From contig JAFTLD010000085.1 of assembly GCA_017452945.1 (NCBI GenBank), positions 1-45,618 on the forward strand: a DNA stretch of 45,618 nt, given 5' to 3'. The stretch is from Clostridia bacterium. Its GTDB lineage: Bacteria; Bacillota_A; Clostridia; Oscillospirales; CAG-272. The translations under genes were made by a program, and so were the position numbers. Positions 1 through 45,618 of the stretch are shown here, piece after piece. The notes below the pieces were generated by a model, which was not told the DNA's origin, did no database searches, and saw only the letters and a list, made by a program, of their open reading frames with translations. Every line of letters starts with the position of its first letter. The first letter of the stretch is position 1.

Positions 1-247
1 CAAGCTCTTCTCCGCAAGTCGCGCAATAGGTAACCATATCGTAGCCGCCGATTTCGGTGCAACTGGGTTCGACGCGGTTTTCCTCAACTGCGTCTGCTGC
101 CGTGTGGCCGGTTGCAGGAATTTCCACATGTTCTCTGCCAAGCTCTTCTCCGCAAGTCGCGCAATAGGTAACCATATCGTAGCCGCCGATTTCGGTGCAA
201 CTGGGTTCGACGCGGTTTTCCTCAACTGCGTCTGCTGCCGTGTGGCC
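1..247 (-). repeat. 138-bp tandem repeat at the left edge, coding for a Cys-rich unit
   Basis: Bases 1-109 are identical to 139-247, so the unit is 138 bp, or 46 residues. The next base differs and similarity then drops. Each unit carries a PSC residue, a later CATC pair and a GH motif. The window starts inside the repeat, so more copies may lie outside. Confidence 0.95.
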
Positions 248-3200
248 AGTTGCGGGGATCTCGTCAACGTTGATTTGTTCGCTGCATCTTGTGCAATCAA
301 GCGACTTACTGCCTGCAACCGTACATGTGGGTTGAGAATCGACGTGCCATTCACCGCTATCATCGTGTCCAAGTGCGGGAATCGCTGTGATATCCTTTTG
401 CGTTCCGCACCAAGAGCAATACATGGATTTGCTGCCTGCCTCCGTACAGGTGGGCTCAACGTCCACCGTCCATCCGCTGTCGTAATCATGCTCACTCTCT
501 GTTCCGGGCAATATCTGCATTTCCAGCAGCTTTTGACACAAGGAGCAAACGCGTCCCTGCACCTCGGGCGTCAGACAGGTTGCAGATTCGATCACAGACC
601 AAGCACCCAGCACATGGCTGCAAACGTCATTGACAGACGAGCTGCTTGACTGCCCTACGTCGTTTTTATGCTGAATGTAGCCGCAATCCACACAAGCGAA
701 ATAATATGCTCCGTCATCCTCATTTCCATAGAAGATCTTGGGCATCAGCGCAAGCAGATTTTGCATCCATTCATGGGTAACGACAGTTTTTTGGTACGTA
801 TGCTCGCTGATCGGGACAGATTCCGTGATCTGCGCACCGCATGCCGTGCAACGGCTATAGACGGTTCCCTGTTCGGTACAGGTTGCGGCTACGGTCTTTT
901 CTATGCTGAAATCATGTCCCTCACAAGGCAGGATCTCGGTATACCGATCACCGCAGCTTGCGCACGTATACAGAATGCTGCCGTCCGCAAAGCAAGTGGG
1001 AGGTGTGATCTCGGTGCTGTAGGCGTGTCCCGTTGCAGGGACGAAATCGGTTCCGATCCACTCACCGCACACCGTGCAAACAGCCTTGTAGCAGCCCTGC
1101 TCGGTGCACGTGGGAGCGCACCATACCGCATCCGCATACACATGCTTACCACCAATATGCTCACGCTCCAGAATAAACGTATGGTCACCGCGCACGGTCA
1201 TTCCATCGGTATAACCGCTCCAACCGCGCATTGTATATCCTTGCTTTTCTGCAACCTCGGGAGGAACGATTTCGCTGCCGTAAGGCAAGCGCATCTTAGC
1301 AAGCAGTGTTGCACCATCCTCGGCATAGAAGCGCACGGTGTAGGTAGTCGCGCGAGTCTCAAAGACGGGATATGCGTGCAGATCAAGCGTAGAGGTAGCG
1401 GGAACGCTATCGGCAATGCCGTCACCGTCCAGATCCCAGCCGATCAGCACCTTGGAATACTGCTGTCCCTTTTCGGTGATCAATTCGGGCTGACGGATGA
1501 CCTGAGAGGTCAGGAAGATCTCATTACTGAAAAGATCGCCGTTTTCATCATAAAAGTTTGCAACGATCCATTTATCGCTGTACACGACTCTGTTGTCATT
1601 GTGCCAGAGCGGATAGTTTGCATCCCAGCGCAGATCGGATTCAAGCCCCTCCACGTAAATTGTGACACCCTTGACACGACCAAATGCATGGTTTTGCATG
1701 GTGACGCTCTCCTTGAGCACAACCGTCTTTAAGGTCATGGGAACAGATCCGCTCCCAGAGCTGAAATACCCTGAGATGCCATGCTCTGTCGGCAGCTCGG
1801 TGATCATTAATCTTTCCAGATTGGTAACACCGGAGAGCGCGCCCAATCCGTTTCCTCCAATAATTACCTCTTTAAGTGAATAACAGCCATCAAAAGCCCG
1901 TGCTGCAATCATCTGCGTATTGGGCTTTTGCTCAAAGCAAACCGCGTCCGGAGAAACCTTGATCAGACAGTTACCAATATACAGCGCACCGTTTTCCCAG
2001 TTGGAGGGATCATCGTAATATGCTGTTCTTTCAAATGCACTATAATGGATTTCTGTAACGCCACTGCCTATTGTAATCCGGGACAAGGATGAGCATCCGT
2101 AGAAAGCAGCGTTTCCAATATGTGTCACGCTATCAGAAATGATAACGCTTTGCAAGGTGGTACAGTCGCGGAATGCATACTGCCCTATCTCGGTGATTCC
2201 TTCGGGAATGATCACGTTGCGTACACCGCTCATGTAGTAGATTCTATACGGATTACCTGATATATCGGCAGGCAAGGTCACTGTTTCCTCAGAGCCCAAA
2301 TACGCAACCAGCGTATACTGACCGTTTTCGCGAATAAATCGGAAGCCATCCTCGGTTTCAATACACTCAAAGCCCACTGCAGGATCTCGATAAGTTACAT
2401 TGCCGTCACGGTCTGTGATCATCTTGGCAGAATACGCAATTTCACCGTAATCGGCGCTTCCAACAGTCAAGGGCAGCTCACTGTGGTTCTCGATCACAAC
2501 AAGATTGTAGCATTGATCAAAGGCATTTTCGCCAATTTCTGTAACCCCGGACGGGATTGTTAAACGGGTAAGTCCGCACGATCTGAAAGCGCAGATGCCA
2601 ATCTTCGTAACTCCCTCGCCTAAATCAACCTCGGCAAGTCCCGGACAATCCGAAAACAATGAATCGCTGATTTCGGTAATTTGATCCGGAATAGTCACCT
2701 TCAAAAGGTTTGGGCATTCCATAAAGACACTGCCGCCAAGATTTTCAAGTCCGCTACCAAGCTCAATTTCAGTAAGACTGCCGCACTGCCTGAATGCACC
2801 CTCTTCTATGGATTTCACGCTATCCGGGATCACCACGTCTTTCAGGCTTTGGCACCCCAAAAATGCGTATCTTTCCAGAATTTCAAGGCCTTCGGGCAGC
2901 GTGACATGCGTCAGGTTCACACAATGATGAAATGCCGAATCTCTGATTGCTTTGACTCCCTCAGGGATCACAACCTCGCGTATACTTGTACAGCCATTGA
3001 ATATGCTGGGTTTGATCTCAGTAATTGTATTGGGAAATTCAACCTTAGTCAAGAGTTCACCGTTCAGATACATGTCCGCTCCGAAATAAACAGGATTCTT
3101 ACCATATCCGTCGCAATCTATATGACACCATGCTTCAAGGTCGCTGATATAGACGTTTTTGATTGCATAGCAATCATAGAACGCCCAAAAGCCTATATAT

Positions 3201-6200
3201 GTCAAGCTTTGGGGAATGGTGACATCAGTCAAGCTTTCACAATCCTTGAACGCCTCTACAGCAATGCTTGTTACTCCTTCGGGGATCACGACCTCGGTCA
3301 AAGAGGTACAGCCACAGAATGCGCCATCTTCAATTTGTGTTACACCAACGGGAATTTCAACAGATACAAGGCTTGTGCATCCTTCGAAGGCTCTTTGGGA
3401 AATACTTGTACACTGTGTACCCTGCTCAAAGGTCACCTTGGTCAACTTGGTTTTTCCTTGGAACATATATGGAAAATAGGTAACCGTCTTAGGAATACAC
3501 ACCTCTGTAATATCGTCAGGCACGTATATGATCTGCGTTATATCCTTGTCATAGATAATACCGTCCAACAAAGTAAAGTGCTCATTTTCTGGATCAATCG
3601 TAAATTCATGAAACGTGCAGTTTGCAAAGGCAGTACTGTCTATGCTTTGGATGTTCTTGGGAATTTCAATACGGTCAAGCCCGATGCACCCATGAAACGC
3701 ATTACCATCAATTATTGTCAGGCTTTGAGGGAAAGTGATGCGTTCCAGCGATGCACAACCGAAAAACGCACCGTGACCAATGTGTGTAACCCCTTCGGGA
3801 AAGTTGATTTTTTCAAGGCTGCTGCAATTATAAAATGCGTTCGGTTTGATTTCCTTGATGCTATCGGGCAAGGTAATTTCAACCAACGTATAGCAATTCC
3901 AAAAAGCACCGGTGCCAATCTCGGTTACGCCCTCAGGGATAATCACCTTTTTTACACCAAACATATTCCTAATAGCATAAGATTTTCCCATAATATCGGT
4001 TGGCAAGGTAACTGTTTCCAGGTCACCGAAATATTCGACCAGGGTATACTGACCGTTCTTCTCTTCAAAGCGGAATCCGTCTTCGGTCGTGATATAGGTA
4101 GCTCCCGTACTCGGATCTTTGAAAACACGGTTGCCTTCTCTGTCAAATACCTGCTTTGCATAGCGCGTAATGTATCCGTGCTCGTCAGAACCGGGCATCA
4201 TGGACAGATCGCTGTTATTATATACGGTATACAGACGGTCGCATGAGCTGAATGCTCCGGTCTCAATGACCTCCATGCTTTGCGGAATAGTGATGCATCG
4301 CAAATCAAAGCATGAGCCAAACGTACTCCATTCAATTTTTGTCACGCCCTCGGGGATAGAAATCTCACGCAAGCTGATACAGTTGGAGAATGCACGGTTT
4401 CCGATGGTGCGTACACTGTCCGGAATACTGATTTCAACCAAACTCTCACAATATTCAAACGCCTGGAAGTCGATTGTAGTCAGTCTTTCTCCCAGAATAA
4501 CCTTCGTTAACGCGGTACAATCCGCAAACGTGCGCGGGCTGATGACTGTAACTCCGTCACCCGTTGAAACCGATTCAAGATTCTTGCTGCCTCTAAAAGC
4601 ACCGTAATTAATCTCAGTCACAACGTCCGAAAGCTGCAAATGACCGCTCAAGCCGGTTCCAAAATGCCATTCGGTCACTTTGTATTTCTCATTGACAGTT
4701 CCGAAATACGTAGCAGCAACGACAGTATTGGTCAACTCATAGCGTGCGGTGGTTTCATTAAATGCATAATCCTCTATCAAGGTAATGCTATGCGGCAGAT
4801 CGATCTCTTCAAGACAAGTAATTCCGTCAAAGGCGTGCTTTCCGACGGTCGAAATGCCCTCGTGTACCGTCACCCTTACAAGGCTTTGGGGGACGTAGGT
4901 GGCATTGGCTTCGTAGCCGCCTGCTCCGAAAATGTAGCCAAACCACGTAATTTCAGGATCCTCGAAGGATGCACCGATAAAGGGTACAGTGATCTCTGTC
5001 AGCTCATTACAGCCGGCAAAAGCGCCCAGTCCGATCACCAGATCGTACGCATTGGTATTGGGGATGATTACCTCGGTCAAGCGGTTGCCTTGGAATGCAT
5101 AAGCACCGATGTCGACCAAGCTCTCCGGCATCGTAAGCACGCCTTCAATGCCCGTGTAGGCAAAGGCGTAATCGTAGATGCCCTTCAGGTTCGTGGATGC
5201 GGAAACGGGGATCTTTTCCAATCCACCGCAACCGTAAAAAGCAAATTCCGCAATTTCCTTGACGGTATCGGGCAAAGCGATCTCGGTCAGATTGCGACAT
5301 CCGTAGAACGCGCCTTCATACACACCGCACAGCTGACTTCCCGATGCAAAAGTCACACGACTAAGATTCTTGCACATTGCAAAGGCGTAATAGTCAATGG
5401 TGACAACGCTTGCGGGAACGTGCATTTGCGTGATCTGCGAATTATAGAATGCGCGATAACCGAACGACAGGATATTGGCATTGGCAGAGAACATGATACT
5501 CGTCAGCTTGCTGTCCTCAAAAGCACCGAATCCGATGATCTCCACGCTCTCGGGGACTGTCAGCGTGCCTTCCCTGCCTGCAGGACATACGATCAGCTTT
5601 CTGCCGTCCTTGGAGAGCAGCAGGCCGTCCTCGGCACGGTAGACAAGGTTGGAAGCATCCACCGAAATGCTTTGCAGATTCGGCAATGCGACAAAGGCGT
5701 ACTCACCGATATAGGCCACGTTTGCCGGGATATGCAGCGAGGTAAGCCCCGCGTGATAAAACGCGTTGCTCATAATCATAAGCTCAGTTGCGCTGCCAAA
5801 CGCAACGGTCTTGAGCTGCACAGTCTCACGGAATGCACTTGCCCCGATCTCATTGACCGTATCGGGCAGACTCAGCGACACAAGATTCGTATAGGCGAAG
5901 GCTTCTTCGGCAATCTCGGTCAAGCCAATGCCAGCTTCAAAGGTCAAAGAAGATATGCCGCTGTTCTTAAAGGATGCGCTACCCATCGTTTTCAGGCTTG
6001 CGGGAAGCGAAACACTCCGCAGACTCTTGGTGTTCTCAAATGCCGAGCGTTCGATCACGCTAAGCGATGCTCCTGCCTCAAACGTCAGCGTCTGCAAAGG
6101 CGTATCGGCAAAGGCGGAGCGTCCGATAAATTGCACGCTTGCAGGAATGGTTACCGACAAAAGAGCGGATCTGTAAAAGGCTTCAGCCTGAATCGTGACC

Positions 6201-9200
6201 AGCGAATCCGGCAAAACGATACTCTTCACAGAAGAATTCTCAAATGCTGAGCCACCGATATTGACGATCTTGCCGCCAAAATCCAGCGCGGTCAGATCCA
6301 CGTGCGAGGCTGTGCCGTTGTATACAACGATGGCAACAGAGCCGTCCGAAAGCTTGGCATACGTCCAATCGCCCTGCTCCATGATCTCCGACACACCGAG
6401 ATAGTACCCTGCAACACCGTGATCCCAGTTTTCCTGCAGATATGCGGGAAGCGTTTCGGACGAGAAATACACGTCGGCAGGCTTTGTGCCAAGGAAGGCA
6501 AATTCGCCTACGTATTCAATGCTATCCGGAAGTGTGACGCTTTCCAAAGAGGTACAGTTATAGAATGCGTATCTGCCAAGATACGTCACACCCTCGGGAA
6601 TTGTAAAGGAGGTCAGACGCTCACAGAAGCGGAAGGCAAAGTTGTCAATATTGGTGAGCTTCGCATCACCAAAGTCAATGGAATACAGATTTCTCATGCC
6701 CTCAAGTCCGTGCGCCTGAATGGAGGTCAGCGCACTTCCCTGTTCAAAGCGGATCTCCATGAGGTTGGTACAGCCGCTGAACATATAAGCAGAGATGGTA
6801 GGCAGCTTACTGCCGCTTGCAAAAGTGACCAATCGCAGCTTGGAGCAGCCCTCGAACGCCCCTTGCGCAATAGACGTTACGCTTGCGGGAACACGCAAAT
6901 TGGTAATGCCGCTGTAAGCAAACGCCTGATAGCTGATGCGGGGCAGCTTGCTGTTCTCGTCAAAGCTGATCTGACCGAGCTTGGGCGTATATGCGAATGC
7001 CAGGTTGGAGATCTGCACGACGTTTGCGGGAATATGCATGGAATTCAGCACCGCACAATCGTAAAATGCCTCACGGCGAATCTCGCACAGAGCCGAGGGC
7101 AATTCAACCGAGCGAAGGTTTTGCGTTCCGAAGAAGGCTGCCTCACCAATGACGGTTACGGTTTGCGGTACCGTGTAAGAGGTCGCGGTAGCACCTGCGG
7201 GATATGCTATAAGCATAGTCATGCTCTTATCATAGACAACGCCGTTTACGTCACAATACACGGGGTTTTGATCCGCAACGTCAATGCGTGTAAGGCGGCG
7301 GCAGGAGGCAAATACACCCTCCTTCAACACAGAAACGCTTGCGGGCAGCGAAACTGCCGTCAATCCCGTTTCACGGAATGCATAAGCACCGATCTGTTCA
7401 AGATACTCGGGCAGCTCGATCTGCGTCAGATACTGTGCGCCGTAGAAAGCATTATCACCGATCATGCGCAGCTGACTTCCCTGTTCAAAAACGACAGAGT
7501 TCAGTTTCGTTGAGCAAAAGGCATAGTTACCGATGCTGATAACAGAAGCAGGAATACGGATCGACCTCAAGCCGCTGGCCAAAAATGCGTTCTGTTCGAT
7601 TTCGGTCAACGCGCTGTTTTCGGCAAACGTTACGCTTGAAAGAGCAAAGGTCTTTTCAAACGCACTTCCTTCGATGCTACGTATATTGGCAGAAAGCTCC
7701 ACCTGCGAAAGAGCAAAGCATTCCTTAAATGCCCCACTCGGCACTGCTTTCAAGCCATTGCCCAGCTTAACCGTGGTCAGATAGGGGGCTCTTTGGAACG
7801 CTCCGCCACCCAAAGCAGTGACCGAATCGGGGATGGTCACGCTTCTTAACGCTGCATTGACAAAGGCATTGTTCCCAATCTGCTCAATGCCCGAAAGGTC
7901 AATGCTTTCCATGCGTGCATACGCAAAGGCAGCGTTTCCTATATAACGCACCGAGGCGGGAATGGTATACGTACCGCGTACACCTGCGGGGTACGCCACC
8001 AGCGTGCTGCCCGTGGCATTGAACAGCACACCGTTTTTGGCAACAAAGCTTGTGTTCCCCGTTTTCACGGTATACGCAATCAGATTGGTGGTTCCTTCAA
8101 AGGCGGAGCCGTCAAGCGTTGTCAGCTTGGAGGGGATCTCCATGCGCAGTAATTTTGCACAGTTTTTGAATGCTTGTGAGCCGATTTGGGTCAATTGGCT
8201 GTTTTGGCCAAAGGCCACGTAAGAAAGACGCACGTTGTCATAAAACGCACCCTCATCTATACATGTCACGGTATCGGGGATCTCAATATGCAAAAGATTG
8301 CTACACCCTCTAAATGCACCGGGACCGATCTCGCGCAGATTGCTTGGGAGTGTGACCTCGCGCAGGCGCGTCTGCCCCAAAAATGCCTCTCTGCCGATGC
8401 GGGTGACCGTCTTTCCTTCAATCGTGTCGGGGATCTTGATATACGAGCGTCGTCCCGTGTAGGAACGGATCTCGATGGTGCCGTCGTCCAGCTCCACGTA
8501 CGTGTACGGAATTCCGTCCTCCTCGTTCACCCAATGCGCATACAGCGTCAGATCTGCAGAAAACTCATCGGCATACCAATTGTATTCCTCTGTGAAATAC
8601 GGATCGTAATACCAGCCGTCAAAGACCGCGTACAGACGCTCAGGCTCGGGAATATTTTGCAGAGTATGGTCGCGTATGAAAATCTGTTCTGTATTCTCCA
8701 ACTCATCAGTCATCATATTGAAGGTGACCTTACCGCGGCTCTCCAAAATCAAGGCACTTGCGTCAATGGCACCGTACCCATAGTACCAATCACAGCCAAG
8801 ATCACCAAGATCATAGCAAGAGGCGTACAAGGACTCCTCCACCTGATCAAACGTCGCGTAGCGGTTTCTTGATAGGTACAAGGCCATCACACCCGCAACG
8901 GCGGGAGAGGCCAAGGAGGTTCCGCTGACAGTTCCGTATTCACCGCCCATCTGGGTCGTATAAGTCGTACCGGGCGCAACAAAATTCACGTTTTCACCGT
9001 AGTTGGAATAAGATGCAAGCGCCCAACCGTTTGCCTCCAAGGCACCGATGCCAAAAACGTTTTGATCGGCAGCGGGATACATCTGATCGGTGCTCCCGTC
9101 GTTTCCGGCTGCGGCAATACAAATGATATCGCTGTCGTATGCCAATTGCGTTGCGTCTTCATAAGGATTCTCGTCTGAATAACCGCCAAACGACATGTTG

Positions 9201-10129
9201 ACGACCGAAACGTCACACTCAATGGCATAATACAATCCAAATACAAGGTCGGAGGTGCGCTCAAAGATGCCGTCCTCATTACATTCTGCCTTGATGGTAA
9301 TAATGGTCACGTCGGGTGCAATACCCACGGTACCTGCGCCATCCATGGCTGCAGCAATGACACCTGTCACGGCTGTGCCGTGTCCCTGCTCGTCCTCGAC
9401 CAACGACCAGTCGTACTCACCGTTTGCCAGTACATAGTCCTTGACGATCTTATCCTCGGTTGCATTATACGAATACTCACTGATACGGCCTGCAAATTCG
9501 GGGTGGTCGGTATCAATACCAGTGTCAATCACCGCAACGGTAATGCCGCTGCCCGTACAGCTTGCCCATACGTTCTGCAGATTCATGTAGTCCAGATAGG
9601 TCTGTTGGCCATAATCCGTATCGGACACAGCATAGGTTGGGCGCATAGGAAGGCGGGCATCGTCCTGCTCGTCCTCTTCCCCCTCAACCAAATCACTGAT
9701 CCTGACTTGATAGTCTGCAGACATCTGCTCCAGATACGCGAGGTTTTCCTCATTACGGTACACGTCCAGAATAGTCGTGCCCTCGGGCAAGGTAAGCGTG
9801 GCAAAAGTGCTGTCCTTGTTCATGCGCAAGGACGCACCGAATTTTTCTGCCAGCTCTGTCGCTTTTACATAAGAAGTATTATACAGCACAATGCTCTGTG
9901 CATCGTACGTGCCCTCGTCCCGCTCCAACTTGGCAATCGCATCATCGCGATATTCTTGCTGAACCTCGATCTGCTGCTCCACGTTTGCTCGGTGCAGATA
10001 CAGCGATACTATCACGGCTACACAAATAAGTAACACCGCCAACAGCACGCCTTTGAAGGTACGTCCAAAACCCGATTTCATCGATGGTTTTGCCCTTACG
10101 TGTGTTCGTCTTACATCTGTACAAGTCAT
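1..10129 (-). CDS. Giant membrane-anchored subtilase with BspA-type LRRs and Cys-rich repeats (3' end cut by window edge)
   Basis: Reading from 10129 to the left edge gives at least 3376 residues with no stop seen. The ATG follows AAGGAGAG by about 7 nt. Residues about 26-45 form a signal anchor. A subtilisin-type (S8) domain follows: Asp202 in VAVIDTGIDTDHPEF, His250 in QGHGTAVTG, oxyanion Asn343 in AAAGND and Ser405 in GTSLASP, so the triad is complete. A Listeria-Bacteroides-like module (FDGWYYDPYF, about 496-535) comes next. Then about 2200 residues of 23-residue LRR_5/BspA repeats with the IGxxAFxxCxxL signature run from about 563 to 2786. An InlB-B-like repeat sits near 2950, and the visible end is an array of Cys-rich units. 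I infer a secreted or cell-wall protease with a very long adhesive stalk; its substrate is unknown. The C-terminus and any anchor lie outside the window. Confidence 0.93.
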   Translation of the reverse strand, partial: MTCTDVRRTHVRAKPSMKSGFGRTFKGVLLAVLLICVAVIVSLYLHRANVEQQIEVQQEYRDDAIAKLERDEGTYDAQSIVLYNTSYVKATELAEKFGASLRMNKDSTFATLTLPEGTTILDVYRNEENLAYLEQMSADYQVRISDLVEGEEDEQDDARLPMRPTYAVSDTDYGQQTYLDYMNLQNVWASCTGSGITVAVIDTGIDTDHPEFAGRISEYSYNATEDKIVKDYVLANGEYDWSLVEDEQGHGTAVTGVIAAAMDGAGTVGIAPDVTIITIKAECNEDGIFERTSDLVFGLYYAIECDVSVVNMSFGGYSDENPYEDATQLAYDSDIICIAAAGNDGSTDQMYPAADQNVFGIGALEANGWALASYSNYGENVNFVAPGTTYTTQMGGEYGTVSGTSLASPAVAGVMALYLSRNRYATFDQVEESLYASCYDLGDLGCDWYYGYGAIDASALILESRGKVTFNMMTDELENTEQIFIRDHTLQNIPEPERLYAVFDGWYYDPYFTEEYNWYADEFSADLTLYAHWVNEEDGIPYTYVELDDGTIEIRSYTGRRSYIKIPDTIEGKTVTRIGREAFLGQTRLREVTLPSNLREIGPGAFRGCSNLLHIEIPDTVTCIDEGAFYDNVRLSYVAFGQNSQLTQIGSQAFKNCAKLLRMEIPSKLTTLDGSAFEGTTNLIAYTVKTGNTSFVAKNGVLFNATGSTLVAYPAGVRGTYTIPASVRYIGNAAFAYARMESIDLSGIEQIGNNAFVNAALRSVTIPDSVTALGGGAFQRAPYLTTVKLGNGLKAVPSGAFKECFALSQVELSANIRSIEGSAFEKTFALSSVTFAENSALTEIEQNAFLASGLRSIRIPASVISIGNYAFCSTKLNSVVFEQGSQLRMIGDNAFYGAQYLTQIELPEYLEQIGAYAFRETGLTAVSLPASVSVLKEGVFASCRRLTRIDVADQNPVYCDVNGVVYDKSMTMLIAYPAGATATSYTVPQTVTVIGEAAFFGTQNLRSVELPSALCEIRREAFYDCAVLNSMHIPANVVQISNLAFAYTPKLGQISFDENSKLPRISYQAFAYSGITNLRVPASVTSIAQGAFEGCSKLRLVTFASGSKLPTISAYMFSGCTNLMEIRFEQGSALTSIQAHGLEGMRNLYSIDFGDAKLTNIDNFAFRFCERLTSFTIPEGVTYLGRYAFYNCTSLESVTLPDSIEYVGEFAFLGTKPADVYFSSETLPAYLQENWDHGVAGYYLGVSEIMEQGDWTYAKLSDGSVAIVVYNGTASHVDLTALDFGGKIVNIGGSAFENSSVKSIVLPDSLVTIQAEAFYRSALLSVTIPASVQFIGRSAFADTPLQTLTFEAGASLSVIERSAFENTKSLRSVSLPASLKTMGSASFKNSGISSLTFEAGIGLTEIAEEAFAYTNLVSLSLPDTVNEIGASAFRETVQLKTVAFGSATELMIMSNAFYHAGLTSLHIPANVAYIGEYAFVALPNLQSISVDASNLVYRAEDGLLLSKDGRKLIVCPAGREGTLTVPESVEIIGFGAFEDSKLTSIMFSANANILSFGYRAFYNSQITQMHVPASVVTIDYYAFAMCKNLSRVTFASGSQLCGVYEGAFYGCRNLTEIALPDTVKEIAEFAFYGCGGLEKIPVSASTNLKGIYDYAFAYTGIEGVLTMPESLVDIGAYAFQGNRLTEVIIPNTNAYDLVIGLGAFAGCNELTEITVPFIGASFEDPEITWFGYIFGAGGYEANATYVPQSLVRVTVHEGISTVGKHAFDGITCLEEIDLPHSITLIEDYAFNETTARYELTNTVVAATYFGTVNEKYKVTEWHFGTGLSGHLQLSDVVTEINYGAFRGSKNLESVSTGDGVTVISPRTFADCTALTKVILGERLTTIDFQAFEYCESLVEISIPDSVRTIGNRAFSNCISLREISIPEGVTKIEWSTFGSCFDLRCITIPQSMEVIETGAFSSCDRLYTVYNNSDLSMMPGSDEHGYITRYAKQVFDREGNRVFKDPSTGATYITTEDGFRFEEKNGQYTLVEYFGDLETVTLPTDIMGKSYAIRNMFGVKKVIIPEGVTEIGTGAFWNCYTLVEITLPDSIKEIKPNAFYNCSSLEKINFPEGVTHIGHGAFFGCASLERITFPQSLTIIDGNAFHGCIGLDRIEIPKNIQSIDSTAFANCTFHEFTIDPENEHFTLLDGIIYDKDITQIIYVPDDITEVCIPKTVTYFPYMFQGKTKLTKVTFEQGTQCTSISQRAFEGCTSLVSVEIPVGVTQIEDGAFCGCTSLTEVVIPEGVTSIAVEAFKDCESLTDVTIPQSLTYIGFWAFYDCYAIKNVYISDLEAWCHIDCDGYGKNPVYFGADMYLNGELLTKVEFPNTITEIKPSIFNGCTSIREVVIPEGVKAIRDSAFHHCVNLTHVTLPEGLEILERYAFLGCQSLKDVVIPDSVKSIEEGAFRQCGSLTEIELGSGLENLGGSVFMECPNLLKVTIPDQITEISDSLFSDCPGLAEVDLGEGVTKIGICAFRSCGLTRLTIPSGVTEIGENAFDQCYNLVVIENHSELPLTVGSADYGEIAYSAKMITDRDGNVTYRDPAVGFECIETEDGFRFIRENGQYTLVAYLGSEETVTLPADISGNPYRIYYMSGVRNVIIPEGITEIGQYAFRDCTTLQSVIISDSVTHIGNAAFYGCSSLSRITIGSGVTEIHYSAFERTAYYDDPSNWENGALYIGNCLIKVSPDAVCFEQKPNTQMIAARAFDGCYSLKEVIIGGNGLGALSGVTNLERLMITELPTEHGISGYFSSGSGSVPMTLKTVVLKESVTMQNHAFGRVKGVTIYVEGLESDLRWDANYPLWHNDNRVVYSDKWIVANFYDENGDLFSNEIFLTSQVIRQPELITEKGQQYSKVLIGWDLDGDGIADSVPATSTLDLHAYPVFETRATTYTVRFYAEDGATLLAKMRLPYGSEIVPPEVAEKQGYTMRGWSGYTDGMTVRGDHTFILEREHIGGKHVYADAVWCAPTCTEQGCYKAVCTVCGEWIGTDFVPATGHAYSTEITPPTCFADGSILYTCASCGDRYTEILPCEGHDFSIEKTVAATCTEQGTVYSRCTACGAQITESVPISEHTYQKTVVTHEWMQNLLALMPKIFYGNEDDGAYYFACVDCGYIQHKNDVGQSSSSSVNDVCSHVLGAWSVIESATCLTPEVQGRVCSLCQKLLEMQILPGTESEHDYDSGWTVDVEPTCTEAGSKSMYCSWCGTQKDITAIPALGHDDSGEWHVDSQPTCTVAGSKSLDCTRCSEQINVDEIPATGHTAADAVEENRVEPSCTEIGGYDMVTYCATCGEELGREHVEIPATGHTAADAVEENRVEPSCTEIGGYDMVTYCATCGEEL
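1770..8440 (-). repeat. BspA-type (LRR_5) repeat array inside the giant protease
   Basis: About 6.7 kb encodes tandem repeats of roughly 23 residues with a core like IPxxVTxIGxxAFxxCxSL. Blocks are separated by longer insert modules. One insert, with GQYTLV then TVTLP, occurs near 2281-2400 and again near 3960-4140, which suggests duplication of a block of about 1.7 kb. The family forms extended solenoids used in adhesion or protein binding; the ligand cannot be read from sequence. Confidence 0.85.
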
Positions 10130-10153
10130 AATTGCTCTCCTTGTAAAATTTCA

Positions 10154-10173
10154 TGTGCTAAATGCCAAGCACA
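10154..10173 (-). promoter_or_regulatory. Small hairpin in the leader of the giant protease gene
   Basis: TGTGCT and AGCACA pair around an 8-nt loop, about 25 nt upstream of the start codon and just ahead of the AAGGAGAG site. It does not cover the ribosome binding site. A role in mRNA stability is possible; it may have none. Confidence 0.35.
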
Positions 10174-10232
10174 AATAAGAATAATCCTATATAGATATGA
10201 CACTTACATAGTTTATACAATCATCCAATTTA

Positions 10233-10261
10233 ATTATAATACTTTCAAAATATTCTGTCAA
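10233..10261 (-). promoter_or_regulatory. Sigma-A promoter of the giant protease gene
   Basis: On the minus strand, TTGACA (10261-10256) and TATAAT (10238-10233) are separated by exactly 17 nt. The transcript would start about 100 nt upstream of the ATG. The core resembles the promoter of the LRR remnant at 10865-10893. The 397-nt gap 10130-10526 holds only this promoter, the leader hairpin and two terminator-like hairpins. Confidence 0.85.
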
Positions 10262-10371
10262 TTTCATTATTACACAAATATAATGTTGAAGAGTTGGTCA
10301 TTATCACAATCTATTCATATTCACTTTTGCACACAAGCACGCATTGCTACAATTTCAAAGTATAAGAAAAG

Positions 10372-10427
10372 CCCCGTCCTGTTTCGCGTAACACAATGTA
10401 TCACGTGAAATAGGGCGAGGTTTTTTT
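10372..10427. terminator. Intrinsic terminator, probably bidirectional
   Basis: An 18-bp stem (10372-10389 with 10403-10420, one mismatch and a few G-U pairs) is followed on the plus strand by seven T. On the minus strand it is followed by TTTTCTT. In the minus direction it would stop transcription from the LRR remnant before the giant gene's promoter. Confidence 0.8.
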
Positions 10428-10467
10428 CAGTTGGGATCAGATTGTCCTCCCCTTCTGCAAAACAGTT

Positions 10468-10493
10468 CGCCCCCGAGCATGCGCTCGGGGGCG
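10468..10493. terminator. GC-rich hairpin downstream of the LRR remnant
   Basis: CGCCCCCGAG (10468-10477) pairs perfectly with CTCGGGGGCG (10484-10493) around a 6-nt loop, 34 nt past the stop codon of the remnant. No clear T-run follows on either strand, so it may aid termination or only protect the transcript end. Confidence 0.45.
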
Positions 10494-10526
10494 GGTTGTT
10501 GTGTTCAAAACACGAGGGAAAACGGT

Positions 10527-10838
10527 TTATTCACCCATGTAGTTGTAGTGAATAGTGGCAGAGATAAGATAACTATTATTCTCCTCAATGATAATAGCAG
10601 CCCATTCTTCCTCTGAACCTGTGTAGTATACATCAGTCAAAGAAGTGCAATTATCGAAAGCCTCTGAACCAATCTTGGTAGCACAATCAGAAATAGTGAT
10701 ACTCTCAAGACTTGTACAACCATTGAATGCATAATCCCCAATGCTTGTCGTCAAAGAACTGTCAGCACCAATAAAATTACCAAAATCCAGAATACTGATT
10801 TTTTCATTTCTTACTCCTAATTCAAAAATTCTCAGTTT
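10527..10838 (-). pseudogene. BspA-type LRR gene remnant
   Basis: The frame is open from 10838 (after an in-frame TGA at 10841-10839) to the stop at 10527. It encodes about four LRR_5-like segments, including TSIGDYAFNGCTSL, and ends with the short tail typical of BspA proteins. There is no ATG and no ribosome binding site for this frame; the only early start is a TTG at 10754. In another frame, an ATG at 10807 behind AGGAG opens an 18-codon reading frame, MKKSVFWILVILLVLTVL then stop, that looks like the start of a signal peptide. A promoter lies upstream. I read this as the promoter, signal start and last repeats of a gene collapsed by deletion and frameshift. Confidence 0.6.
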
Positions 10839-10864
10839 TCATAAAAACAAAATTACCTATTTTA

Positions 10865-10893
10865 ATATTACCACTTTTCAGAAATTCTGTCAA
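10865..10893 (-). promoter_or_regulatory. Sigma-A promoter of the LRR remnant
   Basis: TTGACA (10893-10888), a 17-nt spacer and TAATAT (10870-10865) on the minus strand. TTGACAGAAT and the flanking bases match the promoter of the giant protease gene, so the two upstream regions appear to be paralogous. Confidence 0.75.
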
Positions 10894-10934
10894 CTTCATT
10901 TTACAAATAAATCCAAATAAGTACCCTCCCCATC

Positions 10935-10963
10935 TTGCACAATTCAGCAAATTATGCTATACT
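10935..10963 (+). promoter_or_regulatory. Sigma-A promoter of the acyltransferase operon
   Basis: TTGCAC (10935-10940), 17 nt, TATACT (10958-10963). The implied transcript start lies at about 10970, downstream of the ATG at 10966. This supports the later ATG at 10993 as the real start. Confidence 0.75.
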
Positions 10964-10992
10964 GAATGTATCACACGCAAAGGATGACGATT

Positions 10993-11816
10993 ATGTACTA
11001 CAGACACGAGCTTGATTATCAATATCCCGAGAGGTGCGATGCGCACATGATCGAGGTCAAGGAGTTGCGTCAGATCAACTTTGACGAGAATTATCCTTAC
11101 CTGCAAAAAAGCTTTGCATACAAGTGCCTGCGCAGTGTCTATTGGCTGGGGCTGCAGACTATTGGCTTTCTCTTGGTCAAGATCACACACGGATTGCGCG
11201 TGTATGGGCGCGAAAATCTCAAGCCTTACAAGGAACAGCCCAAGGACGGTGCCATCACCATTGCCAACCACGTTTTCTACTTTGACCTGATCTGTGTACT
11301 GGCTGCCATCCGTCCGCACCTGGTCTACTTCCCTGCCTGGAAGGATAATCTCAACGGCTCCAATCGCATCTGGATCCGCATGTCCGGGGGCATTCCGATC
11401 CCGACGGGCAGCATCCGCTCCATGATCAAATTCAAGCAGGCAATGCAAGAGGTGCTTGAAAGTGACAAATGGATGCACTTTTATCCGGAGGGCTCAATGT
11501 GGCTGTTTTACCCCGATATACGCCCCTTCAAGCCCGCTGTTTTCAAATACGCAGTCAAGTATGACAGACCAATATCCCAATTTCCATGTCCTTCCGTCCG
11601 CGCAAGGGTCTGACAAAGTTTTTCACCAAAAAACCGCAGGTCGATCTGCACGTGGGAGAGCCGCTCTTTGCGGATAAATCTCTCTCCCCTGCCAAGGCTG
11701 CTCAAAAGCTGCAGCGTGATGCATATCACGTCATGCAAGTCATGAACGGCATTTTGCCAGGTGACCCCACATATAACACCGATCAGGATCCCGATCGGTA
11801 TCAGAAAACAATGTGA
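10993..11816 (+). pseudogene. PlsC-type 1-acylglycerol-3-phosphate acyltransferase, frameshifted
   Basis: The start at 10993 has AAAGGA 8 nt upstream. The first frame runs to a stop at 11613. It contains the acyltransferase motif NHVFYFD (H-x4-D) and a FYPEGS motif, as in enzymes that acylate lysophosphatidic acid at the membrane. Near 11567-11575 homology moves to another frame, which reads on as IPISMSFRPRKGL to 11816. One missing base in the Ile-Ile codons explains this. The joined product would be about 275 residues, normal for the family. It is the first gene of a four-gene operon, and the next start overlaps its stop. Either the gene is newly broken or the base was lost in sequencing. 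Both halves are otherwise intact, so I lean towards a recent or technical change. Confidence 0.8.
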
Positions 11817-12892
11817 ATATGAAAGATACTATCTACGACGTAGCCGTGATCGGTGCGGGCCCTGCAGGCTCGATTTTTGCTTGCGAGCTTGCAACGCGGA
11901 AGCCTGATACACGAATTGCACTGATCGACGGACAGACCGAGCAAAACGCCAAGCCCTGCGGGGGCTTGCTCTCCCCCGACGCACAAAAGGTTTTGGCTGA
12001 ATTTGAACTGACCTTGCCCAATGCCGTGCTTGCCGATCCGCAGATCTTTTCGGTGCATACCATTGACCTGACCGCGCACTGTACAAGGCTTTATCAGCGT
12101 CACTACCTGAATATGGACAGGCTTGCCTTTGACCGCTGGTTGCTTTCGCACGTACCGGAAAACGTGACCGTTATATCAGGCAGATGCGCGGATATTACAA
12201 GACACGGTGATTTTTCGATAGCACTGCACACAAATGCAGGTGTGCGGCAAATTACTGCCAAGGCTTTGGTGGGCGCGGATGGCGCATCTTCTATCGTACG
12301 GAGGCTTTTTTTCAAGCACCAGCCCTACAAATACGTTTCCATCCAACAATGGTTTGCCGGCAGTGACCCATCCATCCCCGCCTACGCCTGCATTTTTGAC
12401 AAGGCTACAAGCGACTCCTGCTCCTGGCTGATCCGTAAGGACAACTGCACCATCTTTGGCGGAGCGTTTGCAAAATCCGGCAGCAGAGAGGCCTTTGAGT
12501 CACAAAAAAAGCGGCTGGAGCAGCACCTTGGCGTGCAGCTTGGACAGCCGATCAAAACCGAAGCCTGTCAGGTATGCTCACCGCGCCGTATGCGCGACTT
12601 TATCACGGGAAAGGATGGCGTATATCTGATCGGAGAGGCTGCCGGTTTGATCAGCGCAAGCTCGTTTGAGGGCATCAGCTCAGCCATGCTTTCGGGCCGC
12701 ATGTTGGCCAAAGCATTTGAAAGTAACTCGCCCCATAAGATTGCAAAGACGTACTGCAAGGCAACACGACGCTTGCGGTTCAAGCTATACACAAAAACGT
12801 TCAAACGAAAGGTTTTGTGTTCCCCTTTACTTCGCATACTGATCATGAAAAGCGGTATACAAAGCATTCGTATCTATCAAGGAGGCAAATAA
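11813..12892 (+). CDS. FAD-dependent oxidoreductase, geranylgeranyl reductase family
   Basis: About 359 residues. The N-terminus carries the FAD-binding dinucleotide fold VIGAGPAGS at residues 12-20, followed by a PCGG motif typical of the geranylgeranyl reductase/FixC-like group. A later motif, GVYLIGEAAGLI, matches the second FAD-contact region (GD/EAAG). Family members reduce isoprenoid chains or act as halogenase-like or other monooxygenase-type flavoproteins; the substrate here is unknown. A GTG start at 11813 overlaps the stop of the upstream gene; an ATG at 11819 is the alternative. The last codons contain AAGGAGG, which is the ribosome binding site of the next gene. Position next to an acyltransferase may hint at lipid modification, but this is inference. 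Confidence 0.85.
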   Translation: MNMKDTIYDVAVIGAGPAGSIFACELATRKPDTRIALIDGQTEQNAKPCGGLLSPDAQKVLAEFELTLPNAVLADPQIFSVHTIDLTAHCTRLYQRHYLNMDRLAFDRWLLSHVPENVTVISGRCADITRHGDFSIALHTNAGVRQITAKALVGADGASSIVRRLFFKHQPYKYVSIQQWFAGSDPSIPAYACIFDKATSDSCSWLIRKDNCTIFGGAFAKSGSREAFESQKKRLEQHLGVQLGQPIKTEACQVCSPRRMRDFITGKDGVYLIGEAAGLISASSFEGISSAMLSGRMLAKAFESNSPHKIAKTYCKATRRLRFKLYTKTFKRKVLCSPLLRILIMKSGIQSIRIYQGGK

Positions 12893-13759
12893 ATGATCAT
12901 TGAAACAAACGTTACCAAGCTGCGCGACCCTTACGTAGTGGTCGCTGACGGTATTTATTACGCATACGGAACAGGCTGGCAATGCTACGTCAACAAAAGC
13001 GGAAAGCTTGACGGAGAATGGGTCAAATCCGAGGTCACACCTACCGTGATCGTGCCCGAAGATTTTGTCACACAGAACTGGGCGCCCGAGGTACACGTGG
13101 TAAACGGCAAATACTATATGTTCACCACCTATTTTTCGTCCAAGACTCAACATCGTGGCTGCAGCGTTTTCTGCTCCGAACATCCCGAGGGACCTTTCGT
13201 GCAGATCTCTGACGGCCATTTTACCCCCGACGATTGGGATTGCATTGACGCGACGCTTTACATAGACGAAAATGGTCAGCCCTGGAGCATTTTCGTACAC
13301 GAATGGACCTGCCGTCCCGACCGCGTGGGGCTGATGTCTGTCGCCAAAATGTCGGACGATCTGACGCACCTTGTAAGCGAGCCCGTGGATCTGTTCCGCG
13401 CGGACGACGCGCCCTGGGCTTCTGCAGGTGTGACCGACGGCTGCTTCATGTATCGCACCAAGGGCGGCAAGCTGCTCATGATCTGGTCGAATTTTGCCGC
13501 TGACGGCTATTGCGTCGGCATTGCCGAGAGCGAAAACGGCAGACCCGACGGCAACTGGATCCAGCGCGACAAACGCCTTTACGGCAAAACGGATGCAAAC
13601 TACCCCTATGACGGCGGTCACGGGATGATCTTTACCGACGTGGACGGACAGATGTATCTTTCCATGCACTCCCCCAACGATCCCGTGGGAGAGCGCGACA
13701 CGACCATGGTGTTCGTCAGCGTCCGGGAGCAGGACGACGATCTGATCGCGCAATACTGA
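12893..13759 (+). CDS. Glycoside hydrolase family 43 beta-propeller enzyme
   Basis: 288 residues with no signal peptide, so probably intracellular. It looks like a single GH43 five-bladed propeller. The catalytic base is Asp12 in RDPYV; the second acidic residue is Asp119 in DCIDATLY; and YDGGHGMIF near 239-247 is the usual metal/His motif. The expected acid Glu appears to be Asp182 in GVTDGCF, as seen in some GH43 subgroups, so I do not call it inactive. Family activities are arabinosidase, xylosidase or arabinanase; I cannot choose. The start follows directly on the upstream stop, with AAGGAGG 7 nt before the ATG. It belongs to the 10.9-14.8 kb operon. Confidence 0.88.
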   Translation: MIIETNVTKLRDPYVVVADGIYYAYGTGWQCYVNKSGKLDGEWVKSEVTPTVIVPEDFVTQNWAPEVHVVNGKYYMFTTYFSSKTQHRGCSVFCSEHPEGPFVQISDGHFTPDDWDCIDATLYIDENGQPWSIFVHEWTCRPDRVGLMSVAKMSDDLTHLVSEPVDLFRADDAPWASAGVTDGCFMYRTKGGKLLMIWSNFAADGYCVGIAESENGRPDGNWIQRDKRLYGKTDANYPYDGGHGMIFTDVDGQMYLSMHSPNDPVGERDTTMVFVSVREQDDDLIAQY

Positions 13760-13768
13760 TAAAGGCAG

Positions 13769-14806
13769 ATGAAAAGATATCAGACAGTTCCCTTGACCGA
13801 TGCTTTGATCACCATACTGGAAGCGTATTCGGTCGATCGGACACAGGCAGAGCAGCTTGTCAACACGCTGCTCATGGCAGATATGCGCGGGACACATTCC
13901 CATGGGCTTTCCGTTTTGCCTGCTTATATAAACAGGATCAAGCAAGGCGGATTTCTTTTGAGCGGCGAATGTCGGATCGTCCATCGCACAGACAGTTTTT
14001 GTATTGTGGATGCCGAAGGTCAGCTTGGCATGATCTCTGCTGCCTTTTGCATGCAGCTGGCTGTGGCAGAATGCCGACGCAGCGGCATTTACACGGTATT
14101 TTGCAGAAATGCCAATACGTTCGGTGCAGCATCCGCCTACGTAAAAATGGCAACGGACCAACGCATGATCGGCTTTTGCATGTCCAATTCCCCCTCGGCA
14201 ATGCCCGCATCGGGAGGTACGCGCAAGATCCTTGGCACCAACCCCTTTGCAGTCGGAATCCCCGCAAAGGAGCAAGCCCCTATCATTGTGGACATGGCAA
14301 CAAGCACTGTTGCGAAGTCAAGAATCAACGAGATCCGCAAAAGCGGCGGCACGATTCCCGAAGGATGGGCGGTGGATGCAAGCGGTCAACCCACAACCGA
14401 TCCGCAAGCAGCGATTGACGGTATGGTGTTACCCATGGCGGGACACAAAGGATATGCGATTGCATTGGTGATCGATATTCTGGCAGGCTTGTTGTCGGGT
14501 GCTGCATATCTTGATCACGTCAACCGCTTTTATGACAGTCAACCCACCTGCATGAATACGGGACAATGCTTTGTGGCCATTGATCCGACGCAAATCTACG
14601 GTGAATCCTTTTTTGAGGCCGTAGACGATTATATCCTTGAACTCAAGCAATCGGGGCAAGAGGTGCGTTACCCCGGCGAGAGAGCCGAGGCATGCTTAAA
14701 GCTTTGCGCGGACAAAGGCGTGGAATTGCCCGATGAAACGGCACAAGCCTTGCACGGACTTTTACACGAGCACGCTTTATCCGATGCGCTTGTTCCCTTT
14801 GCGTAA
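13769..14806 (+). CDS. Malate/L-lactate dehydrogenase family oxidoreductase (LDH_2)
   Basis: 345 residues, the normal length for this NAD(P)-dependent family, which is unrelated to classical Rossmann lactate dehydrogenases. Recognisable motifs are GTHSHG with the conserved His pair (residues 41-46), GTNPFAVGIP, DMATS and GHKGYAIAL. Characterised relatives oxidise malate, lactate, sulfolactate, ureidoglycolate or 2,3-diketogulonate, so the substrate is open. It follows the GH43 gene by 9 nt with a weak AAAGG site, and closes the operon before a strong terminator. With GH43 it could be part of sugar-acid use, but the first two genes of the operon do not fit that pathway. Confidence 0.9.
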   Translation: MKRYQTVPLTDALITILEAYSVDRTQAEQLVNTLLMADMRGTHSHGLSVLPAYINRIKQGGFLLSGECRIVHRTDSFCIVDAEGQLGMISAAFCMQLAVAECRRSGIYTVFCRNANTFGAASAYVKMATDQRMIGFCMSNSPSAMPASGGTRKILGTNPFAVGIPAKEQAPIIVDMATSTVAKSRINEIRKSGGTIPEGWAVDASGQPTTDPQAAIDGMVLPMAGHKGYAIALVIDILAGLLSGAAYLDHVNRFYDSQPTCMNTGQCFVAIDPTQIYGESFFEAVDDYILELKQSGQEVRYPGERAEACLKLCADKGVELPDETAQALHGLLHEHALSDALVPFA

Positions 14807-14812
14807 AAAATT

Positions 14813-14848
14813 GGGGCTGATCCAATCGATTTGGATCAGCCCCTTTTT
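14813..14848. terminator. Bidirectional terminator between convergent genes
   Basis: A perfect 13-bp stem (14813-14825 with 14831-14843) carries a 5-nt loop. TTTTT follows on the plus strand and TTTTTT on the minus strand. It ends both the plus-strand operon and the minus-strand lipoprotein gene. Confidence 0.95.
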
Positions 14849-14860
14849 CAGAGTATGAAA

Positions 14861-16075
14861 TTATTCGAATACGATAGAGGTAACAACGATCAGGTTTGCG
14901 ATGTAACCGAATGCGCCTGCTTCGTTTCTGAAGTCAAAGGTCAGATAGGTCTGGCCGTTGTACTCAACTGCACTCAGATCGATCTCAACGGTTCTCAGAA
15001 CCAAAGAAGCCTCGGACTGCTCATAGTTTGTATAAGTAATGATCGCATCCTGGGCGGGAGTATTTTCAAATGCAGTACCGTCCTGAACAGAGGAAGCAGT
15101 ATTGGTCAACATCACTCTCTTCTGCGTTGCATTGAACTCATTGTCATAGCTACCGGGATTACCGGCGGGATCGGTATAGTCACCGACCATATTGCCGTAG
15201 GTAACGGTCACCTTGGAGTACTTGGAGAGATCGATCTCACCAAGGTTGACAGAACCGTAATGCAGAACGATCATGGAATCGGTTGCGTTCAGCGCGGGAG
15301 TGGTAGCAAGGCCGTTGCCGGGCCAGAGGTTGGGGTAGCTGCCGCTGATGGAAACACTGTTCAGATCAACAGTCAGGGAGTTGTCAACCTTTACAAGCTT
15401 GAACTCATAAAAGGCTTCCTCATTGCCATTGGGATCCTTTGCAAGCAGTGCTACGGTATGCTCACCTGCTGCGAGATCTGCAACGGGAATATCGGAGAAC
15501 ATTCTTGCTGCACTGACGGCACCGGGTACGTTGCCTGCAGCAATGTGATCCAGCACGTCCTGACCTGCGGGGGTGGAGAAGCCCTCGGGATAAACGGCTG
15601 CAGCGTTATCGATCGCATAACCGATCACGCCTTCGGTTTCGGTAAAGTACGCTACCCAGCCTGCAACCTTGAGACAGTCAACGAGATGGTCAATCTCTGC
15701 AACCTTATTCCAGCTCTGGCCGTCGGGTGCGGTTGCAAAGAACAGGTTGTCCATATCGACCTCACCGTCGTAAACCTTACCCATTGCGTCAAAGGACAGG
15801 CCTGCGACCACCTTAACGGGCTCGACAACAGGCTCGGTGGTCACTTCCTCGGTGGAAGTTTCGGTGGAGGGCTGGGTATCGGTAGAGGGTTCGGTTTCAG
15901 TGTCAGCTTCAGTAGTAGTGTCAGCGTCGGGCTCGGTCTCGGTTTCGGTCTGAGAAGGAGCGTCCGTGGTGGTCGCTTCGGTAGACTCGTTCTCGGGCTG
16001 TTCGGGCTCCTTGCAAGCAACCAGAACAACAGAGAGGATCATGCAAAGCGCCAACAGAAGTGTCAGCTTTTTCAT
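14861..16075 (-). CDS. Secreted lipoprotein with Thr/Glu-rich linker
   Basis: 404 residues. A signal peptide ends in the lipobox LVAC, with Cys21 as the lipid-anchored residue. Residues about 25-90 are a low-complexity Thr/Glu/Asp linker that would lift the rest off the membrane. The C-terminal 310 residues look like beta-rich extracellular domains; a segment near 210-404 with WPGNGLATTPAL and DLSKYSKVTVTYG resembles carbohydrate-binding jelly-roll modules, but I do not recognise the family firmly. Start: AAAGGA 11 nt upstream. It has its own promoter and is a single-gene unit. The linker style matches that of the Cys-rich protein at 43.8 kb. Possible roles are glycan binding or surface scaffolding. 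Confidence 0.85.
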   Translation of the reverse strand: MKKLTLLLALCMILSVVLVACKEPEQPENESTEATTTDAPSQTETETEPDADTTTEADTETEPSTDTQPSTETSTEEVTTEPVVEPVKVVAGLSFDAMGKVYDGEVDMDNLFFATAPDGQSWNKVAEIDHLVDCLKVAGWVAYFTETEGVIGYAIDNAAAVYPEGFSTPAGQDVLDHIAAGNVPGAVSAARMFSDIPVADLAAGEHTVALLAKDPNGNEEAFYEFKLVKVDNSLTVDLNSVSISGSYPNLWPGNGLATTPALNATDSMIVLHYGSVNLGEIDLSKYSKVTVTYGNMVGDYTDPAGNPGSYDNEFNATQKRVMLTNTASSVQDGTAFENTPAQDAIITYTNYEQSEASLVLRTVEIDLSAVEYNGQTYLTFDFRNEAGAFGYIANLIVVTSIVFE

Positions 16076-16116
16076 AGCTTTGGGGTTCCTTTCGAAATTA
16101 ATATTTTTGTAAATCC

Positions 16117-16130
16117 GCCTCTTGCGAGGC
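16117..16130 (-). promoter_or_regulatory. Inverted repeat in the lipoprotein leader
   Basis: GCCTC and GAGGC flank a 4-nt loop just downstream of the promoter. It could be a 5' hairpin stabilising the mRNA or a short operator; I see no matching second copy. Confidence 0.35.
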
Positions 16131-16137
16131 TTTTAAT

Positions 16138-16166
16138 ACTTTACCACAATCCGGCAAATATGTCAA
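16138..16166 (-). promoter_or_regulatory. Sigma-A promoter of the lipoprotein gene
   Basis: TTGACA (16166-16161), 17 nt, TAAAGT (16143-16138) on the minus strand, about 60 nt upstream of the start codon. Confidence 0.8.
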
Positions 16167-16204
16167 TAATCTCTTGACAGATAATGCGAAAAATACAGAA
16201 ATCT

Positions 16205-18193
16205 TTACGATTTTGCGATCTTGCACCACACAGCACTATCACAATCCGGGAAATTCACGGAAAGCACACTTCCCTGCAGCTTTACGCTGTCAGCCGCACG
16301 TGCGGGATACATGGCGGCAAGCCTTGCATGCTCACCCACGTATTTTGAAAGATCGATCTTTGCCTCGGTCTGCTCACCCGTCTTCCATACCGCCAACAAA
16401 AGCGTGCCGCTCTCGGGCTCATGCATACCAAGCGACAAAATGCCCTTGTACGACATGCGCGCAAGCCCTGTGGGGTACACGGGATATGCTTTAGCCAACA
16501 GTTCGCGGTTTTGCTTGTAAAGATCGATTCCCTCCTTCATGAGCGCAAGATTCTGCTCGTCCGCACAGTCAATATGACCGGAGAGATAAATCGCCCCCGG
16601 CATGACCTGCACCATATTGAACACGGTGTTGTGGCCGTCCGCAAACTTTTCGGCAAATGCGGCACTCGGTGCAAAGACCTCGCGATGATCGATCGGCACG
16701 GGATAGGGATAGCCCCAAATACCCACGCGCTCGGGCGGCATACAAGCCACCAAGCCCTGCACCAGCGAGGGCATACGCTCATAGTATTCCTGGTCGCTGA
16801 CGCTTTGCATATAGAAATGCTTTTCGCTTTCATGGTCAGCTCTCATGCAGCCGGACGAGCAATTCTCGATCACAAGATCGGGAAAAGCCTCACACACGCG
16901 GTCGATTAGTGCCATAAAGGCAGCCTGATTGCGCTTCAGCTCCTCGGGAGAGGCCATACCGCACTCGCCGTCTATACCGATACCGATATTCTGATTGTAG
17001 TCGTTCTTGACAAAACGGATGCCCTGTCTGTAAAGACGCGCAAAGATGGAGAACACGTACTCGCAGACCTGCGGATTGCGGAAATCAAGGAATCCGCGCG
17101 TCTTACCAACCACTTTACCATGTCTGGTCAGACGTGCATTCGGGATCTTATCAAGCACCTTAGCCTTATCGCTGACGCTCTCAACCTCCAACCAGCAGCC
17201 CGGCAGCATGCCCTTGCTTCTGATATATGCAAGAATGCCGTCAAAGCCACCCTCGCCGAACAAGCCGTCCTCCTGCCCGTAATCACCGAGATTATCCCAA
17301 GAGCCGAACCATCCCGCATCGATGACGAAATATTCACATCCGACAGCCGCAGCCGCGTCGATCAGCGGTATCAGCTTTTCGCGTGTGGGCAGCGCCCACA
17401 GGCAGTTCATGTAATCGTTGAAGCATACGGGGACAACACCGTCCGGGAATGCGCGCAGCATACGCGCACGCTTGTATGCGGTCAGCGCTGCAACCGCCTC
17501 TTCAAAGCCACCCTTGACCTTGCCGTACACGGCAAGCGGTGAGGTATAGCTCTCACCCGGCTTCAGATCGTAGTACCAGCCGTCGTGGCGGTCATGACAC
17601 CCCGAAAGCAGCACGTCCAGCCAAAGGTCATCGCGATAACCGCCCACGCTGACCTCGATGAACCACGAAGCAGAGGTAGCGATCTCAAAATACCATGTTT
17701 CGCCAAGCTCGGTATCCTCTAACATGATCATAGGATAGTGGCGGCAGGTGGTCCAGGAGCCTATGCTGCCAATGCGCCAGGCTCTTTGCGTGTTATGGTT
17801 ATACGTGGGGTATACACCGAAATCCTCAATGTATCCGCTGCGCCATTGCCCTTCTCCCTGCCAGGAGGAATCGCACATATGCAAAACAAAGCGGCGAGAG
17901 TGCCAAGGGCTGCCCTGTTTGCCGATCCCCGTAACATAGCCCGAGGAAAGTCTGTCCAAAACAAGGCTTTCGTGTCCTGTATTCTGCACGGTAGTGATAC
18001 TCTCATAAGTGTTACCGTCAAAAGGCAGGCACTGCACCTGTACCTCGGCATCATATCCTGCAAGGCGGTATGTGTACGTATCGTTTTGCACAGCGGCAGG
18101 CTCTGCGGTCATCGCCTCGGTTTCGCGGCTGTGATAATCATCGTTATGCGCTGCATTGACGCTCAAATAATAAAGAGGGTGATTGGAAAGCAT
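16205..18193 (-). CDS. Alpha-galactosidase, glycoside hydrolase family 36
   Basis: 662 residues, typical GH36 length: an N-terminal beta-sandwich, a central (beta/alpha)8 barrel and a C-terminal beta domain. The nucleophile is Asp398 in FVKNDYNQN and the acid/base is Asp453 in CSSGCMRAD. VIDAGWFG near 290 is the barrel-entry motif of the family. It should release alpha-1,6-galactose from raffinose-type sugars or galactomannan. No signal peptide is seen, so it is probably cytoplasmic, which implies uptake by a transporter not in this window. Start: AAAGGAG 8 nt upstream of the ATG. It has its own promoter at 18224-18252, placed directly after the last phage gene, so it is probably not part of the phage operon. 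Confidence 0.93.
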   Translation of the reverse strand: MLSNHPLYYLSVNAAHNDDYHSRETEAMTAEPAAVQNDTYTYRLAGYDAEVQVQCLPFDGNTYESITTVQNTGHESLVLDRLSSGYVTGIGKQGSPWHSRRFVLHMCDSSWQGEGQWRSGYIEDFGVYPTYNHNTQRAWRIGSIGSWTTCRHYPMIMLEDTELGETWYFEIATSASWFIEVSVGGYRDDLWLDVLLSGCHDRHDGWYYDLKPGESYTSPLAVYGKVKGGFEEAVAALTAYKRARMLRAFPDGVVPVCFNDYMNCLWALPTREKLIPLIDAAAAVGCEYFVIDAGWFGSWDNLGDYGQEDGLFGEGGFDGILAYIRSKGMLPGCWLEVESVSDKAKVLDKIPNARLTRHGKVVGKTRGFLDFRNPQVCEYVFSIFARLYRQGIRFVKNDYNQNIGIGIDGECGMASPEELKRNQAAFMALIDRVCEAFPDLVIENCSSGCMRADHESEKHFYMQSVSDQEYYERMPSLVQGLVACMPPERVGIWGYPYPVPIDHREVFAPSAAFAEKFADGHNTVFNMVQVMPGAIYLSGHIDCADEQNLALMKEGIDLYKQNRELLAKAYPVYPTGLARMSYKGILSLGMHEPESGTLLLAVWKTGEQTEAKIDLSKYVGEHARLAAMYPARAADSVKLQGSVLSVNFPDCDSAVWCKIAKS

Positions 18194-18223
18194 ATAAGAT
18201 ACTCCTTTACAGTAGTTATCTTC

Positions 18224-18252
18224 ATATTACTCCACAATCACCCATTTGTCAA
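18224..18252 (-). promoter_or_regulatory. Sigma-A promoter of the GH36 gene
   Basis: TTGACA (18252-18247), 17 nt, TAATAT (18229-18224) on the minus strand, in the 62-nt gap after the phage module. Confidence 0.82.
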
Positions 18253-18255
18253 GAG

Positions 18256-18543
18256 TCAGGACAAAAAATATCCTGCCAATGCACTCCCGAAGGCACCGAG
18301 AACGGCAGATGCCGTATACCCGATCACGTGCTCAATCAGCAGCCGCGGACGGCTCTCCAAAGCAGCGATCCTTTCCTCCTGACGCTGTGCGAGACGGTCG
18401 TACCGATCCACCATTTCGGTCAGCTTGATGGTGCATTTTTCCAAGGAATCGATCTGATCCCCATGCTTGCCAAGCCTTGCTTCAATACGCTCATGCCGCT
18501 CCTCGCACAGCACCTGCTTATAATCCTGTCTGTTGCCCGTCAT
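18256..18543 (-). CDS. Small phage membrane protein, XhlA/holin-accessory-like
   Basis: 95 residues. A long charged helix, probably coiled coil, runs over residues about 10-65. One C-terminal membrane segment rich in Ala, Gly and Val follows (about 72-94). This matches the build of XhlA-type proteins, which assist holins in phage lysis, though the match rests on topology and context only. AAGGAG lies inside the upstream gene, whose stop is one base before this start. No partner holin or endolysin follows, so a lysis role would be incomplete. It is the last gene of the phage operon. Confidence 0.65.
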   Translation of the reverse strand: MTGNRQDYKQVLCEERHERIEARLGKHGDQIDSLEKCTIKLTEMVDRYDRLAQRQEERIAALESRPRLLIEHVIGYTASAVLGAFGSALAGYFLS

Positions 18544-18544
18544 C

Positions 18545-20116
18545 TTACTTGTACTCCTTGATCACCGACAATATGCTGTAATCGCCCTTACCGTCAATGC
18601 GAATGCCCAGCTTATGGCAGGCGCGCGGCAGAAGCGGCACGTACCAAACGCGTTCCCCCTCGGATTGCAGCTGTGCGCGCGTCTCCCATTCCCCGTCGTC
18701 GTAGCAAACAGAGAGCGTCAGCTCGCTGCCCTCTGCGCATCTGACGCGCACACCAAGCCGCACGGGAACAATCTCCGATCGCGCGTCGTCGATCAGCGGC
18801 TGCAGTTGAGCATAAGAGGAAACGTCGCCCACATCCGTACCGTGTCCCGTGTTGTCATATCCCAGAATATAGACCACGCTGTCGCTGCAGTAGGCATACA
18901 CGTCACCGCTCAGATACCCAAGATAGCAGATATTGCTGCCATCCTCTGCATGCCACGCCCCCGTGACCGTATCGTATATGTAAAGTGCTCTCGCGCCCTG
19001 CTCGTTTACAGCACTCAGATAGTAGCGTCTGCCATCCGTGGTAGCAATGCCGTCGTGCAGACGAAGCCCGAGAGATTCGGAGATCACGGTCGCTGTGCTG
19101 CCGCTGCAGCGCACAACACCGTTGCGCGAAAGATACAGCATCTCACCGCCAACCGAGCAAAGCGACGCACCGCTGCCGCTCATCACGCCCGAAAGGCAGG
19201 TTTGCACAATGGAAAAGTTAGAAGGATTGTCGCCAAAAACCTCGGTGATGCTGTTATCTGTGAAAAACACGGGACGTCCTTGATGCATCACGCATCCCGT
19301 AAATGCGGTGCTGTTCGGCACGTTTTGCATATAGCTGCTCTGTGCGTCCCCGTCGTAGCGGAACCAGTTGCTGATCTGCCCCGGGGCGCTGGCATAAATG
19401 GTGTTACCGCGGTATCCCCAAACTCTGTCCTCGCAAGTACAAGCCCCCTCCAGATTCGGGCCCGTGACCGTAACGGTACAGGATTCAATATCCTCTGCGA
19501 CAAAGGAATTCTCGTCAAAGCGCAAATCGAATTCTTCCACGCTGCGAATGGTGTAAAAGCCGTCGTTTGAGGTCGTGCCTGCCAGCATGATACCGTCGCC
19601 CGGAGAGAAAAAATCAAGAAAATTGAAGTCTACACAATGCAGCGTATTGAATTTTTTGGTGCGTGCCGTACCGTCCTCGTCCACGTAGTTCTCATTCTGT
19701 ATGATGACGTTTGCCAGCGTCAAGCGCACGTACCTGGATTTGAGCAGCTTTGTTTTGGTGTTGTACACCTTGAAATCGGGCAACACAAGCAGATCGTTGC
19801 CCAGCATTGCAAACACCTTTTCCTTGGTGTTGATATTTCCCAACACCTCCACTCTGTTCTCGGACAGTGCGCGCATCAGCTCACCGTTACACGCAAGATA
19901 CAGATCGTTTGAGCAAAACATTCCCTGCACGCCGTCCGAAAGCTTGAGCCAGGTCCGCCTTGGCGGGCGGGAGGAAAGCGCAGGGTAATCATCCCCGCTC
20001 ATATTCTCTCCCGCCAAATACGTGTTTTGCCGCTGTCCGTGCCGGTGCCACAGCCCGGACGTAAAATCGTTGTCTATCTGCTTGTAGGTTTTGGATCTTT
20101 CAAGCTCGGGTAACAT
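18545..20116 (-). CDS. Phage beta-propeller-like protein, probable DNA stabilisation/connector protein
   Basis: About 523 residues, rich in beta strands, with repeated short blocks such as GDNPSNF, YLSRNGVVRCSG and YIYDTVTGAWH that suggest a propeller. In short-tailed phages with P22-type organisation, a protein of this size and place after the capsid plugs the portal and holds the packaged DNA (gp10 type). I assign that role by fold impression and gene order, not by clear motifs; a tail or receptor-binding role is the alternative. The ATG at 20116 overlaps the upstream stop by one base, which argues for this start over the TTG at 20119. The next gene starts one base after its stop. Confidence 0.65.
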   Translation of the reverse strand: MLPELERSKTYKQIDNDFTSGLWHRHGQRQNTYLAGENMSGDDYPALSSRPPRRTWLKLSDGVQGMFCSNDLYLACNGELMRALSENRVEVLGNINTKEKVFAMLGNDLLVLPDFKVYNTKTKLLKSRYVRLTLANVIIQNENYVDEDGTARTKKFNTLHCVDFNFLDFFSPGDGIMLAGTTSNDGFYTIRSVEEFDLRFDENSFVAEDIESCTVTVTGPNLEGACTCEDRVWGYRGNTIYASAPGQISNWFRYDGDAQSSYMQNVPNSTAFTGCVMHQGRPVFFTDNSITEVFGDNPSNFSIVQTCLSGVMSGSGASLCSVGGEMLYLSRNGVVRCSGSTATVISESLGLRLHDGIATTDGRRYYLSAVNEQGARALYIYDTVTGAWHAEDGSNICYLGYLSGDVYAYCSDSVVYILGYDNTGHGTDVGDVSSYAQLQPLIDDARSEIVPVRLGVRVRCAEGSELTLSVCYDDGEWETRAQLQSEGERVWYVPLLPRACHKLGIRIDGKGDYSILSVIKEYK

Positions 20117-20307
20117 CAAGGATCCCTCTCTTCAAGCCTTTTCAAAAAAGCAGGCTGCATATTCTCCTCGGAAAGGTGCGAGAGCACGTATTCAAGATCC
20201 CGAACCAGCTTGTCATAGCTGCGAGCCAGCAGGATCACAGACTCGCCTGCAGAGGCTGCCCGTACAGCACTCTCGATCCCTTTGCTGCCGATCACAACCT
20301 TAGCCAT
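20116..20307 (-). CDS. Small phage protein, unknown function
   Basis: 63 residues, mostly helical and charged at the C-terminus. No family recognised. It sits between two phage genes with a 1-nt gap upstream and a 1-base overlap downstream, so it is translated in coupling. Its place after the capsid gene fits a head-tail connector or assembly factor, but nothing in the sequence proves that. Confidence 0.65.
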   Translation of the reverse strand: MAKVVIGSKGIESAVRAASAGESVILLARSYDKLVRDLEYVLSHLSEENMQPAFLKRLEERDP

Positions 20308-20308
20308 A

Positions 20309-20569
20309 TCAGCCTATCCCCCTGCTCTGTCCTACAAAGCGGTTCTGCTCGGCCTGCATCAGCTGCGCAGCCTTGGTGTCCTGGATCTCGGACTGATCCA
20401 GCACAAGGGCGAATTTACGCTTGATCTTTACCCATTCACCCCTTTTGATGACGCAGTTTTTGCCATTGATCGCTACGTAAACGTCATCCTTGTAGCGATC
20501 GTTATCCTTAAACAGCTTAATGGCAATGTATTCCTCCAAATAAGCCTGATCAGCGGTCTGTTTTTCCAT
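20309..20569 (-). CDS. Small phage head-region protein, unknown function
   Basis: 86 residues. The centre, VYVAINGKNCVIKRGEWVKI, is a beta hairpin pattern often seen in small proteins coded next to N4-gp56-type capsids. The last 30 residues are helical. It may be a head decoration or connector protein; this is inference. AAAGGAG stands 5 nt before the ATG. The gene follows the major capsid gene by 22 nt. Confidence 0.7.
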   Translation of the reverse strand: MEKQTADQAYLEEYIAIKLFKDNDRYKDDVYVAINGKNCVIKRGEWVKIKRKFALVLDQSEIQDTKAAQLMQAEQNRFVGQSRGIG

Positions 20570-20591
20570 ACCGACTCCTTTCTTTTATCTC

Positions 20592-21887
20592 TTAGTCTTC
20601 GTCGTTGAAGGTGGAGGCAGTTTCAATTCTGACCATGAATGCCTCGACCAGACGCGCGGTTACCTTGGTTGCCTTCCAGCCCACGGTTGCGCGCTGGTTG
20701 AGAGGATCCGAGGTGCCTGCGCTGCCCAGCTGCTTGACGATCAGCTCAAGGCCGCCGCCCGTGATCTCGGTGGTGCCGTATGCATTCTCACCAAATACCA
20801 TGGTCGCGTATACGTCGCGCCCTTCTGCACCTGCCTCACCGGGATAGATCGGATCGTTATCAGAGCAGGTAACGGACGCATTGGTGCTCTTGGTGCTGTC
20901 GGTATACAGCGTCATGGAGCTGCCCGTATTCTCACCGACGTAAGCGCGCGTGCCGCCGATCAGTACGTATCTGCCAACCAGTGCGCCCGCGGGTACACTG
21001 CCGCTGTCAAATGCGATCTCGTGCGCTGCGCTGTAGCCCGCACTGTTGTTGACCTTCAGTGTACGGGCGTTGCTTGCCAGATCCTCTGCGTGGAAAACCT
21101 TAGCCTCGCTGGATTCGATAAAGCGTACGCCCTCGATCTTACCGATCTCACCCTCCATGATATTGGAAGGATCGGCATACTGATTGGGCGTTTTCCAGTT
21201 GGGATCGCTCATCAGGTCATACGCGCAGTCGGGATGCACGATGGCAATGTAAGAGCCCTTGATCTTTTCTGCGTTCTGATTCTTGAGGAAGCGGACAGCA
21301 CGGCGCACAGCGTCCACAGACAGATAGTGGTTGCCGCTCTCCTTACCGCCCACCAGCAGGTATCTTGCAGGAACTGCATTTTCAGCGTACTGCACGTTGG
21401 TGCCGCCTGCCAGCACCTCACGGGTGATGGTATCCAGCGTTCTGCCTGCCTGAGAGCCAAGCAGCTTGGTTGCCATGCAAAGGTTATTGTCAATGGCAGT
21501 CAGGATCAGAAGGTCGGTCAATTCAACATAACCGCCATACTGGGCAACGGTTGCCTCCAGCACCTCCATGCTGATGCTCTGCCCTGCGGGCGTCACACCC
21601 TCTTGAATGGGAGTGGTCAGCTTGGGCAGCGGATTGTAGCGACGGAACTGCACGGTCTTGCCGCCATTTGCGGGGATGGTATGCTTTTGTGCAAACATGT
21701 CGTGCACCAACGCAGGCTCTGCGTTATCAATCAGATAATCGGAATAGTAGGTCTTCATCTCCTCGGAAAGGCCCATTCCTACGGTGTAAGCGGTGGTTGC
21801 ACCGGTTGTGGCATTGGTGTTGCCCTCGGTGCTCATAACGTTGGTGCCTGCAGAAAATCTCTGCAGATCAAAATTCTTGTGATTCAT
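20592..21887 (-). CDS. Major capsid protein, N4-gp56 family
   Basis: 431 residues from the ATG at 21887, which has AAGGA 7 nt upstream; a longer frame upstream lacks a ribosome binding site and overlaps the scaffold gene. The body matches the N4-gp56 major capsid family (HK97 fold): TIPANGGKTVQFRRYNPLP, EGVTPAGQ and AQYGGYVELTD are hallmark segments. The N-terminus, MNHKNFDLQRFSAG, resembles the start of ribosomal protein L27 in Firmicutes (NLQ then F then A), which the protease Prp cuts. A Prp gene lies 0.7 kb upstream in the same operon, so the capsid may be trimmed after Phe11. Confidence 0.92.
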   Translation of the reverse strand: MNHKNFDLQRFSAGTNVMSTEGNTNATTGATTAYTVGMGLSEEMKTYYSDYLIDNAEPALVHDMFAQKHTIPANGGKTVQFRRYNPLPKLTTPIQEGVTPAGQSISMEVLEATVAQYGGYVELTDLLILTAIDNNLCMATKLLGSQAGRTLDTITREVLAGGTNVQYAENAVPARYLLVGGKESGNHYLSVDAVRRAVRFLKNQNAEKIKGSYIAIVHPDCAYDLMSDPNWKTPNQYADPSNIMEGEIGKIEGVRFIESSEAKVFHAEDLASNARTLKVNNSAGYSAAHEIAFDSGSVPAGALVGRYVLIGGTRAYVGENTGSSMTLYTDSTKSTNASVTCSDNDPIYPGEAGAEGRDVYATMVFGENAYGTTEITGGGLELIVKQLGSAGTSDPLNQRATVGWKATKVTARLVEAFMVRIETASTFNDED

Positions 21888-21901
21888 AAATAATTCCTTT
21901 C

Positions 21902-22588
21902 TTAAAATGTGATGTGTTCCCCCTTTGCCGCGCGCTCGGCAAGCACGGCTCGCTGCGCACGCGTCAGGTGGGCTGCCCGCCCCGCACCTTGCCAAGATGC
22001 TCCGTTCAATCCGTTTTCATGCGGTCTTGCATGACGGATCTGCACAGCACCCAGCAGCTGCGAGGCGGTTTCTGCCGCTGCATTTTGAGCAGCAGATGCC
22101 TTCAGACTATCCAGATGGAATAGCTCGTAAAGGCTTGTCAGCGAGATCTCGGGGCTTGCGGCAAAGCCCTGCAAAAGCGTTGCAAAGGAAGGATCGGCAC
22201 TATCCCTTTGCAGGTCAAATTCCGGATATTTTTCCCGCACGGCAGCCTCCTCGCTTTGCCAATCTCTTTGCGCAGGCGTTAAAAGCTCGGTGATCCTTGC
22301 AGGCACTTGCGCGGGATCCTCTAATCCCAAAAGCCCTGCAGCGGTATTCAGCACCTCGCTGCTTGCACGCTCCGATTTCAGTCGTTTTCTTACAATGTCA
22401 GAGATATGCTCGGTGTAAAGCGCGTGAAATCTGGGAGAATGAATGATCTGCTCCCATTCGTGCTTTACGTCCTCGCGGCTCTCGGCGTCAGAGCCATTTG
22501 GTAAGTTCTCGCCCGTATTGCCGTTCTCTGTCGGCACCATGCTCCCGTCGTCAGACATGGAATTTTGCATTTGTTCGACCGTATTCAT
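21902..22588 (-). CDS. Phage scaffold protein
   Basis: 228 residues, acidic and helical, located directly before the capsid gene as scaffolds usually are. It has a disordered N-terminus to about residue 40, a helical centre and a basic, Ala/Arg-rich C-terminal tail that could bind the capsid shell. A segment near 121-135 with YPEFDLQRDSADPSF matches the pattern often seen in scaffolds of N4-gp56-type phages. AAAGGA precedes the ATG. It should direct assembly of the procapsid and then leave or be degraded. Confidence 0.8.
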   Translation of the reverse strand: MNTVEQMQNSMSDDGSMVPTENGNTGENLPNGSDAESREDVKHEWEQIIHSPRFHALYTEHISDIVRKRLKSERASSEVLNTAAGLLGLEDPAQVPARITELLTPAQRDWQSEEAAVREKYPEFDLQRDSADPSFATLLQGFAASPEISLTSLYELFHLDSLKASAAQNAAAETASQLLGAVQIRHARPHENGLNGASWQGAGRAAHLTRAQRAVLAERAAKGEHITF

Positions 22589-22628
22589 CTGTTTTTTCCT
22601 TTCTCACGGCCCATTTGCCGTATGCGTC

Positions 22629-22925
22629 TTATATATAAGAATTTCTCATTGTCACATAACCCGGGTATTGATCCGCAATGGCTACAAGACCGCACGCAGC
22701 CATATCAAAGGCCGCGTTGCGCTCGGGCAGCGTGATCATTGCATACCCATCTGCCAAATCTGCTTCGGCAGTACAATCGTCATATTCTTCCAGATACGCT
22801 GCCAGCGCGTCCACCAACGCGGACACCGCTGCGCAGACGATGTCATCGCCCGTGGCGTATCCCGCGTGGCCGACTACCTCCAGGCAATAGCCCTGTGCGT
22901 TTCGATATGCGCTTGCCTCAATCAT
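22629..22925 (-). CDS. prp: Ribosomal-processing cysteine protease Prp homologue, probable prohead protease
   Basis: 98 residues, full length for the Prp (YsxB/DUF464) family. The catalytic pair is clear: His20 in GHAGYA and Cys31 in DIVCAAVSAL. The host enzyme removes the N-terminal extension of ribosomal protein L27 in Firmicutes, and the Staphylococcus enzyme is known to trim phage 80alpha head proteins with a similar motif. Here the gene lies within a phage head operon between portal (4-nt overlap) and scaffold. I infer it is the maturation protease of this phage. The capsid N-terminus carries the expected kind of motif. Confidence 0.88.
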   Translation of the reverse strand: MIEASAYRNAQGYCLEVVGHAGYATGDDIVCAAVSALVDALAAYLEEYDDCTAEADLADGYAMITLPERNAAFDMAACGLVAIADQYPGYVTMRNSYI

Positions 22926-24532
22926 AGCGCACTCCCATCTCTGACCATCTGCTTGACTCTGCCGATGCCCTCGAAGTCCATCATCTCCAGCATCATCAGA
23001 GTCTGTTCTCTTTGCTCGGAAGAAAATGCGCCCTTTTCGTAAAGCGACATGGCAAATTCGTTCGCAGCCTCCCGCGAAAGCGGATTTGCTACACGCGCCT
23101 TGACCGAAATGTCAAACACCGGCTTGCGCATATAGACCGCGCCCTTATCGCTGAGCACCTCTCGCTCGCGGATGCCGCCATTCCCATACTGCAGGTATTC
23201 GTGCCCGTTCTCCTTGGTGACGCGGAAGGTACGCGCCTCGGTATAAAACTGACGGATCAGCTCAATGATCAGCTGCACCACACCGATATAAGCGCGGTTG
23301 GAAGCAGCTATCACGTCACGCGCATTCTTGTTTCCCGCCTCCTGCAGCGCCTTGATGGCAGTAGCTGCCGTAATGCCGCCCGAAAGCGAGCCTTGCGAAA
23401 CGTCACGGTTGCCCGTGGTTTCCTTAAGCTCGTCGATCTTGAGCTTTTTGAGCGTCAGCAGCCCTTGGTCAAAGCTGCCGATGCGGATCTGCTGCAGCTT
23501 CTCCTCTTCAATATCTCCCTCGACCTCCACAATGCGCTGCTCAAGATCCATAAAGTCCTCCTGATTGACCCCCAGACTCTTTTTCGCCCAAAAGCGCACC
23601 TTGCTGGCCCAATCCGCATATTCCATGAAGTTGGCATCCAGTCGGTCAATGTAGATCTGCGGCTGCTTGGCTACGGCAATCATACCAAAGCCGTAGCACG
23701 TTCCCTCCTCGGGGTACATGACGTCCAGAACCACGGGGTACATGCCGTGATCATACCAGCCGATCTCACTGTACGCAGGGTCGTTCTCGGACGCATACAA
23801 CACAACACCGTCCGCAAACTTGCAGTAGTGCAGCACGTCCCTGCCGTTCACGTTCTTTTTATAGTACCAGTCCACCACAAGCGTCTTTCCCTGCTCGCTG
23901 CCGAAAAAGATGCCTTCGGGATCAGTATGGCGCACGCCTCGCTCAAAAAACACGGGATACGCCTGCTCCAGCGACTCGGTATCCTGCTCTGCAAGAATGA
24001 ACAAATGCTTGCTGTCCTGCAGGTTTTTCACACCGGGCTCCCAATAAAGATTCTGCACGTCCACGCGACGCACGTCAATATCGCCAAAGCCGTTTTCCAG
24101 GCGGTTGTTCCAGAAAACCCCGTACGCGCTGACACCGTGCTTGAGCTTATACCACATATTGTCCGAATACACGGACTCAAAATCGCAGCGATCCAGAATG
24201 ACCGGAATGATCTGCGAGAGCGTTCGTGCTTCCTTTACGTCACTTGCCTCTCTGGGCAAGCACGTGCAAACGGGCAGATGATCCATCATGTCCGCATGAC
24301 GGTTGGCAATGCTGTTGAACATCCAGGCTGAGCAACCGAGATCGCGCACCTCGGCAGGTGCGCTGCTGCCGTATCTGCCCTGCCAATATATTTCATCACT
24401 TTGCAGCCTGGAATCCAGAGGGCGTTTGGCCGCGCGATAATCTCGCAGAATACGCGCTGCCTTTGCGATCTCTTGTTCGGTTATGGGGAGCTTTTGCATC
24501 TCCCGCTTTTTGAAAATATCTTTGATTTGCAT
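22922..24532 (-). CDS. Phage portal protein
   Basis: 536 residues. It forms the dodecameric ring through which DNA enters the head. The sequence shows the mixed alpha/beta build of P22/N4-type portals: WMFNSIANRHADMMDHLP near residue 70, KHGVSAYGVFWN near 130, and a helical stem with VSQGSLSGGITAATAIKALQ near 385-405, which is the conserved Gln-rich portal segment. AAAGGAG precedes the ATG. It lies between large terminase (10-nt gap) and prp (4-nt overlap), the standard order. Confidence 0.9.
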   Translation of the reverse strand: MQIKDIFKKREMQKLPITEQEIAKAARILRDYRAAKRPLDSRLQSDEIYWQGRYGSSAPAEVRDLGCSAWMFNSIANRHADMMDHLPVCTCLPREASDVKEARTLSQIIPVILDRCDFESVYSDNMWYKLKHGVSAYGVFWNNRLENGFGDIDVRRVDVQNLYWEPGVKNLQDSKHLFILAEQDTESLEQAYPVFFERGVRHTDPEGIFFGSEQGKTLVVDWYYKKNVNGRDVLHYCKFADGVVLYASENDPAYSEIGWYDHGMYPVVLDVMYPEEGTCYGFGMIAVAKQPQIYIDRLDANFMEYADWASKVRFWAKKSLGVNQEDFMDLEQRIVEVEGDIEEEKLQQIRIGSFDQGLLTLKKLKIDELKETTGNRDVSQGSLSGGITAATAIKALQEAGNKNARDVIAASNRAYIGVVQLIIELIRQFYTEARTFRVTKENGHEYLQYGNGGIREREVLSDKGAVYMRKPVFDISVKARVANPLSREAANEFAMSLYEKGAFSSEQREQTLMMLEMMDFEGIGRVKQMVRDGSAL

Positions 24533-24542
24533 AAATTCTCCT

Positions 24543-25946
24543 TTATGATTTCAATGGGTCATAAACGTACGGTGCTATGGCCGCTCTCTTTTTTTCCTTG
24601 ATAATGGGGTACGCCATGGCAACGTAGCGGCATTCATCGTAAATGTGATCCTCTCCGTCGCTGTCGATATCCTCTACGTCTGCCGAATCGTAAATCAATT
24701 CGGGAAACGTGCGGATAAAGTGCGTGCAGGTCGAAAAAACGTAAAACATGGGGATCCCGGACGCATCAAACGCAAGTCTTGCATGCATCTGCGCTTTTCC
24801 CGCAAGGCGCGAATTATCTGCCTTATCCCAGTAAACGCCCTGCCGTTCCATCAGCTCGGCAATGCTCTCTCCCCCGTTTTTTTGACGGATTGCGGGATCG
24901 GCCACGCCCGTGATATAGCGGCCGCGCAGATTGGGATCGTCCTGTTCGATCTGACGGATGCGCCGCGCCACCTGTTCTGCTCCCCAGCGCACGCCCTCGT
25001 TCGGGCTGCCGCTACAGCCGTAAAGCTCGCGGATGCGGTACATGCGCCCGTCATGGTCAAAGGCATACCAGCCAACCGAAAAGGGTCTGGTATACCCCCA
25101 GTCAAAGCCACGGCACACGCGCCATGACTGCGGAATGGCAAACGGCTCGATGACGTGCGTGCCGATGCGGTCGCGGTAGTGATCGGGATCGTTACGCCAC
25201 TCTGTAAAGACCTGCCCCGCGAAGCAATCCCAGTCCCCGTACAAAAGCGCTCTGCGCTCCTTTTCGGGCAAGGCGGCAAGACGCGTCAGATATCCGGGAT
25301 CGTTTGCAAGCAGGATCTTGTTATCAAACACGGTAGACGGTACGAAAATGCGGGAGCGCCAACGCACCTGCTCTTGGCCGTCAGGCATGCGTACCGTGTG
25401 CTTTTCCCAAATGGTGGTCATGGGCTTTGCGGGCGTAATAAAGCGTTGCTTGACCCAGCCGTGTCCCACACCGCCCGGATTTGCCTGCGCACGCATGTAA
25501 CAGCGTGTCCCCGCACCGTTTGGGCGGTTTCTGGAAAACAGATAGGAATATTCATCCCAGGTAAACTGCGTCAGCTCGTCAAAGTCGATAAAATCGTACC
25601 GCTTTCCCTGATAATTCAGTCGATCATCGGTGTGCTGCAGCGATCCGAAGTAGATCTTTGCTCCCGAGGGAAACACCCAGACGTGCTTGGAATCATTGTA
25701 CCTCGCATTCGGATACGCTGCACGGAATAGCTCGGCTGAGCGATCTGTCAGCTCAGAAAGCTGCGGATAGGTCTTTCGCAAAATCAAACCGCGATAATAC
25801 GGAATATGTACCTGCCGTAAGGACTCCGCCAATGCACAATCCGATTTGCCGCCTCCCGCCGCGCCTCCGTACAGCGCCTCATCCTCGAACCTTGCCATAA
25901 ATGCTGCCTGTCTTGGCTGCGGAGTCCATATCACGCGCTCACTCAT
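24543..25946 (-). CDS. terL: Terminase large subunit
   Basis: 467 residues, full length. The packaging ATPase has Walker A GGAAGGGKS (27-35), Walker B YDFIDFDEL (about 117-125) and a coupling segment after it. The nuclease half has an RNase-H-like fold with Asp282 in GFDWGY and Asp350 in GVADPA, and a late acidic cluster near DECRYVAMAY. All key residues are present, so it should be active. The ATG overlaps the small-subunit stop by 4 nt, which implies coupled translation of the two subunits. Confidence 0.95.
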   Translation of the reverse strand: MSERVIWTPQPRQAAFMARFEDEALYGGAAGGGKSDCALAESLRQVHIPYYRGLILRKTYPQLSELTDRSAELFRAAYPNARYNDSKHVWVFPSGAKIYFGSLQHTDDRLNYQGKRYDFIDFDELTQFTWDEYSYLFSRNRPNGAGTRCYMRAQANPGGVGHGWVKQRFITPAKPMTTIWEKHTVRMPDGQEQVRWRSRIFVPSTVFDNKILLANDPGYLTRLAALPEKERRALLYGDWDCFAGQVFTEWRNDPDHYRDRIGTHVIEPFAIPQSWRVCRGFDWGYTRPFSVGWYAFDHDGRMYRIRELYGCSGSPNEGVRWGAEQVARRIRQIEQDDPNLRGRYITGVADPAIRQKNGGESIAELMERQGVYWDKADNSRLAGKAQMHARLAFDASGIPMFYVFSTCTHFIRTFPELIYDSADVEDIDSDGEDHIYDECRYVAMAYPIIKEKKRAAIAPYVYDPLKS

Positions 25947-26437
25947 GGTTCCTCAGGCGGCTGATCCGGCAGCATCACGGGCGGCAGCTCGATCACACCA
26001 CCGCTCTCACTCTCGGGCTCTGCTTTGCCCTCGCCCCATTCCTCACCGCGCCTGTTCTGCAGCCAAAAGATCTCGGCCCGTGTGTCCGCAGGCACGTGTG
26101 TTTCGTCAATGCCCGTCTGCAGCTCCTCATACTCCAGCACTTTCTTTCCGGAATCGGGATCAAACTCGGTGTGCTTGACCTTGTAGGTTTTTTTGACAGG
26201 TGTGGTATACCCCACCGCCTTGCGGTGCAACGCCTCCATAACGGCATAATCCGCGTTGTCCCTGCCGAATGCAAGCGCGGCTGCGATCTCGGGGTAACGC
26301 TTTTGCCAGCGCCGAAGCGTAGAGAGCGACACGCCCATGCAGGCCGCGATCTGCTCGTTGCTCTTCCCTACGCATGCCATGCCGCGCAAAAGCGTCAGGT
26401 TTTCAGGCGTCAACCATTTCGCAACTTCCCGCCCCAT
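25943..26437 (-). CDS. terS: Terminase small subunit-like DNA-binding protein
   Basis: 164 residues. The N-terminal third holds a helix-turn-helix (SNEQIAACMGVSLSTLRRW, residues about 26-44), followed by a helical region and an acidic Pro/Glu-rich tail. Small terminases recognise the phage pac site and hand DNA to the large subunit. The 4-nt overlap with terL supports the call. AAGGAGAGAG stands before the ATG. The start of this gene overlaps the end of the upstream small gene by 35 nt. Confidence 0.8.
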   Translation of the reverse strand: MGREVAKWLTPENLTLLRGMACVGKSNEQIAACMGVSLSTLRRWQKRYPEIAAALAFGRDNADYAVMEALHRKAVGYTTPVKKTYKVKHTEFDPDSGKKVLEYEELQTGIDETHVPADTRAEIFWLQNRRGEEWGEGKAEPESESGGVIELPPVMLPDQPPEEP

Positions 26438-26735
26438 GGCTCTCTCCTTGCTTGATCAACGTGATGAAAAAATCCTCTCCCGCATCCTTGGCCTCTACCG
26501 AATACTTGCCGCAAACGCTACGTATATCCTGCTTGGGAACACGCAGCTCACAGCCATCCTCGCAGCCTGTCCCGCAGCGCTCCAACAGATATACGATATA
26601 GGCTGCATACACAGCGTCCGCCTCGGTCTGCGCCCGCAAAAGATCCTCCAGAGCGGCAATTCTCTTGTCGCGCCAAGAGATCATATAGGCAAGCTTGCCA
26701 TCATCCTGCAATTTTTTGTCTTTGTGTTTCTGCAC
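26403..26735 (-). CDS. Small phage protein, unknown function
   Basis: About 110 residues. I choose the GTG at 26735 because AAAGGA lies about 9 nt before it; the ATG at 26753 has no ribosome binding site. The first half is a charged helix (YMISWRDKRIAALEDLLRAQ) that may form a coiled coil. The second half has three Cys. No family recognised. It overlaps both neighbours by about 35 nt, as packed phage genes do. Confidence 0.6.
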   Translation of the reverse strand: MQKHKDKKLQDDGKLAYMISWRDKRIAALEDLLRAQTEADAVYAAYIVYLLERCGTGCEDGCELRVPKQDIRSVCGKYSVEAKDAGEDFFITLIKQGESHGAGSCEMVDA

Positions 26736-26934
26736 AGCTATATTTCCTTTCATAAAATTGATCCATGGTTTGCTTGATCACGCAATTCTGATATCCGTCT
26801 GGATGTGCGCAATATTTGTAAACAATATCGCGCCGCGCCTGCTTATCCGGAAAACGAAAGCGCGCACATTCGCAATAGGTGTAACCGTCACCCTTCTCTC
26901 TTTGAAAATAGGGGCAAGTCCCCGCAATCGGCAT
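26701..26934 (-). CDS. Small Cys-rich phage protein, possible metal binder
   Basis: 77 residues from the ATG at 26934. AAGGAGG fits this start with 7 nt spacing, while the ATG at 26940 sits almost on it. Six or more Cys are spread as CPYFQ, YCEC, KYCAH and NC, which suggests one or two zinc sites. This is the first gene behind the operator region, so it could be a regulator, but no known fold is evident. Confidence 0.6.
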   Translation of the reverse strand: MPIAGTCPYFQREKGDGYTYCECARFRFPDKQARRDIVYKYCAHPDGYQNCVIKQTMDQFYERKYSCAETQRQKIAG

Positions 26935-26981
26935 AAACATTCCTCCTTTTTGTCCGTTTAGGTTGCTTAACTCTTCTGCTC

Positions 26982-27010
26982 AAAATAAAAACCGACCGCC
27001 AAGCATCGGT
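26982..27010 (-). terminator. Terminator-like hairpin in the leader of the phage late operon
   Basis: On the minus strand ACCGA (27010-27006) pairs with TCGGT (26995-26991), and TTTTTATTTT follows. It lies between the late promoter and the first gene, so it could act as an attenuator or as a stop for leaky transcription. The stem is short. Confidence 0.55.
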
Positions 27011-27043
27011 TGTCCGAGTGGTTTAATTTGCTTAACTGTCATG

Positions 27044-27072
27044 AGTATATCACAGGTGTTTATAAAAGTCAG
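27044..27072 (-). promoter_or_regulatory. Probable promoter of the phage late operon
   Basis: CTGACT (27072-27067), 17 nt, TATACT (27049-27044) on the minus strand, about 110 nt ahead of the first late gene and flanked by operator sites. Confidence 0.6.
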
Positions 27073-27116
27073 CCCCCGCTTTAATAAAATTTCCTTAACT
27101 TTTTTCTGCCAACCAC

Positions 27117-27145
27117 TTGACATTTGCTAAACTCTCATTTATAAT
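27117..27145 (+). promoter_or_regulatory. Promoter of the repressor gene
   Basis: Consensus TTGACA (27117-27122), 17 nt, TATAAT (27140-27145), with AAGGAGG 6 nt before the ATG at 27175. The -35 box is inside operator site 4, which points to autoregulation. Confidence 0.88.
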
Positions 27146-27174
27146 AAAAACAACACGATACAAGGAGGCCCCCT

Positions 27175-27828
27175 ATGGAGCTTATCAATACTTTTACCGA
27201 CCGACTCCGCCAAGCCATGGACGCGCGCGGTATGCGCGCTGTCGAGCTTGCCCGCCTGACAGGTCTGTCCAAAGCAAGGATCAGCCAGTATACCAACGGC
27301 ATTTACGTCCCCAAGGCAGACGCCATGCACAAGCTGGCACGCGCACTGGAGGTAGCCGATCTTTGGCTGGAGGGTTATGACGTACCCATGGAGCGCACAA
27401 GCTCGTCCATTCCCAATTATCCCGATATTTTTCCCATCGAACGCCGCCGCATTCCCGTGCTTGGCGAGATTGCTTGCGGCAAGCCGATTCTGACCGACGA
27501 GGAGCATGACAGCTTTGTCATGTCCGGCACCAATCTGGACGCGGATTTTTGCCTGCGCGCCAAGGGTGACAGCATGATTGGTGCGCGTATTCAGGACGGT
27601 GATATCGTATTCATTAAAAAGAGCGACATGGTTGCCAACGGTGAGATTGCTGCCGTGGTGATCGAGGACGAAGCCACGCTCAAGCGCGTGTACTACTACC
27701 CCGAAAAATCCAAGCTGATCCTGACTCCCGAGAATCCCAAATACGAACCTCTGGTATTCATGGGTCCTGAGCTTGACGAGATCCACATTCTGGGCAAGGC
27801 TGTTGCGTTTCAGTCGGAGATCAAATAA
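27175..27828 (+). CDS. CI/LexA-type phage repressor (HTH_XRE plus S24 peptidase)
   Basis: 217 residues. The N-terminal XRE helix-turn-helix (about 8-62, including AVELARLTGLSKARISQYTN) binds DNA. The C-terminal S24 domain has a likely self-cleavage site at Ala100-Cys101 in IACGKP, nucleophile Ser133 in GDSMIG and Lys170 in ATLKR. Such repressors keep a prophage silent and cut themselves during the RecA/SOS response. The gene diverges from the late operon, and four matching sites lie between them. The repressor is intact, so the module may still be under SOS control. It is the only regulatory gene of the element. Confidence 0.93.
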   Translation: MELINTFTDRLRQAMDARGMRAVELARLTGLSKARISQYTNGIYVPKADAMHKLARALEVADLWLEGYDVPMERTSSSIPNYPDIFPIERRRIPVLGEIACGKPILTDEEHDSFVMSGTNLDADFCLRAKGDSMIGARIQDGDIVFIKKSDMVANGEIAAVVIEDEATLKRVYYYPEKSKLILTPENPKYEPLVFMGPELDEIHILGKAVAFQSEIK

Positions 27829-27967
27829 CGCGATCTTGCAAGGTTTTTCCCTCGCAGTGATATTCTATTCGCCTAATAACTTGTGTAGCGAAGCCTAACT
27901 GCAACTATTCACAAAATAAACAAATAAGGACTGTATCACATCGGACTAATAAATTAGCGAAAGAATA

Positions 27968-28008
27968 GCAGGAATTTGTTCAAGTATGAGCAAATTCCTG
28001 CTGTTTTC
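27968..28008 (+). terminator. Terminator downstream of the repressor gene
   Basis: A 12-bp perfect stem (27968-27979 with 27992-28003) is followed by GTTTTC. It lies 140 nt after the repressor stop codon. Confidence 0.7.
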
Positions 28009-28023
28009 GTAAACAAAAGATGT

Positions 28024-28088
28024 GAAAGAGCGACCGTATGGTGACCTCATCCGTCGCCTGCGGCGCCACCTTCCCCAGCGGGGAAGGC
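28024..28088 (-). repeat. 65-bp palindromic intergenic repeat, copy A (inverted)
   Basis: Exact reverse complement of copy B. It contains the internal palindrome CCTTCCCC-N-GGGGAAGG and a GC-rich arm GGCGCCACC. This type is common between genes of gut Clostridia, from memory, and is probably a non-coding mobile or REP-like element. With copy B it can form a cruciform with a 65-bp stem. No gene lies in 27829-28477, which holds only these repeats and two terminators. Confidence 0.9.
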
Positions 28089-28140
28089 TTCTTTCGCTCA
28101 TCGTTTTGCACAATGATCCGCTGAGGGCTTAACTTGATGA

Positions 28141-28205
28141 GCCTTCCCCGCTGGGGAAGGTGGCGCCGCAGGCGACGGATGAGGTCACCATACGGTCGCT
28201 CTTTC
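28141..28205 (+). repeat. 65-bp palindromic intergenic repeat, copy B
   Basis: Identical to copy A in inverse orientation and to copy C except for one base. With its upstream flank it is part of a 120-bp unit that is repeated in tandem, as copies B and C start exactly 120 bp apart. Confidence 0.9.
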
Positions 28206-28260
28206 GCGTCTTTAGCGCATCAGTTTTGCTCAATTATCCGCTGAGGGCTTAACTTGATGA

Positions 28261-28325
28261 GCCTTCCCCGCTGGGGAAGGTGGCGCCGCAGGAGACGGAT
28301 GAGGTCACCATACGGTCGCTCTTTC
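28261..28325 (+). repeat. 65-bp palindromic intergenic repeat, copy C
   Basis: Same orientation as copy B, with one change (GGCGAC to GGAGAC). The flank just upstream, CCGCTGAGGGCTTAACTTG, is identical in both, which shows tandem duplication of the 120-bp unit. Confidence 0.9.
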
Positions 28326-28343
28326 ACGTCTTATACAACAAAA

Positions 28344-28367
28344 AGCAGAAGCCGTTTGACTTCTGCT
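28344..28367 (-). terminator. Terminator downstream of sigG
   Basis: AGCAGAAG (28344-28351) pairs with CTTCTGCT (28360-28367). On the minus strand TTTTGTTG follows. It lies 110 nt after the sigG stop. Confidence 0.8.
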
Positions 28368-28477
28368 CTTGTTCATTGGTTCTGTTTTACCGCTAATTCA
28401 TCAGCCCGATGATACAGTCCTTGTTTTGCGCGGATTTCCGTTAATTTCTCAACCCTATAGCGCAGCCCCTTTTGTTT

Positions 28478-29251
28478 TCACATCTGTTTGCGTATTTTCT
28501 CCAATGCTCCCTTTTCAAGTCTTGACACCTGCGCTTGCGAGATGCCGATCTCCTCGGCAATCTCCATCTGCGTTTTATTCTTATAATAACGCATGGCAAT
28601 GATGTTGCGCTCACGCTCGGAAAGCGTACGTACCGCCTCCTTGAGCGCAATGTTCTCCAGCCACGCCTCGTCACTTGAGGTTCGGTCGCTGAGCTGATCG
28701 ATGACGTACAAGGTATCGCCATTTTCGTTATAGACCGGCTCGTAAAGCGAGATTGGCTCCACAACGGCCTCCATGGCGCGCAAAACCGCCTCCTTTTTCT
28801 CTCCTATGCGTGCTGCAATCTCGTCAGCGCCCGGCTCACGCTGCTTCTCACGCAGCAGCTCTTCCCTTGCCTGCAGCGACCTATATGCCAGATCACGGAT
28901 GGATCGGCTGATGCGAATGGTATTGTTGTCGCGCAGATATCGACGGATCTCACCAATGATCATGGGTACGGCATAAGTCGAAAACTTGACGTCCAAATCA
29001 ATATTGAAATTATCCACCGCCTTGACAAGCCCGATGCAGCCCACCTGAAACAGGTCATCCATGTTCTCGCGTCGGCCGGCAAAGCGTTGAATGATGGACA
29101 GCACCAAGCGCAGATTTCCGTAGATCAGCTCCTGTCTTGCTGCTGCATCCCCTTGTTTTGTTCTTTTAAGAAGGTCGTTTTTTTGTTCATCGGTCAATAC
29201 AGTCAGCTTAGCAGTGTTGACCCCACAAATTTCCACTTTGTTATAATACAT
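28478..29251 (-). CDS. sigG: RNA polymerase sporulation sigma factor SigG
   Basis: 257 residues from the ATG at 29251, close to the 260 of Bacillus SigG; a longer frame exists upstream but this start has AAGGGGAG 5 nt before it. The N-terminus MYYNKVEICGVNTAKL is diagnostic for SigG. Region 2 follows (DLFQVGCIGLVKAVDNF, then FSTYAVPMIIGEIRRYLRD), and region 4 with a helix-turn-helix lies at the end (QMEIAEEIGISQAQVSRLEK). SigG runs late gene expression in the forespore, so the organism belongs to a spore-forming lineage. The usual neighbours spoIIGA and sigE are absent; the gene sits downstream of an exopolysaccharide operon. A perfect hairpin covers its ribosome binding site. Confidence 0.96.
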   Translation of the reverse strand: MYYNKVEICGVNTAKLTVLTDEQKNDLLKRTKQGDAAARQELIYGNLRLVLSIIQRFAGRRENMDDLFQVGCIGLVKAVDNFNIDLDVKFSTYAVPMIIGEIRRYLRDNNTIRISRSIRDLAYRSLQAREELLREKQREPGADEIAARIGEKKEAVLRAMEAVVEPISLYEPVYNENGDTLYVIDQLSDRTSSDEAWLENIALKEAVRTLSERERNIIAMRYYKNKTQMEIAEEIGISQAQVSRLEKGALEKIRKQM

Positions 29252-29253
29252 AC

Positions 29254-29289
29254 AAACTCCCCTTGACGTTTTTTCGTCAAGGGGAGTTT
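29254..29289 (-). promoter_or_regulatory. Hairpin sequestering the sigG ribosome binding site
   Basis: On the minus strand AAACTCCCCTTGACG (29289-29275) and its exact complement (29268-29254) pair over 15 bp with a loop of six A. The 3' arm contains AAGGGGAG, the sigG ribosome binding site, and ends two bases before the ATG. No T-run follows, so it is not an obvious terminator. A GTATA box at 29313-29309 could be the -35 element of a SigF/SigG-type promoter, with a poor -10 match; initiation from it would fall inside the 5' arm. Confidence 0.8.
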
Positions 29290-29345
29290 TGCCCGTTTGT
29301 GTCAAACGTATACAATTTTGCTTATTGGAGATTTTTGGAGAAAGA

Positions 29346-30401
29346 TCAGACAAAAATCAGTCTTGCCAACCGATAGCCCCAACGATAGATCGGAAAGATG
29401 CGGAATAAATATACCCAGAACAAATAGATTGGCCGACTCCCGATCAGCACAGCGTTTTTGATCAGGGCAATCCGTTCCTTGACGGACAGCTTGATCTCAA
29501 AGACCTTTTTGATCGGATATACTTTGGGAAACGGCATGTGACATCTCTCCATCTCTTCAAGCGTATCGGATATGGAGGCATCCGCAAGCAGCAATGCATT
29601 CAAGATTTCCAAAGACCATATCTTTTGGTATTGATACGCTATCTGATAGCGTTGTGAGCATGCATCGATTTTTTGCAGATAATCGTCATACAACCGCGCA
29701 CGGAATAAAAGGTCTGCAATCCTTGCGCTCATATCCGCTTTTCCATACCTGTGCACTGCCGATCCGCGTCTTGCACGGTAGCAATACGTGGGCTGATCCA
29801 AAAGCAACACGCGCTCTGCTGCTTGCCAGACAGAAAAAGCAAATACGGTATCCTCCCCGTACGTCAGCTGCAAAACAAAGCGCAAATGCTGCGCATCTAT
29901 CAATGATTTGCGGACTATAATGCCACAGCACGTACTGAACATAAGCTCCGCCTGGTCAAGAGTGTATGCCCTACAGCTCAACAGATCGGGAGCTTTACAA
30001 TCAATGTAATGCGATTTTTGCGGCACGTGCTCGTTGCGGATCTGCAACACGTCCGGCTTTTGCGTTTGCATCAGGTGCGCAAAGTAGCCCAGCACGCAAG
30101 GTTTTATGTAATCGTCCGCATCCACAAAAGCCACGTATTCACCACGGGCTGCCTCCAGACCTGCATTGCGTGCAGCAGAAACACCTGTATGCTCTTGGCT
30201 GATCACACAAAGATTTTCATGCTTTTTCGCATATTCCTCCAAAATCGCCTGGGAAGCGTCCTGCGATCCGTCATTGATGCAAATAATCTCATAGTCGGTC
30301 TTGGCCAGATCTTGCGTCAGCAAGCTATCCAGGCAATCCGACAGGTATTCTTGTACGTTAAAAACGGGAACAATAATGCTGATCTGACACTCGGCTTTCA
30401 T
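29346..30401 (-). CDS. Glycosyltransferase family 2
   Basis: 351 residues from the ATG at 30401, which has AGGGGAG 6 nt upstream; an ATG at 30419 overlaps the previous stop but lacks such spacing. GT-A fold motifs: SIIVPVFN, EIICINDGSQD, the DxD-type FVDADDY, and GEDTVF with the acidic residue thought to act as base. The C-terminal part is helical and basic, ending in an aromatic-rich membrane-associated stretch. It should add a sugar from a nucleotide sugar to a lipid-linked repeat unit. Last gene of the exopolysaccharide operon; no terminator is seen between it and sigG. Confidence 0.9.
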   Translation of the reverse strand: MKAECQISIIVPVFNVQEYLSDCLDSLLTQDLAKTDYEIICINDGSQDASQAILEEYAKKHENLCVISQEHTGVSAARNAGLEAARGEYVAFVDADDYIKPCVLGYFAHLMQTQKPDVLQIRNEHVPQKSHYIDCKAPDLLSCRAYTLDQAELMFSTCCGIIVRKSLIDAQHLRFVLQLTYGEDTVFAFSVWQAAERVLLLDQPTYCYRARRGSAVHRYGKADMSARIADLLFRARLYDDYLQKIDACSQRYQIAYQYQKIWSLEILNALLLADASISDTLEEMERCHMPFPKVYPIKKVFEIKLSVKERIALIKNAVLIGSRPIYLFWVYLFRIFPIYRWGYRLARLIFV

Positions 30402-30415
30402 CTGATTCTCCCCTG

Positions 30416-31411
30416 TCATTTCTTTCTTATCATTCTGAGCCGCCTGTAAATACGGATCAAGCATCGGTATACGGGATTGGTTGCCTCAAGATAGTATTTC
30501 TTACATACCCAATCATATGCATGGTGATGCTTGAGAAAATCCCGTTCCTGTCTGAGCAGTGCCTTGTCGCCATACTGCATGGCAATTCGTAAAAAAGCCT
30601 TGTGCATGGTCAGCAAGGAGATTTGCTCAAATTCATCTGATTCTCGTTTGGGTATTTGCATTCGGCGCAAGGTTTCCGTTCTGATCTTGTGAAAATCTCC
30701 GTATCTTTCGAGCATTTGCTCTTTGGTGCGCGGCTTTCTTGAATGGCTGTCACGGTAAAGCACGTAATTGTACACCGGAATGTCGATAGCACACACCTTT
30801 TGCTTGTACCAAACAGGCAGCAGCATCTGAATATTCTGCCCCGCAAGTGACGGATACAGATACCGCGAAGGATTTGCTTGCAAAAATGCACTTGTGCGAA
30901 GCATGTGTGCACCGCAACAATAATAGGCACCGTCATCCCTCAATACGCGCATAAACATGCTTCCCTGCACCTCGGCATCGATAGGAGGCGCAAGCATGGA
31001 AAGTACGGACATGTCATCACTGCTGCGCACGTAGGCTTTCCCCGATACGCATATGCATTCCGGATGCTTTTCAAGAAAATCCGTGCGTACCTCCATAGCC
31101 GTAGGTTCATAATAATCATCCGCATCGCACCAACACAGATATTTTCCCGATGCATGCTGCAAACCGTTCGCCAAAGCAGCAGCCGCTCCCTGATTCTCTT
31201 GCACAAGCACGATCATATCAATTCCTTGCTGCGCAAAGCGCGGACGGTAACGCTCCAGCACCTCAGCCGTTTCATCGGTCGAGCCGTCGTTTACAAATAT
31301 AAACTCCATATTTTGCTGAGTCTGCGCTAAAACAGACTCCAAAAGTCGGTGAAGCACCCGACCGCAGTTAAATCCCGGTGTTATAATACTGACAAGTGGT
31401 GGACTGAACAT
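30416..31411 (-). CDS. Glycosyltransferase family 2
   Basis: 331 residues. Motifs: SIITPGFNC, EFIFVNDGSTDE, CDADDYY (DxD) and then a variable acceptor half. It differs from its neighbours by a WCDADDYYEP variant and lacks the GED motif of the flanking GT2 enzymes, so it probably transfers another sugar. AAGGAG lies before the ATG. It is 10 nt from the upstream gene and overlaps no other gene. Confidence 0.9.
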   Translation of the reverse strand: MFSPPLVSIITPGFNCGRVLHRLLESVLAQTQQNMEFIFVNDGSTDETAEVLERYRPRFAQQGIDMIVLVQENQGAAAALANGLQHASGKYLCWCDADDYYEPTAMEVRTDFLEKHPECICVSGKAYVRSSDDMSVLSMLAPPIDAEVQGSMFMRVLRDDGAYYCCGAHMLRTSAFLQANPSRYLYPSLAGQNIQMLLPVWYKQKVCAIDIPVYNYVLYRDSHSRKPRTKEQMLERYGDFHKIRTETLRRMQIPKRESDEFEQISLLTMHKAFLRIAMQYGDKALLRQERDFLKHHHAYDWVCKKYYLEATNPVYRCLIRIYRRLRMIRKK

Positions 31412-31421
31412 ACGCGGCTCC

Positions 31422-32375
31422 TTATCTTTTCAAAATACGAAAAATCCCGGGGCACAGATACGCCAACACAAGCTTGATCTTTGCTTTGGGAGATACACCC
31501 CACGCCCACATCATACGGCCAAACCAAGTGCGCAGCCTTTTGCGATACGTGCGGTATAATTTTCGATCCGGGTCAAAGGATGCGTGACGCAATCCGTGCA
31601 GGGTGTTGGCATAAAAATGCGCAAGTGCATTCAAGGCGGCATGCTCAGCCTTTCGGGAAACTGTTTTACACAGCGCATAAATCTCTTCATATGCCTGTAT
31701 AACAGTGAGATAGCCTTGAGAAAAGCCTGCATTTGTCACACTTTGGTTATTTTGCCTGTAGTGATACAAAACGCGCTCTGAATAATACACGCTTTGAGCT
31801 GCGCGTAAGGTCTGCACGCAAAACAGCGTGTCCTCCCCTACCCGAATATCCGGATCAAAACGCACACGCTCCAACAGATACGCACAAAACAGCTTGGTGC
31901 AAGCAAAGCGATTGACAGGCGACACGGTTGCGCAGATGGCCTGCTCTGCTCCGATCAGTGATCCATATCCCCGATGAGTATGCGTCAATGAGCGATCAGG
32001 ATAGTCGATACTGTATTCAAACATAGCAGCATCCGCACCGTGCTTTTGCATGTTTTCGATCAGATATGCATAAGTATCGGGCTCAACCGTATCGTCACTG
32101 TCCACAAAGGAAACGTACTCGCCATGCGCTGCCGCAAGGCCTGCATTTCTTGCAGCGGAGACCCCGCTGTTTTTTTGATGGATCACACGTACTCTGTCGT
32201 CCTGTTTTGCATAAGCATCGCAGATTTCCCCGCTCTGATCCGTGCTGCCGTCATCCACTAACAAAATTTCAAGGTTTTCATAGGTCTGTGTCAATAAGCT
32301 GTCCAGACAAGCGGGTAAATACTGTGCGGTACAATACACCGGCACGATCACGGAAATCAACGGTGAATGATTCAT
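31422..32375 (-). CDS. Glycosyltransferase family 2
   Basis: 317 residues. Motifs: SVIVPVYC, EILLVDDGSTD, FVDSDDTVEP and VGEDTLF, the set seen in capsule and teichoic-acid GT2 enzymes. The ATG overlaps the stop of the HAD gene by 4 nt, and GGGGGAGG stands before it. Donor and acceptor sugars cannot be read from sequence. Confidence 0.9.
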   Translation of the reverse strand: MNHSPLISVIVPVYCTAQYLPACLDSLLTQTYENLEILLVDDGSTDQSGEICDAYAKQDDRVRVIHQKNSGVSAARNAGLAAAHGEYVSFVDSDDTVEPDTYAYLIENMQKHGADAAMFEYSIDYPDRSLTHTHRGYGSLIGAEQAICATVSPVNRFACTKLFCAYLLERVRFDPDIRVGEDTLFCVQTLRAAQSVYYSERVLYHYRQNNQSVTNAGFSQGYLTVIQAYEEIYALCKTVSRKAEHAALNALAHFYANTLHGLRHASFDPDRKLYRTYRKRLRTWFGRMMWAWGVSPKAKIKLVLAYLCPGIFRILKR

Positions 32376-34333
32376 TTTGCCCTCCCCCTCAAAATCAGTC
32401 TGACAGCTCTGCGGCGTGCAAGGCCTGCCGGGAAATACAGCCTTTCATTGATCAATACGCGGCTTGCGGTCAAAAGATTTTGCGGCTGCGTGATCAAAGC
32501 ACGATTGAGATATTTGCCTCTTTGCGCCCAGGCATTGGCTAAGGTCAGCCGCCTTCCCGCGTGATCCTTGCCGGCACGCATAATGATAAAATTCTCATAT
32601 TGACAAAGCAACAATTGCCTTTGCAGCTTCATTTCGTTTGCATTCAGCTTTGCAATGGCACGCAGATATCGGTCTGCAAATGCGTGCTCGTTTGTCTGTG
32701 CATGTCCGATCTCTGTCGAACAGCAAAGCGCTTTGAAATGCTCTTTGATTTTCTCATGCACGGGAAGCATCATTGCATGCATGCCGCGCTCGCTTTCATA
32801 TTCATGCAAAACGGGCTGCGCAACACCGTCTGTGATTTGGTATCGATCCGTAGCACCGTGATCAGCACACAGCAAACGCTCAAAAAACGTATGATCAAAG
32901 CTCCAGTAACCGTAAAGCGAGCGGTCAAGCTCGTATGCATCAAACAGCAGTCCGCACTTGGAGCTGTTCTCTTGATCGGAGCGCAGCGTTCTGCCGGTAA
33001 GCCCCAGATAATAACCGTACACTTGGGTCTGTTTTCCCAAAACCGCATGAATATGATCCTGCATGGTTCCCGACCAGCCTACGTCACAGATCGCAACTCT
33101 GCACGGACAATCAAGCAGCCCCGCATCCGCAAGATACCGAGAAAAAGCTTCTTTTTGCTGCATGCGTGCATGCTCATATGTTCGCAAGAACAATTCATTC
33201 TCCCAAAGCAAATGCATGTCATGCTCTTTCAAAACACGATCTTTTCCAAGCTTTTCCAATATCTGCGCGGAAACGTCCTTGGGCATCTGCAAGCATTCCA
33301 ACAAACGGGAAAGCGGCTTTTTGTAAAAAAGCGCAAAGCGCTCTGTGGGTGCGGGAGCAAGACTTGGCAGATAGGTAGACAGGCGGGATACGTACAAATA
33401 CGCCGTGCTGATATCCCCAAGCTGCTTTGTTTCCAGGTAAAGATCAAAATATGCCCGAAGTGCCTGTCCTTCCCTGGAAAGAAACCACACACGGTCATGA
33501 CCGTCACGCTTGAGCGCCAAGTAAAGCTTATCACAAAACGTATACAGTGCAATCGCGTATGCTTCAAGCCCTCGGGGATCTGTAGGCATGCTCAGTTGGT
33601 ACGGCTTATCTGAAATTACGGGTTGCATGACAGACTGTTTTGTTTTGTCATGCCATGCGACATGGATCGCGTGCAATCCCTTCTCTTTCGCTCTTTGTAC
33701 GTCGGAGTATAAATTATCTCCGATCATCAGACACTGCGCAGCCGATACTTGCAGATCCTGCAAGGCACACTCATACAGACCGCCCGATGCCTTGGTTTCA
33801 TGTTTATCACAGGAAACCAGAATGTACGAAAAGGGTGCGGTGATCCCGACATGCTCAAGGTAAAGTGCCAGAGTGTCACTCCCCAGATAATAATCCGAAA
33901 CGATGGCAATGCGAACGTCATGCTCGGTAAGATACCGCAGAAGCGTTTGCATTTGCGTATCAGGATACAGATACGTCATTTCCACAGAGCGTTCCATAGC
34001 AAGCATTGTATCATAAAACCGGTCTGCATCCGTATCTTTCTCAATCAAACCCGCATATTTCATGCGGCGCAGCATCTCATCCGTGATCTGTCTGTAGCCG
34101 TACGCACCGCCAAAAACGCTTTCGGCAAAAACTTCTGATTCCGTACGTATACGAAAAAGCGCTTGTTCTTTATCCTCGGGGATTTCCAATTCACGGCATA
34201 CTTTTGCTGCAAGATGCGCATTGATCTGCGCTTTGCCGATGCTTCTGTGAAGCAGTGTGTCAAAGAAATCAAAGAGCACGTATTCAATTTTTTCTTTGTT
34301 CAAAAGCTTTTGTACTTGCTTCAACACACGCAT
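32372..34333 (-). CDS. HAD-superfamily protein of polysaccharide clusters (COG5610-like)
   Basis: About 653 residues. The N-terminal HAD hydrolase core shows motif I LFDFFDTLL, motif II IVSDYYLGSD, motif III Lys in KHETKASGG and motif IV IGDNLYSDV, so it should be an active phosphatase or phosphotransferase. The remaining two thirds form a large helical domain with a second conserved stretch, ICDVGWSGTMQ. Relatives are found in capsule and exopolysaccharide loci; their role is not settled. The ATG at 34333 has AAAGGA at 8 nt; the ATG at 34342 overlaps the previous stop but sits on that site. Confidence 0.8.
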   Translation of the reverse strand: MRVLKQVQKLLNKEKIEYVLFDFFDTLLHRSIGKAQINAHLAAKVCRELEIPEDKEQALFRIRTESEVFAESVFGGAYGYRQITDEMLRRMKYAGLIEKDTDADRFYDTMLAMERSVEMTYLYPDTQMQTLLRYLTEHDVRIAIVSDYYLGSDTLALYLEHVGITAPFSYILVSCDKHETKASGGLYECALQDLQVSAAQCLMIGDNLYSDVQRAKEKGLHAIHVAWHDKTKQSVMQPVISDKPYQLSMPTDPRGLEAYAIALYTFCDKLYLALKRDGHDRVWFLSREGQALRAYFDLYLETKQLGDISTAYLYVSRLSTYLPSLAPAPTERFALFYKKPLSRLLECLQMPKDVSAQILEKLGKDRVLKEHDMHLLWENELFLRTYEHARMQQKEAFSRYLADAGLLDCPCRVAICDVGWSGTMQDHIHAVLGKQTQVYGYYLGLTGRTLRSDQENSSKCGLLFDAYELDRSLYGYWSFDHTFFERLLCADHGATDRYQITDGVAQPVLHEYESERGMHAMMLPVHEKIKEHFKALCCSTEIGHAQTNEHAFADRYLRAIAKLNANEMKLQRQLLLCQYENFIIMRAGKDHAGRRLTLANAWAQRGKYLNRALITQPQNLLTASRVLINERLYFPAGLARRRAVRLILRGRAK

Positions 34334-34338
34334 TATCA

Positions 34339-36609
34339 TCATCCTTTCAAAATTTTCCGCTTGACTTTTCCAAGAGCACCGCGTATTTTTCGGTACGTTG
34401 ACACCTTTGTTGCCACACGGACAGAAGCATCAAAATTCTTTTGATATCCGTCCAAAAACACTTTACGCAGCCCTCTTTGCTTTGGCACCGAACGGGTCGC
34501 GCATGGATTCATTTGTAAAGCCTGTGCGCAGTTGGTGGGAGTGATGCTGATCTTATCTGCCACATCACGCAAAAGCTGCTTTCCCTTGGGACTTTGCAAA
34601 AGCACCAAGGAAACGCCTTTTTCATCATCCAACTCAGGATGCATCTGCTCCACGCCCCAAAAATCAGCCAAAGTGATATCGCACGCGCGTGCAGCCGTTT
34701 TATTTACGCATTGATAGCAGGAAGGACGCAGACTCAGATTACGGACAAACGCCTTCATATACGTATCATGATCGTGCTCGTTGACGTAAGCTGCAGAATG
34801 CTCCTTGGCAATCTCCAGCGAATATCTCTTCCAGCCGTTGCTCTTATTTCTGAAATTCACGTTCTGTACCGCATTTGCACCGCCATGATGCTGCGCAAGA
34901 TACGCATCCCACACCTTTTCCGAAGGGACACCGTGGCACACGATATCCTGCAGGATCAGCCGATCATACTCTTTGCCAAGATAAGCCCGAAGCCCCTGCA
35001 CCTGACAGGGCGTTCCGGAAAAATACACCCATCTTCCTTGCTCCAGAAAGGTTTTGACCTTTTCGTAACAATCTCCGACTTCACTTTGCACGTACTTGGA
35101 GGTGCGCAGCAGTGACAGCTGCTCCACGCGCTCAACGCACCTGTGCCGTACGTGCCAATGCTGATCAAATCCCGCACCGAATACCACGCCCCCGCGCATC
35201 AGGATCTCGGTTGCCAAAACCGAAAACACTCCACCCGATGAGCTCGCAGCACGCACGCTTTCATCCAATGCCCAAGCGGCAAGCGCTTTTGGCACTGCAT
35301 CCTTTATGCTTTGGTGATGAAGTACGGGACATGTGCTCTGACATTTTTTGCACCCGGTACACACATCTTTCTTAATACGCGGACGGGAAAAGCCCTCTTC
35401 ATCCCTCTCCCATGCAATCGCACCGACAGGACAGGCAGCATGGCAAGCACCGCAACCGCTGCAATAAGCTTCGGGAGCCAGAATGGGGAGATGGGCTTGC
35501 TGTGCTATCTGCTTGGCGGCATTCTCCATATAAGCGCAAGCAGCTTGTTTATCATGAGCCAGCACTTGATTGATTTGTGCAAAGGACATGTCCAAGGCGT
35601 GTTCGGTGCTTACATTCTGCTGCCAACGATCTGTCCCAACATGCTGCATAATGTCCGGGATGCGCGTTTCCATCCCTTTGCCGTCCGTGCGCGCAAACGC
35701 TGCAAAGGGACGGTTGAATATCAAGGAAAAGGCAACACCGTGGAAGGAATCCGTGCATATCATCTCAGCGTGATCCACAAGCCATAAAAACTCAAGAGGC
35801 CCTGCTATGTAATACTGTGGCTGACTGCGGTCCGCTATGCGGATCACCGAAAGGCCGTGCGACTCAGCATACTGCGCGATCCTTTTTTGATATACATCCG
35901 TGATCTTTCCCAAAAAGTAGCAAAGCAAATAAGGCTTTTGCGGAATACTGACAGGTGCTTGGGAAAGCTTTCGCCACTCTTGGGCTTCGATCCACAAGGT
36001 CGGATCCTGCAAAGCAGGCACATCCTTCCCTGTCAGCTCATGCAATATCTCCGCCCCGCTCTGCTCTCTTGCGCTGAGATATTGCATACCCTCAAGCATT
36101 TTTTCATATTCCGAACGGTAGCATGCATCCAGATGCGCAACCCCTAAGCTGGGAGCAAGAGCCACGCGCTTATGCGCAGGCATAAAATCCAAAAAATACA
36201 ATGACGGCATGCCGTAGAGAGGATTCCATATCTGATCGCTGCCGCAAACGGCAAAATCAAACGCTTCCAGCTGCGCAAACGGAACGTTGTCAAATAAGAA
36301 TTTATAAGGAGTAAACTGTATAAAATTCCGATCAAAATCCGCAAAACAAGCGCGTCTTTTTTCTTTGAGCGCATCCTCTTTGTCTGCCAATGTTCGGCTT
36401 TGGATATATTCCTTGATATGGGCAGGAGTCAGCTTTTGTAAAAAGGGTTGCTCGGGTGTTAAGGATCTGTCATATACCACATCCGAAACAGCCAGCGTGC
36501 TTGGAACATACCCCATACTGATCAGCATTTGCTGCATGGCATAATTCTGCAACCTGTTCCCGTAATTATCGGACGGCGGCATTGTCACAATCAATACTTT
36601 TCGGTTCAT
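34339..36609 (-). CDS. Polysaccharide pyruvyltransferase - ferredoxin - FrhB-like fusion
   Basis: About 756 residues in three parts. Residues 1-360 are a CsaB/WcaK-type pyruvyltransferase domain with GSDQIWNP and TDSFHG motifs, which places ketal pyruvate on sugars. Residues about 380-430 hold two 4Fe-4S ferredoxin motifs (CSGCGACHAACP and CTGCKKCQSTCP). Residues about 440-700 are a coenzyme F420 hydrogenase/dehydrogenase beta-subunit-like domain with SSSGGVFS and GTPCQVQGLR and extra Cys (SCYQC). The last part probably uses FAD and iron-sulfur clusters for electron transfer. Such fusions exist in glycan clusters, but the redox task is unknown. The ATG at 36609 has AAAGG at 9 nt. Confidence 0.85.
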   Translation of the reverse strand: MNRKVLIVTMPPSDNYGNRLQNYAMQQMLISMGYVPSTLAVSDVVYDRSLTPEQPFLQKLTPAHIKEYIQSRTLADKEDALKEKRRACFADFDRNFIQFTPYKFLFDNVPFAQLEAFDFAVCGSDQIWNPLYGMPSLYFLDFMPAHKRVALAPSLGVAHLDACYRSEYEKMLEGMQYLSAREQSGAEILHELTGKDVPALQDPTLWIEAQEWRKLSQAPVSIPQKPYLLCYFLGKITDVYQKRIAQYAESHGLSVIRIADRSQPQYYIAGPLEFLWLVDHAEMICTDSFHGVAFSLIFNRPFAAFARTDGKGMETRIPDIMQHVGTDRWQQNVSTEHALDMSFAQINQVLAHDKQAACAYMENAAKQIAQQAHLPILAPEAYCSGCGACHAACPVGAIAWERDEEGFSRPRIKKDVCTGCKKCQSTCPVLHHQSIKDAVPKALAAWALDESVRAASSSGGVFSVLATEILMRGGVVFGAGFDQHWHVRHRCVERVEQLSLLRTSKYVQSEVGDCYEKVKTFLEQGRWVYFSGTPCQVQGLRAYLGKEYDRLILQDIVCHGVPSEKVWDAYLAQHHGGANAVQNVNFRNKSNGWKRYSLEIAKEHSAAYVNEHDHDTYMKAFVRNLSLRPSCYQCVNKTAARACDITLADFWGVEQMHPELDDEKGVSLVLLQSPKGKQLLRDVADKISITPTNCAQALQMNPCATRSVPKQRGLRKVFLDGYQKNFDASVRVATKVSTYRKIRGALGKVKRKILKG

Positions 36610-36621
36610 AACCATCAACCT

Positions 36622-37749
36622 TTACGACAATAATTTTACAAAAAATGCTTCAAGTGAGATCATCTGATACGTAATATTGCGGATCCCGTACAGGTAATAC
36701 GCAAAATACATGATCATCGCAATGCCCGAGAGTGCCAGACAGGACTTCTTTTCCAATCGGCTGAAAATATACGGCAGCGACAAAGCCAGTGAAAAGCTGA
36801 AATACAGTGCCACGCGGCCGATCAGATTTGCTGTTCCGAACAAAGCCAGGAACATGATGCCAAAGCACAAAGTTGCGATATTGATAAACGTATGCTGATA
36901 CTGATTCTCTCCCTGCCGCACGCGATCCAAAAATATCAAGGAAAGCAAGGGCGTCATGGCAAACACCAGAACGCGTAAAACGTTCACACCCGCTCCCGAG
37001 AAGGCTTCACTTGTATAGGCATCCCCTAAGGATCCGGCTAAGTCTAAGATCATTCGCATAGCAGCGTCAAAAAACAGCGCGACACCACCAACTGCTGCCA
37101 TCACGCACAGCATTTTTATGCCCCACGGCTTTCCCGCCAAAAACGGCAATATCAAAAATAACAGCACGTACGGATGAAACAGCGCTGCCGCAAGCAACAC
37201 AAGAAATGCCTGAAGATACTTCTTTTTCAAAAACAGCGGTATGGCCCATATAGCAATGGCGATAGCCATTGCCTGCTTGATAGCAGCCAGCGAAAATAAC
37301 AGCTGCTCGGTTGTAACAAACAAAAATACGGACAAGAAAAAATTGGCGGAATACCGCTTCAAAAAGATCAGCAAGGGTGCTATACAAAATGCTGCGCACA
37401 GCATGATGAACAAATGCTGATTATCCGTGACCGAACGCACCGCTGCCTGCAGACACAAAAATCCGGGACAATCACCGGGATACAGCGGCTGCTTCAAAAG
37501 CTCGGCAAGCGTGGGACTTTGTAAAAACCCCTGAATGTAAACAGAGGTATCGTTATATCGAATGCGAAGACCGCATACAAATACCAGAATCAGAATCAGG
37601 GCAATGCTCCAGCATTCAAGCCTTGCATAAGCACCGTTTTGATCGGGAGCCCATGACTTCCCCTGTGCCAGTGCCAGCTTTTCGGAATGCTTTTGAGAGA
37701 AATATCCGAAAAACATACACACTGCTAAAATGACAAGACAAAAGGTCAT
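36622..37749 (-). CDS. EpsG-family membrane protein, probable polysaccharide polymerase
   Basis: 375 residues from the ATG at 37749, preceded by GGGAGG at 7 nt and overlapping the upstream stop by 4 nt. About ten membrane segments are visible, with the EpsG-type motif RIRYNDTSVYIQGF after the second and LFHPYVLLF in the middle. EpsG proteins polymerise repeat units at the outer face of the membrane, like Wzy. No flippase (Wzx) or chain-length regulator is found in the operon, so these must be elsewhere. Confidence 0.82.
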   Translation of the reverse strand: MTFCLVILAVCMFFGYFSQKHSEKLALAQGKSWAPDQNGAYARLECWSIALILILVFVCGLRIRYNDTSVYIQGFLQSPTLAELLKQPLYPGDCPGFLCLQAAVRSVTDNQHLFIMLCAAFCIAPLLIFLKRYSANFFLSVFLFVTTEQLLFSLAAIKQAMAIAIAIWAIPLFLKKKYLQAFLVLLAAALFHPYVLLFLILPFLAGKPWGIKMLCVMAAVGGVALFFDAAMRMILDLAGSLGDAYTSEAFSGAGVNVLRVLVFAMTPLLSLIFLDRVRQGENQYQHTFINIATLCFGIMFLALFGTANLIGRVALYFSFSLALSLPYIFSRLEKKSCLALSGIAMIMYFAYYLYGIRNITYQMISLEAFFVKLLS

Positions 37750-38555
37750 GTTCCATCCTCCCGATTCTTGTATTTTCTCCTGTGCAGCATGCAATACAAG
37801 GACTTGGGCAACAGCCCAAGAATCAGTGTGGGAATGCAATACAGCACGTAATGGATCGGCAGGTGTAATTCTTTTATAGCATAAAGCTGCACGCGCGCTT
37901 GATTGATCCGATATCGGAATTTTCTGCGCGTGGCGGCCTCGCGGTCCTCACGCACAAGATACAAGGGCTCTTGTAGATTATATCCGTAATACCCCTTGGC
38001 ATACAGCTTGGCCCAAAGGTGAAAATCCTCCACACGAAGCAGCTTATCACTCACGCTATACCCCTGCACTGCCTCGATGGCTGCGCGACGGATCATCGCA
38101 GGCGCATGAGAAAAAGGCGTATCCCGCTTAAAATCACGCGCCAACGGAATAGGCTTGGGATAGGTCCTTCCCCACGCTCCCTGTTCATCAAACATGGTCA
38201 TGGCACTGCTGACAAACGCATATTCTGGATGCTGCTCCAAAAATGCAAGCTGTACGGCAAATCGGCAAGAAACACAGCGGTCATCCCCATCCATGCGTGC
38301 GATGTACGTGCCCTTGGCATGTGCAAGGCATCGGTTGAGTGTTTGATTCAAGCCCTGATTGAAGGAGTTTCGCAGCAGCACGATTCGCGCATCGCGGCGT
38401 GCATATTCCTGCGCCAGTGCATACGTACCGTCGGTTGATCCGTCGTCACACAAGATCAACTCAAAATCCCGCTCGGTCTGCGCAAGCACGCTCTCAATCG
38501 CCTCTGCCAGCGTTTTCTCACAGTTATATATACCCATCAGCACAGAAATTTTCAT
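37746..38555 (-). CDS. Glycosyltransferase family 2
   Basis: 269 residues from the ATG at 38555, which has AAAGGAGG upstream; the ATG at 38576 overlaps the GT4 stop but has no site. Motifs: SVLMGIYNCE, ELILCDDGSTD, ARMDGDD (DxD) and RVEDFHLWAKL, typical of EpsE/amylovoran-type GT2 enzymes. The C-terminus has a hydrophobic stretch that may touch the membrane. Confidence 0.9.
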   Translation of the reverse strand: MKISVLMGIYNCEKTLAEAIESVLAQTERDFELILCDDGSTDGTYALAQEYARRDARIVLLRNSFNQGLNQTLNRCLAHAKGTYIARMDGDDRCVSCRFAVQLAFLEQHPEYAFVSSAMTMFDEQGAWGRTYPKPIPLARDFKRDTPFSHAPAMIRRAAIEAVQGYSVSDKLLRVEDFHLWAKLYAKGYYGYNLQEPLYLVREDREAATRRKFRYRINQARVQLYAIKELHLPIHYVLYCIPTLILGLLPKSLYCMLHRRKYKNREDGT

Positions 38556-38572
38556 GCGTTCCCCTCCTTTCG

Positions 38573-39697
38573 TCATAAGCTCCGATAGATAGATTTCAGC
38601 TCCGATTCAACCCGTTCTGCAGTATATATCTGAGCACGCTCCATGGCTGCAAGCCCCATATCTGCTGCATGCGTCGGATCTGCCAACAAATGCTTCAATG
38701 CGTCCGCATAGCCATTGGCATCATCCGGAGAGAGCAAAAATCCCGTAACGCCATCTGCCACCAGCTCACGGTGTCCGCGATTGTCAGAGGCTACTACAGG
38801 CTTTGCGCACAGCATCGCTTCGATCACGTTCATGGGAAGTCCCTCACGGTAACTGCAGCTCACCAAAGCATCACACATCCCATACCAATCCGCAATGTGC
38901 GTCGTATAGCCAAGTAAGCAAACATGCTCTTCCAATCCACATGCGTATATCTGCGCTTGCAGCGCATCATGCTCCGAGCCGTTTCCCGCAATGCACAGCA
39001 GTGCATCCGGATAAGCTTTGACAACCTCTGCCATAGCCCATATCGCGGTCTTTTGATTCTTATTCGGGAGCAATTCTCCCACGCAAAGGATCAGCTGCTT
39101 GGTGTTTGGCACCCCGTATTGTGCACGCAGCTGCTCTTTTTTCAAAAGTGAGATCGGGTGAAATCTTTCGGGATCTGCACCAACGCCGTGAATGCGGAAA
39201 ACCCGGGACTTGAATTTCGCTTTGGCAAGCACTTCGTCCTCTTGGGTAATGGTCAGCAGACGATCCGTCCATTTCGCACACACCCACTCGATCGGATAAT
39301 ATAAAAGCCAGTTTCTTTTGGGCGCCCCCTGATAAAAATGAAATCCATGTGCCGTGTAAAGCACGCGCATCCCTTTCTTACGTTCCCTTCGGCAGGCAAG
39401 CCGCGCAAGAACACCGCCCACAGGCGTATTACAATGCACGACCGCATAATTTTGTTCGCGGATCAATGCTTTGAGTGCCCGATAAGCTTCCCAATTCTTT
39501 TTTGAAAGAGGCTTTCGCGCAAAGGGCAAATCATATACACGGTCAACAAAATCCAAAGCCAATCCGTCCTTTTCGGCAAGATTGTTCCGTGCTGCCACGT
39601 GCACCTCATAGCCAAACTCCCGCAAAACCCGCACAAGCGGCTTATGAAACTGACAGATATGGCTTTGCACGGTAGCCACCAATAATACCTTTTCCAT
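38573..39697 (-). CDS. Glycosyltransferase family 4
   Basis: 374 residues from the ATG at 39697. GT-B fold: the N-terminal half has VHCNTPVGG and TAHGFHFY, and the C-terminal half has the nucleotide-sugar site VSCSYREGLPMNVIEAMLC with the E-x7-E motif. This resembles EpsD/CapM-type enzymes. No clear ribosome binding site is seen; the start is 5 nt after the stop of the upstream gene, so translation is probably coupled. Confidence 0.92.
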   Translation of the reverse strand: MEKVLLVATVQSHICQFHKPLVRVLREFGYEVHVAARNNLAEKDGLALDFVDRVYDLPFARKPLSKKNWEAYRALKALIREQNYAVVHCNTPVGGVLARLACRRERKKGMRVLYTAHGFHFYQGAPKRNWLLYYPIEWVCAKWTDRLLTITQEDEVLAKAKFKSRVFRIHGVGADPERFHPISLLKKEQLRAQYGVPNTKQLILCVGELLPNKNQKTAIWAMAEVVKAYPDALLCIAGNGSEHDALQAQIYACGLEEHVCLLGYTTHIADWYGMCDALVSCSYREGLPMNVIEAMLCAKPVVASDNRGHRELVADGVTGFLLSPDDANGYADALKHLLADPTHAADMGLAAMERAQIYTAERVESELKSIYRSL

Positions 39698-39702
39698 ATG
39701 CA

Positions 39703-41271
39703 CTAAAAAGGAAGATGCGAATTGATCGCAAAGATCGCACCCAACAAGCGGGCGCGCGTTTTGGTTTCTGTCTTGTTCACCACACGAATCCCCATCTCCC
39801 ACAGATCCTTATTCAATATTCTCTTGATGTCCAGATGATGCCGGTCCGAAATACGTTTTTCAAGCGGTACGCTGAGCATCAGATCCAAAAATCTGCGATT
39901 GTTATAAATCACGGTAATATCCGCATAGTATTTCATCTCGCTGATATTCAAGCTGCCAAAGCTGCCGCATGCAACCTCCCAATAATGCAAGTCTGCAGGC
40001 AAATAAGCCGCACTGACAGTATCATATTCATAATCCTTGATATATTGGGCAAATAAAGCATCCACACGACGGGCCAATGCGCGATCAAGAATAAACAGCT
40101 TATACAGATTTCTGAACAGACGCGGTGAGAGCTTTGGCATGCTGTGACGGGAATAATACTTATACCAATATCCGCGCACCGTTTCGGATACCCAGCTTTT
40201 GATCTCCACGTCTGCCGCAAGCTTCTCCTTGAGCACCATACGTTTACGCAGCTCATGATCGGGCGTGTATGCAACATAACCGTTATTGTGCATCAAAACT
40301 GCCTTTTTCTCCTCAAAAAGCGGGATCTCATCAGAATTTCGGGGAACCTCATATAGCGTCCAAGGCACAGAAAACCGATCACTGATCCGCTTTGCCGCAT
40401 CACAATCAGGGATTTCCTTATCGGCTGCCAGGTAACTGAAGGACTCCAACCTTTCGTACATTCCATTGGCTGCAGCAAACGTGGTATTGCTGTCAATCCC
40501 ACCTGTCAGAGAGATCTGCGGCCTTTCCCATTTCTCTGTGATCAGCTGCATATTGCGCTGCAGAATATCCGCGCTCTGCTCGATTACTTGGCGGTATGCA
40601 GCAGGATCGTTGCATTCGATCAATTCTCTATTCGGATAAAACCGCTTATGCGTCACACATCCGTGACAATACGTATAAGCTTGATTGGGCACGACGCGCT
40701 TGACCTGCGCAAAAGGCGTCAGATCCGCGGGCAGATACGGCCCCAGGATTCGTCCGTACCACTTGTAGCCGATCAACTCTTTAACAAAGGCATCCATTTC
40801 CAAAGAGCACAGATCCCCCACAAGCTGCGCATGTGAGCACAAATAAAAGCGGTCATCGATCACGCCATGACATGCAGACTGTATCCCCGATGCATCTGTT
40901 ATGAAAGTCAGCTTTGCATCATGCAGGATCCCCAAAATAAATATGCCTGTCAGCTCGTCCAGACATTGATAAAAATCCTTGGCCCAATGCTCACACAGCC
41001 TTTGCAGGATTGCCTGTTCATCGGCTTGCATGGTAAAAGGATTATAGGCATGCCCAAATAAAAACAGCGCAACGTCGTCGGACTCATAGAAATACGCACC
41101 TGTTTTACAATGCCAAAAAAACTGCATCCCGCACATTTTGCGACTTTTCCATCTGCCGTAAAACGGAAATTCCTCCGTATTGATATCCGCATTTTCCGTG
41201 ATCAGAAATCCGCGCACAAATAAATCGTCACGCAGCGCGGTATGATCTGCCAAAACTTCCTTGATGTTCAT
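39703..41271 (-). CDS. Asparagine-synthase-like amidotransferase without glutaminase Cys
   Basis: 522 residues from the ATG at 41271, with GGAG 6 nt upstream. The C-terminal half has the PP-loop ATP site SLTGGIDSNTT of AsnB. The N-terminal half resembles the class II glutaminase fold but lacks the Cys2 nucleophile (it starts MNIKE), so it cannot release ammonia from glutamine by the usual route. In glycan loci such proteins may amidate uronic acids or activate carboxyl groups by adenylation. The exact reaction here is unknown. It follows a 142-nt structured gap in the operon. Confidence 0.85.
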   Translation of the reverse strand: MNIKEVLADHTALRDDLFVRGFLITENADINTEEFPFYGRWKSRKMCGMQFFWHCKTGAYFYESDDVALFLFGHAYNPFTMQADEQAILQRLCEHWAKDFYQCLDELTGIFILGILHDAKLTFITDASGIQSACHGVIDDRFYLCSHAQLVGDLCSLEMDAFVKELIGYKWYGRILGPYLPADLTPFAQVKRVVPNQAYTYCHGCVTHKRFYPNRELIECNDPAAYRQVIEQSADILQRNMQLITEKWERPQISLTGGIDSNTTFAAANGMYERLESFSYLAADKEIPDCDAAKRISDRFSVPWTLYEVPRNSDEIPLFEEKKAVLMHNNGYVAYTPDHELRKRMVLKEKLAADVEIKSWVSETVRGYWYKYYSRHSMPKLSPRLFRNLYKLFILDRALARRVDALFAQYIKDYEYDTVSAAYLPADLHYWEVACGSFGSLNISEMKYYADITVIYNNRRFLDLMLSVPLEKRISDRHHLDIKRILNKDLWEMGIRVVNKTETKTRARLLGAIFAINSHLPF

Positions 41272-41283
41272 ACAAATCTCCAT

Positions 41284-41420
41284 GCCGCCCTCGGCGGCTC
41301 AAATAGTGAGGGGAACTTCACCTCGGAGCTTTGCTCCAAAAATGGGTTGGGATCCAATTTCAGGTGAAGTTTAAGCGTGAATGGTTGCGTATAAAGGAAT
41401 ATATCGTGCACTTTCACGCT
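41284..41420 (-). other. Structured 142-nt gap inside the exopolysaccharide operon
   Basis: Several inverted repeats are nested here: GCCGCC/GGCGGC (41284-41298), GGAGC/GCTCC (41325-41337), AACTTCACCT/AGGTGAAGTT (41314-41323 with 41362-41371) and AGCGTGAA/TTCACGCT (41374-41381 with 41413-41420, overlapping the stop of the aldolase gene). No T-run follows, so it is not a plain terminator. Other gene borders in the operon have gaps of 14 nt or less or overlap. Confidence 0.55.
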
Positions 41421-42295
41421 AACTCCTCTGTATCCAAGACGTCTGCGGTGTGCAAACGCGGCATTCTCGGCTCGGCACCATGCATTCCCGTCATGATGCG
41501 CTCCACACACGTGCATACACTTGTGTGATTGGCAGCAGCCTGTTCGGGTGTCATGTGCTGCTCCATATACCGTTCCCTATGACGCAAATGCGCGATCTGC
41601 TCTGCCATGATTCGCGAAAATGAAGCAAGCGGAAGATCCGTACAGCAAAATGAGCGTGACAGGATAACCGCCTGCGACCCAAGTCTGACGTGCTCGCCAA
41701 GCACCAATGCACCGGGCAACATGCCGCCTTCCATGGTTGCAATCCCGCCAAAGCCGAACGGCATACCAACTCGACGCATTTTTGCGCAAAGCATATCTAC
41801 CGTCCCGTCTGCAAGCGGACAAAAAATAAAAGGCTGCTCCTTTGAAAGATGCAGATCGTTAAGTCCAATGAATATTTCATCAACACCCTTGATCAGAAGT
41901 ACCTCATCCAGTGATGTGGCTGCCCCGGCAGTTTCCAACAAAGGGATGACACGCACCCTTCCGTTCACCATGCGCACAAAGCTGGCAACCTGTTCCGCGT
42001 CAGTCCACATCGGAAGCATCACGGCATCAGCCCCCGCGCTGATCACAGCGTCGATCTCCTGTAAGCTTTCCTTATGCAAAGGATTGATACGTACAAGCAG
42101 CTCAGCTGGTTTATGCACGACCGCACGCACTGCCCGAACGTCTTCTACCGTGTGTCGGGATTTGACAGTATCCATGCCCTTCTGCCGTTCATCCTTGCCC
42201 ATGTATTCAAGATCGACAAAAATCCGATCCACGCCTGCCCGAATAGCGGCTGCTGCGTAGTCGGGTTGATTCGTCACGTACAACAGCTTGATCAT
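41414..42295 (-). CDS. HpcH/HpaI aldolase / citrate lyase beta-like protein
   Basis: 293 residues with a TIM-barrel pattern: VDRIFVDLEYMGKD near 23-36 (metal and substrate acid residues), LLVRINPLH, AVMLPMW, VIPLLETAGA and IGLNDLHLS. Family members cleave or join pyruvate- or acetyl-CoA-derived acids. In this operon it may supply or remove a pyruvate- or enol-type group for sugar decoration, which would fit with the pyruvyltransferase downstream, but this is inference. The ATG overlaps the stop of the first gene by 4 nt. Confidence 0.82.
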   Translation of the reverse strand: MIKLLYVTNQPDYAAAAIRAGVDRIFVDLEYMGKDERQKGMDTVKSRHTVEDVRAVRAVVHKPAELLVRINPLHKESLQEIDAVISAGADAVMLPMWTDAEQVASFVRMVNGRVRVIPLLETAGAATSLDEVLLIKGVDEIFIGLNDLHLSKEQPFIFCPLADGTVDMLCAKMRRVGMPFGFGGIATMEGGMLPGALVLGEHVRLGSQAVILSRSFCCTDLPLASFSRIMAEQIAHLRHRERYMEQHMTPEQAAANHTSVCTCVERIMTGMHGAEPRMPRLHTADVLDTEELA

Positions 42296-42909
42296 GTGTC
42301 AACCTCATCCTCACCTGACACGGTGCTTTTTGTGTTTACGTTGTCCTTGTTTTTCAGTACGCTGATCACCGTCATGCCAAGGATCTTCATATCAAGCCAC
42401 AGTGACATATGCTCGATATACCAAACGTTCATTTCGATCCGATGATTCCATTCCACCGTTTTTCTTCCATGCACCTGCGCCCACCCCGTAATACCGGGAC
42501 GAACTGAAAACATTTTGAATTGCTCGGGTGTATAGACATCCACTGTCCACGGATGGTACGTCAACGGCGGACGCGGCCCCACAAAAGACATTTTTCCGCG
42601 CAAAATATCCCAAAGCTGTGGCAGCTCGTCAAAGCCAATACGCAAAAATCTGCCAAGGCGGGTCACACGCGGATCTCCCTTCATGGAATATACACCGCTG
42701 CCTTGCCCCTCGGCATCCACGCACATAGTGCGGAATTTGTGCATGGTAAACTCTTTTCCGTCAAGCCCCAACCTGGTCTGCTTAAATATGGCAGGTCCGG
42801 GTGAATCTATGCGGATCAGTATGGTCAAAATCAGAAAAAGAGGCCACAGACAAGCAAGGCCAATCAATGCAAACAAAACATCCAAAATTCTTTTGACAAT
42901 CCTGTACAC
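42292..42909 (-). CDS. Initiating sugar transferase (monotopic phosphoglycosyl transferase)
   Basis: 205 residues from a GTG at 42909, chosen because AGGAGG stands 6 nt before it; the ATG at 42927 has no site. A re-entrant membrane helix (RILDVLFALIGLACLWPLF) is followed by the catalytic core: FKQTRLGLDGKEF, KFRTM, DELPQLWDILRGKMS, FVGPRPP and RPGITGWAQV. These enzymes move a sugar-1-phosphate onto undecaprenyl phosphate and so start repeat-unit synthesis. First gene of the operon, behind a consensus promoter. Confidence 0.95.
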   Translation of the reverse strand: MYRIVKRILDVLFALIGLACLWPLFLILTILIRIDSPGPAIFKQTRLGLDGKEFTMHKFRTMCVDAEGQGSGVYSMKGDPRVTRLGRFLRIGFDELPQLWDILRGKMSFVGPRPPLTYHPWTVDVYTPEQFKMFSVRPGITGWAQVHGRKTVEWNHRIEMNVWYIEHMSLWLDMKILGMTVISVLKNKDNVNTKSTVSGEDEVDT

Positions 42910-42940
42910 AAAACCCCTCCTGATCATAAATTACCATTAC

Positions 42941-42969
42941 ATTATAGCGTATTCGCTTTTTTATGTCAA
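42941..42969 (-). promoter_or_regulatory. Promoter of the exopolysaccharide operon
   Basis: Perfect TTGACA (42969-42964), 17 nt, TATAAT (42946-42941) on the minus strand. It would drive all eleven genes down to 29346, as no terminator is seen inside. Confidence 0.92.
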
Positions 42970-43010
42970 TAATTCGACAACGAATACAGTGAAATATTCA
43001 CAATATGCGC

Positions 43011-43039
43011 TTGATTTCTTTCATGCATTCTGCTAAAAT
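43011..43039 (+). promoter_or_regulatory. Promoter of the YdcF-like gene
   Basis: TTGATT (43011-43016), 17 nt, TAAAAT (43034-43039). It is back to back with the exopolysaccharide promoter, with about 40 bp between the -35 boxes. Confidence 0.75.
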
Positions 43040-43061
43040 AGGGATATTGGGAGGTGATCTT

Positions 43062-43745
43062 GTGAAAAAAGCGGTCAGAATTTTGCTGATCATTACAGCG
43101 TGCTGCTTATGCGCCATCATGCTTTGCGGCATTGCAGCGTTGATGATCAATGCACACGTAAAATCCGTCACCGCCCCCCGGATCCTCTCCCCCGAACAGG
43201 CTGCCGAGCTTGAGGATGTGGATTGTATATTGGTGCTTGGCTGCCTGGTCAGATCAGACGGCTCTCCGAGCGATATGCTTGAGGATCGCCTGCTGCAAGG
43301 GATTACACTTTACAAAAACGGTACTTCTCCCAAGCTGCTCATGAGCGGCGACCACGGACAAACCGATTATGACGAGGTCAACACCATGAAAACGCGCGCC
43401 ATTGAAGAGGGCGTCCCCTCCGAGGACGTTTTTATGGATCACGCAGGCTTTTCTACGTACGAATCCGTTTATCGGGCGAAAGAGATTTTCGGAGCAAAAA
43501 AGATCGTGATCGTGACGCAAGAGTATCACCTGTACCGCGCCCTGTACGTCGCACAAGCGTTGGGGATCGAGGCATACGGTGTAAGTGCCGATCTGCGCAG
43601 CTACGCAGGACAAACCAAGCGCGATGTGCGCGAGGTGCTGGCCCGTCTCAAGGATACGGTTTATGCCCTGTTTCAGCCCGAGCCGACCTATCTGGGCGAG
43701 CCCATTGATCTTAGCGGCAGCGGTGACGTCACAAACGATACGTAA
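43062..43745 (+). CDS. YdcF/SanA/ElyC-like membrane protein (DUF218)
   Basis: 227 residues from the GTG at 43062, with GGAGGTGAT, a full match to the anti-Shine-Dalgarno, 7 nt upstream. One N-terminal membrane helix (about 4-28) is followed by a DUF218 domain: CILVLGCLV, LLMSGDHGQTDYDEV, STYESVYRAKEIF and TQEYHLYRALYVA. Related proteins (SanA, ElyC) affect envelope integrity and lipid-carrier use; the reaction is unknown. It lies divergent to the exopolysaccharide operon, which also needs the lipid carrier, so a shared role in the envelope is possible. Confidence 0.88.
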   Translation: MKKAVRILLIITACCLCAIMLCGIAALMINAHVKSVTAPRILSPEQAAELEDVDCILVLGCLVRSDGSPSDMLEDRLLQGITLYKNGTSPKLLMSGDHGQTDYDEVNTMKTRAIEEGVPSEDVFMDHAGFSTYESVYRAKEIFGAKKIVIVTQEYHLYRALYVAQALGIEAYGVSADLRSYAGQTKRDVREVLARLKDTVYALFQPEPTYLGEPIDLSGSGDVTNDT

Positions 43746-43758
43746 TAAACAAAGATGC

Positions 43759-43817
43759 CGAGTCATTGGCAAGATACTTTGAGAAAAGTATCTCGCCATG
43801 ACTCGATCCTTTTTATT
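43759..43817. terminator. Bidirectional terminator between convergent genes
   Basis: A long stem of about 21 bp (43759-43780 with 43785-43805, two mismatches) is followed by CCTTTTTATTTT on the plus strand. The minus strand continues with GCATCTTTGTTT. It ends the YdcF-like gene and the Cys-rich protein gene. Confidence 0.9.
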
Positions 43818-43824
43818 TTGGCGG

Positions 43825-45618
43825 TTAAAAGATCTTCAGTTTGAACTTCAAAATGCAGAACACGGCTGCACCGATCAGCAGCAATGCAGAAACAACGATC
43901 ACAATGACCAACCATGCAGATCCCGAAGGCTTTTCACCGGGAATCTCCTCGGTTTCGGATTCGGACTCCGTGCCGGGATCGATCTCCGTTTCCGGATCAG
44001 ATTCTGTACCCTTTTCGGTTTCTGTTTCTGTTTCCGTTTCTGTTTCCGTTTCTGTTTCCGTTTCTGTTTCTGTTTCTGTTTCGGTACCGGGTGCGGGCAG
44101 CGGATCAATCGCCTCGATCTGCAGCTTTTCACCGCAAACGCTGCACGGCAAATACCTGCTGCCGGCAACACCAACCTGCGGCTCAACCTCTACGATCCAT
44201 TCACCCGACATGTGACCGAGAGCGTCAACGTGGTCGCTGACATAACTGTCACCGCAGTGGCAAGCATAGGTGGTAAAGCCCTTTTCGGTGCATGTGGGAG
44301 CTGTCACAACAGACTCATACGTATGCCCTGTTGCATCAACAACTTCGGTTTCGTATGCATCACAACGATCACAATCACGACGATTTTCACCATCGGCTGT
44401 GCAGGTAGGCGCGGTGATCACATACCACTCACCATACGCATGGCCAAGCGCGTCAACGTAATCGTCAACGTAAGAGTCACCGCAATGACAAGTGTAGGTT
44501 GTAAAGCCCTTTTCGGTACAAGTCGGAGCAGTTACAACAAACTCATATTGGTGCCCTGTTGCCGCAATGATTTCGGTTTCGAAGTGGTCGCAACGGGTGC
44601 AATCTCTTCTCTGTTCACCATTGCCTTCACAGGTGGGCGCAATGGTTTGCGTCCAATCACCCATATCGTGACCAAGGGCATCAACATAATTGTCAACATA
44701 AGAGTCGCCACACTTCGTGCAGGTATAAGTCGTGTAGCCCTGCTCCGTGCATGTAGGCGCAGTTACGACAGCTTCGTATTCATGGAACAGCGCGGGAATT
44801 ACTGCGGTTTCAAGAATTGCTCCGCAAACCGTACATTCTTTGTACTTGCTGCCGTCTACACCGTAATTAGGCTGAACGTCGATGATCCAATCACCGGACT
44901 TGTGGCCTGCTGCGGGAATAGACTTCTCTTCGCTATAGTCGCAGCGTTCGCAGTCATGTCTTTCCAAGCCCATTTCGGTACAGGTCGGTTCGATAACTGT
45001 GTACCATTCACCAATGTCGTGGCCAAGGGCCGGGACAAATTCTTGCGCAAAAAGGATTTCACCGCAAACCGAGCAATGCTTGCCTTCGGTCAAGCCTGTT
45101 GCGGTACATGTTGCATCAACTGCTGCGTCAACAACCTCGGTATGGCCGAGAGCTGCGACATCACGGGTTTCGTAATAATCACAACGACTACAATCGCGCT
45201 GTTCTGTACCCTTTTCGGTGCATGTCGGTGCCTTGGTTTGATGCCAGTTGCCCATATCGTGGCCGAGTTTGGGGATTTCATGGTGTTCTCTGCTCAGTTC
45301 GGTTTTGCAAACGGAACAATAGACAACCATGTCGTAGCCGCCAATTTCGGTACAAGTAGGTTCAACCCGATTCTCTTCAGCCGCTTCGGCTGCGGTATGC
45401 CCAAGCGCTGCGAGGTCACGAGTTTCATAATAGTCGCAACGAGAGCAATCGCGCTGTTCTGTACCCTTTTCGGTGCAAGTGGGTGCCTTGGTTTGGTACC
45501 AATCGCCCATGTCGTGACCAAGCGTGCCAACAACTTGCTGTGCAACAAGGATTTCTCCACAAACCGAGCAATGCTTGCCTTCGGTCAAGCCTGTTGCGGT
45601 ACATGTTGCATCAACTGC
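43825..45618 (-). CDS. Cys-rich repeat surface protein with C-terminal membrane anchor (5' end cut by window edge)
   Basis: The frame is open to the right edge, so only the last 597 residues are seen. They hold about 12 Cys-rich units of roughly 40 residues. Each has the pattern APTC, then CxxC about 10 residues on, then an LGH motif, giving a possible Cys3-His metal site. A stalk of (Thr-Glu)12 and more acidic repeats follows, then a membrane helix (WLVIVIVVSALLLIGAAVF) and a short basic tail, KFKLKIF. This fits a surface protein held by its C-terminus. The N-terminal domains are unknown; the giant protease at the left edge has homologous repeats, so a similar build is likely. Confidence 0.88.
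   Translation of the reverse strand, partial: AVDATCTATGLTEGKHCSVCGEILVAQQVVGTLGHDMGDWYQTKAPTCTEKGTEQRDCSRCDYYETRDLAALGHTAAEAAEENRVEPTCTEIGGYDMVVYCSVCKTELSREHHEIPKLGHDMGNWHQTKAPTCTEKGTEQRDCSRCDYYETRDVAALGHTEVVDAAVDATCTATGLTEGKHCSVCGEILFAQEFVPALGHDIGEWYTVIEPTCTEMGLERHDCERCDYSEEKSIPAAGHKSGDWIIDVQPNYGVDGSKYKECTVCGAILETAVIPALFHEYEAVVTAPTCTEQGYTTYTCTKCGDSYVDNYVDALGHDMGDWTQTIAPTCEGNGEQRRDCTRCDHFETEIIAATGHQYEFVVTAPTCTEKGFTTYTCHCGDSYVDDYVDALGHAYGEWYVITAPTCTADGENRRDCDRCDAYETEVVDATGHTYESVVTAPTCTEKGFTTYACHCGDSYVSDHVDALGHMSGEWIVEVEPQVGVAGSRYLPCSVCGEKLQIEAIDPLPAPGTETETETETETETETETETETETEKGTESDPETEIDPGTESESETEEIPGEKPSGSAWLVIVIVVSALLLIGAAVFCILKFKLKIF
44013..44084 (-). repeat. Hexanucleotide repeat encoding (Thr-Glu)12
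   Basis: Twelve hexamers, TTTCTG, TTTCCG or TTTCGG on the plus strand, encode alternating Thr and Glu. Length changes by slippage would keep the frame and change only the stalk length. Confidence 0.95.
45065..45618 (-). repeat. Higher-order repeat reaching the right edge
   Basis: Bases 45065-45123 are identical to 45560-45618 (59 bp, 495 bp apart), and the stretch between resembles its own first half. The window ends inside the exact copy, so the true array is probably longer. Confidence 0.92.

Follow-up and report, generated by a model that had tools for sequence, protein, structure and literature searches.

The head cassette and its surroundings

The DNA analysed here – a single stretch of 45,618 nucleotides, which we call the window – carries a compact set of phage head genes on its minus strand, in the order terminase small subunit, terminase large subunit, P22-like portal, prp, scaffold and N4-gp56 capsid (Table 1). 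Downstream of the capsid gene follow two small genes, a gene for a 524-residue protein (phrog_511) and a holin-like gene, while a CI-like repressor is encoded on the plus strand at the opposite end of the cassette. A melibiase gene flanks the cassette on one side, a sigG-like gene together with polysaccharide genes on the other. The element as a whole is a small prophage, and the genome that carries it is of a gut Clostridia type.

Table 1. Features of the element and of its immediate flank, in window coordinates
Feature	Position	Strand	Basis
SigG-type sporulation sigma factor gene	28478..29353	-	NF006071, 401 bits, cut-off 372
CI-like repressor, S24 peptidase domain	27175..27828	+	PF00717; phrog_4
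terminase small subunit	25943..26437	-	phrog_309, E 2.7e-31
terminase large subunit	24543..25946	-	PF03237; phrog_979
portal, P22-like	22922..24532	-	PF16510, E 1.1e-24
prp, 98-aa Prp-family cysteine protease, between portal and scaffold	22629..22925	-	PF04327, E 7.4e-15; phrog_4478 peptidase; solved Prps matched by sequence and fold
catalytic His20 codon	22866..22868	-	column and Cys conserved in 135/138 aligned Prps
catalytic Cys31 codon	22833..22835	-	conserved with His in 135/138 aligned Prps
scaffold protein, without leader motif in the window	21902..22588	-	phrog_13908; position; relatives
AAAGGA, likely ribosome binding site of the capsid gene	21895..21900	-	read in sequence
major capsid protein, N4-gp56 family, 431 aa	20592..21887	-	TIGR04387, E 1.5e-84; phrog_1357
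predicted capsid leader, residues 1-11 (MNHKNFDLQRF), predicted cut after Phe11	21855..21887	-	comparison with relatives
524-aa protein, 'internal virion protein'	18545..20119	-	phrog_511
holin-like small gene	18256..18543	-	phrog_937, weak, E 1.2e-4

The window ORFs that were scanned, a set short of some small ORFs, include none recognisable as an integrase, a replication gene or an endolysin. Head-cassette ORFs that were compared with Pfam or PHROGs yielded no classical prohead protease of the S14, S21 or S78 types, and the only other peptidase domain in those scans was the S24 domain of the repressor.

The same placement of the cassette, from sigG-like gene to melibiase, is found in two relatives (L036 and L038); in a third (L005) the cassette adjoins melibiase. 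Immediately upstream of the repressor stands the SigG-type gene, which L036 and L038 also keep beside the element. Compared with these three relatives, synonymous divergence (dS) is about 0.6-1.5 for most phage genes, 1.2-2.1 for prp and 0.7-1.2 for flanking host genes, values high enough to be imprecise. In five pairs prp has a dN/dS of 0.05-0.11, and in a sixth dS is saturated. Phage-gene dS like that of flanking host genes, along with low dN/dS, fits vertical inheritance under purifying selection, and the short window element looks vertically inherited. The cassette of ~10 kb (18256-27828) may be a domesticated, gene-transfer-agent-like element.

A Prp-type protease between portal and scaffold

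A preliminary description of the window had placed a full Prp homologue, with His20 and Cys31, between portal and scaffold, and had taken it for an enzyme of the phage's own. Our analysis bears this out. The 98-residue product of prp (22629-22925), a gene within the head operon whose ATG overlaps the portal stop codon (ATGA), matches PF04327 with 55.4 bits (E 7.4e-15) at a curated cut-off of 27, and both residues can be read in it, aligned with those of the solved Prps 2g0i and 2idl. Its predicted fold likewise matches the solved Prps, and the catalytic His and Cys columns are both kept in 135 of 138 aligned Prps. The range assigned to the pair, 21887-22629, needs amending: its first position is indeed the capsid start codon, whereas its second is merely the last base of prp, so that the range covers mostly the scaffold gene.

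The enzyme is set apart from host Prps. The window gene lies outside the rplU-rpmA context, its product reaches 40.7 bits with the best ribosomal-processing equivalog model (cut-off 185), and identity between phage Prp and the nearest host Prps is about 30%. On the Prp tree a single change separates 98 phage from 37 host copies, a split of weak support (79). Because the family is that of the enzyme with which bacteria trim ribosomal protein L27, one could suppose that phage Prp mainly targets host L27, as a take-over or a back-up, with the capsid motif secondary. The low equivalog score and low identity argue against this, as do the position of prp within the head operon, its fusion to scaffold in some relatives and its retention in phages whose hosts have leaderless L27 (see below); we consider it extremely improbable.

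The capsid leader

The capsid ATG at 21887 is preceded by AAAGGA, and the N-terminus reads MNHKNFDLQRFSAG. With the predicted cut marked by a slash, the start is MNHKNFDLQRF/SAG, which contains the L27-like motif FDLQRF/SAG. Across 17 diverse capsids nothing ahead of Leu40 is invariant except Met1, Gln9 and Phe11. Of 117 distinct capsid N-termini, 46 carry the strict motif [LI]QxF[AGS] within their first 35 residues, as against 8 of 1343 other ORFs with ATG and ribosome binding site – and those eight include four scaffolds and one host L27. The L27-like leader proposed for the capsid in the preliminary description is thus upheld.

Capsids that lack a leader mostly begin within ~10 residues of an N-T-T-like stretch that in relatives follows the predicted cut; the exceptions are L111, which is without the stretch, and L107, which reaches it slightly later. 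The predicted capsid structure (mean pLDDT 50.6) is too poor for judging leader exposure.

Protease and leader across relatives

A tblastn search of phage records with the window Prp returned no match, and relatives were therefore reached through the capsid. The lists of their loci comprise the best 80 of 303 and the best 80 of 504, and the sequence sets are related; together with the window, the 174 loci fetched make 175. Seventeen of these were without an anchor and one without a start; 13 of the 17 were restored with N-termini read separately. The N-terminus of L100 was corrected by hand, and four loci with fusions (L026, L027, L029 and L030) were set Prp-positive by hand.

Prp is present in 127 of the 175 loci, which have 97 distinct N-termini; 96 of these carry the loose leader pattern (best 80 of 303 and of 504). 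The sole exception, L100, is an error in the start call, and so is L065. In a larger set, again with locus lists capped at the best 80, the state of 151 loci is known: 133 have Prp and leader, 12 have neither, six have a leader-like motif only and none has Prp only; in a set thinned to 112 the corresponding counts are 95, 11, six and none. Protease and cut site nearly always come and go together in these relatives.

The six loci with a leader-like motif and no phage Prp found (L084, L093, L120, L098, L110 and L114) indicate that the phage enzyme is either not always needed or was missed. When the 18 Prp-negative loci were scanned with E values of up to 10 admitted, the best match (E 0.2) was no credible Prp. 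In L098 (4363-6450) scaffold and capsid both carry leader-like motifs (RLDLF/D and KLDLF/D) and follow host-like genes; its contig of 6.5 kb yielded neither portal nor terminase nor Prp. In L110 and L114, which form a divergent group, no portal or Prp was found upstream.

Three copies call for comment. The Prp of L082 (8958-9260), in the usual place and counted as Prp-positive, is without both His and Cys; that of L141 has Glu at the His column, perhaps through misalignment; and that of L144 is truncated. The record of L089 is titled Candidatus Heimdallarchaeota and holds a Clostridia-type phage of this group with Prp; the label is probably a binning error.

Among 10 phage records opened of the 74 with a capsid match, all four with Prp have a leader, and five of the six without Prp have no N-terminal extension. 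The sixth, a Bacteroides phage, starts with a hydrophobic stretch that has no LQxF and fits the loose pattern.

Placed on the best capsid tree, the Prp label requires 11 changes, at least 8 of them on supported branches. Eight independent pairs are discordant for Prp; the leader differs in the same direction in 3-4 of them, in the opposite direction in none and not at all in 4-5. A phylogeny-aware sign test over independent pairs gave a median p of 0.125, short of 0.05 and underpowered, the informative independent pairs being too few.

Host L27 and host Prp

The search for host L27 and Prp covered 60 of the 80 genome loci, amounting to 58 genomes (that of L113 was left out, and L082 and L084 share G026). 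L27 was found in 50 of the 58 and is long in 42 and short in eight. The pattern used for host L27 required Gln at P3 and Ala at P1′; sequences failing it were read by eye, which showed those of G052 and G046 to be long, also with Gln and Ala, and the others to be short.

The eight genomes with short L27 yielded no Prp gene between L21 and L27 or elsewhere near L27. Whole-genome search with PF04327 – which overlooks divergent copies, since it took a profile built here to find the phage Prps of L086 and L104 – returned no Prp in G031, G033, G035, G037 and G047, only a match on the phage contig in G034 and G042, and in G039 one match below cut-off on another contig. In laboratory E. coli, which served as a control for the family, no Prp turned up. 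In these eight hosts a short L27 and a missing Prp gene point the same way; since the genomes are draft metagenome bins, both Prp absence and bin membership are uncertain. Four of their phages (L086, L087, L096 and L104) have Prp and leader, and four (L081, L088, L090 and L092) have neither.

That host Prp cuts the capsid, with phage Prp in some other or additional role, is an alternative that parallels phage 80alpha, where the host enzyme does so. It gains from the nearest host relative compared (G003, locus L038), in which Prp lies beside rpmA and the long L27 has an LSLQFF leader, so that host Prp could also cut the window capsid; it gains too from L084, L093 and L120, which have no Prp found and keep NLQHF/A, the hosts of the first two possessing Prp. 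It is at odds with four hosts in which no Prp of the host itself was seen and whose phages have Prp and leader, with the absence of any locus combining Prp and a leaderless capsid, and with the departure of leaders beside a phage Prp from the L27 motif. On balance we think it unlikely. In one locus (L050) a phage prp (8948-9376) and a host prp-rpmA pair (19293-19778) stand ~10 kb apart on one contig.

Specificity of the predicted cut motif

The pattern used for capsids demands Phe at P1 and favours Leu, Ile, Val or Met at P4; P1 is thereby fixed and P4 biased, leaving P3, P2 and P1′ as the free positions. Gln stands at P3 in 57 of 106 distinct leaders beside a phage Prp (from the best 80 of 303 and of 504), versus all 42 long host L27s, where the search pattern itself demanded it and the two copies read by eye have it as well. 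At P2 the 106 leaders have Leu in 59, Arg in 20, His in 13, Met in eight and Phe never, and at P1′ Ala in 40, Gly in 32 and Asp in 23. The leader of L071 reads LDLTLF/G. Host L27s have Ala at P1′ in 42 of 42 long copies, by the same pattern or, in two, as read by eye, and Phe at P2 in 34 of the 40 counted.

Capsids with no phage Prp found (L084, L093 and L120) keep NLQHF/A, and so does L082, whose Prp is without catalytic residues; the scaffold of L084 bears LNIQLF/A, the same motif as the L27 of its host. Drift from Gln at P3 beside a phage's own Prp, and a host-like motif where there is none, suggest that phages with their own enzyme are free to vary the site and that the others appear tied to the host motif – a picture that L110 (NLAKF/G) and L114 (NLSKF/G) do not fit. 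The preliminary description had asked whether phage and host Prp could act on each other's substrates; as judged from these motifs, their specificities may overlap without being equal.

Scaffold and Prp-scaffold fusions

The window scaffold starts MNTVEQMQNS and is without the 80alpha-type leader motif, which is present in the scaffolds of L024, L032, L084, L095 and L168 and in fusions. Its internal EFDLQRDSA was considered as a second site and rejected: Asp stands at P1, and the stretch lies within a YPxF region common to relatives.

In L026 (= L027), L029 (= L030), L286 and L287, Prp and scaffold occupy one open frame. The joints read AFDLQLF/G (L026), TFHLQLF/A (L029) and MDLQLF/A (both L286 and L287). 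Between Prp domain and motif an ATG is absent in L026 and present in the other three, so that in three of four fusions, with an ATG shortly before the scaffold leader, the scaffold alone could also be made. Fusions account for four of 165 loci with a scaffold match (two distinct frames; best 80 of 303 and of 504) and for two of five phage records with a scaffold match. Their simplest reading would be a protease-scaffold polyprotein that cuts itself. In L099 (19535-21229) a long ORF downstream of the head genes begins EVDLQLF/A, and its product is a possible further Prp substrate.

The joints bear on the idea that the leader is an assembly tag which stays on the capsid, phage Prp being an assembly cofactor and not a protease. 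Work on 80alpha gives it a basis: there the N-terminus of the scaffold is needed, uncut or cut, its cleavage is dispensable, and cleavage of the capsid is unnecessary for assembly (PMC5744158). A cut motif at the very joint of the fusions, and the retention of the catalytic pair in nearly every aligned copy, tell against it, and we judge it very unlikely.

A model for capsid processing

The pairing of a phage protease with a capsid leader is real and, on the comparative data, well supported. Our preferred reading, to which we give a probability of roughly 0.85, is that the element encodes its own capsid-processing protease, which would act without need of host Prp. Prp, with Cys31 as nucleophile and His20 as base, would cut the capsid precursor between Phe11 and Ser12 and so remove the 11-residue leader during head assembly, presumably at the procapsid stage; the L27-trimming Prp of the host would not be required, and the phage enzyme is the likely agent. 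What has been observed is prp itself with its catalytic pair and predicted fold, the capsid leader, and the fact that in relatives protease and leader are present or absent together. Cleavage after Phe11 by phage Prp, as predicted in the preliminary description, draws support from comparative tests, because the catalytic pair is conserved, the fold is that of Prp, protease and leader are present and absent together, and both occur in hosts that appear to lack Prp.

A wider reading, which we advance only tentatively and hold to be rather doubtful as a whole, would make the Prp-type enzymes of gut Clostridia phages with N4-gp56 capsid and P22 portal a class of their own, so far undescribed and dedicated to capsid maturation: a phage lineage of old standing, independent of host Prp and with a cut motif evolved as its own. 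Some members would be Prp-scaffold polyproteins that cut themselves at an internal LQLF, and the window enzyme would serve an element of ~10 kb, inherited vertically and neighbouring a sigG-like gene, that may still form particles in the manner of gene transfer agents.

The joint presence and absence of protease and leader is a natural experiment on the role of Prp cleavage in phage heads. That phage Prp seems to work in hosts without Prp makes this role testable apart from an essential host pathway, and drift of the cut site from the L27 motif can tell which positions may vary for phage and host Prp. A review treats host Prp as an antibiotic target (PMC9405229).

Comparison with known systems

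In the literature searched, titles and abstract openings describe no phage Prp with an L27-type leader, no Prp-scaffold fusion and no independence of phage Prp from host Prp; earlier mention is possible. With bacterial Prp (YsxB) the window enzyme shares Pfam family, catalytic His and Cys, and fold; it differs in lying outside rplU-prp-rpmA, in falling far under the equivalog cut-offs and in the identity given above.

Genes in which protease and scaffold share a frame are familiar from lambda-type phages, where C contains an internal Nu3. L026, L029, L286 and L287 resemble them in having one frame for both functions, and differ in that the enzyme is an unrelated cysteine protease and the cut motif falls exactly at the joint; in the window the two genes are unfused.

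A close parallel for the leader is 80alpha. Published accounts state that host Prp cuts L27 and also the capsid and scaffold of this phage (PMC5744158), and that both phage proteins have an L27-like N-terminal leader cut after Phe (PMC5744158, PMC9405229); what the cut does in phage heads is there described as still unclear (PMC5744158). The window capsid has such a leader too. In 80alpha, however, the enzyme is the host's and the phage is without Prp, whereas the window phage has its own prp; and there capsid and scaffold both carry the leader, in the window the capsid only.

A close parallel for a phage-borne enzyme is Streptococcus phage Cp-1, whose protease (MEROPS C108, clan CR) belongs, according to two reviews, to the clan of Prp and removes an N-terminal stretch – about 40 or 48 residues, depending on the review – from the phage's own major head protein (PMC12445089, PMC9405229). 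The head protein there is of the Phi29 family and the window capsid of the N4-gp56 family, and the Cp-1 protease gene lies elsewhere than between portal and scaffold. We take orf13, called hypothetical in the record, to be that gene. Its product has GHG and SCARVST as in Prp, and differs in having no Pfam match and belonging to another PHROG; no LxxF motif occurs in the removed stretch of the Cp-1 head protein sequence. The window may nonetheless represent an arrangement of the Cp-1 type: its Prp gene is present, and co-occurrence with the leader marks the capsid as the putative substrate.
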